From: Victivallis vadensis
GTDB lineage: Bacteria; Verrucomicrobiota; Lentisphaeria; Victivallales; Victivallaceae
Length of the DNA: 38,984 bases
NCBI RefSeq assembly: GCF_003096415.1
Contig: NZ_QEKH01000039.1
Location: 1 to 38,984 of the forward strand
Reading direction: 5' to 3'
Shown here: positions 1-38,984 of the stretch, piece by piece
How positions within the stretch are numbered: the first letter of the stretch is position 1
How the letters are laid out: each line of letters begins with the position of its first letter
The notes under the pieces: generated by a model
The model's input: only the letters and a program-made list of their open reading frames with translations
Database searches by the model: none
Told to the model about the DNA's origin: nothing
Program-made: the position numbers and the translations under genes

Positions 1-66
1 GCCTGGGCTTGAGGCATGGGCACTGACACACCGACTTCCACGGAAGGGCACGGAGCGGCAAAGGAA

Positions 67-95
67 TTGTATTTTCTGGAGTGCGGCGGTATATT
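67..95 (+). promoter_or_regulatory. sigma70-like promoter before the GH18-like gene
   Basis: TTGTAT at 67-72 and TATATT at 90-95 are separated by exactly 17 bases. Transcription would begin near 102, which supports translation from the ATG at 139 and not from an upstream in-frame ATG at 16. Judged by eye only. Confidence 0.5.
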
Positions 96-138
96 GGAAG
101 CGGTTGGAAGATTGGGATTCGTCGAGAGTGTGTGGATT

Positions 139-1155
139 ATGGGACGGTATGCCTGGTTGAAAAAATTGGGGCAAAGCCTGCTGCGGATTGCTGTTGCATT
201 GAGTGTGTTGCTCGGGATTCCCGCATTGCTGTACTGGTTGTGGACTCCGGGAATTGCTGAGGCGGCGGGAAAGTTCGATCAGGGTCAGAATGCCGTGTGG
301 CTGGGACATGGATGGCTGGGAGATGACTCGTGGTTTGAACGGAATTCCCGTGAGCCGGAACTTTTTCGTAGTTCCGGAAAGCTCACGGAACTGATGCGGC
401 AATTGCAGTCGCAGCATATCCGGTTTGTGTATCCGCATCTCTGCCCGGCGCAATTCAACGGCGCGATCGCTCCTTATGACGATGCGCAGATGGAACGTTT
501 TCTGGATGCGGCGCAGGAGTTCGGCATTGAGGTGATTCCGTGGATCGGCGGCGTTCTGGGGGAGTCCGCGCGGCTTGAAAACTGGCGTTGGCGCGACGGT
601 TTCGCTGCATCCGTCAAGGAGTTGCTGGAGAAGCACCCGCGTCTGGCCGGCGTTCAGGTCAATATTGAACCGCTTCCCTCCGGCAATTCCGATTTTCTGT
701 TGCTGCTGGATGAACTGCGGCCGGTCCTGAAGGGGCGGATCCTCGGTGTAGCCGCTTATCCGCCGCCGACTCGCTGGCATCCCCATGCGGATGTCCACTG
801 GGAGTTGCCGTATCTTGCCGAAGTTGCAAAACGTTCCGACCAGATGGCGGTGATGATGTACGATACAGCCATTAAGCTGGAAAAATTTTATATTCGATTG
901 ATGACGCAGTGGACGCGGGAATTGCAGGAAATGTCGACCGGCGGCAATTGCAAGCTGCTGCTCGGTGTGCCGGCCTATGAGGATGCGGGTTCCGGTTATC
1001 ATCATCCGGAGGTGGAAAACCTGACCTCGGCGCTTGCCGGAATTCAGGCGGCGGAACCGGGAGGAAATTACATCGGTTGCGCGATCTATTGCGAATGGGA
1101 GATGACGCCGGAAAAATGGCGGATATGGAATTCGCACTTTCTTCCGCAGCCGTGA
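139..1155 (+). CDS. membrane-anchored GH18-like TIM-barrel protein
   Basis: This 338-residue protein starts with a basic stretch and one hydrophobic segment (about residues 11-36), a signal anchor that would place the rest outside the cytoplasmic membrane. The body resembles glycoside hydrolase family 18 barrels: a strand ending GVQVNIEP sits where GH18 has its acidic catalytic motif, and QMAVMMYDT resembles the conserved later strand of chitinase-like proteins. The full DxxDxDxE motif is absent, so activity on chitin or N-acetylglucosamine polymers cannot be claimed. The start at 139 is preferred because of the promoter at 67-95, although no strong ribosome site is visible; an in-frame ATG at 16 would add 41 unconvincing residues. 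The gene is convergent with the hydrogenase operon, with 21 bases between stops. Fold is likely; substrate is unknown. Confidence 0.6.
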   Translation: MGRYAWLKKLGQSLLRIAVALSVLLGIPALLYWLWTPGIAEAAGKFDQGQNAVWLGHGWLGDDSWFERNSREPELFRSSGKLTELMRQLQSQHIRFVYPHLCPAQFNGAIAPYDDAQMERFLDAAQEFGIEVIPWIGGVLGESARLENWRWRDGFAASVKELLEKHPRLAGVQVNIEPLPSGNSDFLLLLDELRPVLKGRILGVAAYPPPTRWHPHADVHWELPYLAEVAKRSDQMAVMMYDTAIKLEKFYIRLMTQWTRELQEMSTGGNCKLLLGVPAYEDAGSGYHHPEVENLTSALAGIQAAEPGGNYIGCAIYCEWEMTPEKWRIWNSHFLPQP

Positions 1156-1176
1156 TGGAAAGCTTCGTTGCGCTCG

Positions 1177-2358
1177 TCATACGAAATGGATGCGGACCTC
1201 TTTCATATACCGGTCGCTCAGCACGGCGCCGAGGCGTTTTATGATGTTGCGTCGCAGTTCGAGGTCGACCGGCAGGTTCGGGTCCTGATGGGCTTCGTTG
1301 ATCCGTGTCCCGACCAGGAATTCGATGATGTCGTTGCGGCGCATCAGCTCCACCAGCCGACCGGCGGGGTCGAGCTTGCTGAACTCATTGTTTTCCAGAT
1401 AGCGGGCGGCGCGGGTCAGGGTGAAGATGCCTTCAGTGACCAGATCGGCGCCGGGCATACGGGAAAGCGGGGGCAGGTCGCCGCTGACGGTGTCGAGGTC
1501 GATGGTCAGCGGCCGGCCGAGTTCGCGGGAGATGATTTCGGCGGAGGTGCCGCCGGAGATCACCTTCGTCCCCTCGAACTCGCGGAAGGTGCGGGCGCAT
1601 TCCGCATCGCGGGCCTGATCGAACGGCGGACCGGTGAACAGCAGCATCCGGCGCGGTTTGCGGAAGTAAAGGCAGGCGCAGGAGATATCGTCGGCGGGAC
1701 GCTGGCCGGGCTCGTGGGCGACGGCTTCGCGCAGGATGCGTTCGGAAAGTTCCTGTGCGCAGATATCCGGCTGGGCCGCCACCTGCTCCGCCGCATATTC
1801 TTCGACGCCGGAGCCGCGCCAGCCGAGCGGAAAACGCGGCGTGCCGAGCCCGGCCTGCGTAACCCCGTCGGAAAAGAAGAGAACCCGGTCTTCCGCCTGG
1901 GCCTGAAAGGTATAGGCGGTCATGGCGCGTTCGCGGTATTTGGGCGAGGAAAACTCCCGCCCTTCGACCGGAAACGGCCTGCCGTGCCGCAGCAGCAGGA
2001 ATTCCGGATTCCCCATCTCCACAATGCGGGTCACGCCGCCGAGGCGGGTGTCGACGATGGTGAAGGTCGCGTAGCTGATCTGCCGTACCTGACAGACCGG
2101 CAGCGCATCCATGATGATTTCGGCGGAGTGGACGATCTCGCGGTCCTCCGCGCTGAACCGCAGCGCCATCGTGGTGGTCATCAAAGCGAGGATGTTCGCC
2201 TTTACTCCATGTCCCAGTCCGTCCGCCAGCACCGCCAGCAGCCGTTCTTCGGCCGGAATCCGCTTGAAGGCGACCGCATCCCCGCAGGCTTTTTCCTGAA
2301 AGTGGCAGCACTGGCTGAAGCCGGTGTCGATGAAGAGGTTGCCGGTGGTCAGATTCAT
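1177..2358 (-). CDS. SpoIIE-family PP2C-type serine/threonine phosphatase
   Basis: This 393-residue soluble protein has PP2C/SpoIIE phosphatase features: ADGLGHGVKA around residues 45-54 carries the first metal-binding Asp-Gly, FFSDGVTQAG is the mid-domain Asp-Gly motif, and PADDISC holds the late Asp pair. The family removes phosphate from Ser/Thr of regulatory proteins such as anti-anti-sigma factors. The last third (after CLYF) is an extra region of unknown role. It is the last gene of the rex operon and its start overlaps the hydrogenase stop by 4 bases, so the two are probably translationally coupled. With a PAS-containing hydrogenase upstream, the simplest reading is an output module whose activity depends on the hydrogenase sensor. 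No antagonist or kinase partner is encoded nearby, so the target is unknown. Confidence 0.85.
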   Translation of the reverse strand: MNLTTGNLFIDTGFSQCCHFQEKACGDAVAFKRIPAEERLLAVLADGLGHGVKANILALMTTTMALRFSAEDREIVHSAEIIMDALPVCQVRQISYATFTIVDTRLGGVTRIVEMGNPEFLLLRHGRPFPVEGREFSSPKYRERAMTAYTFQAQAEDRVLFFSDGVTQAGLGTPRFPLGWRGSGVEEYAAEQVAAQPDICAQELSERILREAVAHEPGQRPADDISCACLYFRKPRRMLLFTGPPFDQARDAECARTFREFEGTKVISGGTSAEIISRELGRPLTIDLDTVSGDLPPLSRMPGADLVTEGIFTLTRAARYLENNEFSKLDPAGRLVELMRRNDIIEFLVGTRINEAHQDPNLPVDLELRRNIIKRLGAVLSDRYMKEVRIHFV

Positions 2359-4103
2359 AACGGCTGTTCCTCCGGCGGCGGTTCGGGCGGGATCAGGGTT
2401 TCATCGGCGTAGTCGTCGGCGATGGAACGGAGCAGGAGCTCGGTATCGGCCATCTGTTCGCCGAGGCGGCAGGCGATCTCCTGCACGGTGGCGAGGTTGC
2501 GGTCGATCACTTCCCGGGCGCGCGCGGCGATCTGTTCGCGGCGCAGTTCGGTGCTGGTCACGTCGAACATCACCGCGCCGATCACCTCGCCCGGCTCGAT
2601 GTTGAAAATGTTCACGTTGAAGAGCCGCTTGCCGCACTTCAGCGAATCGCGGCGCACATCGCGGCCGCTCTGCAGAGAGGATTCAAAGAGCGCGTAAAAA
2701 GGGACGATCCGGCTCAGGTCGGCTCCTGCCAGCCCCGGGCAGGCGTCGAAGGCTTCGACCGTATCCGCACCGAACAGCTCGGCGAAATTGCGGTTGCATT
2801 CGATGATCTGGAGCTTTTTGTCGGCGATCACCACGCCGGAGGAGATGCTGCGCAGCAGCGCATTCGCCTTTTTCTGCGCCTGTTTTTTCAGGTAGGAAAC
2901 GCACATTGACGGCTCGGCGTGGCCGGAGAGCAGCGCCTGCGCGAAGTTGCGGCAGGTATCGTAGCCGCAGCCGTCGCAGTTGAGTTCGTCTTCGGGACAG
3001 GTCTTGCCGATGCTCCGCAACGCGGCGACGATATCGTTTCCCGCCGGAACCGGGGCGGCGACCGCGTCGCCGGGAAATTTCGCATGGATGCTGCCGGAGG
3101 TGCTGCGTTCGCGGGGACGGTCGGGCCACCGGGTGTGGCGCAGCACCCGCAGCCGTTCGAGCAGGCCGGGGGAGTCATGTTCGGCGCAGGGGCCGTGCAC
3201 ACAGCCGCCGGGACAGGCGAGCATTTCGACGAAAACCGCCTCTCCTTCCGGCATCCCTTCGAGGCCGCCGAGCGCCAGTTTCAGGTTGTCCAGCCCGGTC
3301 AGCGTCGCGTAGTGGACTTCGGAACCGGCGGTTTGGAACCGGATGGTGTCGTTCATGCCGCCTTCGACCGGATACTGCGCCCCCTCCTCGGCTGCTTCGG
3401 GCACGAATCCGTCGGCGGGATCGGCGGCCAGCCGTTCGGGATCGATCGAAGCCTCGCGGAACATCTGGCGCAGTTCGGGGTAGGTGACCGCGAGATTGAG
3501 CAGCTCCGGATTGCGGTCCGCCTCATTCTTCTTGCCGATGCAGGGGCCGATGAAAACCACCCGGATCCCGTCCCCGTACCGGTCGCGCAGCATCCGGGCG
3601 TGCGCCATCAGCGGCGAGCCGACCGGTGTGATGCAGCCGGCGAGATGGGGCAGGTATTTGCGCACGAAATCCACCGCGGTCGGGCAGGCCGACGAGAGCA
3701 GCAGCCCGGCGGAGCCGCCATCCAGCTCTTTGGCGACCTGCGCCGAAACCAGTTGCGCGCCGAGCGCGGTTTCACTGACTCCGGCGAAGCCGAGCTGCTT
3801 CAGCGCCCGGATCAACTGGCCGGAGGCCACGTTCTTGAATTCGCTGACCCACGACGGCGCCAGCGAGGCGTAAACGGGAGCCGGTTCGGAGAGCAGCAGC
3901 CGCAGCCGTCCGGTGCCGTTGCGCACCTGCTTGGCCTTGACCGGGCAGACTTCGACGCATTTGCCGCAGGCGACGCAAAGCTCCGGAATCACGGCGGCGT
4001 GGCCGTCGCGGACCCGGATCGCCTTGACCGGACAGTGGCGGACGCATTTGTAACAATCCTGGCATTCGGCTTCGATGGTATAAACCGGATAGGCGTGGGT
4101 CAT
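2355..4103 (-). CDS. hydS: sensory-type [FeFe]-hydrogenase with PAS domain (HydS-like)
   Basis: 582 residues. Two ferredoxin [4Fe-4S] motifs lie at the N-terminus (Cys14/17/20/24 and Cys43/46/49/53). The H-cluster domain follows, with its three ligand motifs: SSACPT (Cys140), GPCIGKK (Cys188) and ACPGGC (Cys297, Cys301). A further Fe-S motif (Cys369, 376, 379, 384, possibly 401) precedes a PAS domain at about 413-525. All H-cluster cysteines are kept, but the proton-relay Cys beside Cys140 is Ala and the Met of the catalytic MPC motif is Gly. As I recall, these same substitutions mark group C sensory hydrogenases such as Thermotoga HydS. A role in sensing H2 or redox state is therefore more likely than bulk H2 turnover. 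It sits between a 2Fe-2S protein gene (3-base gap) and the phosphatase gene (4-base overlap). Hydrogenase maturases are not in the window. Confidence 0.88.
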   Translation of the reverse strand: MTHAYPVYTIEAECQDCYKCVRHCPVKAIRVRDGHAAVIPELCVACGKCVEVCPVKAKQVRNGTGRLRLLLSEPAPVYASLAPSWVSEFKNVASGQLIRALKQLGFAGVSETALGAQLVSAQVAKELDGGSAGLLLSSACPTAVDFVRKYLPHLAGCITPVGSPLMAHARMLRDRYGDGIRVVFIGPCIGKKNEADRNPELLNLAVTYPELRQMFREASIDPERLAADPADGFVPEAAEEGAQYPVEGGMNDTIRFQTAGSEVHYATLTGLDNLKLALGGLEGMPEGEAVFVEMLACPGGCVHGPCAEHDSPGLLERLRVLRHTRWPDRPRERSTSGSIHAKFPGDAVAAPVPAGNDIVAALRSIGKTCPEDELNCDGCGYDTCRNFAQALLSGHAEPSMCVSYLKKQAQKKANALLRSISSGVVIADKKLQIIECNRNFAELFGADTVEAFDACPGLAGADLSRIVPFYALFESSLQSGRDVRRDSLKCGKRLFNVNIFNIEPGEVIGAVMFDVTSTELRREQIAARAREVIDRNLATVQEIACRLGEQMADTELLLRSIADDYADETLIPPEPPPEEQPL

Positions 4104-4106
4104 GGT

Positions 4107-4346
4107 CTACCGCTCCTTGAGTTTGGCTTCGAGGAGGTCGATCAGCGATTCGGAGTCGACCCGTTCAAAATTTTCACCGTCGATGCTGAGGTTGGGGCCG
4201 GTGCGGCACTTGCCGACGCAGCCGCGGCCGGTCAGCGTGCAGTCGATCCGGTGTCCGGCGAGATACTCCTCGATGATTTTCAAATTGCGCTTGTTGCCGC
4301 GGGCGAAACAGCTGCTGCCCATGCAGATCACGATGGTGTGCTTCAT
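4107..4346 (-). CDS. thioredoxin-like [2Fe-2S] ferredoxin
   Basis: A 79-residue protein of the thioredoxin-fold ferredoxin type found as NuoE/HydC-like domains. Ligand cysteines are Cys8 and Cys13 (CMGSSC) and Cys43 and Cys47 (CVGKC), the usual two-pair pattern. The start at 4346 is fixed by an AAGGAG site 5 bases upstream and by a 4-base overlap with the rex stop; a longer in-frame extension upstream would run inside rex and is rejected. It probably passes electrons to or from the hydrogenase encoded 3 bases downstream. It lacks the NuoF-like partner of energy-conserving hydrogenases, which fits a signalling rather than a respiratory role. Confidence 0.82.
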   Translation of the reverse strand: MKHTIVICMGSSCFARGNKRNLKIIEEYLAGHRIDCTLTGRGCVGKCRTGPNLSIDGENFERVDSESLIDLLEAKLKER

Positions 4347-4996
4347 GGATTCTCCTTGCGTTCCCGGAGTTTTTCTGCGAGTTTGACCGACAGTACCGCG
4401 AGATCGCCGCCGAGGTTGACCCGTTGGCGGATGATGTGTTCGGGGAGCTGCAAAGTGTGGGCGGTGAAGTTCCAGATCGCGAGGATGCCGGAATCCACCA
4501 TCAGTTCGGCGGTTTTCTGGGCGTCGTCGTCCGGCACACACAGAATGCCGATGTGGATGCCGAGGCGGCCGGTATAGTGGGCGAAATGGGAGAGGCCGAA
4601 TACCGGAACTCCGTGAATCTCCAGCCCCTCCTCCACCGGGTCCGGATCGAACGCCGCGACGATTCTGACCCCGTAGGCGGCGAATCCGGAGTAACCCAGC
4701 AGCGCCCGCCCGAAGTCGCCGGTTCCGACCAGAAACGCTTCGGAGCTGTTCTTCCAGCCGAGGAAGGTTTCAATTCCGTCGATCAGCTCCTCCACCCGGA
4801 AGCCGACGCCGGGGGAGCCGACCACGCCGAGCATCTCCATGTCCTTGCGGGCGATGATCGTGTCGATGTGCAGGGCGCGGGCCAGCGCCGGGCTGGCGAC
4901 CCGCAGTTGTCCTTCCGCCTGCAGCCGTTTGAGTTCCCGCAGATAGGCGGGCAGCCGCTTCAGGGCCGGTATGCTGTAAACATTGCTCTTTTTCAT
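4343..4996 (-). CDS. rex: redox-sensing transcriptional repressor Rex
   Basis: 217 residues, the usual Rex size. The N-terminal winged helix (about 5-75) is followed by an NAD(H)-binding Rossmann fold with GTGDFG at 91-96, FDPDP near 116-120 and the family hallmark WNF at 175-177. Rex binds DNA when NADH is low and releases it when NADH rises. The start at 4996 is chosen because MKKSNVYSIP matches Rex N-termini and a GAGAGGA site lies just upstream; a longer frame to 5095 would cover the promoter. It is the first gene of the operon with the 2Fe-2S protein, hydrogenase and phosphatase, so the operon is probably controlled by NADH/NAD+ ratio and autoregulated. I could not find a clear TTGTGAA-type Rex operator between 4997 and 5196. 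Confidence 0.9.
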   Translation of the reverse strand: MKKSNVYSIPALKRLPAYLRELKRLQAEGQLRVASPALARALHIDTIIARKDMEMLGVVGSPGVGFRVEELIDGIETFLGWKNSSEAFLVGTGDFGRALLGYSGFAAYGVRIVAAFDPDPVEEGLEIHGVPVFGLSHFAHYTGRLGIHIGILCVPDDDAQKTAELMVDSGILAIWNFTAHTLQLPEHIIRQRVNLGGDLAVLSVKLAEKLRERKENP

Positions 4997-5034
4997 TTCC
5001 TCTCCCGGAAAACTTCGGAACCCTGTATAAAAAG

Positions 5035-5062
5035 AAGATAGCCAGTTATATCGGAAAGTCAA
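5035..5062 (-). promoter_or_regulatory. promoter of the rex-hydrogenase operon
   Basis: On the minus strand TTGACT (5062-5057) and TATCTT (5040-5035) are 16 bases apart, with rex starting about 38 bases after the -10 box. It is divergent from the lacI promoter at 5127-5155, so the 200 bases between the two genes serve both directions. Confidence 0.5.
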
Positions 5063-5126
5063 GCGCCAGGAAATGGCAGGCAGCGGCAAAAACATCGAAA
5101 AAAATGGAAAATTTTACTTTTGCCTC

Positions 5127-5155
5127 TTGCTTTTTGCCGTGAAATCGGGTATAAT
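5127..5155 (+). promoter_or_regulatory. promoter of the first LacI gene
   Basis: TTGCTT at 5127-5132 and a perfect TATAAT at 5150-5155 are separated by 17 bases. Transcription would start near 5162, which rules out the ATG at 5161 as a useful start and supports the ATG at 5197. Confidence 0.65.
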
Positions 5156-5196
5156 TATCCATGTGCTACAACGATGAAGCAGAATTGGAATCAAGA

Positions 5197-6201
5197 ATGG
5201 TCAGGAAGAATTCAACGGTAACTCTGAAGGATATCGCGCAGGAGCTGGGGCTGTCGGTCAAAGCGGTTTCGACCGGGCTGAACGGCACCGGGCGGCTGTC
5301 GCCCGAAACCCGCAAGAAGATTCAGGAGGCCGCCCGCAGGATGGGGTACACGCCGAATGTCGCGGCCCGGTCGCTGGTCACCCACCGCAGCAGCTTTATC
5401 GGAGTGCTGGTGCCGTACCTGAACAGCAGTTTTTTCGGCAACATCATCGCCGGTATCGAGGAAGTGGCGGGAGAACACGATTTCACGTTGTTGCTCGATT
5501 CGCTGGATTGCGATGAAAACCGGCAGCGGCGGGTGCTGTCGCGGCTGATGCAGCGCAATGTGGACGGCATCATCCTGTATCCGCAGCGCCACCAGCTCGG
5601 ACTGGCGGAGAGCCTGAAAGCGATCGGCGTGCCGGTGATTCAGGTGATGAACCATTTCGCCGAATTCGGCGAATACGCGGTCATGGTGGACAACCTGACC
5701 GGCGGGCGCGAAGCCACCGAGCACCTGATCGGGCTCGGCCACCGGAAAATCGGTTTTATCGGCCATGACGACGAGTCGCCCGAACTGGTCGCGCGCCATC
5801 GCGGCTTCGATGCGGCGATGCGGGCGCATCGGCTCGGAACGGAGTGCTGCTGCAAGTGTTTCATGTCGATCGAGTCCGGGCGGGAGGCGGCGCTGGAACT
5901 GCTGACGGCGCATCCCGAAGTGACCGCGCTTTTCGCCGCGTCGGATGTGGCGGCGCTGGGGGCGATCCGGGCGGCGCTGGAATTGGGGCGCAGGATTCCG
6001 GAGGAGCTGGCGATCATCGGCTTTGACGATCTGGAGATCGCGGCCAGGCAGATGGTCTATCCGTTGAGCACGATGGCGCAGCCCAAGGAGCGGATCGGGC
6101 AGTTGGCGGCCCGGATGATGCTGGACCTTTTCGCCGGGAAAACGGTGGAATCCCAGTTGCTGAACGCACCGTTGGTGGTCAGAAAGACGACAAGGAGTTA
6201 A
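5197..6201 (+). CDS. LacI-family transcriptional regulator (locus 1)
   Basis: 334 residues with the standard LacI layout: an N-terminal helix-turn-helix (VTLKDIAQELGLSVKAVS), a hinge (NVAARSL) and a periplasmic-binding-protein-like effector domain with the usual late signature IIGFDDLE. These proteins bind a sugar or its phosphate and leave their operators. The start at 5197 places the helix-turn-helix at the usual distance from the N-terminus and lies about 35 bases from the predicted transcription start. The next gene begins 4 bases after its stop, and that gene's AAGGAG site is inside the end of lacI. The regulator is thus part of the cluster it probably controls (to 15616). The effector is unknown. 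Confidence 0.88.
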   Translation: MVRKNSTVTLKDIAQELGLSVKAVSTGLNGTGRLSPETRKKIQEAARRMGYTPNVAARSLVTHRSSFIGVLVPYLNSSFFGNIIAGIEEVAGEHDFTLLLDSLDCDENRQRRVLSRLMQRNVDGIILYPQRHQLGLAESLKAIGVPVIQVMNHFAEFGEYAVMVDNLTGGREATEHLIGLGHRKIGFIGHDDESPELVARHRGFDAAMRAHRLGTECCCKCFMSIESGREAALELLTAHPEVTALFAASDVAALGAIRAALELGRRIPEELAIIGFDDLEIAARQMVYPLSTMAQPKERIGQLAARMMLDLFAGKTVESQLLNAPLVVRKTTRS

Positions 6202-6205
6202 AACG

Positions 6206-7162
6206 ATGAAAAAGAAGCTGTTCCCGATGCTGTTGTTGCCGCTGCTGCTGGCGGCGGAGGATTTCGAGGCTTACCCGGACGCCGCGGCGCTGCGGCGGGT
6301 CTGGCTGGAGTTCGATGCGGGCAATCCCGCGCCGGAGTCGGTCGGATTCGGCACATTGAACGGCAAGGCGATGCAGGTGACGGCGGCGCGCGATTACTCT
6401 TTGCTCTACCGGGAGATGGAAAACCCGCTCGGCGCGAAGGCCGCCGGGATCAGGCTGGCCGTGAAAGGCGACGCCTCGAATCCGGCGGATGCGGTGCTGA
6501 CTGTGGCGGTGCGCGCCGGCAAGGGCGGCGCCGACCTCGGCCGCATGGTGATTCCGCTGCGCTCCGGCGAGGCGCGGACGGTCACGGTTCCGGTCGCCGG
6601 GCTTGGAAAGCTGGACAAATTTGCGGTGCTGCTGATGTTCAACAAGATCGGCGGATCGTTGACGGCGGCTGTTGATGACATTGCCGTCGTCGCGGCGGAG
6701 CAGCTGGTGGTGGACGGCTTTGCGCAGGCTGCCGACAGCGCGGCGCTGCGGCAGGCGTGGCCGGGCTTCGATGCCGGGAATCCGGGACCGGAGCAAATGG
6801 AACTGGTGACCGTCGGCGGCAGGCCGGCGATGCGCTGCGTGACCGGAGGCCGGACCTATGCGGTGGTGAAGCACGCGGTGGAGAATCCGGCTCCGGGCAG
6901 GGCGTCGGGATTGCTGATCCGGCTGGCCGGCGCTCCCGGCAATGCGAAATCCGGCGTGATCGTATTCGGCGCGCGCCGCGACGAGGGGCAGCCGAACTTC
7001 GCCGAAGTGCAGATCGTGCCGGCGGAGAAGGCGGGGGAGTATGTGTTGAATTCCCCTGAATTCGCGAAGCTGGACCGGTTCCTGATCGTGATTTCATTCC
7101 ACAAGACGGCAGGCCAGTTCGATGTGACGGTGGAAGAGGTGGCAGTGCAGTGCCTGCGGTAA
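6206..7162 (+). CDS. secreted protein with two tandem copies of a W-F-GNP domain
   Basis: 318 residues. A short signal peptide (MKKKLFPMLLLPLLLAA) precedes two homologous modules of about 150 residues. Each opens with an acidic-aromatic stretch, then ALR..W..FDAGNP.PE, a GxxAM motif, and later a KLD(K/R)F strand. The first copy spans about 18-165 and the second about 168-318. The same module opens the secreted glycosidase-like protein at 12961. I do not recognise it as a named family; the all-beta look and the company it keeps suggest a carbohydrate-binding module. An AAGGAG site lies 8 bases before the ATG. A hairpin terminator follows at 7175-7199, so this gene may be transcribed with lacI more strongly than the genes beyond. 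Confidence 0.75.
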   Translation: MKKKLFPMLLLPLLLAAEDFEAYPDAAALRRVWLEFDAGNPAPESVGFGTLNGKAMQVTAARDYSLLYREMENPLGAKAAGIRLAVKGDASNPADAVLTVAVRAGKGGADLGRMVIPLRSGEARTVTVPVAGLGKLDKFAVLLMFNKIGGSLTAAVDDIAVVAAEQLVVDGFAQAADSAALRQAWPGFDAGNPGPEQMELVTVGGRPAMRCVTGGRTYAVVKHAVENPAPGRASGLLIRLAGAPGNAKSGVIVFGARRDEGQPNFAEVQIVPAEKAGEYVLNSPEFAKLDRFLIVISFHKTAGQFDVTVEEVAVQCLR

Positions 7163-7174
7163 GGTTCACTCCGA

Positions 7175-7199
7175 AGCGGAGGCGGAACTCCGCTTTTTC
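7175..7199 (+). terminator. intrinsic terminator or attenuator inside locus 1
   Basis: A perfect 7-bp stem (AGCGGAG at 7175-7181 with CTCCGCT at 7188-7194), a 6-base loop and a run of five T follow the stop at 7162. It separates lacI and the duplicated-domain gene from the pseudopilin and later genes, so it may lower downstream expression. Confidence 0.65.
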
Positions 7200-7246
7200 A
7201 AGGAATATCTGCTTCAACCTTGAAGCAACAAGAAAGGATGCCGACC

Positions 7247-7975
7247 ATGAAACGACATTTTACCTTAATTGAGCTGCTCGTAGTGATAGCGATCATCGCC
7301 ATTCTAGCGGGAATGCTGCTACCTGCGCTGAACCGGGCGCGGGAGAGCGCGCACGCTTCGAGCTGCCTGAGCAACCTGAAACAACTGGGCTCGGGGATGA
7401 TGCTTTATGTGGATGCGAATGACGGGATGCTGCCGCCGATGAAGCGGATTGTGGATGGAAACGCCGCCTGGTGGACCGAGTATCTGATCGGAAATAAAAT
7501 GATTACGGGCGGGGTGATGGGCTGTCCCTCCGTGAAGTCCGAAACGATCAATTGGAAAAACGTTTCGGAGGCTGACGCCTTTACCGGCAATGTGAATTTC
7601 GAGTGGCCGCATTATGCGTTGAATGAATCCTGCGCTCCTTATATGAACGATAACTTCGTGTCGCGGAAGCTGAGCCGGGCGAAGTCGCCGTCGATGACCC
7701 TGAGCAATGCGGATACGGCCAGCGGCAACAGCAGCGGCGGGGTGCGGATGTTCACTCCGAACCTGATCCAGCAGTACAACACGACCGGCAGTTTTTCGAT
7801 CATCGACCTGCGGCACGGACAGGGAGCGAATGCGCTGTTTCTGGATGGTCACGCCGCTTCTCGGAAATCTTCGACGAAGTTGCCGATCAACTATTCGTCG
7901 GATGACAACCCCTACAAAAATGCGTTTGAAGGCGACACCCAGTCGCCGGAGCCGGGAACGCTGTGGGGTTTCTGA
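7247..7975 (+). CDS. type IV pseudopilin-like protein with H-X9-DG motif (locus 1)
   Basis: 242 residues. The prepilin leader is very short (MKRH) and runs straight into [18 protein letters not shown], the hydrophobic N-terminal helix of type II secretion/type IV pilins, then the [12 protein letters not shown] continuation. The residue before Phe is His, not the usual Gly. Near the C-terminus is [12 protein letters not shown], the H-X9-DG signature seen in the expanded pseudopilin families of Planctomycetota and Lentisphaerota. An AAAGG site lies 9 bases before 7247; ATGs at 7220 and 7238 are in frame but less well placed. The stop overlaps the next gene's start by one base. It would be inserted in the inner membrane and processed by a prepilin peptidase; its job inside a sugar locus is unproven. 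Confidence 0.88.
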
Positions 7976-8922
7976 TGAAGTTCGGTATGGTGCCGCAGGC
8001 GCTCCCGGGGAGTGACCGGGGGGAGAAGGCGGCGGTATTCAACCATAAGGATATTCGTCCGGCACTGCCGGAACCCGAAGAGTTCAACGAATTCTGGCGC
8101 AGCGGGTTGGCGGAGGTTGCGGCAGTGCCGGCGGATGTTCGCCGGAAGCGGATCGAAGCGTTGTGCGACGGTCGGCGCGAGGTGTGCCGGATCAGCTTCG
8201 CGACGGTCGGCGGCGGGCGGATCTACGGCTTCCTGACGCGTCCGGCCGGGGCGGGGCCGTTTCCGGCGCTGGTGTCGGTGCCGGGGGCGGGGCCGGGAAC
8301 CGGGCCGGATGCGGAATCGGCAAACGAGGGCTTCGCGGTGTTGTACTGCAATGTGTTCCCGTATGAGACGACCGAGGATTGTGCGGAAAATGAACGGCGT
8401 TACGAGGCGTTCAACCGGGAAGGGCTGTATATTTACCGGGGCGCGGAGTCGCCGGAACGCTGCCTGATGCGTTCCGCGCTGCTCGGAATCGGGCGGGCGG
8501 TGGAGTGGTTCGCGGCCCAGCCGTTCGTGGATGCGGACCGGATCGGCGTTTTCGGTTCGAGCCAGGGCGGCGGTTTTGCGCTGATGCTGGCCGGGCTGGT
8601 GCCGCATTTCCGGGCGGCTGCGGCGAATGTGCCCGCCTTCTGCGACTTCGGCGGCGAAAAGAGCGGCTGGCCGCAGTTCCGGCGACACGGCTTCGACCGG
8701 ATGCAGCTTTTCGACGCCGCGTATTTCGCGGCCCGGATTCAGTGTCCGGTGAAGATGATCGCCGGATGGCGCGACGAGGTGTGTCCGCCCGAATCGGTCT
8801 ACGCCGCTTACAACTGCATCAATGCGCCGAAGGAGATCATCGACGAACCGTCGATGGCGCACGAGATATGGCCGAGCTACGGCCGTTTGCAGCAGTGGCT
8901 GAGAGAGGAATTGAAAGGATAG
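7975..8922 (+). CDS. CE7-type acetyl xylan esterase (AXE1 family)
   Basis: 315 residues, alpha/beta hydrolase of the acetyl xylan esterase/cephalosporin-C deacetylase family, which removes acetyl groups from xylo-oligosaccharides and similar substrates. The nucleophile elbow is GSSQG with Ser196, and the family-typical residues Asp267 (GWRDEVCPP) and His296 (AHEIW) complete a full triad. No signal peptide is seen, so the enzyme probably acts on imported oligosaccharides in the cytoplasm. The ATG at 7975 shares one base with the pseudopilin stop, indicating translational coupling; an earlier in-frame ATG at 7963 lies inside the pseudopilin. The natural substrate is not fixed by sequence. Confidence 0.85.
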   Translation: MKFGMVPQALPGSDRGEKAAVFNHKDIRPALPEPEEFNEFWRSGLAEVAAVPADVRRKRIEALCDGRREVCRISFATVGGGRIYGFLTRPAGAGPFPALVSVPGAGPGTGPDAESANEGFAVLYCNVFPYETTEDCAENERRYEAFNREGLYIYRGAESPERCLMRSALLGIGRAVEWFAAQPFVDADRIGVFGSSQGGGFALMLAGLVPHFRAAAANVPAFCDFGGEKSGWPQFRRHGFDRMQLFDAAYFAARIQCPVKMIAGWRDEVCPPESVYAAYNCINAPKEIIDEPSMAHEIWPSYGRLQQWLREELKG

Positions 8923-8925
8923 GCA

Positions 8926-10191
8926 ATGGAAATTTCATTGAAACTGCTGCCGGTTTCGCCGGTCAGTTGCCGGGCGCCGGTGGATGCGCGCTATGCGTTT
9001 CGCGGCGCGGCTCCGGCGGAACTTCGCCTGACGCTGGCCGGGCGCGAGGTGATGCGGCGGAAGCCCGGCGAACCGAATGCGGCGGGGTGGTATTCCGGCG
9101 TGCGGAAGCTCGACCTGACCGGGATGGCCGGCGGGGTGGAACTGAAGTTCGAACTGCTGGATGAAGCCGGGAACACGATCGCCGCCGCCGTCCGGCCGCT
9201 TGAAGTCGTGGATTCCGAAACCCGTTCCACCGGGCGGATCGACGGCGCGTGGTGCGGGCTGTACCACTGGAGCGAGGAGGAGGGGCGGCTCTGGAACCGG
9301 GAGCTGCGGAAGTTCACCGCCGCCGACTGGCGGGAGCTGATCCGGTCGATGCACCGGATCGGGATGGATGTGGTGATCCTGCAGGAGCTGTTCCGCAATC
9401 AGGAGTATTACGGCAGGCACCGGATGCCGGAAACGGGATACCGGGGGCGGGCGTTCTATCCGTCGGAGCTGTTTCCGGGGCGGATGGAGATCGGCTGCCC
9501 CGATCCGGTCGAAGCGATCCTCTCCGCCGCCGACGAGCTGGAAATGGCGGTGCTGCCGGGGATCGGGATGTACGCATGGTTCGACTTCACGCCGGAGTCG
9601 CTCGACTGGCACTGCCGGGTGGCGCGCGAGGTGTGGAAACGCTACGGGCATCACCGTTCCTTCTACGGCTGGTATATCTCCGAGGAGGTGTTCGGCGACC
9701 TGAACCGGGGGACGAAGACGCCGGAGGAGATCGTCGCCTTTTTCCGCGGATTCGGCAAACTGCGCGACGAACTCGACCCGACGCTGCCGGTGATGCTGGC
9801 GCCGAACTGTTTCGGGGTACCCTCCGCGCTCGACAGCTGGAAGCTGCTGGCGCGCGAGCTGGATATCCTGTGCCCGTTCGGCTTCAACCGGATGCCGGAG
9901 GGGGACCTCGCGCCGGAGCAGGCGATCGCGCTGATGCAGTCGATCGCCGACGAAAACGGCGCGCATCTGTGGCTGGATATGGAAATCTTTCTCTTCAAGG
10001 AGGATATGGCCCTCTATCCGCGCCCGGTCGACGAAATCTTTTACGAGCTGGAGAACTACCGGAGCTTTGAAAAGGTGCTCTGCTACCAGTTCCCTGGCCT
10101 GTTGAACGCCCCCGGCTCCCGGCTGACTCCCGGCGGGCCGGACACCGTGAAGCTCTATTGCGACTACCGGAGGAGAATCCATGCTGACTGA
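8926..10191 (+). CDS. DUF4434-like TIM-barrel protein with N-terminal beta domain
   Basis: 421 residues without a signal peptide. The first 95 residues look like a small beta-sandwich. From GAWCGLYHWSEEEG onward the protein resembles DUF4434 barrels: a W..LI..M..IGMDVVILQE strand-helix, a central SFYGWYISEEV strand whose glutamates are good catalytic candidates, and a late LWLDMEIF strand. The family is thought to hold glycosidase-like proteins, but no reaction is established as far as I know. An AAAGGA site precedes the ATG, and the gap from the esterase stop is 3 bases. Its last 11 bases overlap the symporter start. A second, shorter DUF4434-like gene lies just after the symporter. Confidence 0.75.
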   Translation: MEISLKLLPVSPVSCRAPVDARYAFRGAAPAELRLTLAGREVMRRKPGEPNAAGWYSGVRKLDLTGMAGGVELKFELLDEAGNTIAAAVRPLEVVDSETRSTGRIDGAWCGLYHWSEEEGRLWNRELRKFTAADWRELIRSMHRIGMDVVILQELFRNQEYYGRHRMPETGYRGRAFYPSELFPGRMEIGCPDPVEAILSAADELEMAVLPGIGMYAWFDFTPESLDWHCRVAREVWKRYGHHRSFYGWYISEEVFGDLNRGTKTPEEIVAFFRGFGKLRDELDPTLPVMLAPNCFGVPSALDSWKLLARELDILCPFGFNRMPEGDLAPEQAIALMQSIADENGAHLWLDMEIFLFKEDMALYPRPVDEIFYELENYRSFEKVLCYQFPGLLNAPGSRLTPGGPDTVKLYCDYRRRIHAD

Positions 10192-12007
10192 GAAACTTCT
10201 GGCGATCGACCCCGTGATCATCGCCGTCTATCTGGTCGTTTCGCTGCTGCTCGGCATTTTCGGCAGCAGGCTTCTGGGGATGAACAACTCCAAAGAGGAC
10301 GACTACTATCTGGCCGGGCGCAAGATGCCCGGCTGGCTGAACGGCATGAGCGTGGCGGCGACCGCGTTGAACAGCGATGTCGCGCCGCTTTACTGCGGCA
10401 TCGCGGTGGTGACCGGGCTTTCCGGCTGCTGGTTCTTTCTCTCCCGCTTCGGGATGGCGCTGCTGCTGGCGGCGATCCTGTTCGCGGTGCGCTGGCGGCA
10501 GATGGGAATCAGGACCGGCCCGGAATTTTTTCATCTCCGGTTCGGTGCGGGCAACAAATTCGCGCGGGTCTATTCGTCGCTGACCTCGGTGCTGATCGGC
10601 ATGGTGCCGTGGATCGGCGCGGGACTGATCGGCATCCATCTGGTCGCCGCCCCGATCTTCGGGATCGACAGCAAGGCGGTCACGCTGCTGATCGTGCTGC
10701 CGCTGCTGACCGTCTACGTGTGGACCAGCGGCCTCGCGGGCGTGCTGCTGACCGACGCGCTGCAGGGCTTCGTGATCCTCGCGGCCAATCTGGTGATGGT
10801 CGGCGCGGTGCTGTGGGCGTTCGGCGGCCCCTCCGGGCTGGCGGAGGCGGTGATGAGTGCGGCCGGGCCCGAAACCGGCGGCGCGATCCTGTCGATCCTG
10901 CCGCAGGCGGGCAATCCGGTATTAAGTCCGCTGAGCATTTTCGCATGGATGCTGATCGTGTCGGTCGGCGCGGGCAGCGCGGTCGGCGCGGACGGCCAGC
11001 GGCTCTTCTCCTGCCGCAGCAACCGCGAGGCGGCGAAGGTCGGCATCTGGGGCGAAGTGATCCTGTTCGCGATGCTGCTGATGCTGATGCTGCCCGCGAT
11101 GGGGCTGCTGGCGCGCCACCCCGAGTTTTACACGGCCTCGCCTTCGGAGCGGGAGTTCGCCTACGGAAAGATGCTCTCGGAATTTCTGCCCAGAGGCGGC
11201 GTCGGCCTGACGGTCGCGGCGCTGCTGGCGGCGGTGATGAGCACGATTTCAACCCATCTCAACTACGGTTCCCAGACCTTGCTGAACGATGTGTGGCGGC
11301 CGCTGGTCGGCGAACCGAAGCCGGGCCGCGAGGTCTGGATCGGGCGGCTGCTGATGCTCGGCATCGCGGTGCTGTCGGTCGGGGTGGTGTTCGCCGCCGA
11401 TTCGCTGCTCGGCATCGCGGTGGTGGTGCTCGGAGTTTTCGGCACTTCGGCGGCGTTCGGCTGGGCGCAGTGGTGGTACTGGCGGATCAATTTCAAGGGG
11501 TGGTGCGCGTCGGTGGTCGCCGGGCCGGTGGTCTACCTGATCTGCGGGCGGCTGCTGCCGCTGATCCCGTGGTGGGCCGCCGAAATCGCCAGAGGCCCCG
11601 CCGAGGCGCAGAATATGCAGCTGCTGCAGGCGGTGGTCGCGCTGGCGGTCAACACCGGCATCTGGCTCGCGGTCACCGTGCTGACCAGACCGGAGGATAT
11701 GGAGGTGCTCAAGGAGTTCTATCTGCGCGCCCGTCCGATGGGATGCTGGGGGCCGGTGCGCCGCGCGCTGATCGCCGAGGGGCGGCTGCCGGAAGAACCC
11801 GCGCCGTCGCTGATCCTGCCGGGCGTCGGCGTGGCGGCGGTCGGCTTCGCGATGATCGCCGCCGGAGTATTGACCGCTTCGACGCTCTACGTCGGCAAGT
11901 ACCTGGAGGCCGCATTGTGCGGCGCCGCCTGTCTGGTTGCCGGAGTGATTTTCAAAATGATTTTCAACCGTTACATTTCACGCCTGACCGTAAGTCGGGA
12001 ATCATAG
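10181..12007 (+). CDS. sodium:solute symporter (SSS family)
   Basis: 608 residues with about 13 or more hydrophobic helices starting at IIAVYLVVSLLLGIF. The LAGRKMPGWLNGMSVAATAL stretch is the typical first-loop signature of SSS transporters, which couple Na+ entry to uptake of sugars and related solutes. A strong GGAGGAGA site precedes the ATG at 10181, which lies inside the end of the preceding gene. It is placed between two DUF4434-like genes and followed by a secreted glycosidase-like gene, so its substrate is probably the mono- or disaccharide released by this locus. The C-terminal region after the core helices includes an extra soluble segment and two final helices. Confidence 0.9.
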   Translation: MLTEKLLAIDPVIIAVYLVVSLLLGIFGSRLLGMNNSKEDDYYLAGRKMPGWLNGMSVAATALNSDVAPLYCGIAVVTGLSGCWFFLSRFGMALLLAAILFAVRWRQMGIRTGPEFFHLRFGAGNKFARVYSSLTSVLIGMVPWIGAGLIGIHLVAAPIFGIDSKAVTLLIVLPLLTVYVWTSGLAGVLLTDALQGFVILAANLVMVGAVLWAFGGPSGLAEAVMSAAGPETGGAILSILPQAGNPVLSPLSIFAWMLIVSVGAGSAVGADGQRLFSCRSNREAAKVGIWGEVILFAMLLMLMLPAMGLLARHPEFYTASPSEREFAYGKMLSEFLPRGGVGLTVAALLAAVMSTISTHLNYGSQTLLNDVWRPLVGEPKPGREVWIGRLLMLGIAVLSVGVVFAADSLLGIAVVVLGVFGTSAAFGWAQWWYWRINFKGWCASVVAGPVVYLICGRLLPLIPWWAAEIARGPAEAQNMQLLQAVVALAVNTGIWLAVTVLTRPEDMEVLKEFYLRARPMGCWGPVRRALIAEGRLPEEPAPSLILPGVGVAAVGFAMIAAGVLTASTLYVGKYLEAALCGAACLVAGVIFKMIFNRYISRLTVSRES

Positions 12008-12022
12008 AAAGGATTTATTGCC

Positions 12023-12958
12023 ATGCAGATAACCGGAACTTTCCTCGATGAGATCAGCCACGACATCCCGCACCAGAACTGGGGGCGGGCCGAGTGGGAC
12101 CGCGACTTCGCGTCGATGAAGTCGATCGGCATCGACACCGTGATCCTGATCCGCTGCGGCCACCGCCGGTTCATCACCTATCCGTCCGGATACCTGATGG
12201 AGCGCGAGGGGTGTTACAGGCCGTCGACGGACCTGGTGGACCTGTTCCTCGATCTCGCCGAAAAGTATGGCATGAAGTTCTATTTCGGGCTGTACGACTC
12301 CGGCAAATACTGGCACAACCACGAGTGCGAACGCGAGATGGAGATCAGCCGCGCGGTCGCCGACGAGGTGTGGAGCCGCTACGGGGAGCGCAAGGCTTTC
12401 GGCGGTTGGTATCTGAATTTTGAAGTCAGCCGCGCCTTCGCAGGGATCACCGAGCTGTATGCCGGGATGGGGCAGTATGTGAAGCAGCTCTCCGGCAACC
12501 TGCCGACGATGATTTCGCCGTACATCGACGGCATCAAGCTCGCGGTGCCGGGCGAGGAGCTGTATAAGGAGGATTCCATCGGCATCGCCCAGCACGAGAA
12601 GGAGTGGAACGAAATCCTCAAGGGGATTCAGGGCGCGGTCGACATCGTCGCGTTTCAGGACGGCCATTGCGACTATCACGAGCTGGCCGACTACCTGCGG
12701 GTCAACAAAAAACTGACCGATCGTTATGGGATGACCAGCTGGACCAACTGCGAGAGCTTCGACCGCGATATGCCGATCCACTTCCTGCCGATCAAGTGGG
12801 ACAAGATGCTGATGAAGCTGGAAGCGGCAAAGGCCGCCGGAATCGAAAAGGCGATCACCTTTGAGTTTTCACACTTCATGAGCCCGAACTCCTGCTACCG
12901 GGCCGCCGGCCATCTTTTCGACCGCTACTGCGAACACTTCAACCTGGCCGGGAGGTGA
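12023..12958 (+). CDS. DUF4434-like TIM-barrel protein
   Basis: 311 residues, no signal peptide. It begins directly with the barrel (MQITGTFLDEISHDIP), has the DUF4434-type W..DF..MKSIGIDTVILIR opening and an AFGGWYLNFEVS strand matching the SFYGWYISEEV strand of the gene at 8926, with a Glu kept. It ends with an AITFEFSHFMSPNS strand carrying another acidic residue. Hence it is a paralogous, minimal version of the upstream protein. An AAAGGA site precedes the start. A GGAGG site for the next gene lies in its last codons. Likely a cytoplasmic glycosidase-like enzyme; substrate unknown. Confidence 0.75.
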   Translation: MQITGTFLDEISHDIPHQNWGRAEWDRDFASMKSIGIDTVILIRCGHRRFITYPSGYLMEREGCYRPSTDLVDLFLDLAEKYGMKFYFGLYDSGKYWHNHECEREMEISRAVADEVWSRYGERKAFGGWYLNFEVSRAFAGITELYAGMGQYVKQLSGNLPTMISPYIDGIKLAVPGEELYKEDSIGIAQHEKEWNEILKGIQGAVDIVAFQDGHCDYHELADYLRVNKKLTDRYGMTSWTNCESFDRDMPIHFLPIKWDKMLMKLEAAKAAGIEKAITFEFSHFMSPNSCYRAAGHLFDRYCEHFNLAGR

Positions 12959-12960
12959 CG

Positions 12961-14904
12961 GTGAGAAAACTTCTGTACATCACTCTGTTGAGCACGGTTC
13001 TGCCGCTGGCGCTGCCGGCGGCGGTCGAGGATTTCAAAAGCTACTCCGACACGGAGGCGCTCAGGAAGAACTGGACCGGCTTCGGCGGCGGAAACCCGGC
13101 TCCCGCAGTGGTGCTTTCCACGCTGGACGGCGTTCCGGCGATGGAGCTGACAACTGCGGGAGGCCCCGGCGACAAGGTGATCGTGCGCGAACTGGCGGTA
13201 CGGCCGGGCGAACGGCTGGCCTTTACGATGCACTCCGACGCGAAGAATGCGCCGGGAGCCTACGCGTATGTCGCGCTGCGTTCCGACCGCAACGCCGGGA
13301 ATCTGGTGCTGCACGATTTCAAACTCGTGCCGGGACAACCGGTCAAGGTGGAGATTCCGAACGAGGGGCGCTTCAACTGGCAGGACCATCTCGCGCTGCT
13401 GATCTGCCTGCACGACGCGGGCGCGCCGATGCGGGTCACGGTCGGCGCGATCGACCTGCCGGGAGCGGCGGCGGTACGTGAATTCCACGATACGCCGGAG
13501 GCGCGCAAGGCGCGGCGGGAAAAACTGCTGTACGGCCGCACCACTCAGATCGACACTGCGTTTCCGTACTATCACAACCGCTCCAATGAAAGCATCGCCT
13601 CGGAGCTGCGGGTCAACGGTTTTGACGGCGTCTGGTACTACACCGGCATGGATACCGGGCTGCGTTCCGGGCTGGTCGGCGAGATGCAGCGCCAGAAGCT
13701 CGGCGTCGGGCTGATGACGCTGCCGAGTCTGGTCTACTGGAGCGAGGCGCAACTGGCCGAACGGCTGCCCGCCGGCTGGCGCGACTGGCTGATCGAATTC
13801 ACCGGCAGGGAGATGGACATCTACCGCTTCATCGGTTTCGTGTACCCGGAGTACAACCGGTGGTACAAAAACTACCTGAACGGCATGTTGGCCGGGCACG
13901 GCTTCGACGCATTCACTTTCGCCGAAATCATGTACCCGATCTACGACGGCCCGGAGAGGAACCCGCCGTTCTACGGCGACGTCAGCCCCGGTTTTCAGGC
14001 GGCGTTCAAGGCGGCGACCGGCAACGCGAAGTTCCCGAACTTCACCGATCCCGCCGACCCGGACTATTTCAAAACCAATACCGGACTCTACCGGCAGCTG
14101 GTCGAATACCGGGTCAAAACCATCGACGACTTCTACGACGACATCATCAACGGTCCCGGCGGGGCGCGCGAAACGGCGCCGGGGATTCTTTTCGCGACCT
14201 GGACGCTCGGCATCAACATCCCGGACGGCGTGGCGAAGCTGCGCGAATGGGAAGGCAACGATATCGTCGCGATGATCCGGCGCGTGAAGCCCGATCTGCA
14301 CTTCATCCAGACCCACGCGCCCGACTGGGCGAATCCGGCGCTGCCGGGGGATTATCCGCTGGCTTACAAGCCCTTTTTCGACGCGGTGCGCACGGCGAAT
14401 CCCGACGTGAAAATCGGAATGCAGGCGGACCTCGGTTCGCTCGGCCCCTCCCGCCGCGACCCGGCATGGCAGAAGCTGTTCTACGACGCATGCCGGGAGG
14501 CGGGAGTGGACACCACCACCTATTATGAATTCGGCCTGCGCTGGGAGATCTATTCGCTGCCGCCGCGCCTGTGCGAAATCCGCCGCGACGGCGACACGCT
14601 CTCGCTGGTGTTCGACCAGCGGCTCGGCGCGGAATCCGCAAAGCTGATGAAAGGGCGCGAGCTGAAGGGAAAGGAGCGTTCCTGCCGGATCGCGGAGTGC
14701 CGCTGGGACGGCAACCTGCTGCGGCTGAAGCTCGATACGCTCCCGGCAGTCGGCGAGGTGCTGACCGTGCCGGTCGGCGGTGTGGCGGACGATCCTGCGG
14801 TGCGTTTCCCCGCCTCCAACGTGGAGCCGATGCCGCGCGGCCCGGTCAACACGATCCCCGCCGGGACGGAAGTGACGCTGCCGGTGCTCGACGGCTCTTT
14901 TTGA
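12961..14904 (+). CDS. secreted glycosidase-like protein with N-terminal W-F-GNP domain
   Basis: 647 residues starting at a GTG that lies 5 bases after a GGAGG site; an alternative GTG at 12955 overlaps that site and is less likely. A signal peptide (MRKLLYITLLSTVLPLALPA) is followed by one copy (about 22-170) of the module that is doubled in the 6206 protein: VEDFKSYSDTEALRKNW then GFGGGNPAP. Residues about 195-540 form a TIM-barrel-like region with acidic strand ends (FTFAEIMYPIYDG, GMQADLG, YYEFGLRWE). The last 100 residues are beta-rich. I cannot assign a glycoside hydrolase family. It is probably the extracytoplasmic degrading enzyme of locus 1. Confidence 0.7.
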   Translation: MRKLLYITLLSTVLPLALPAAVEDFKSYSDTEALRKNWTGFGGGNPAPAVVLSTLDGVPAMELTTAGGPGDKVIVRELAVRPGERLAFTMHSDAKNAPGAYAYVALRSDRNAGNLVLHDFKLVPGQPVKVEIPNEGRFNWQDHLALLICLHDAGAPMRVTVGAIDLPGAAAVREFHDTPEARKARREKLLYGRTTQIDTAFPYYHNRSNESIASELRVNGFDGVWYYTGMDTGLRSGLVGEMQRQKLGVGLMTLPSLVYWSEAQLAERLPAGWRDWLIEFTGREMDIYRFIGFVYPEYNRWYKNYLNGMLAGHGFDAFTFAEIMYPIYDGPERNPPFYGDVSPGFQAAFKAATGNAKFPNFTDPADPDYFKTNTGLYRQLVEYRVKTIDDFYDDIINGPGGARETAPGILFATWTLGINIPDGVAKLREWEGNDIVAMIRRVKPDLHFIQTHAPDWANPALPGDYPLAYKPFFDAVRTANPDVKIGMQADLGSLGPSRRDPAWQKLFYDACREAGVDTTTYYEFGLRWEIYSLPPRLCEIRRDGDTLSLVFDQRLGAESAKLMKGRELKGKERSCRIAECRWDGNLLRLKLDTLPAVGEVLTVPVGGVADDPAVRFPASNVEPMPRGPVNTIPAGTEVTLPVLDGSF

Positions 14905-14977
14905 GGTTGAAAAACGGCGTCGCCGCTTGCGATTGTACTGTTGCTCTCCTATATTACAGCAAAAACAAGGAGGAAAA

Positions 14978-15616
14978 ATGGCAACCGTATACAATCTTGG
15001 AATCAGCGGCGCGACCTCGGCGCAGGTATTGCGCGACGAACTGCCGCAGGCATTGGAACTCAAGCCGGAGTGGGCGGTCGTGATGGCCGGCACCAACGAC
15101 CGGATCAACTCTTACGCTCTGGTCCCGGCCTCGGAATACGAGGCGAACCTGCGCCGGATCGCGGAGCAGCTCGCCTCCGCCGGAATCCGCGTGATGCTGA
15201 TGACACCGCCCCCGTGCATCGAGGAGTATTTGTACACCCGCCACCCGAAAGCGGCCTACGGCGGACACACTCCCGCCGACCGGCTGCTGGAGGCGGGAGC
15301 GATCGTGAAAAAGCTGGCGTCGGAGTTCAACGCCCCCTGCGTCGACGTTCATGCGGTGATCGGAACCGACCCCGCCAATCTGATCCGCACCGTCGCGAAT
15401 TGCGGCCAGCCGGACGGAGTGCATCTGCTGCCGGCGGGCTATCGTGCGATCGCCGAAGCCGTCTTCGCGAAATTCCGGGAACTCGGAATCCGCCCCGCCT
15501 CCGTGGCCTGTCTCGGCGACAGCCTTACCTTCGGCCATCCGCGTGTCGAAGGCGGCACGCCGGAGAACGGGACCTATCCGGCTGTGTTGTCCGCAAAACT
15601 CACGCTCCTTTCATAG
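14978..15616 (+). CDS. SGNH hydrolase with circularly permuted block order
   Basis: 212 residues; a strong AGGAGG site fixes the ATG at 14978. It belongs to the SGNH/GDSL esterase fold, but the motif order is rotated. It opens at block II (YNLGISGATS), then block III (MAGTNDR, Asn40), then block V (PDGVHL, Asp146 and His149), and only near the C-terminus has block I with the nucleophile (CLGDSLTFG, Ser182), followed by one helix (TYPAVLSAKL). In ordinary members block I is near the N-terminus. The breakpoint falls between helix 1 and strand 2, so a complete catalytic set is kept. Likely a carbohydrate or acyl esterase working with the CE7 enzyme. No signal peptide. A tandem duplication with a truncated second copy is the main alternative. 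Confidence 0.75.
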   Translation: MATVYNLGISGATSAQVLRDELPQALELKPEWAVVMAGTNDRINSYALVPASEYEANLRRIAEQLASAGIRVMLMTPPPCIEEYLYTRHPKAAYGGHTPADRLLEAGAIVKKLASEFNAPCVDVHAVIGTDPANLIRTVANCGQPDGVHLLPAGYRAIAEAVFAKFRELGIRPASVACLGDSLTFGHPRVEGGTPENGTYPAVLSAKLTLLS

Positions 15617-15632
15617 GCCAGGGGGATTTCGT

Positions 15633-15671
15633 TTTACAATTCTTTTACAATCATTTTGCATTCTCTTGACA
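15633..15671 (+). promoter_or_regulatory. four direct repeats at 11-bp period (OmpR/PhoB-type operator)
   Basis: TTTACA (15633), TTTACA (15644), TTTGCA (15655) and TTGACA (15666) are each separated by exactly 5 bases, and the last is also the -35 box of the promoter. Tandem 6-7 bp half sites with 11-bp spacing are the known binding pattern of OmpR/PhoB-family response regulators; TT-N-ACA is close to the B. subtilis PhoP box. A regulator of that family is encoded downstream at 17854. Confidence 0.7.
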
Positions 15672-15696
15672 ACTTTTCCGTTTTTCGGGTTATCTT
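15666..15696 (+). promoter_or_regulatory. promoter of the two-component locus
   Basis: A perfect -35 TTGACA (15666-15671) is followed by TTATCT/TATCTT at 15690-15696, giving an 18-19 base spacer, slightly long. Long spacers are common in promoters that need an activator, in keeping with the repeats just upstream. Confidence 0.55.
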
Positions 15697-15748
15697 GAAT
15701 CGTGTAAGGAGTCTGGGTGTGGAACAAGTTTGAATGGAGGGTGCGAGG

Positions 15749-15951
15749 ATGAAAAAGCATTGGATGACCGGTGTGGGGCTGTTGCTGGGCGGGCGGTGAC
15801 ATTGAAGGTGGCGGCTGCCGCAGAGAAACTGGCGGACGAGTCGCGGAAAATGGAGCAGGCTTCTGCCGAACCGGCACGGTACAAACAGCTTCTCAAGGAG
15901 CTGAAGGGGCGCGCCTGTCAGGGGCGGAACAGCCGGAGTTTCCGGCAGTAG
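15749..15951 (+). pseudogene. frameshifted small secreted-protein gene
   Basis: A GGAGG site leads to an ATG at 15749 encoding MKKHWMTGVGLLLGG, a signal-peptide start, but the frame stops at 15797-15799. Adding one base within the G-rich run at 15788-15796 joins it to an open frame ending at 15951 that reads as the rest of a signal peptide (AVTLKVAAA) plus a charged helical segment (AEKLADESRKMEQASAEPAR). The joined product would be about 67 residues. It lies directly between the repeat-controlled promoter and the histidine kinase. It is either a broken gene or a single-base sequencing error. I do not recognise the family. Confidence 0.45.
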
Positions 15952-15986
15952 CTGGAAATTGTGCGGTAGCGGAGCTATGTTAAACC

Positions 15987-17867
15987 ATGATGAAACTCTC
16001 TCGTGAAACATGGATTCTGCTTCTGACCGGTGCGGCGGCCGCTGCCGCGCTGGCGCTGGGCGTCGCCGCATTCCGGCTGGCCCGGCACGAGGAGGAGTTC
16101 CGCAAGGAAGAGCTGCGCTCGCTGCTGAAAAGCGAGTGCCGGTTGTTCGCGGGCCGCTGCCGTCAGGCGCTCGACGCCGAGCGACGGGAATTGGCGGAGT
16201 TGGCCGCCGGCGCTGTGCCGTCGGTGGCGGGAATCCGGGAAGCTGTCGGGAGAGAACCGCTGTTTACCGCCGGATTTCTGGCCCGGCGGGACGGCACGCT
16301 GCTGTATCCGGAGCCGGGAAGCGGTTGGGCGAGGCGGTACGGGGAGCTGTTTGCCGGGCTGGTCAGTGCGCGCGACGCGGAGAGCACACAGTTTTCCAAC
16401 GTGGTGATGCCGTCCGATTCGGCACTGCTCTACCAGACGCGGACCGCGCCGAAACGGAACGACCTGCGCCGGATCGAGCCGATGGCGGGGACCCTCGGCA
16501 GTTCCCGGATGGAAAACCGCACCGATGTGCTCCGGGAAGCGGAGGCGGTCCCGGTTCCGGAGGCTGCCGCTCCCGTATCGAAGCTCAAGAGTAAAGAGCG
16601 TTCCGTCAGGCCGGCGGCTCCGGCCAAAGCTGCTCCGGCAATGGAAATGGCGGCGGACGCCGCTTCCCCGGCATCGGCGGATTCGCCGCGGATGATCACC
16701 CGCTTCGCCGCGCTGACCCGGAAACGGCGGGACGGCTTCATCCCGTGGTTCACCGACAACCGGTTTGCGCCGCTGATCTGGGCGCAGAGCCGGAACGCGC
16801 CTGACCTGATCGCCGGTTTTGAATTGGAGGACACGGTGCTGCTGTCGCGGCTGATTCCGCTGTTCCCGGAGGAGCTGCCCGGTTACTTCCGGCTCGAACT
16901 GGCGGATGCCGCCGACCGGGTGGTTTACGCTACCGGCGGCGCTTTCGCCGCCAATGAGGAAAAACGGCCGGAGCCGGTACTGGTGATGCCGTTTTCGGAA
17001 CTGCTGCTGCCGAATATGCAGCTGCGGGCCTTCCTGCTGCCGGAGCTGTTGCCGACGAACTCCTTCCGGTTCGGGATGGGGCTGGCGCTGGCGGCGCTCT
17101 GTCTGATCATATTCGCCGCCGGCGGAGTCGCGTTCTATCTGACGCGGCGGGAGCTGGCGCTGGCGGGGCAGAAGAGCGGCTTTGTGTCGCAGGTGTCGCA
17201 CGAGCTCAAGACGCCGCTGACCAGCATCCGCATGTACTCCGAACTGCTGCGCGATCACCTGGCGCGGCTGCCGCAGGAGAAGCGGGAGCGGTATTTGAAA
17301 GTGATCGCCGACGAGAGCGAGCGGCTGACCCGGCTGGTCGGCAATGTGCTGGATTTCGGGCGGCTCGACGAGGGGCGCAAACGCTATCATCCCGCGCCGG
17401 TCGACCTTTGCGAGCTGGCCGGAGCCACCGGGGCGCTGTGGAAGGAGCTGGCCGCCGCCGAGAATATGACCGTGGAAGTCCGGCTGCCGGAAACCGCGGC
17501 GGAGTGCGTGGTCGACCGGGATTCGCTGATGCAGGTGTTGTACAACCTTTTTTCCAACGCGCTGAAATATGCCGGGGAAGGCGGAAAGCTCGATCTGACG
17601 CTCGCAGCCCGGGCGGATGGACGCTGGACCATCGCGGTGCGGGACTACGGCCCCGGGATTCCGGCGGCGGCCGCCGAGAAGATTTTCCGGAAATTCTACC
17701 GGGTTGACAGCAGCCTGACCGCCGAAGTCTCCGGCTTCGGGCTCGGACTGGCGATCGCGCGGCAGCTGATGCGCGACCAGGGAGGCGACCTGCAGCTCGT
17801 CCGGAAATCGCCCGGCGCCGAATTTCTGATCGTTCTGCCGAAAGGAAATGCAAATGGAACCGTTTAA
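15987..17867 (+). CDS. membrane sensor histidine kinase
   Basis: 626 residues. Helix 1 is at about 10-30 and helix 2 at about 362-386, enclosing a large extracytoplasmic region of about 330 residues. The catalytic part has an H box (SQVSHELKTP, His405), N box (NLFSNALKY, Asn524), G1 (DYGPGIP), F box (FRKFYR) and G2 (GFGLGLAIA), so it is a complete kinase. The periplasmic region contains an Ala/Pro/Lys-rich low-complexity stretch at about 185-235. There is no HAMP domain between helix 2 and the H box. The response regulator start overlaps its end by 14 bases. The signal is unknown. A GGAG site lies about 12 bases before the ATG. Confidence 0.92.
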   Translation: MMKLSRETWILLLTGAAAAAALALGVAAFRLARHEEEFRKEELRSLLKSECRLFAGRCRQALDAERRELAELAAGAVPSVAGIREAVGREPLFTAGFLARRDGTLLYPEPGSGWARRYGELFAGLVSARDAESTQFSNVVMPSDSALLYQTRTAPKRNDLRRIEPMAGTLGSSRMENRTDVLREAEAVPVPEAAAPVSKLKSKERSVRPAAPAKAAPAMEMAADAASPASADSPRMITRFAALTRKRRDGFIPWFTDNRFAPLIWAQSRNAPDLIAGFELEDTVLLSRLIPLFPEELPGYFRLELADAADRVVYATGGAFAANEEKRPEPVLVMPFSELLLPNMQLRAFLLPELLPTNSFRFGMGLALAALCLIIFAAGGVAFYLTRRELALAGQKSGFVSQVSHELKTPLTSIRMYSELLRDHLARLPQEKRERYLKVIADESERLTRLVGNVLDFGRLDEGRKRYHPAPVDLCELAGATGALWKELAAAENMTVEVRLPETAAECVVDRDSLMQVLYNLFSNALKYAGEGGKLDLTLAARADGRWTIAVRDYGPGIPAAAAEKIFRKFYRVDSSLTAEVSGFGLGLAIARQLMRDQGGDLQLVRKSPGAEFLIVLPKGNANGTV

Positions 17868-18546
17868 AATTCTGGTCGCTGAAGACGACCGCAATATCCG
17901 CTCCGGCCTGGTCGACGCGCTGGAGCTGGAGGGGTATGTGATGGAGGAAGCTGCCGCCGGCGCCGGCGCGCTGCGCAAATTCACCGCGTTCCGGCCCGAT
18001 CTGGTGTTGCTCGATGTGATGATGCCGAACCTGAACGGTTACGAAGTGTGCCGCCGGATCCGCCGGAGCGATGTTGCGACTCCGATTATCATGCTGACCG
18101 CCAAGGGCGAGGAGATCGACAAGGTGCTCGGGCTGGAACTCGGAGCCGACGATTACGTGACGAAGCCCTTCGGGCTGCGCGAGCTTTCCGCCCGCATCGC
18201 GGCACAATTGCGTCGTCGCCGGGTCGAAACCGCCGCCCCGCCTCCTTCCGGCGAATTCGCCTTCGGTCCGTGGCGGGTGGATGTGAAAAAGCTCTCCGCT
18301 GAAACCGCCGGAGCCGCCGTCGAACTGACCATGCGCGAAATTGAACTGCTGCGTCTCTTTGCCGCCCATCCCGGCGAGGTGCTCGACCGGAGCTTCATCA
18401 TGCGCGAAATCTGGGGCAATGCCCTGACCTCCTCGCGCACGCTCGATCAGCATCTGGTCGCATTGCGGCGTAAAATCGAACCGGAGCACCTGCCGCGCCT
18501 GATCGAAACGGTCTACGGCGTCGGTTACCGGTTCCGCCCGGAATAA
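17854..18546 (+). CDS. OmpR/PhoB-family response regulator
   Basis: 230 residues. The receiver domain (1-120) has Asp11/Asp12, phosphoacceptor Asp54 (LLDVMMP), Thr82 and Lys104 (TKPFG). A winged-helix DNA-binding domain (about 132-230) ends in the usual VYGVGYRF. The ATG at 17854 is preferred because AAAGGA lies 7 bases upstream; the ATG at 17848 is too close to it. It is cotranscribed with the kinase gene and is the obvious candidate to bind the 11-bp repeats at 15633-15671, making the system autoregulatory. It is convergent with the pirin gene, 18 bases away. Confidence 0.93.
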   Translation: MEPFKILVAEDDRNIRSGLVDALELEGYVMEEAAAGAGALRKFTAFRPDLVLLDVMMPNLNGYEVCRRIRRSDVATPIIMLTAKGEEIDKVLGLELGADDYVTKPFGLRELSARIAAQLRRRRVETAAPPPSGEFAFGPWRVDVKKLSAETAGAAVELTMREIELLRLFAAHPGEVLDRSFIMREIWGNALTSSRTLDQHLVALRRKIEPEHLPRLIETVYGVGYRFRPE

Positions 18547-18564
18547 ATCCCCGTGCGGGAGTGA

Positions 18565-19428
18565 TTACTGATCAGAATCCATGTACGCCTTTTTGCAGTC
18601 CTTGACGAACGTGCCGTCTTCGATCTCGCGGAAGGCCCGCTCCAATTCAGCGCGGGTGTTCATCACGATGGGGCCGGCCCATGCGATCGGTTCGTTCAGC
18701 GGCTTTGCGGAAAGCAGCAGGAAACGCACTCCCGAGCTGCCCGCCGTCAACGCCAGCTTCTCCGCCCGGTCGAAAAGCAGTGCGCGCCTGCTTTCGCAGA
18801 CGGTGCCGTCCACCGCCAAAGAGCCTTGCACGATATAGATGAAAACGGTATTTTCGACCGGAGTTTCAACCTGCCACTCCCGGTCCAGTTCCAGCATCAC
18901 ATCCAGATAGGTGGTCTTTACGAAATTGCCCTGCATCGGGGCTTTTTTGCCTTTGTACTCGCCGGAGACGATCGCGACCCTCGCTCCGTCCTCCTCCACT
19001 TTCACGATGGCGTGCGCCTTGATGTCATTGTATGACGGCGGCGTCATCTTGTCTTTTTTCGGCAGATTGATCCACAGCTGGGCGCCGAGCATGTGTTCGG
19101 AGGGCTGCGGCATCTCCTGGTGGAGGATTCCGCCGCCTGCGGTCATCCACTGGCAGCTGCCGTCGGTGATGCTCCCTTTGTTGCCGAGGCTGTCGCCGTG
19201 TTCGATATCGCCGGAAATCAGATAGGTAACCGTTTCGATACCGCGGTGTGGGTGCCACGGAAAACCTTCAATATAATCTTCCGGGTTGCGCGAATCGAAC
19301 GCATCCAGCATCAGGAACGGGTCGAAATCCCGGACATCCCGTTCTCCGATCACGCGGGTCAGTTTCACTCCGGCGCCGTCCCGGGTATGGATGCCGGTTA
19401 CGACCCTGATCACTTTTCTGTTACTCAT
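18565..19428 (-). CDS. pirin family protein
   Basis: 287 residues with two cupin domains. The N-terminal metal site is intact: HPHRG (His59, His61) and LHQEMP (His103, Glu105). Pirins are iron-binding proteins; some have quercetinase activity and others act in redox-linked regulation, so the exact role here is open. An AGGAGGAAG site precedes the start at 19428. It is a single gene between the response regulator and the RND operon. The 130 bases upstream (19429-19561) hold no clear promoter that I can defend. Confidence 0.9.
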   Translation of the reverse strand: MSNRKVIRVVTGIHTRDGAGVKLTRVIGERDVRDFDPFLMLDAFDSRNPEDYIEGFPWHPHRGIETVTYLISGDIEHGDSLGNKGSITDGSCQWMTAGGGILHQEMPQPSEHMLGAQLWINLPKKDKMTPPSYNDIKAHAIVKVEEDGARVAIVSGEYKGKKAPMQGNFVKTTYLDVMLELDREWQVETPVENTVFIYIVQGSLAVDGTVCESRRALLFDRAEKLALTAGSSGVRFLLLSAKPLNEPIAWAGPIVMNTRAELERAFREIEDGTFVKDCKKAYMDSDQ

Positions 19429-19561
19429 ATTGCTTCCTCCTCATAATTGCGGTAACTATAGAATTCAAAATACCGCTTTCCCGGAAATATGCAAATCTGC
19501 GCCGCCTGCGAAACTCCCATCGTGCTATCCTTCAATGAGTAACATTAATAGTCGATGCGTA

Positions 19562-19593
19562 CAAAAGAAGCCCGGCACCTGAATGCCGGGCTT
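19562..19593 (-). terminator. intrinsic terminator of the RND operon
   Basis: A perfect 9-bp stem (AGCCCGGCA at 19569-19577 with TGCCGGGCT at 19584-19592), a 6-base loop and a TCTTTTGT tail on the minus strand follow the stop of the last RND-operon gene by about 28 bases. Confidence 0.85.
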
Positions 19594-19620
19594 TATTCCG
19601 TTGAAACCGGGATGGAGGCG

Positions 19621-20769
19621 TCACTGCTTTCCGGCCAGCTCCTGTACGGTCCGGTAATAGTCGAGGCGAAGTCTGGAGTTGGCGGCATTGCCCGGCAGAT
19701 CCGCCTTTTTCCAGAACGCGGCGGCTTCCTGCTCGAATTTCACCGCGCCTGCCACATTGCCGAGCCGGTAGGCGATCAGGGAACGGGTGCTCAGGACAGC
19801 GGCGCGCAGGGCCGGAGCGGAATCCGGCTTCAATTGCGATTCGGCGCGGCCGGCCAGTTCAACGGCGGAACGCAGCGCCGCGGGATCATCCGGGAGCCGG
19901 TTCAGCAGCGTCCACGCCATCAGGTTGTCGGAGTCCGGATTGCCTGCTATCGCCGAACGGTAAGCCGCCAGCAGCGCCGGAATCCTCCCCGCCAGTTCCG
20001 GGTGGCGCATCGCCAGGTCGAGCGCGGCGAAGTAAAGCCGTTCCAGCTTCGGCTGCTGCCGGAGCTGGGAGTCGATCAGCTGCCACGCTTCGTCGAGCCG
20101 CCCGGAGTTTTCCAGCACGAAAAGCCGGATGCGCAAGGCGGCGGCGTTGCCCGGATCGATTTTCAGAATGGAGTTGGTGACCATTTTCATGCGCCGGTCG
20201 TTGTTTTCGCGCAGCAGCGTCTGAAGTTCATCCAGCAGCGGCGCGAGCTTCTTCTGGCGCGAGGCGTCGAAGTTGCCTTCGAGATAGTTCTGCACCATTT
20301 CCCCGAGATCGACCAGCTCCCCGCTCCAGATGATCCTGCCGGAGTCGTCCGTCACGAACGCCATCGGGTAGAGCATGCTGCCGTTCATGTAGTTCGCAGT
20401 CAGCTGCCGCTTCTGGTCCACTCCCAGCGGCAGCGTGAAATCGGGCCGGGCCTTGAGCATCTCCCGCACGTCCGCCTCCGAATCCGGGGTGACCGCCGCC
20501 AGCCGCAGCGGCCCGGCGTAACTGCGGCGCAGGTTGTTCAACAGCGTCAGCGTCTCGTCGCGGTTCGCCGCCCGGGTCAGAAAAAACACGGCCGCTTTCA
20601 GTCTGGGTTCGTTCGGCTGCGGTTTGGCGGGGGGCAGCAGCGCCAGCGGCGTTCCCTGCACCCATTTCACATTCAGCTCCTGCACCGGATCACCGGAACG
20701 CAGCGCGTAGGCGGGCAGAGCGGCGGCGGCGGTCGCCGCGGCCAGAGTCATCATCCAGAATTTTTTCAT
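19621..20769 (-). CDS. secreted thioredoxin-fold protein with TPR-like repeats
   Basis: 382 residues. A signal peptide (about 1-22, ending PAYA) leads to a thioredoxin/peroxiredoxin-like domain (about 25-170; strands AAVFFLT and YPMAFVTDDSGRIIW) that has no cysteine at all, so it cannot do thiol redox chemistry. The C-terminal half is helical, with TPR-like units (ALRIRLFVLENSGRLDEAW and following). It therefore looks like a periplasmic binding or scaffold protein. Its start overlaps the pump stop by 4 bases and it is the last gene of the RND operon, where an outer-membrane channel gene is often found. Its role there is unknown. Confidence 0.7.
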   Translation of the reverse strand: MKKFWMMTLAAATAAAALPAYALRSGDPVQELNVKWVQGTPLALLPPAKPQPNEPRLKAAVFFLTRAANRDETLTLLNNLRRSYAGPLRLAAVTPDSEADVREMLKARPDFTLPLGVDQKRQLTANYMNGSMLYPMAFVTDDSGRIIWSGELVDLGEMVQNYLEGNFDASRQKKLAPLLDELQTLLRENNDRRMKMVTNSILKIDPGNAAALRIRLFVLENSGRLDEAWQLIDSQLRQQPKLERLYFAALDLAMRHPELAGRIPALLAAYRSAIAGNPDSDNLMAWTLLNRLPDDPAALRSAVELAGRAESQLKPDSAPALRAAVLSTRSLIAYRLGNVAGAVKFEQEAAAFWKKADLPGNAANSRLRLDYYRTVQELAGKQ

Positions 20770-23700
20770 TTCTTGCTTTCCTCAGGTTCGTTTTTCTTCG
20801 GCTTCCTGCAGAAGAGAATATAGAGCGCCGGAATCACATACAGCGCCAGAATCGTCGAACTGACCAGCCCGCCGATCACCGCGATGCCGCAGCTGGCGCG
20901 CGTTTCGGAGCCGATGCCGGCGCCGAACGCCATCGGCACGATTCCGAGCACCGCCGCGATGCTGGTCATCAGGATCGGCCGGAATTTGTTCCCGACCGCC
21001 GCCAGCATCGCCTCTCGCGGCGGCAGCCCGGCCGCTTTCTGCGCTGCCAGGTCGTCCATGATCAGGATCGCGTTGTTCACCACGATGCCGATCAGCATCA
21101 CGAAGCCCAGCAGCCCGAAAATCGACAGCGGAATCCCCGCCCACAGCAGCGCCAGCTCCATGCCGATCAGCGCCAGCGGCACCGTGAACATGATCAGGAA
21201 CGGGCGCGTCCACGACTCCATGATCGCCGCGATCAAGAGATAGGTCAGCACGATCGCGAACACGATCGCCTGCGCGAAATCCGCAAACGCCTCGGTCATA
21301 GAGGTCACCTGTCCGCCGAACCGGATCTTATAACCGGGCGGCAGCAGCGGATTGACCGTGTCGGTCACGATGGTCACCAGATCCTGCAGGCCGATTTTCG
21401 GCGCGGGATTCGCATACACCTTCGCCACCCGCTCCCGGTCGGTGCGGTTGATCTGGATCGGCATCGTCGACGGCTGCAGCGTCGAAATCGCGTTCAAAGC
21501 CAGCGGCTTCCCCTCTTTGGAGCTGAACGCCAATGCCGGCAGCTGTTCGTATCCTTTTTTCTCATCCAGCTTGACCCGGATGTCGAAGGAGCGCGCGCCG
21601 CGCTTGTAGGTTCCCTGCTTCAGCCCCTCCACCGAACCGCGCAGCAGCGTGCCGATGGTGCTGGACGGCAGGTCGAGGTTCTGCAGCACCGCCCGGTGCG
21701 GCACGACCTTGATCTCCGGCTTGCCGACCCGCACGCTGGTGTCCACGTCGCGGGCCTTGCCGGTCAGCTTCAGGTTGTTCGCGGCGGTATTCGCAACCTG
21801 CTCGATCGTGTTCAGGTCGGAACCGACTATTTCCAACTCCAGCTGGGCTGACGAGCCGCCCGCCGAGGACGGAATGTTCACGGTCACGATGCAGTTGCTC
21901 AGCGGCTTCAGAGCTTCCCGGAACATATCGCGCAGCTCGTCGAGTGTCTGCAGCCGTTCCGTTTTGGGCTTGCAGACCACGGTGATCTCGGCCAGATAGA
22001 CCCCTTCGGAGGCCTGTCCGACCGTTCCCTGCACCTTGCCGATCACGGTGGCGGTGCTGAGTACGGCCGGAAGCTGCCGAACCTGCTTCTCCACCTGAAG
22101 CGTCCGGCTCAGCGTGCTTTCCAGACTGTAATCGGTCGGGAATTCCAGCTTTATGATGAATTCGCCCTGATCGTCCTCCGGCACGAAGGTCATCCCGACC
22201 CGCGGCGCAACCCACAGGACCGAGAACAGGAAGAGCGCGAGCGCGAGCAATATGGTCACCACGCCGTGACGGCACACCAGATGCACCGAGCGATTGAACC
22301 AGCCGGCGATGAAACCGTACCCGGCGTCCCACCAGCGGTTGAAAACCTTCAGCAGCGGATTCGGCTCGGGCAGCTCCTTGCGCAGCATGATCGAAGCCAG
22401 GATCGGGGTCAGCGTGAAGCTGACGAACAGCGAAACCAGTGTCGCGATGGTCATCGTGATCGCGAACGGCACCAGGAAACGCCCCACCAGCGAGGTCATC
22501 ATCGCGATCGGTCCGAACACCACCACGTTGGTCATCGCGGAGGCGAACACCGGCACCGCGACTTCACCGGCGCCGATGTCCGAAGCGGTTTTCGGATCCA
22601 TCCCCTGATCGAGTTTCTTGGCGATGTTTTCGATTACCACGATGGAGTTGGTGACCAGCGTGCCGACCGATGTGCCCAGCGCCAGCAGTGTGAACATATT
22701 GAACGTGAAGCCGCACATCTGCATCACCCAGAACGACACCACGATCGACACCGGCATCGACACCGCCACGATGAAGGTCGAACGCACCTCGTGCAGGAAC
22801 GCGAACAGAATCGCCGCGGTCAGGATCACCCCGATCACGATGCTGCTCCACGCATCGTCCACCGACGCCTTGATGAAACTGCCCGAATCGCGCACCCACT
22901 GCAGCTTCATGCCGGAGGGAAGCTCCCGGTCACGGTTGATCCGTTCCACTTCGGCCCGGACGCTGTCGATCACCCGGACCGCGTTGGAATCTCCCTTCTT
23001 CACGATTTTCAGGATCACGCCCGGCTGGCCGTCGTAAAAAGCCAGCGAGCGTTTCTCCTCGGACTCCATCGAAATTTTCGCGACGTCGCGCAGATAGATG
23101 CGCCGCTTCTGAAACGTGCCGATCTCCAGCGAGCCGAGATCCGCGAAATCTTTGAACTCGGAGTCATAGGTCACGTTGATCTCCTGTATCCCCTGCCGGA
23201 TACGCCCGACCGGCACCTTCACATTGGCGTCGCCGAGCTTCTTCAGCACCTGCACCACGCTGAGGCCGCAGGCGGAGAGCTTCTCGGTGTCGAGGGTCAC
23301 GCGCAGCTCCAGCTGTTCGCCGCCGGCGATCTGCACCTCCGCTACGCCGGAGATGGTCGAGAGCTTGTTGGCCAGCGTCTCGTCGGCGTAGTCGTAAATC
23401 GAATCGATCGGCAGGTCGCCGGTCAGCATGATTGTGATCACCGGGGTCGCGTTGGGGTCGAACTTCAGGATTTCCGGCGCTTCCGCGGCGGCGGGGAGGT
23501 CTTTTTTCACCTTGTCGATCCGTTCGCGCACATCCATCGCGGCGATGTCGACCGACTCTCCGAGCTGGAATTCCAGCAGGATCTGGCAGACATTCTCCAT
23601 GCAGGTGGTTTTCATCGTCTTGAGGCCGTTGATGGTGCCGACCGCATCCTCCAGACGTTTCGCGACATCGACCTCAATCTCGGCGGGGCTGGCCCCCGGA

Positions 23701-23852
23701 TAGACGGTGGTGACGGTCACATACGGAATCTCGACGTCCGGAAAGGAGTCCAGCCCGATCTTGTCGTAGCTGCTCAGCCCGAACAGCACCAGCACGATGA
23801 TCAGACAGGTCATCGCGATGGGACGGACTACGGAAGCGTGGGATAAAAACAT
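20766..23852 (-). CDS. RND (HAE1-type) efflux pump inner-membrane subunit
   Basis: 1028 residues, the usual AcrB length, with 12 membrane helices in two halves and large periplasmic loops after helices 1 and 7 (N-terminal MFLSHASVVRPIAMTCLIIV). Such pumps form trimers and use the proton gradient to expel drugs or other amphiphiles. By alignment with AcrB the helix-4 pair Asp407/Asp408 is replaced by Thr401/Asn402 (GTLVTNSIVVIEN) and Lys940 by Asn926 (GIVVNNAILIMDD), so the standard proton relay is missing. The gene begins 1 base after the adaptor stop. No TolC-type gene is present in the operon. Substrates are unknown. Confidence 0.93.
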   Translation of the reverse strand: MFLSHASVVRPIAMTCLIIVLVLFGLSSYDKIGLDSFPDVEIPYVTVTTVYPGASPAEIEVDVAKRLEDAVGTINGLKTMKTTCMENVCQILLEFQLGESVDIAAMDVRERIDKVKKDLPAAAEAPEILKFDPNATPVITIMLTGDLPIDSIYDYADETLANKLSTISGVAEVQIAGGEQLELRVTLDTEKLSACGLSVVQVLKKLGDANVKVPVGRIRQGIQEINVTYDSEFKDFADLGSLEIGTFQKRRIYLRDVAKISMESEEKRSLAFYDGQPGVILKIVKKGDSNAVRVIDSVRAEVERINRDRELPSGMKLQWVRDSGSFIKASVDDAWSSIVIGVILTAAILFAFLHEVRSTFIVAVSMPVSIVVSFWVMQMCGFTFNMFTLLALGTSVGTLVTNSIVVIENIAKKLDQGMDPKTASDIGAGEVAVPVFASAMTNVVVFGPIAMMTSLVGRFLVPFAITMTIATLVSLFVSFTLTPILASIMLRKELPEPNPLLKVFNRWWDAGYGFIAGWFNRSVHLVCRHGVVTILLALALFLFSVLWVAPRVGMTFVPEDDQGEFIIKLEFPTDYSLESTLSRTLQVEKQVRQLPAVLSTATVIGKVQGTVGQASEGVYLAEITVVCKPKTERLQTLDELRDMFREALKPLSNCIVTVNIPSSAGGSSAQLELEIVGSDLNTIEQVANTAANNLKLTGKARDVDTSVRVGKPEIKVVPHRAVLQNLDLPSSTIGTLLRGSVEGLKQGTYKRGARSFDIRVKLDEKKGYEQLPALAFSSKEGKPLALNAISTLQPSTMPIQINRTDRERVAKVYANPAPKIGLQDLVTIVTDTVNPLLPPGYKIRFGGQVTSMTEAFADFAQAIVFAIVLTYLLIAAIMESWTRPFLIMFTVPLALIGMELALLWAGIPLSIFGLLGFVMLIGIVVNNAILIMDDLAAQKAAGLPPREAMLAAVGNKFRPILMTSIAAVLGIVPMAFGAGIGSETRASCGIAVIGGLVSSTILALYVIPALYILFCRKPKKNEPEESKK

Positions 23853-23853
23853 G

Positions 23854-25044
23854 TCACTGCGCCTCCTGTCCGGCGGCGGAAGCCTGCGTTTCCTCCACCT
23901 TGTCCCCCGGTTCCAGGAACGCCTGCCCTTCCGAGACGACCGGCAGCCCCTTCAGCGCCGCCGGATCGAGCAGCATCGTCCACGGTCCGTCGACGATGCC
24001 GGTCTTCACCGTCACCTCTTCGGCGGTGTTCCGCGGCGTGACCACGAAGACCGCCTTGCGGCCGCTGCCGCGCGTCAGCACCGCCTCATTGGGAATCCCC
24101 ACTCCTTCGACCCGGTTCAGGATCAGGTCATAGGTATAGAGCTGGCCGCTGACGAACCCCTTGCCGGGCGGCAGCTGGATTTTCACGGTGAACGTGCGCG
24201 ACAGCGCATCGACCGAAGGGCTGCGGAACGTGACCGGCAGCGTGATCTCCTCTCCCGCCACAGTCCGGATCACCCCTGTCGTCTTGCCGGGAATCACCCG
24301 GGCATAGTAGTTCGCGCTGATCATGCTGACCAGTTCGAGCCGGTCGGGATTCTCAAGCCGCAGAATCCGGCTGCCGGTCTGCACGTATTCGTCGGGATCC
24401 ATGTCCTTGACCACCACCACCCCCTCGAACGGCGATTTCACAATCGAATCGGCGAGGGTTTTCCGGCAGATTTCCAGGTTCGCCTTTTCCTGATTGAGCT
24501 GGGCGAGCGCATAGTTGCTCTGCGCCTGCGTCTTCGCGATATTGGCGACCGCCTCGTCGTACTTCAGCTTGGCATTCTCGTAGGCGTCCTGCGAAATCGC
24601 GTTGGAACTTTTGAGCTGCAAGGCCCGGTCGTAATCGATTTTCGCCTTCTGCCGGACCGTTTCCGCCAGCTCCGCATTGATCCGGGCAATCTTATAGTCG
24701 GCTTCAGTGACCGCGACCTTCTCCTGCTGCGCCTTCACATTGTTTTCAAGGTTGACCCGGTCGATCTCAAAGAGCAATTGCCCCTTTTTGACCCGGTCTC
24801 CCTCGCCCACCGGAATCTGGTCGATATTCCCGCTGGTCCGGCTGGAGATGTCCGCGCTCTGCTGCGACTCCACATTCCCCTGAATCGGAATCTTCTCCAC
24901 AAACTCCATCCGGCGCGGCTGCATCTTCACGATTTTGACCACCTGCGCCTGTTCCAGCTCAGCTTTCGCCATCTGCCGGTCTCCGCAGCCGGCCCCCTGC
25001 ACCGCAATCAGCGCAAACGCCACCGTGACGATTAATCGATTCAT
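23854..25044 (-). CDS. RND periplasmic adaptor (membrane fusion) lipoprotein
   Basis: 396 residues. The N-terminus is hydrophobic and ends QGAGCGD, a lipobox-like sequence, so the protein is probably lipid-anchored in the inner membrane. The order is typical of MFP adaptors: a biotinyl/lipoyl-like half (IPIQGNVESQQSADISSRTS), a long helical hairpin rich in Gln, Glu and Lys (about 105-190), then the second lipoyl half (KSPFEGVVVVKDM) and a beta-barrel. It bridges the pump to an outer-membrane channel. The ATG at 25044 is 6 bases after GAGGAGG; a GTG one codon earlier is also possible. First gene of the efflux operon. Confidence 0.9.
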   Translation of the reverse strand: MNRLIVTVAFALIAVQGAGCGDRQMAKAELEQAQVVKIVKMQPRRMEFVEKIPIQGNVESQQSADISSRTSGNIDQIPVGEGDRVKKGQLLFEIDRVNLENNVKAQQEKVAVTEADYKIARINAELAETVRQKAKIDYDRALQLKSSNAISQDAYENAKLKYDEAVANIAKTQAQSNYALAQLNQEKANLEICRKTLADSIVKSPFEGVVVVKDMDPDEYVQTGSRILRLENPDRLELVSMISANYYARVIPGKTTGVIRTVAGEEITLPVTFRSPSVDALSRTFTVKIQLPPGKGFVSGQLYTYDLILNRVEGVGIPNEAVLTRGSGRKAVFVVTPRNTAEEVTVKTGIVDGPWTMLLDPAALKGLPVVSEGQAFLEPGDKVEETQASAAGQEAQ

Positions 25045-25145
25045 CACAAGCCTCCTCTTATCATTGCCGATCGTTCCATATCATCGAACCGGAATGGCAT
25101 TACAGGTGCGGAAGCCCTCTTCTCTGCCTCCGCCTTTGCCGTTTG

Positions 25146-25155
25146 ATACCGGTAT
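25146..25155. promoter_or_regulatory. short palindrome upstream of the RND operon
   Basis: ATACCGGTAT is a perfect 10-bp palindrome about 100 bases before the adaptor start, next to AT-rich sequence (TATAGATATA on the minus strand). It might be an operator for a local repressor, but no such regulator is adjacent. The rest of 25045-25234 shows nothing else I can support. Confidence 0.25.
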
Positions 25156-25234
25156 ATCTATAGTGTACGGCATTTCACTGAAAATACAAGCGGAATTACT
25201 TCGGGAATCATGAATTTCCCCGGCCGTTTCCGTT

Positions 25235-26614
25235 TCACGGGCGGCTCAATCCCTTCCGATATCCGGGATGAAACAGTTTTTTGCAGATCCAGTAGAGGTA
25301 AAGGCCGTTGGCGGCCGCGGTGATCAGCCATGTGATCGGATAAGAGAGCATCAAATTCCCCATGGTCGGATGCAGCGGGAAAACCGTATAAACCCAGACG
25401 ATGCGCAGCACGCATACGCCGAGCAGCGTGACCACCGCCGGCATCACCGAATGCTCCAGGCCCCGCAGGGCGCCGCTGATCACATCCATGGCGCCGCATA
25501 AGAAGCAGGTGGTGAAAAGAATCCTGATCCGCAGCATCCCCCATGAGATCACCGCCGGGTCCGGGTTGTAGATGGCAAGCAACTGCTTTCCCGCGAAGAA
25601 AAAGCCGTATCCCATCACCAGACAGATGCAGAATGCGCTCAACATGCAGTAGATGATGCTTTTGCGGATGCGTTCATATTGCCGTCCCCCCAGATTCTGC
25701 CCGGCAAAGCTGACCACCGTCTGGTGGAAAGCGCCGGAGCCGATATAGACGAAGCCCTCCAGGCTGATCGCCGCCGTATTGCCCGCGATCGCCAGTGAAC
25801 CGAAGGAGTTCACCGAAGACTGGATCGTGATGTTGGAAAGCGAAAAGAACGCCCCCTGAATCCCCGCCGGCAAACCGATCCACAACATGCTTTTCAGGAT
25901 CGCCGGATCGATCCGCAGATTGCGGAGCTTCACCCGGCAGGCGTCCCGGGAATTCATCAGGCATTTGAGCACCAGATAACCGGCGATCCCCTGCGCGATG
26001 ACCGTGGCCAGCGCCACCCCGCCGACGTCCATGCCGAACACCAGCACGAAAAACAGATTCAGTCCCACATTCACCAGTCCCGCGAGCAGCAGGAAGATCA
26101 GGGGGCGGCGGGTATCCCCCACCGCCCGCAGCACGGCGCTGCCGAAGTTGTACAGCATGATGCAGGGCATCCCGGCGAAGTAGATCCACATGTAAACGCA
26201 CGCTTTCGCCAGCACATTCTCCGGCGTCCCCATCAGCGTCAGCATCGGCCGCGCCAGCACGATGCCTGCGATGGCGAGGACCGCGCCGCCGGCCAGCGAC
26301 AGCAGGATCGCCGTGTGAACCGTCCTGCTGATATTCTTCCGGTTCTTTGCTCCGTAGTAGTTGGCGACCAGCACGTTCGTCCCGACGGAAAGCCCCATGA
26401 ACACCGTCACGATCAGCTGCGTCAGCGAGGCGGTCGCTCCCACCGCCGCCATCGCCTCATGGGGCGCATACCGGCCGATCACGACCAGATCCGCCGCATT
26501 GAACAGCAGCTGCAGAATTCCGGACAGCATCAGCGGTACGGAAAAGACCACGATTTTGCTGAACAGCGGCCCCCGGCACATGTCTATCTGGTATTTGTTT
26601 TTCGCACCGGCCAT
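25235..26614 (-). CDS. MATE-family multidrug/cation efflux transporter
   Basis: 459 residues with about 12 membrane helices in two related halves, of the DinF/NorM-like MATE superfamily. The N-terminal PLMLSGILQLLFNAADLVVIG and the mid-protein IGLPAGIQGAFFSLSNI are characteristic. MATE proteins expel organic cations or drugs using Na+ or H+ gradients. The promoter at 26661-26689 lies upstream; the leader lacks a recognisable ribosome site, and a second in-frame ATG at 26581 cannot be excluded. It shares orientation with the RND operon but is separated from it by 190 bases, so it is probably its own unit. Confidence 0.92.
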   Translation of the reverse strand: MAGAKNKYQIDMCRGPLFSKIVVFSVPLMLSGILQLLFNAADLVVIGRYAPHEAMAAVGATASLTQLIVTVFMGLSVGTNVLVANYYGAKNRKNISRTVHTAILLSLAGGAVLAIAGIVLARPMLTLMGTPENVLAKACVYMWIYFAGMPCIMLYNFGSAVLRAVGDTRRPLIFLLLAGLVNVGLNLFFVLVFGMDVGGVALATVIAQGIAGYLVLKCLMNSRDACRVKLRNLRIDPAILKSMLWIGLPAGIQGAFFSLSNITIQSSVNSFGSLAIAGNTAAISLEGFVYIGSGAFHQTVVSFAGQNLGGRQYERIRKSIIYCMLSAFCICLVMGYGFFFAGKQLLAIYNPDPAVISWGMLRIRILFTTCFLCGAMDVISGALRGLEHSVMPAVVTLLGVCVLRIVWVYTVFPLHPTMGNLMLSYPITWLITAAANGLYLYWICKKLFHPGYRKGLSRP

Positions 26615-26660
26615 TTTATCACAATCAGGACAAATTCATTGAACTTTCACGCACTTGATA

Positions 26661-26689
26661 AATATAGACAACGAACCGGTAAAAGTCAA
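26661..26689 (-). promoter_or_regulatory. promoter of the MATE gene
   Basis: On the minus strand TTGACT (26689-26684) and TATATT (26666-26661) are exactly 17 bases apart. Transcription would start near 26654, giving a leader of about 40 bases before the ATG at 26614. Confidence 0.65.
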
Positions 26690-26816
26690 TGGAACAATCT
26701 CCGCTTCACCGCCTTCCCGAAAACAGGACAACCCGGATATCCAATCTTCTTTGACATCCCGGAAAAGCATGCTGTCTTAGTTTCAATCGAAAGTCATCCG
26801 GTTCAAGGAGAATATT

Positions 26817-27628
26817 ATGTTCCACAACAGTCTGGACATTCACGAAATCAAGGAACTCCACCTGAACACCCTCGTCTCTTTCGGCTGCGGCGCGATCCGC
26901 AAAATCGAAGAAATCGCGGCGGCACTCGAAAAACGCGGCGTCCGCAGCCTGCCCGCCGTGACCGGGCGCGGCGCCTATAAAACCACCGGGACCTGAGATT
27001 ATGTCGTTTCCGCTCTTGAAAAACACCATATCAAATACGTGCTCTGCGACAAGGTGACTTCCGATCCGACCACGGCGCAGATCGACGAAGCCGCGCTGAT
27101 GACCGGACTTTTCGAAAAACAGACCCGTTTCGTCAGCATCGACGCCGTTAACCACAGTGTGGAAGCCGTGACCAGCGCCATCGCCAGTCCGCTTTCGATC
27201 ACCCCTCGCACGCGAAGCCATCGTCCTGGTCGCCCAGTTCCTGCCAGCTGCCCTGAAAGATCCGAAAGACCTGACCGCACGTTACTATCTGCTCTATGCC
27301 TCCATGCTGCTTCCGGCGGTTATCAAGCATATATCCGGTAAGGGCAGTTGTGCTGTCCGACGTGCTCGTATCGATCGTTCCCGGTCAGAAAGGCGATCCG
27401 GCGGAAGCTGAATCAGCCGCAAAGGGAGTTGAAAAATGGCTCATCGCCAGCGGCGCGCCGGAAAAACTGGCCGATGAAGGCTTCTCCGCCGCCGATATCG
27501 ACAAACTGACGGAGCTTGCTTTTACCACGCCATCGCTCAACTTCCTGCTTTCGCTGGCCCCCGACAAAGCCGACCGCGCCGCCGTCAGGCAAATCTATGC
27601 GGATTCATTGACGCCGCTCAACAAATAA
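26817..27628 (+). pseudogene. decayed iron-containing alcohol dehydrogenase
   Basis: An AAGGAG site and ATG at 26817 start a product like iron-containing (group III) alcohol dehydrogenases (LVSFGCGAIRKIEEIA, GRGAYKTTG). A TGA stop at 26994-26996 stands where the family usually has Trp. The frame resumes (DYVVSALEKHHIKYVLCDKV) but jumps straight to MTGLFEKQTRFVSIDAVNHS, so the NAD-binding GGGS region is deleted. The frame shifts near 27205-27211 (EAIVLVAQFLPAALKDP) and shows another deletion inside YASM/LLPAVIKH, where the metal-binding THALEH segment should be. It shifts again near 27340 and ends with a normal tail (AFTTPSLNFLLSLAP). About 270 codons remain of roughly 380-420. It is not functional. 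Confidence 0.85.
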
Positions 27629-28011
27629 CGCCGTGTGCAAGTTTCCTGAACCGGGATTTCGCTTCTTGGGAGCGAGCGGGGCGCCCTGTCCGTCGGAGAT
27701 AGTGTGTGCTATGCGCCTGCCGCGACTGCGGCATGGCTGAGACTTGCCTCCGGCGGCCGGGTGCGCTTCGCCCCCCGGTCCCCCTGACCGGCAAGGTGCC
27801 GAAACCGGGGTATTATCTATCAATTTATCGGCTCTATCGGCAGTATTTGCCACCGGGTGCTGCCCGGTCGTGATCCAACGGCGAAAGTATTGGCCGCCGA
27901 AAGGCCAGTTGTGTGCAGTGTTTTTCTTTTGTAATTTCTGTTTATTTCCGGCGGCAGACCGGTAAATTAGCCTGTCACGGGGGATATTTTGGCTTTTTTT
28001 CTATCCGGGGC
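27629..28011. other. 383-base non-coding stretch between the pseudogene and the second LacI promoter
   Basis: No credible gene is seen. The first 200 bases are GC-rich with several short inverted repeats, for example TGCCGC-GACT-GCGGCA at 27718-27733 and CCGGCAAGGTGCCG at 27788-27801. The latter 14-mer also occurs on the other strand inside the pseudopilin insertion at 31681-31694. The last 120 bases are AT-rich. It may hold a dispersed repeat, a small RNA or nothing functional. Confidence 0.4.
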
Positions 28012-28040
28012 TTGACATTTGGGACAAAATCGATCATAAT
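28012..28040 (+). promoter_or_regulatory. promoter of the second LacI gene
   Basis: A perfect TTGACA at 28012-28017 and CATAAT at 28035-28040 are 17 bases apart. The expected start near 28047 places the 15-nt element at 28048-28062 just after the start point, a repressing position. Confidence 0.72.
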
Positions 28041-28047
28041 ATTGGTA

Positions 28048-28062
28048 ACTTAAAGGTTTAAT
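28048..28062. promoter_or_regulatory. candidate LacI operator, copy 1
   Basis: ACTTAAAGGTTTAAT contains the near-palindrome TTAAA-GG-TTTAA. It lies from about +2 to +16 of the lacI transcript, where a bound repressor would block its own gene. The same 15 bases recur at 31162-31176. Confidence 0.5.
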
Positions 28063-28070
28063 CTATTTTT

Positions 28071-29111
28071 ATGAGTATCTGTGAAATTGCAAAAAAATTC
28101 AATGTTTCTTCGGTGACGGTGAGCAATGCGCTGAATCACCGCAAGGGGGTTGCGGAAAAACTCGCGAAGGAGATTCGCGCCTATGCCGAGGCGGTGGGGT
28201 ATCGGCCGAACTATATGGCGCGTTCGCTGCTGAGCGGGCGCACCGGCATTGTCGGCATCTGTCTTTGCGTGCCGCCGTCAACGCCGTGGTATGGGGAATT
28301 GCTCTGCCGTCTGCAGTTGCAGCTCTCCGAGGCGAATCTCTACGCGATCACGATCGTGCTGGACCCGTTCCGGCGGGATGCCCGCGACCGGAACGAGAGC
28401 TGGGCGCTGAATTTTTTCAACCAGATCAAGGCGGAAGCGGTGCTGCTGGGGCCGTGCGACCATTCCCGCTATCAGGTGGTTTCGCAGGAGTATGTGGCGA
28501 CTGAAAAGCTGATCATTTTCGACAGCGTCGATCAGCTGCCCTGCTCGCATCTGATGCTCGATCTGGTCGGGGGAACGCAACAGGCCATGCAGTACCTGTG
28601 TGAAATGGGGCACCGCCGGATCGGTTATCTGGGGCTGAATGCGTTCGACCTCGACAATCCTTCTCCGTATACGCGCTTTTCCGCATACCGCAGCTTTCTG
28701 GAAAGCCGGAATGTTACGTTTGATCCGGCGGTCGTGATTCCGGCCAACGGCTCGGTGCCGACGCCGGAGACCGGGGAGCTTCTGGAAAAAGTGCTGCGCA
28801 CGGAACAGCGCCCGACCGCTTTCCTGTGCCACAACGACAACTACGCGATGCTGGCGCTGAAGGTTGCCGGCCGGCTTGGGCTCCGGGTGCCGGAGCAGCT
28901 CTCGCTGATCGGTTTCGATGACCAGACCGGAGCGTGGCTGACTACCCCTGAGCTGACGACGGTGCGGTTCAACCTTGAAAATTACGTCGCGGAGATCGTC
29001 CACATGACGACCGCCATTGTCGATAAGAATTCGTCGGGCCGGTATTCCTACTGCGAAAAGGCGGAGTTGGTGGTCCGGGGCAGCGTGGCGGAAAATATGG
29101 ATCGTTTTTAA
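28071..29111 (+). CDS. LacI-family transcriptional regulator (locus 2)
   Basis: 346 residues. The helix-turn-helix begins almost at the first residue (ICEIAKKFNVSSVTVSNALN), followed by the hinge (NYMARSLLSGRTG) and an effector domain of the periplasmic-binding-protein type with the late signature LIGFDDQTG. The start at 28071 is the only sensible one, although the preceding bases (TCTATTTTT) give no clear ribosome site. It leads the second sugar locus (28071-38834). With the operator-like repeat at its own promoter and before the pseudopilin, it probably represses both itself and the locus until a sugar binds. Sequence similarity to the regulator at 5197 is limited to the family level. Confidence 0.88.
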   Translation: MSICEIAKKFNVSSVTVSNALNHRKGVAEKLAKEIRAYAEAVGYRPNYMARSLLSGRTGIVGICLCVPPSTPWYGELLCRLQLQLSEANLYAITIVLDPFRRDARDRNESWALNFFNQIKAEAVLLGPCDHSRYQVVSQEYVATEKLIIFDSVDQLPCSHLMLDLVGGTQQAMQYLCEMGHRRIGYLGLNAFDLDNPSPYTRFSAYRSFLESRNVTFDPAVVIPANGSVPTPETGELLEKVLRTEQRPTAFLCHNDNYAMLALKVAGRLGLRVPEQLSLIGFDDQTGAWLTTPELTTVRFNLENYVAEIVHMTTAIVDKNSSGRYSYCEKAELVVRGSVAENMDRF

Positions 29112-29160
29112 CGGAAAATGTCCGGAGAAACCTCCGGCGGCAAAGGCAACGGTAGAAGTT

Positions 29161-31167
29161 ATGAGTCAGATGTCACTGAGAGTCACCCCCGCCATCTGGG
29201 AGCCGGAAACGGAGTTTTCAAGTTTCCTGGCCCGGCTGAACCGGCTTCAGGCGCTTGATGAAGTGGCGTTGCTGACCGGTGATATTCATGTCGCGCCTTC
29301 TTTGGAGAAAATGACTGTCCGGGCCGGTATTTTGAAAAAGCGTATTTCGGCTTTGGAGGCCGCCGGTTACCATGCGGGAATCAATATTTTGTGCACCCTT
29401 GGACATGCCGCCGAGGACCGGAAAGGTGCGGGATCGCTCACTGGCGAACTGTTTATGGATATCGACGGAAATTCCAGTCCGGGCAATTTCTGCCCGCAGG
29501 GGGAAACCTGGAGAAATTCTTACCTGAAACCGGTTTACCGGATGCTTGCGGAAGCAGGGCCGGAATTCATCTGGATCGACGATGATTTGCGTTTGCACAA
29601 TCATGGAGCCGCTTCTTACGGCTGTTTCTGTGACGGCTGTTTCCGGAAGCTGTCGGAATACTTCGGTTTTCATGGGAGCCGCCGGGAATTCGCCGGTTTC
29701 TTCGATCGCGGCTCCGCAGAGGAGTTGCGGGAGCGCCGTTTGAAGATGCTGGAGTGGAACCGGCAGGTGCTGGCTTCGGCTTTTATCTTTATCCGGCAAA
29801 CGGTTCATGAGGTGAATCCGGATATCATCCTCGGCAAGATGGACTGCCTCGACCTGTGGGAGTCCGACAGGAGGCGGCAGGCGTCTCTGCTGGGCGGGGA
29901 AGGCGGCGGCTCCGTGTGGTGGCGTCCCGGCGGCGGAGCCTATTGCGACACTGATCTGGAAGAACTGATCCGGAAAGCCGACACCATCGCGGCGGAGGCG
30001 GCGATGCTGCCCCCGGAGGTGACGGTCATTCAGAGCGAGCTGGAGAATTTCCCTTATTCGCGGCTGCAGAAAAGCACGTCGTTTACCGCTCTGGAGACCT
30101 CGCTTTACTGTGCGGCGGGCTGTACCGGGACCGCCCTGAACCTTCTGGGGGACCCCGCTTCCGCGCCGCCCGAGTGCTATGAACCTTACCTGCTTGAACT
30201 GAAGGAACAGCGCTGGTTCAACGACAAAATAGTCCGCCTGAACCGCGGCCGTCCTCTCCGGGGAATCTGGTTTGGAAAGGATAAGGATTATTTTCTGGGC
30301 GCCGAAACGGATTTCCTCCGGGGCGGCGGATTTCCCGTCGCCGGAAACGACGTTTCCCGCGGTTTTCAGGCGCTGGGGCTGCCGTATGCGTATGCCCCGG
30401 AACATGCGCTTTGCGGCGCTTTGTCCGGCCGTGAGGCCCGCGCTCTTTCCGATGAGGCTGTTTTGCAGGTACTTTCCACCGGCGGATATCTTGACGCCGA
30501 TGCCGTCCGGGTGCTGATTGAGCGCGGTTACGGCGGGCTGATCGGATTCAGCATCGGGAAAATCTTCGATGCGGATGCGTTGGAAGAGTCCGTCGCCCAT
30601 CCCCTGAATCCCGCTCTGTTCCGTCGGAACATCCGGCAGAGCTTCTGGGGCGGCCGCGCGACGGAATTCATCCCGCAGGCAGCCGGGGCGGAAATCCTTT
30701 CTAGGCTCGTCGACTACGCGGGAAATGAGATTGCCCCGTGTTGCTCCGGTACATTCACAAACGCTTTGGGCGGAAGGGTGGCCGTCGCGGGGTACGGGGC
30801 GTGGAATCTTCTCGGCCATGAGTTCAAATACCGGCAGATTCATGCGGTTTTCCGCTGGCTCGCCGCCGACGCGCTGGACGCGGAGGTCCCGGAATGTCGG
30901 GTGCGGACCAAAGTGTATGCCCGTGCCGGCGAGGGAAGCGGCGTCACCGCCGCCGTTTTCAATTGGTCGCTGGAACCGGCGGAGAACCTGACGGTCCGGC
31001 TGCGCACGGCGCAGGACAAAGCCCTGCTGGTTCGGAACCGGCAGGCGGAGAGCATGGTTTCGGCAGTCGGCAGGAATGGTGATTTTGCGGACTTTCAGAT
31101 TCCGGTCAACGCGTTGGAACTTGTGTATCTTGATACATCGCGTGAATCATTTTGCGGATTTACTTAA
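29161..31167 (+). CDS. cytoplasmic glycosidase-like TIM-barrel protein, family unassigned
   Basis: 668 residues, no signal peptide. The ATG at 29161 is 49 bases after the lacI stop; an earlier in-frame extension runs inside lacI and is rejected. The first 350 residues look like a beta/alpha barrel: GPEFIWIDDDLRLHNHG near residue 135 has a cluster of Asp, and VIQSELENFPYS near 290 has a Glu at a strand end, both plausible active-site strands. A middle domain (about 355-560) recalls the class-I amidotransferase-like domain of GH42-type galactosidases, and the end is a beta-domain. This resemblance to GH42-like enzymes is an impression and not an assignment. It probably splits an imported oligosaccharide. 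Confidence 0.6.
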   Translation: MSQMSLRVTPAIWEPETEFSSFLARLNRLQALDEVALLTGDIHVAPSLEKMTVRAGILKKRISALEAAGYHAGINILCTLGHAAEDRKGAGSLTGELFMDIDGNSSPGNFCPQGETWRNSYLKPVYRMLAEAGPEFIWIDDDLRLHNHGAASYGCFCDGCFRKLSEYFGFHGSRREFAGFFDRGSAEELRERRLKMLEWNRQVLASAFIFIRQTVHEVNPDIILGKMDCLDLWESDRRRQASLLGGEGGGSVWWRPGGGAYCDTDLEELIRKADTIAAEAAMLPPEVTVIQSELENFPYSRLQKSTSFTALETSLYCAAGCTGTALNLLGDPASAPPECYEPYLLELKEQRWFNDKIVRLNRGRPLRGIWFGKDKDYFLGAETDFLRGGGFPVAGNDVSRGFQALGLPYAYAPEHALCGALSGREARALSDEAVLQVLSTGGYLDADAVRVLIERGYGGLIGFSIGKIFDADALEESVAHPLNPALFRRNIRQSFWGGRATEFIPQAAGAEILSRLVDYAGNEIAPCCSGTFTNALGGRVAVAGYGAWNLLGHEFKYRQIHAVFRWLAADALDAEVPECRVRTKVYARAGEGSGVTAAVFNWSLEPAENLTVRLRTAQDKALLVRNRQAESMVSAVGRNGDFADFQIPVNALELVYLDTSRESFCGFT

Positions 31168-31176
31168 AGGTTTAAT
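31162..31176. promoter_or_regulatory. candidate LacI operator, copy 2
   Basis: The sequence is identical over 15 bases to 28048-28062 (ACTTAAAGGTTTAAT). It covers the stop codon of the preceding gene and lies about 60 bases before the pseudopilin start, so it could control the second half of locus 2. No strong promoter hexamers were found beside it. Confidence 0.45.
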
Positions 31177-31235
31177 TTGTAAGCGGGCGATATTTGCGGA
31201 ATGTGGAAACAACTGAAAAGGAAAGGTAAGAAAAG

Positions 31236-32408
31236 ATGAAAAGTGTTTGCCGGAAATTCAATTTACTTGTGAATGAAATCGGGAGAATTTATAATTTTTT
31301 TTCACATCTCTTTCGTGGAGGGGAGGGCGTACATGGTCCGGCGGCGTCCCGCCAGTTTACCCTTATTGAGCTGCTCGTGAACACAACTTGTAAAATATAC
31401 AATCAGTCCACGGCTGCCGCTCTGCGTAAAAGAGAGGGGCACGGGGGAGAGAAAGCGGCGGTCAGCACCGCGTCTCTTCCCGTACCAAGCATCCCCAACT
31501 TTTCACATATTTCCTGCAGGCTCTCACGCCTCCGCCAGTGCTCTGCAAGCGGCAAGTCGGAGCAAAAACGTGAAGTTGCCTTTCCGCAGAAAAGCTGGAA
31601 GACAACTTCACGTTATTGCGGATTTTCTTCCTCCGCCGAGCGACCGCGCCTCCGCCTGTCGACCGCCCCGTACCCGGCACCGGCACCTTGCCGGACGCAG
31701 GGGGCGCGGCACGAGGCGGATACGCCCCCCGCATACCGCCATATAAGGCTGTTTACCTTGATTGAACTGCTCGTTGTGATAGCGATCATCGCGATTCTGG
31801 CGGGAATGCTGCTGCCGGCGCTGAACAAGGCGCGGGAGTCGGCCCATGCGACGAAATGCCTGAGCAACCTGAAGCAGGTCGGCAGCAGTATGACGCTCTA
31901 TATCAGTGATTACAACACGGTGCCGCCTTTCAACTGGAGCAATCCGGAAGATGGGGGGACGCCTTTCAGCGAAGACAGCAACTGGGTGATCTTCCTGGCG
32001 CCCTACATGAGCAGCGGAATCCCGAATGATAATGCGTATCAGCACAGGCTGCCGGTGGTCTGGTGTCCGAAGGACCGGATGAGGCCATTCGGGGCGGGCA
32101 ACGGGAACGTGTTGAGTTCCTATGCGTGGGCGCAGAACGATGAAGCAGCAAAGCTGGAGGATAAATATTGGGGAAATACTTATTGCGGCAGATTTGAGGG
32201 CGGCTCATTTTCAATCAATAATTGGGCTGGAACGATCGACCGGCTGCGCGATTTCCCGAACCGGATCATTCTGCGCGAGCGGGTCAATGCGACTCTGCCG
32301 GACGAAACGGGCGCTCCCCACCAGCCGGTGCAGGGGGAATACGGCACCACCCATTGTCTGTTCGCGGACATGCACGTGCAGAAAGTGAAAGCCTATCTGA
32401 AATGGTAA
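31236..32408 (+). CDS. pseudopilin-like protein with leader split by in-frame insertions (locus 2)
   Basis: 390 residues in one open frame from an ATG with an AAAGG site upstream. FTLIELLV occurs twice: at residues 41-48, where it runs into non-pilin sequence ([10 protein letters not shown]), and at 173-180, where it continues correctly as [10 protein letters not shown] and the [12 protein letters not shown] helix. The intervening 132 codons do not resemble pilin. No start codon is available close to the second copy, so as written the protein would carry about 172 residues before the membrane helix, far too long for a normal prepilin leader. The C-terminal half matches the 7247 pseudopilin layout but ends with ADMH in place of the DGH of H-X9-DG. 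It may be inactivated, or need processing, to work. Confidence 0.75.
31356..31775 (+). repeat. 396-bp in-frame insertion bounded by direct repeats encoding FTLIELLV
   Basis: The 24-base segments at 31356-31379 and 31752-31775 agree at 20 positions and both encode FTLIELLV. Their spacing is 396 bases, exactly 132 codons, with no stop in frame. The insert carries a long perfect inverted repeat at 31567-31614. No transposase or integrase is encoded. I have an unverified memory of similar N-termini in other Victivallis pseudopilins, which would make this a dispersed element that targets this gene family. Confidence 0.65.
31567..31614. repeat. 12-bp perfect inverted repeat within the insertion
   Basis: AACGTGAAGTTG at 31567-31578 pairs with CAACTTCACGTT at 31603-31614 across a 24-base loop. 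There is no T-run after it, so it is not an ordinary terminator. In RNA it would form a stable hairpin in the middle of the insertion. Confidence 0.75.
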
Positions 32409-32419
32409 TCGGCGGGAAG

Positions 32420-35400
32420 ATGAGGAAACACGTGAAAAAAGACGGAAAATTTTATGGATTGCTCGGCAGCCTGCTGCTGGGCTGCGTTCTCGGCGCGGCG
32501 GAGATTCCGCAGGCGGCGGTGCCGTTCACGGAGGAGCCGCCGGAAATCGACGGAATCTTCGATGAAACCGAATGGAAGGCAAGCTGCGTTCTGAAGCAGG
32601 TCACGCCGCTCGGCAGCCGGAAAAGCGACGGGATTGCGACGGAATTTTATTTGAAGTACGACCGGGATCACCTTTATGTCGCGGCGGTCTGCTTCGATCC
32701 GTCCGGCAGGGGGCCGGAGGCGTATCCGCGGCCGTGGAACGACGCCTTCTTCGACAATGACGACACTGTGCAGGTGGTGCTGGGCGTCGCCGACCCGGAA
32801 ATCGCGGTGCGCGGCAAAGTGAATGTCGGCGGTTATGAAGGGGCGCTGGACAACGAATTCACCGCCGCGGATTTCTACTACACATACAGTGTGAATGCGG
32901 TGAATGCGCAGCAGCGGCAGTTCAACGAGGCGCCGCAGGAAAAGCCGCTTTTCCGCTCCGCCGTTTCGCCGTTTTCCGATGGCCGCTGGGTGGTGGAGAT
33001 GGCGATTCCCTTTTCCGGCTGCGGGCTTGAGCCGGCGGCAAACCGGAAGGTGTTCGCGAATTTCTTCCGCCACCGCGCTCCGGTGATGTACGGCTGGCAC
33101 CTGCCTGCATTCGGCGGCTACAATCCGATGCCGCTCGGGGAAATCTCCTTCCTGCCGCCGGGCGGGGCGGGATCGCAGGAAGCCGTTCCGGCGGCTGCGG
33201 AAAAACAGGCCATCCGGAAAGCGTGCCGCGCTTTTATCGGCTACGGGCCGCTGGACGGGGGGATTCTCGGCGTGGCGGAGATCGACGGAGAGTTTGGAGA
33301 ACTGACCGGAGTATTGGAAGTTGACGGCTTCCCGGCGATTCGGGAGAAGCTGGAGTTCAACGGCATGTTCGACCGTGACAGCAATCCGCTGGCGACCCGT
33401 CAGGCGATCGTGAAATGCGAATTGCCGGAGGGGGACCAGCCGGAACGGCGGGTGAAATTCTCCGTCCGTGACGCTTCCGGCAAAGTCGTCGCTGAAATCG
33501 AACGGCAGTGCGCCGCCGCGAAGATGCCGGAGTGGCTGAATACCGATGCGGGCCGGGAGTATGTCGACGAAAAGATTCCGCGCCCGTGGACGAAGCCGCG
33601 GATCGCCGGAAACACGGTCGAGTTGCTGGATAAAAAGATCATCCTCGGTGAGAACGCCTTCCCGGCGGCGGTGGAGCGCACCGGCTCGGAGAGCCGGATT
33701 CTGGCCGCGCCGCCGCTGATTCAGGTCGTGGCGGAGGGGCGCGAGCAGGTCTTTACATTCGGTGAGCTTCAGGTGAAGCCGCGCGGCAATCAGGTCGTGG
33801 CGGAAGCCGCGGCGACAGGCGGGGCGTGGAGGCTGCGGATTCTGAATCAGATCGACTTCGACGGCTTTATGGAGATCAAATTTTCACTGTCCGGCAAAGA
33901 GTTGAAGAAAGTCGACCGGCTCTCGGTGCTGTTGCCGCTGGACCGGAAGATCGTGAAATTCCTGCTGCCGGGCGCTTCCGTCCAGCGGGCCGGAGAGCTG
34001 ACCGGAGCCGGTTACCGCAACCGTGCCGCCAATCTTTGGATCGGCAATCAGGAGGAGGGACTGGCATTCTCCTTCGACCGCAATCCGTTCCGCTCCGGAG
34101 ACTTGCGCCGTCAGGTCGAGGTGGTGCAGAACGAAGACGGCGATTTCCTGAAACTCAATCTGGCGGATGGGGCAGGGCAGTTGCGGGAGGACGAGGAGAT
34201 TTTCCGTTTCTTTTTGCAGCCGACGCCGACCAAACCGTATCCGGCCCGCCCGGTGCGCGGCTGGGTCACATGGCAGTGGGAGGGGTGGAGCCGCTGGCAC
34301 GGTTATCCCGACCTCTCCAAAATCGACGAGGTCAGAAAACAGGTCAGGGATTTGGCCGCCAAAGGGAAGAAGCTGACCCTCTACTGCTGCCAGGGCTTGC
34401 AGGAGGATGCTCCGCCGATGCGGCAGTTCCGGGAAAACCTCGCTTTGCAGCCGGCGTGGCGTTACTACTTCTGGCAGGGGAAGAACTGCTTTGCCACCTG
34501 CAAACGGGGGCCGGAGGGGGACCTGCAGCTCCACAACTACCGGAAACTTATTGCGGAAACCGGCATCCGCGGCCTGATGAGCGACGGCCTTTCGGTGCCG
34601 TGGGGCGACAGCAATCCGCTGCACGGCGAATCCTGCGGCGCGATGACGAAGCTTTCGATGGACCGCGAGATTCAGAGCCGCGTGGTCAAGCAGCGGGAGT
34701 TCCTGAAACGCATCCGCGGCCTGTTCGATGCGACCGGGGAGGAGTTCTGTCTGGTCGCCCACACCGGAGGCGGGATCGACGTGAACACGCTGAGCTTTTT
34801 CGACAGTTACTTCGAGGGGGAGCAGCTGATGCGCTACCGGCGCGGCTACTATCCGAGCGAAGCGATGTTTTCCATCGGATATTCCGGGCTGGCGTGGGGC
34901 TGGAGGACCATCTACTGGCCGAAGCAGCTCCACAACTACGACGGGCTGGATACGGCGCTGGCCTATGCGCTGCTGTTCAACAGCGAATATTACACCAGTG
35001 ACGACGTCGATCCGGTCAATATCGACGTGGAGCTTCTGGAGCGCTTTGCCAAACCCGGCAACACCTTCCACCCGTTCTGGCGGAAACATGAGAAGATCGG
35101 CTTTGAATCCGCGAATTGCTACGCCTCCTTATATTACGGCCCCGATGAGTCGCTGGCGGTGGTGAGCAACCTGCGGTACGGGAAAAATCCGTACCGGCTC
35201 GACCTGTCGCGGCTCTACCCCGGCCGGGAGATTGAAGTGTACGACTATCTGCGGAAAATCCCGGTGGATTCCGCCGTGGTGGAGGATACGCTGGAGCCGT
35301 TCAGCTGCCGGCTGCTGACGGTTCGCCCGAAGCCGGCGACCGCTGCGGCTGCCGAGTTGCCGAAGCAGGAGGCCGGAAGCGAAGCGCAATGGCGGATTTC

Positions 35401-36382
35401 CGGCGGCAGCCGGGGGCAGGATGGCGTGATTGCGTTGAAAGCGGTGCCGGGAGCCCCGGCTTCCCGCGCGGAATTGCGGAATTTCACGTTCGGCAGAGAG
35501 CTTTCCGTCTGCATCGAATTTGTTGCCGACGGCAGGGTTGGAGTGGAGTTCGGCGGCATCGACTTCATCCGCGACAACGGCTGGCTCTTTTATAATGAGA
35601 ACGGCGAGGAGCCGGCCGGAGTCGTGAACCGTTTCGCCGCCGCCCGCGACGGCTGGAACCGGCTGGTCCTGACCGTCCGCGACGGGCGGCTGAACGTGCA
35701 TTTGAACAACAAACTTCTGGTCTATGACAAAAAGCTGGACTTGAAGTCGGAAAACAACCATCTGGCCTTCCGCACCTGGCACGACAACACCCTCTCTTTC
35801 CGGCTCATCCACGCCCGGAACTTTGTCGCGGAGGACCCTCCCGGGGCGGAAGGGTTTGATATCGCGGACCAGAGCCGTGAATGGGAGTTCGGCAATGCCG
35901 CGGAGGCAAAGGCGGCCGGGAACCGGCTTCTGCTGCGCGCGTCGCCGGAAAAAGGACTGGCCGTCGCCGATTTCAAACGCTGTTTCCGGAAAGACCTCTA
36001 TCTGGAAATGAAAGTCAGGCTCCCGGAGCGTTTCAACTTCGTAATGGGCAATATCACGCTCAGCTACGGCGGAGGCTTCCCCGGCTGGGGATGGCTGGTG
36101 CGCGGGCTTACCGATCCCTATTCGCGCGGCTGGGTCTTTCAGCAGGTCCCGCTGGCCGGGAAAGAGTATAAGCCGCTGGTGATCAATCTGCGCGATGGTG
36201 TGCTGAATGTCCTTTACGACGGCAAGGTCGTCGTGAAAAATCTGACGGCGGCGCTCCCGGAAGGGCCGAACAGCCTGTCGGTCCAGACCTGGCACGACGA
36301 TGTGATCGACGCCGAAATCGTGGAACTTTCCACCCGGCCGCGCCGATTCGATGCGAAACAGATTCATCCGATCCGGGAGTGA
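32420..36382 (+). CDS. large secreted multidomain carbohydrate-active protein
   Basis: 1320 residues. A signal peptide (about 1-26, LLGSLLLGCVLGA) leads to a CBM9/DOMON-like sugar-binding domain (about 35-235; EIDGIFDETEW, LYVAAVCFDP, DDTVQVVLG), then beta-rich linkers, then a TIM-barrel-like domain (about 610-900) with WVTWQWEGWSRWHG and a GLMSDGLSVPWGD strand whose Asp could be catalytic. The barrel recalls DUF6067/GH123-like proteins, an impression only. The C-terminus holds two homologous concanavalin/DUF1080-like beta domains (about 1020-1133 and 1185-1307), each ending in a TWHD motif. ATG 32420 is chosen; a GTG at 32432 with GAGGAA upstream is an alternative. It follows the pseudopilin by 11 bases and is the main extracytoplasmic enzyme of locus 2. 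Confidence 0.72.
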   Translation: MRKHVKKDGKFYGLLGSLLLGCVLGAAEIPQAAVPFTEEPPEIDGIFDETEWKASCVLKQVTPLGSRKSDGIATEFYLKYDRDHLYVAAVCFDPSGRGPEAYPRPWNDAFFDNDDTVQVVLGVADPEIAVRGKVNVGGYEGALDNEFTAADFYYTYSVNAVNAQQRQFNEAPQEKPLFRSAVSPFSDGRWVVEMAIPFSGCGLEPAANRKVFANFFRHRAPVMYGWHLPAFGGYNPMPLGEISFLPPGGAGSQEAVPAAAEKQAIRKACRAFIGYGPLDGGILGVAEIDGEFGELTGVLEVDGFPAIREKLEFNGMFDRDSNPLATRQAIVKCELPEGDQPERRVKFSVRDASGKVVAEIERQCAAAKMPEWLNTDAGREYVDEKIPRPWTKPRIAGNTVELLDKKIILGENAFPAAVERTGSESRILAAPPLIQVVAEGREQVFTFGELQVKPRGNQVVAEAAATGGAWRLRILNQIDFDGFMEIKFSLSGKELKKVDRLSVLLPLDRKIVKFLLPGASVQRAGELTGAGYRNRAANLWIGNQEEGLAFSFDRNPFRSGDLRRQVEVVQNEDGDFLKLNLADGAGQLREDEEIFRFFLQPTPTKPYPARPVRGWVTWQWEGWSRWHGYPDLSKIDEVRKQVRDLAAKGKKLTLYCCQGLQEDAPPMRQFRENLALQPAWRYYFWQGKNCFATCKRGPEGDLQLHNYRKLIAETGIRGLMSDGLSVPWGDSNPLHGESCGAMTKLSMDREIQSRVVKQREFLKRIRGLFDATGEEFCLVAHTGGGIDVNTLSFFDSYFEGEQLMRYRRGYYPSEAMFSIGYSGLAWGWRTIYWPKQLHNYDGLDTALAYALLFNSEYYTSDDVDPVNIDVELLERFAKPGNTFHPFWRKHEKIGFESANCYASLYYGPDESLAVVSNLRYGKNPYRLDLSRLYPGREIEVYDYLRKIPVDSAVVEDTLEPFSCRLLTVRPKPATAAAAELPKQEAGSEAQWRISGGSRGQDGVIALKAVPGAPASRAELRNFTFGRELSVCIEFVADGRVGVEFGGIDFIRDNGWLFYNENGEEPAGVVNRFAAARDGWNRLVLTVRDGRLNVHLNNKLLVYDKKLDLKSENNHLAFRTWHDNTLSFRLIHARNFVAEDPPGAEGFDIADQSREWEFGNAAEAKAAGNRLLLRASPEKGLAVADFKRCFRKDLYLEMKVRLPERFNFVMGNITLSYGGGFPGWGWLVRGLTDPYSRGWVFQQVPLAGKEYKPLVINLRDGVLNVLYDGKVVVKNLTAALPEGPNSLSVQTWHDDVIDAEIVELSTRPRRFDAKQIHPIRE

Positions 36383-36384
36383 AG

Positions 36385-37788
36385 ATGAAGCCGCTGACTT
36401 TCTGGAATAAAATCGGCTACGGCGCCGGGGCGTTGACCGAGAACAACGTGCAGAACGTGGTGAACATCATGCTGCCGCTGATCATGTTCAACTATATGGG
36501 GGTGAGTCCGATCCTGCTCGGTTACGTGTTCGCGATCGCGCGGCTCTGGGATACGGTCACCGATCCCCTGATGGGGTATCTGAGCGACCGGACCCGTTCC
36601 CGCTTCGGCAAGCGCAAGCCGTACATCCTGGTCGGCGCGGTGATGAGCGCGTTCTCCTTCTGGCTGATCTGGATGTTCCCGGAGGGAAAGTCGCAGATGT
36701 GGTACTTCTGGTACCTGACCGCGACCTGCCTTCTGTTCTACACGTCGACGACCCTGTTCTGCGTTCCTTACATCAGTATGGGCTATGAGCTTTCGATGGA
36801 CTACAACGAGCGGACGAGGGTAATGGGCTACCGTTCGTTCTTCGTGAACTGCGGCGCTTTCATCCTGCCGTGGATGTACTGGTTTACGGAGCGGAGCTGG
36901 TTCGACACTCCGTTGCAGGGAATGCGCTGCTTGAGCGTGATCAGCGGCGTGATTTTCATCCTGTTCGCGCTGGGGCCGCTGCTGCTGACGCCGACGGTGT
37001 CCAGCCGGAAGGAGGATATGGAGCGGCGGGGCGAAAGAGAGCGGTATGAACGGATCGGCGTCATGGATATCTTCACCGCGTTCCGGGTCAGGCCCTTTCT
37101 GATTCTGGTCGTCGTGCTGGCGTTGAGCGTATTCGGATTGTTCCTCGTGCTGTCGTTCGGTTTGAATCTGCTGATCTATTACGGCTGCGGCGGCGACAAG
37201 GAGTTCGCTTCCCGCCTCGCCGGGATCGGCGGGCTGGTTTCCGCCGGAAGCTGCATCGCGGCGATTCCGGTTGTGAATTTCGTGTCGAAAAAGCTCGGCA
37301 AGAGCCGCGCCCTGATGCTGTTCCTGCTGCTGGGGGCGCTCGGCAATCTGTCGATTCTGGTGCTGATCACTCCGGCGATGCCGTATTTGTCGGTTCTTCA
37401 GCCGATTCTGGGGGCGGTGGGGATATCGGCGATGTGGATGCTGATTTCCGCGATGGTGTCGGATTCGTGCGATTATGACGAATTGTACAATCATCGCAGG
37501 CGCGAGGGGATCTTCGGCGCGATCATCAGCTGGACCTGCAAACTCGGCTACGTGCTGTGCAGCATTGGCGGCGGCTATTTCCTGGTCTGGTCCGGCTTTG
37601 AATTGGAGCTTGGCGGCGGACAGCAGCCGGGAACCTTCTGGAATATGCGGCTGATGATGTCCTGTATTCCGGCGGCGGGGCTGGTGCTGGCGGCGTGTAC
37701 GCTGTACTTCTATCCCCTGAGCCGGGAGCGGATGCTTGAGATCAGAGACGCTTTGGAAAAGCGGAAAACAAAAGATGAAAGAGAATGA
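36385..37788 (+). CDS. GPH-family cation:sugar symporter (MFS, MelB-like)
   Basis: 467 residues with about 12 membrane helices. The N-terminal KIGYGAGALTENNV and the loop GYLSDRTRSRFGKRKPYIL are signatures of glycoside-pentoside-hexuronide:cation symporters, which import disaccharides, pentosides or uronides with Na+ or H+. A GGGAG site lies 5 bases before the ATG at 36385; a GTG at 36379 overlaps that site. Its stop overlaps the GH43 gene start by 4 bases. It is the uptake step of locus 2, filling the role of the SSS symporter in locus 1, from a different transporter family. Confidence 0.92.
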   Translation: MKPLTFWNKIGYGAGALTENNVQNVVNIMLPLIMFNYMGVSPILLGYVFAIARLWDTVTDPLMGYLSDRTRSRFGKRKPYILVGAVMSAFSFWLIWMFPEGKSQMWYFWYLTATCLLFYTSTTLFCVPYISMGYELSMDYNERTRVMGYRSFFVNCGAFILPWMYWFTERSWFDTPLQGMRCLSVISGVIFILFALGPLLLTPTVSSRKEDMERRGERERYERIGVMDIFTAFRVRPFLILVVVLALSVFGLFLVLSFGLNLLIYYGCGGDKEFASRLAGIGGLVSAGSCIAAIPVVNFVSKKLGKSRALMLFLLLGALGNLSILVLITPAMPYLSVLQPILGAVGISAMWMLISAMVSDSCDYDELYNHRRREGIFGAIISWTCKLGYVLCSIGGGYFLVWSGFELELGGGQQPGTFWNMRLMMSCIPAAGLVLAACTLYFYPLSRERMLEIRDALEKRKTKDERE

Positions 37789-38834
37789 ATGTGACTGAAT
37801 TGCTTGCATGTCCGGGAATGTCGGGCGAAATCTGGCCCGATTCCGCAGGAATCCCCATCAACGCCCACGGCGGCGGGATATTAAAGGAAGGAAACCTGTT
37901 CTACTGGTACGGCGAACACAAAGTGGCCGGGAAGCGTGGAAATCTGGCCTGGGTCGGCGTGCATGTCTACATTTCGGATGATCTGGTGCATTGGCGCGAC
38001 GCGGGAATCGCGTTCGATATCCGCGACGGCGGACCGTTGCGGCCGGGATGTGTGATTGAACGCCCCAAAGTGGTGCGCAATCCGGCGGGAAAATTCGTGA
38101 TGTGGTTCCATCTGGAACGGGACTGCACCTACTCCGACGCCCGGCAGGCCGTCGCCGTTGCCGACCGGCCGGAAGGTCCGTTCCGGCTGCTCTGGCACGG
38201 GCGTCCGAATCCGGGTGTCTGGCCGCAGAATACGCCGCCTGAATTGAAAGAACCGGCACGGATTGAAGCGGCATGCCGGGAGATGCCGACGCTTCCTTAT
38301 GACGCCAATCCGCTGACGCCGCAGCTCAGCGTGCTGGGGATGGATCTCGAAACGGGGCAGCAGAGCCGCGATATGACGGTATTCGTCGATGACGACCGGA
38401 CAGCTTATGTGGTGTACGCTTCGGAAAAAAACAGCACGATCCATCTCGCCGAACTGGACGGCGGTTACACCGGCTTTACCGGACGCTACTGGCGGCTGTT
38501 TCCGTGGCGCTGGATGGAGGCTCCCGTACTGTTCAAGCGGAACGGAAAGTACTATTTCATCGGTTCCGGCTGTACCGGCTGGGCGCCCAATGCCGCCCGC
38601 AGCGCCGTTGCCGAGCGTCTGACCGGGCCGTGGACCGAACTGGGCAATCCGGCGGTTGATGCCGGAGGCGACACCACCTACGGAGCACAGGGAACCTTTG
38701 CTCTGCAGCTGGCGCCGGACCAAATCATCTTCATGGCCGACCGCTGGAATCCGGAAAACGCAATCGACGGCCGCTACCTCTGGCTTCCCGTGGAATGGAA
38801 TGGAGAACGCCCGATCCTGAAAGCACCGGTGTAA
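37785..38834 (+). CDS. GH43-type beta-propeller glycosidase (subfamily 24-like)
   Basis: 349 residues, no signal peptide. The opening INAHGGGILKEGNLFYWYGEHK is typical of GH43 enzymes of the exo-beta-1,3-galactanase-like group, as are SDDLVHWRD and the strand WMEAPVLFKRNGKYY, whose Glu245 is the expected acid catalyst. This subgroup often lacks the usual N-terminal Asp base, and none is obvious here. It probably removes galactose or related residues from side chains of imported oligosaccharides. The ATG overlaps the symporter stop by 4 bases (ATGA). It is the last complete gene of locus 2; no terminator hairpin is visible after it. Confidence 0.85.
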   Translation: MNVTELLACPGMSGEIWPDSAGIPINAHGGGILKEGNLFYWYGEHKVAGKRGNLAWVGVHVYISDDLVHWRDAGIAFDIRDGGPLRPGCVIERPKVVRNPAGKFVMWFHLERDCTYSDARQAVAVADRPEGPFRLLWHGRPNPGVWPQNTPPELKEPARIEAACREMPTLPYDANPLTPQLSVLGMDLETGQQSRDMTVFVDDDRTAYVVYASEKNSTIHLAELDGGYTGFTGRYWRLFPWRWMEAPVLFKRNGKYYFIGSGCTGWAPNAARSAVAERLTGPWTELGNPAVDAGGDTTYGAQGTFALQLAPDQIIFMADRWNPENAIDGRYLWLPVEWNGERPILKAPV

Positions 38835-38982
38835 TCTTTGTTTCCGGCGGTTCGATGTGCTTCGTCCAGTCACTGAAGCCGATGTTCGGTCCCGCCCCGG
38901 CCTGTTGGCGTTCGTGATCCGGCAGTGACGGCGTGCAGCCGCGACAGACTATATCATTGATATGGGATCGCGTAACCCCCTT
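38731..38982 (-). CDS. possible 3' part of a gene entering from the right edge
   Basis: On the minus strand an uninterrupted frame enters from the window edge and stops at 38731. Its first 50 codons look coding-like (GFSDWTKHIEPPETKI, with mostly G or C third bases), but the last 35 overlap the GH43 gene antisense and read as shadow sequence. No family is recognised. It may be the tail of a neighbouring gene, a decayed fragment or chance. A small palindrome (ATATCA-T-TGATAT, 38951-38963) lies within it. Confidence 0.2.
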   Translation of the reverse strand, partial: KGVTRSHINDIVCRGCTPSLPDHERQQAGAGPNIGFSDWTKHIEPPETKITPVLSGSGVLHSIPREARGSGRRLRFPDSSGRP

Positions 38983-38984
38983 GG

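Follow-up and report, generated by a model that had tools for sequence, protein, structure and literature searches.

A circularly permuted SGNH/GDSL hydrolase domain, order II-III-V-I, in Victivallis vadensis

The 38,984-nucleotide stretch of Victivallis vadensis DNA analyzed here (the window) contains a gene for a genuine SGNH/GDSL hydrolase domain whose catalytic blocks run in the order II-III-V-I. This is neither the canonical order I-II-III-V nor the order V-I-II-III of the AlgX, AlgJ and DHHW proteins. The gene likely belongs to a family of permuted SGNH serine esterases, and its product probably O-deacetylates imported oligosaccharides. Because dozens of relatives, and two phages, keep both the rearrangement and the catalytic residues, we consider this a real enzyme family and not a broken gene. 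The order II-III-V-I thus characterizes a sizeable family, and is not a single oddity.

Results

Translation of the window reproduces the reading frame, coordinates, 212-residue length and motif positions of the initial annotation (Table 1), which had described a protein that begins at block II behind a ribosome binding site. Translation and alignment likewise agree with its order of II, III, V, I, in which the serine block follows the Asp-His block. The annotation had also placed the break between helix 1 and strand 2, and there the alignment, the predicted structural elements and the junction in a canonical relative described below all concur. The GDSL motif occupies residues 180-183. The SGNH residue set (S182, G11, N40, D146 and H149) is present in full and, together with G38, D41, G180 and D181, is invariant in 29 aligned members. 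No second SGNH domain was found elsewhere in the window.

Table 1. Coordinates of the permuted esterase gene, its motifs and its upstream neighbors in the window.
Feature	Position	Strand	Details and basis
Circularly permuted SGNH/GDSL hydrolase	14978..15616	+	212 aa, order II-III-V-I; translation, Pfam native and rotated, 29-member alignment, AlphaFold2 model
Block II NLGISG, residues 6-11, N-terminal, strand beta2, oxyanion Gly11	14993..15010	+	Gly11 invariant, n=29
Block III GTND, residues 38-41, oxyanion Asn40	15089..15100	+	G38, N40, D41 invariant, n=29
Block V DGVH, residues 146-149, catalytic Asp146 and His149	15413..15424	+	Both invariant, n=29
Linker, residues 166-174, join of former C- and N-termini, last helix to strand beta1	15473..15499	+	AlphaFold2 helix 152-168 followed by strand 175-179
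Strand beta1 and block I (VACLGDSL), catalytic Ser182, C-terminal	15500..15526	+	G180, D181, S182 invariant; C-terminal profile matches
Helix alpha1 (TYPAVL...), final element; cut point alpha1/beta2	15575..15610	+	AlphaFold2 helix 200-211; P201, L204 invariant
Ribosome binding site AAGGAGG, 4 nt 5' of ATG	14967..14973	+	Sequence
Promoter-like TTGCGA-17-TATATT, putative	14927..14955	+	Consensus scan, 1 found vs 0.2 expected
LacI-type regulator of upstream carbohydrate cluster	5161..6201	+	Pfam
AXE1-family acetyl xylan esterase	7963..8922	+	Pfam, 2e-40
DUF4434 protein	8926..10191	+	Pfam, 7.1e-38
Sodium:solute symporter	10181..12007	+	Pfam SSF, 6.8e-35
DUF4434 protein, second copy	12023..12958	+	Pfam, 4.9e-80
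649-aa protein, signal-peptide-like start, without Pfam match, between DUF4434 gene and esterase	12955..14904	+	

Rotating the protein in silico, by moving its C-terminal 48 residues to the front, completes its match to the superfamily. The native protein scores 79 bits against Pfam Lipase_GDSL_2 (PF13472; cut-off 32.9) and covers only profile positions 34-178, while the rotated protein scores 90.4 bits over positions 1-178 and matches Lipase_GDSL (PF00657) from 1 to 208 of 208. In canonical SGNHs from the same phylum, a profile of the family's C-terminal 48 residues matches N-terminally to the II-V region, with best E-values of 2e-4 to 6e-3 calculated for 10,000 sequences, and the II-V profile matches the remainder of these proteins with E-values down to 1e-36. 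The extension of the Pfam match on rotation and the homology of both halves point to permutation, and not to chance. In the solved esterase 4tx1, residues 9-52 align to positions 174-216 of the family profile, its C-terminal part, and among the 60 listed of 78 matched PDB sequences none is colinear with profile positions 2-216. The cut site itself can be read from near canonical relatives, where alpha1 runs directly into beta2, as in YPKILGERLG-VTVLNAG of L072.

Block I is single and confident in all 52 permuted ORFs examined, and always lies C-terminal to blocks II-V. A few of these ORFs have extra weak block I matches, at E-values of 0.1 or worse. Tandem two-domain homologues, which the initial annotation had named as one finding that would overturn its reading, were looked for among the same 52 ORFs, and neither tandem genes nor other tandem intermediates were found.

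The window protein is confidently predicted to adopt an alpha/beta/alpha SGNH-like fold with a central parallel sheet. AlphaFold2 (ten sequences, drawn from the window and its related loci) gave a model with pLDDT 87.8 and pTM 0.87, in which a confident strand at residues 175-179 lies just before Ser182 (block mean pLDDT 94) and the helix at 200-211 corresponds to the returning alpha1; the loop at 187-193, after Ser182, is poorly predicted (pLDDT < 50). The model of a phage member, L090, has the same order of elements (pTM 0.83). Comparison with canonical SGNH structures, as the initial annotation had proposed, returned high similarity: the best Foldseek match is 3p94, with a TM of 0.64-0.68, and VIA-align Z scores are 17.6 to 3mil and 16.2 to 3p94. 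Among the top structural matches are isoamyl acetate esterase, TesA, sialate O-acetylesterase and the acetyl xylan esterase Axe2.

The nearest homologue, L035, is 77% identical and comes from another Victivallis MAG; it has the same start, and its end is three residues shorter. The window gene is under purifying selection, with a dN/dS against L035 of 0.145 overall and 0.10 across residues 165-212. Single-protein searches found same-order homologues in 19/61 genomes (the window's own and relatives); on genome contigs such a search returned one relative, the 77% identical homologue, and on viral contigs none. The search for homologues of the same order that had been suggested at the outset was also run with a profile built from the 29 aligned members. 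Across 388 genomes of the phylum, it gave 55 same-order matches in 38 genomes from 9 families, some of them of other classes. These matches score 160-288 bits, extend as far as the C-terminal block I and, with one exception, are nearly full-length, while canonical SGNHs score at most about 122 bits against the same profile and cover only about positions 3-175. In a tree built from blocks II-V, which both groups share, the permuted or canonical label needs 2 changes, against 17.5 when labels are shuffled, and a single origin of the permutation is therefore possible.

One match, at 1501-2067 of L081 (G226:C27:3270-3836), is a permuted SGNH domain located towards the N-terminus of a large protein. 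Having lost the catalytic Ser and Asp (GGEEVHG, SKRH), this relative is degenerate and may be a binding domain; catalytic loss therefore does occur in the family.

Several lines of context connect the permuted family to glycans. Among fused members, L116 is joined to NPCBM and GH36, L112 and L114 to DUF6259 with or without CBM_4_9, and L061 to CBM_4_9. A GH43 gene follows L035, in another setting. GH130 genes lie near 7/19 sampled homologue loci against 0.27 expected, though these loci were hand-picked and the expectation ignores the clustering of glycan genes; all seven GH130-adjacent homologues are fused forms, none stand-alone like the window protein, and no GH130 was found in the window's own cluster. 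A conserved operon around the window gene was considered and rejected, because L035 has different neighbors. The esterase gene is closely followed by an overlapping pair, a histidine kinase gene and a response regulator gene (15987-18546, + strand), of which the latter starts inside the former.

Discussion

The arrangement of the window protein is best explained by a joining of the canonical N- and C-termini, last helix to strand beta1, and an opening of new termini where helix alpha1 meets strand beta2, which gives a chain that reads II-III-V-I. The permuted chain is predicted to fold into the usual alpha/beta/alpha sheet, in which Ser182 would serve as nucleophile and His149 and Asp146 as charge relay, while the oxyanion hole would be formed by Gly11, Asn40 and the backbone of Ser182. 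Canonical PF13472 SGNHs such as 3p94 (BDI_0976) and Axe2 (3w7v) share this predicted fold, the four blocks, the Ser-His-Asp triad and the Gly/Asn oxyanion residues, and differ from the window family in their order of I-II-III-V and in the position of the termini.

Such an enzyme would most likely O-deacylate oligosaccharides that the cell has imported, the groups removed probably being acetyl. The window copy has no signal peptide, and the protein is therefore probably cytoplasmic. Our best guess, a cytoplasmic oligosaccharide O-(acetyl)esterase, draws on the carbohydrate cluster, the GH43 gene beside L035, the fusions to glycan domains, the GH130 neighbors and a precedent in Roseburia intestinalis, whose beta-mannan loci encode intracellular SGNH acetylesterases together with GH130, GH36 and a LacI regulator (PMC6385246). 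There RiCE2 and RiCEX, both of SGNH type, act on internalized acetylated oligosaccharides; they are not described as permuted (PMC6385246), and the window's cluster differs from the Roseburia loci in having no GH130. With a promoter-like site of its own, the window gene may or may not be co-expressed with the LacI cluster.

The substrate is where we hold the greatest reservation. SGNH enzymes act on lipids and thioesters too, and the fold alone therefore does not prove substrate class. SGNH folds are promiscuous, and the best structural matches range from isoamyl acetate esterase and TesA to sialate O-acetylesterase and Axe2, so an active permuted esterase directed at something other than carbohydrate O-acetyl groups, be it a lipid, a thioester, sialic acid or another ester, deserves consideration. 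We nevertheless judge this unlikely, given the carbohydrate context in the window and the fusion of relatives to glycan-active domains.

That the protein is permuted and folded yet has given up catalysis to serve as a binding domain is improbable. L081, without its triad Ser and Asp, shows the kind of loss this would entail, but the window protein's catalytic and oxyanion residues are all intact, and are the ones held invariant across the 29 aligned members.

Permuted SGNH-like domains have been described before, in AlgX, AlgJ, PatB1 (DHHW) and WssI, and these are O-acetyltransferases with the order V-I-II-III (H-S-G-N), cut between blocks III and V (PMC4148444, PMC9487903, PMC10302187). This precedent would favor reading the window protein as an O-acetyltransferase like AlgX or PatB1 and not as a hydrolase, which we find quite improbable. 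The cut point is different, and the window family has a G-N-H-S order with canonical motifs: GDSL, DxxH and the block III Asn stand where AlgX and AlgJ have GTSYS, DxH and Tyr. The described group as a whole combines such altered motifs (GTSYS, DxH, Tyr or Asp for Asn) with a periplasmic or membrane-anchored transferase role. Furthermore, no membrane-bound O-acyltransferase was found among the Pfam-scanned surrounding genes, and the companion genes are degradative. By its sequence, the window protein is best placed as an SGNH superfamily member with a new permutation, outside the AlgX/DHHW group.

Last, superfamily members as a rule keep the canonical order, and circular permutations usually arise via tandem duplication, but it is hardly credible that the gene is what remains of a canonical SGNH gene, or of a two-domain tandem one, after truncation, rearrangement or misassembly. 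Independent homologues that are full-length and share its ends refute this, among them the 77% identical gene of another MAG, with its shared start and nearly shared end; the order common to 55 matches, the dN/dS of 0.145 and the lack of any ORF with a second confident block I speak against it as well.

With an esterase of the permuted SGNH family as the preferred reading, its novelty can be stated more precisely. The initial annotation knew of no characterized family with this order in such clusters, and in the literature searched we likewise found neither a description nor a solved structure of II-III-V-I; permuted SGNHs as such are known, with the other cut, V-I-II-III. It is uncommon for a widely used enzyme fold to occur as a natural circular permutant, and the examples for SGNH in the literature searched are transferases with that other cut. 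The family described here offers many natural permutants with catalytic residues kept, beside canonical relatives in the same genomes, which makes it possible to test directly how well permutation is tolerated, how it arose and how it affects domain fusion. A C-terminal signature, DGVH...CxGDSxTxG...TYPxxL, marks permuted esterases in which profile searches currently recognize no more than a partial SGNH domain; several of these esterases sit inside large uncharacterized proteins fused to glycan-active domains. More broadly, we lean towards the view that II-III-V-I, with its alpha1/beta2 cut, represents an undescribed SGNH class with full catalysis and one or very few origins, which may have spread among Verrucomicrobiota-type glycan degraders and phage tail regions and acquired GH and CBM fusions at either end.

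A permuted copy is found on two phage contigs. On L090 it occupies 2950-3645, flanked by a large tail-like protein on one side and an endolysin-type amidase on the other, and on L091 it lies at 2329-3627, upstream of a tape-measure protein and fused behind another domain. These phage esterases are possibly host-surface deacetylases, a putative role. In plasmid and phage collections, all matches to five queries stop short of the C-terminal block I; they end by residue 197 and, judged by this extent, look canonical. The C-terminal block I falls within residues 16-218 of the L090 protein (2950-3642), the stretch matched by phrog_13362, a PHROG of unknown function, and other phages may therefore carry the order II-III-V-I.
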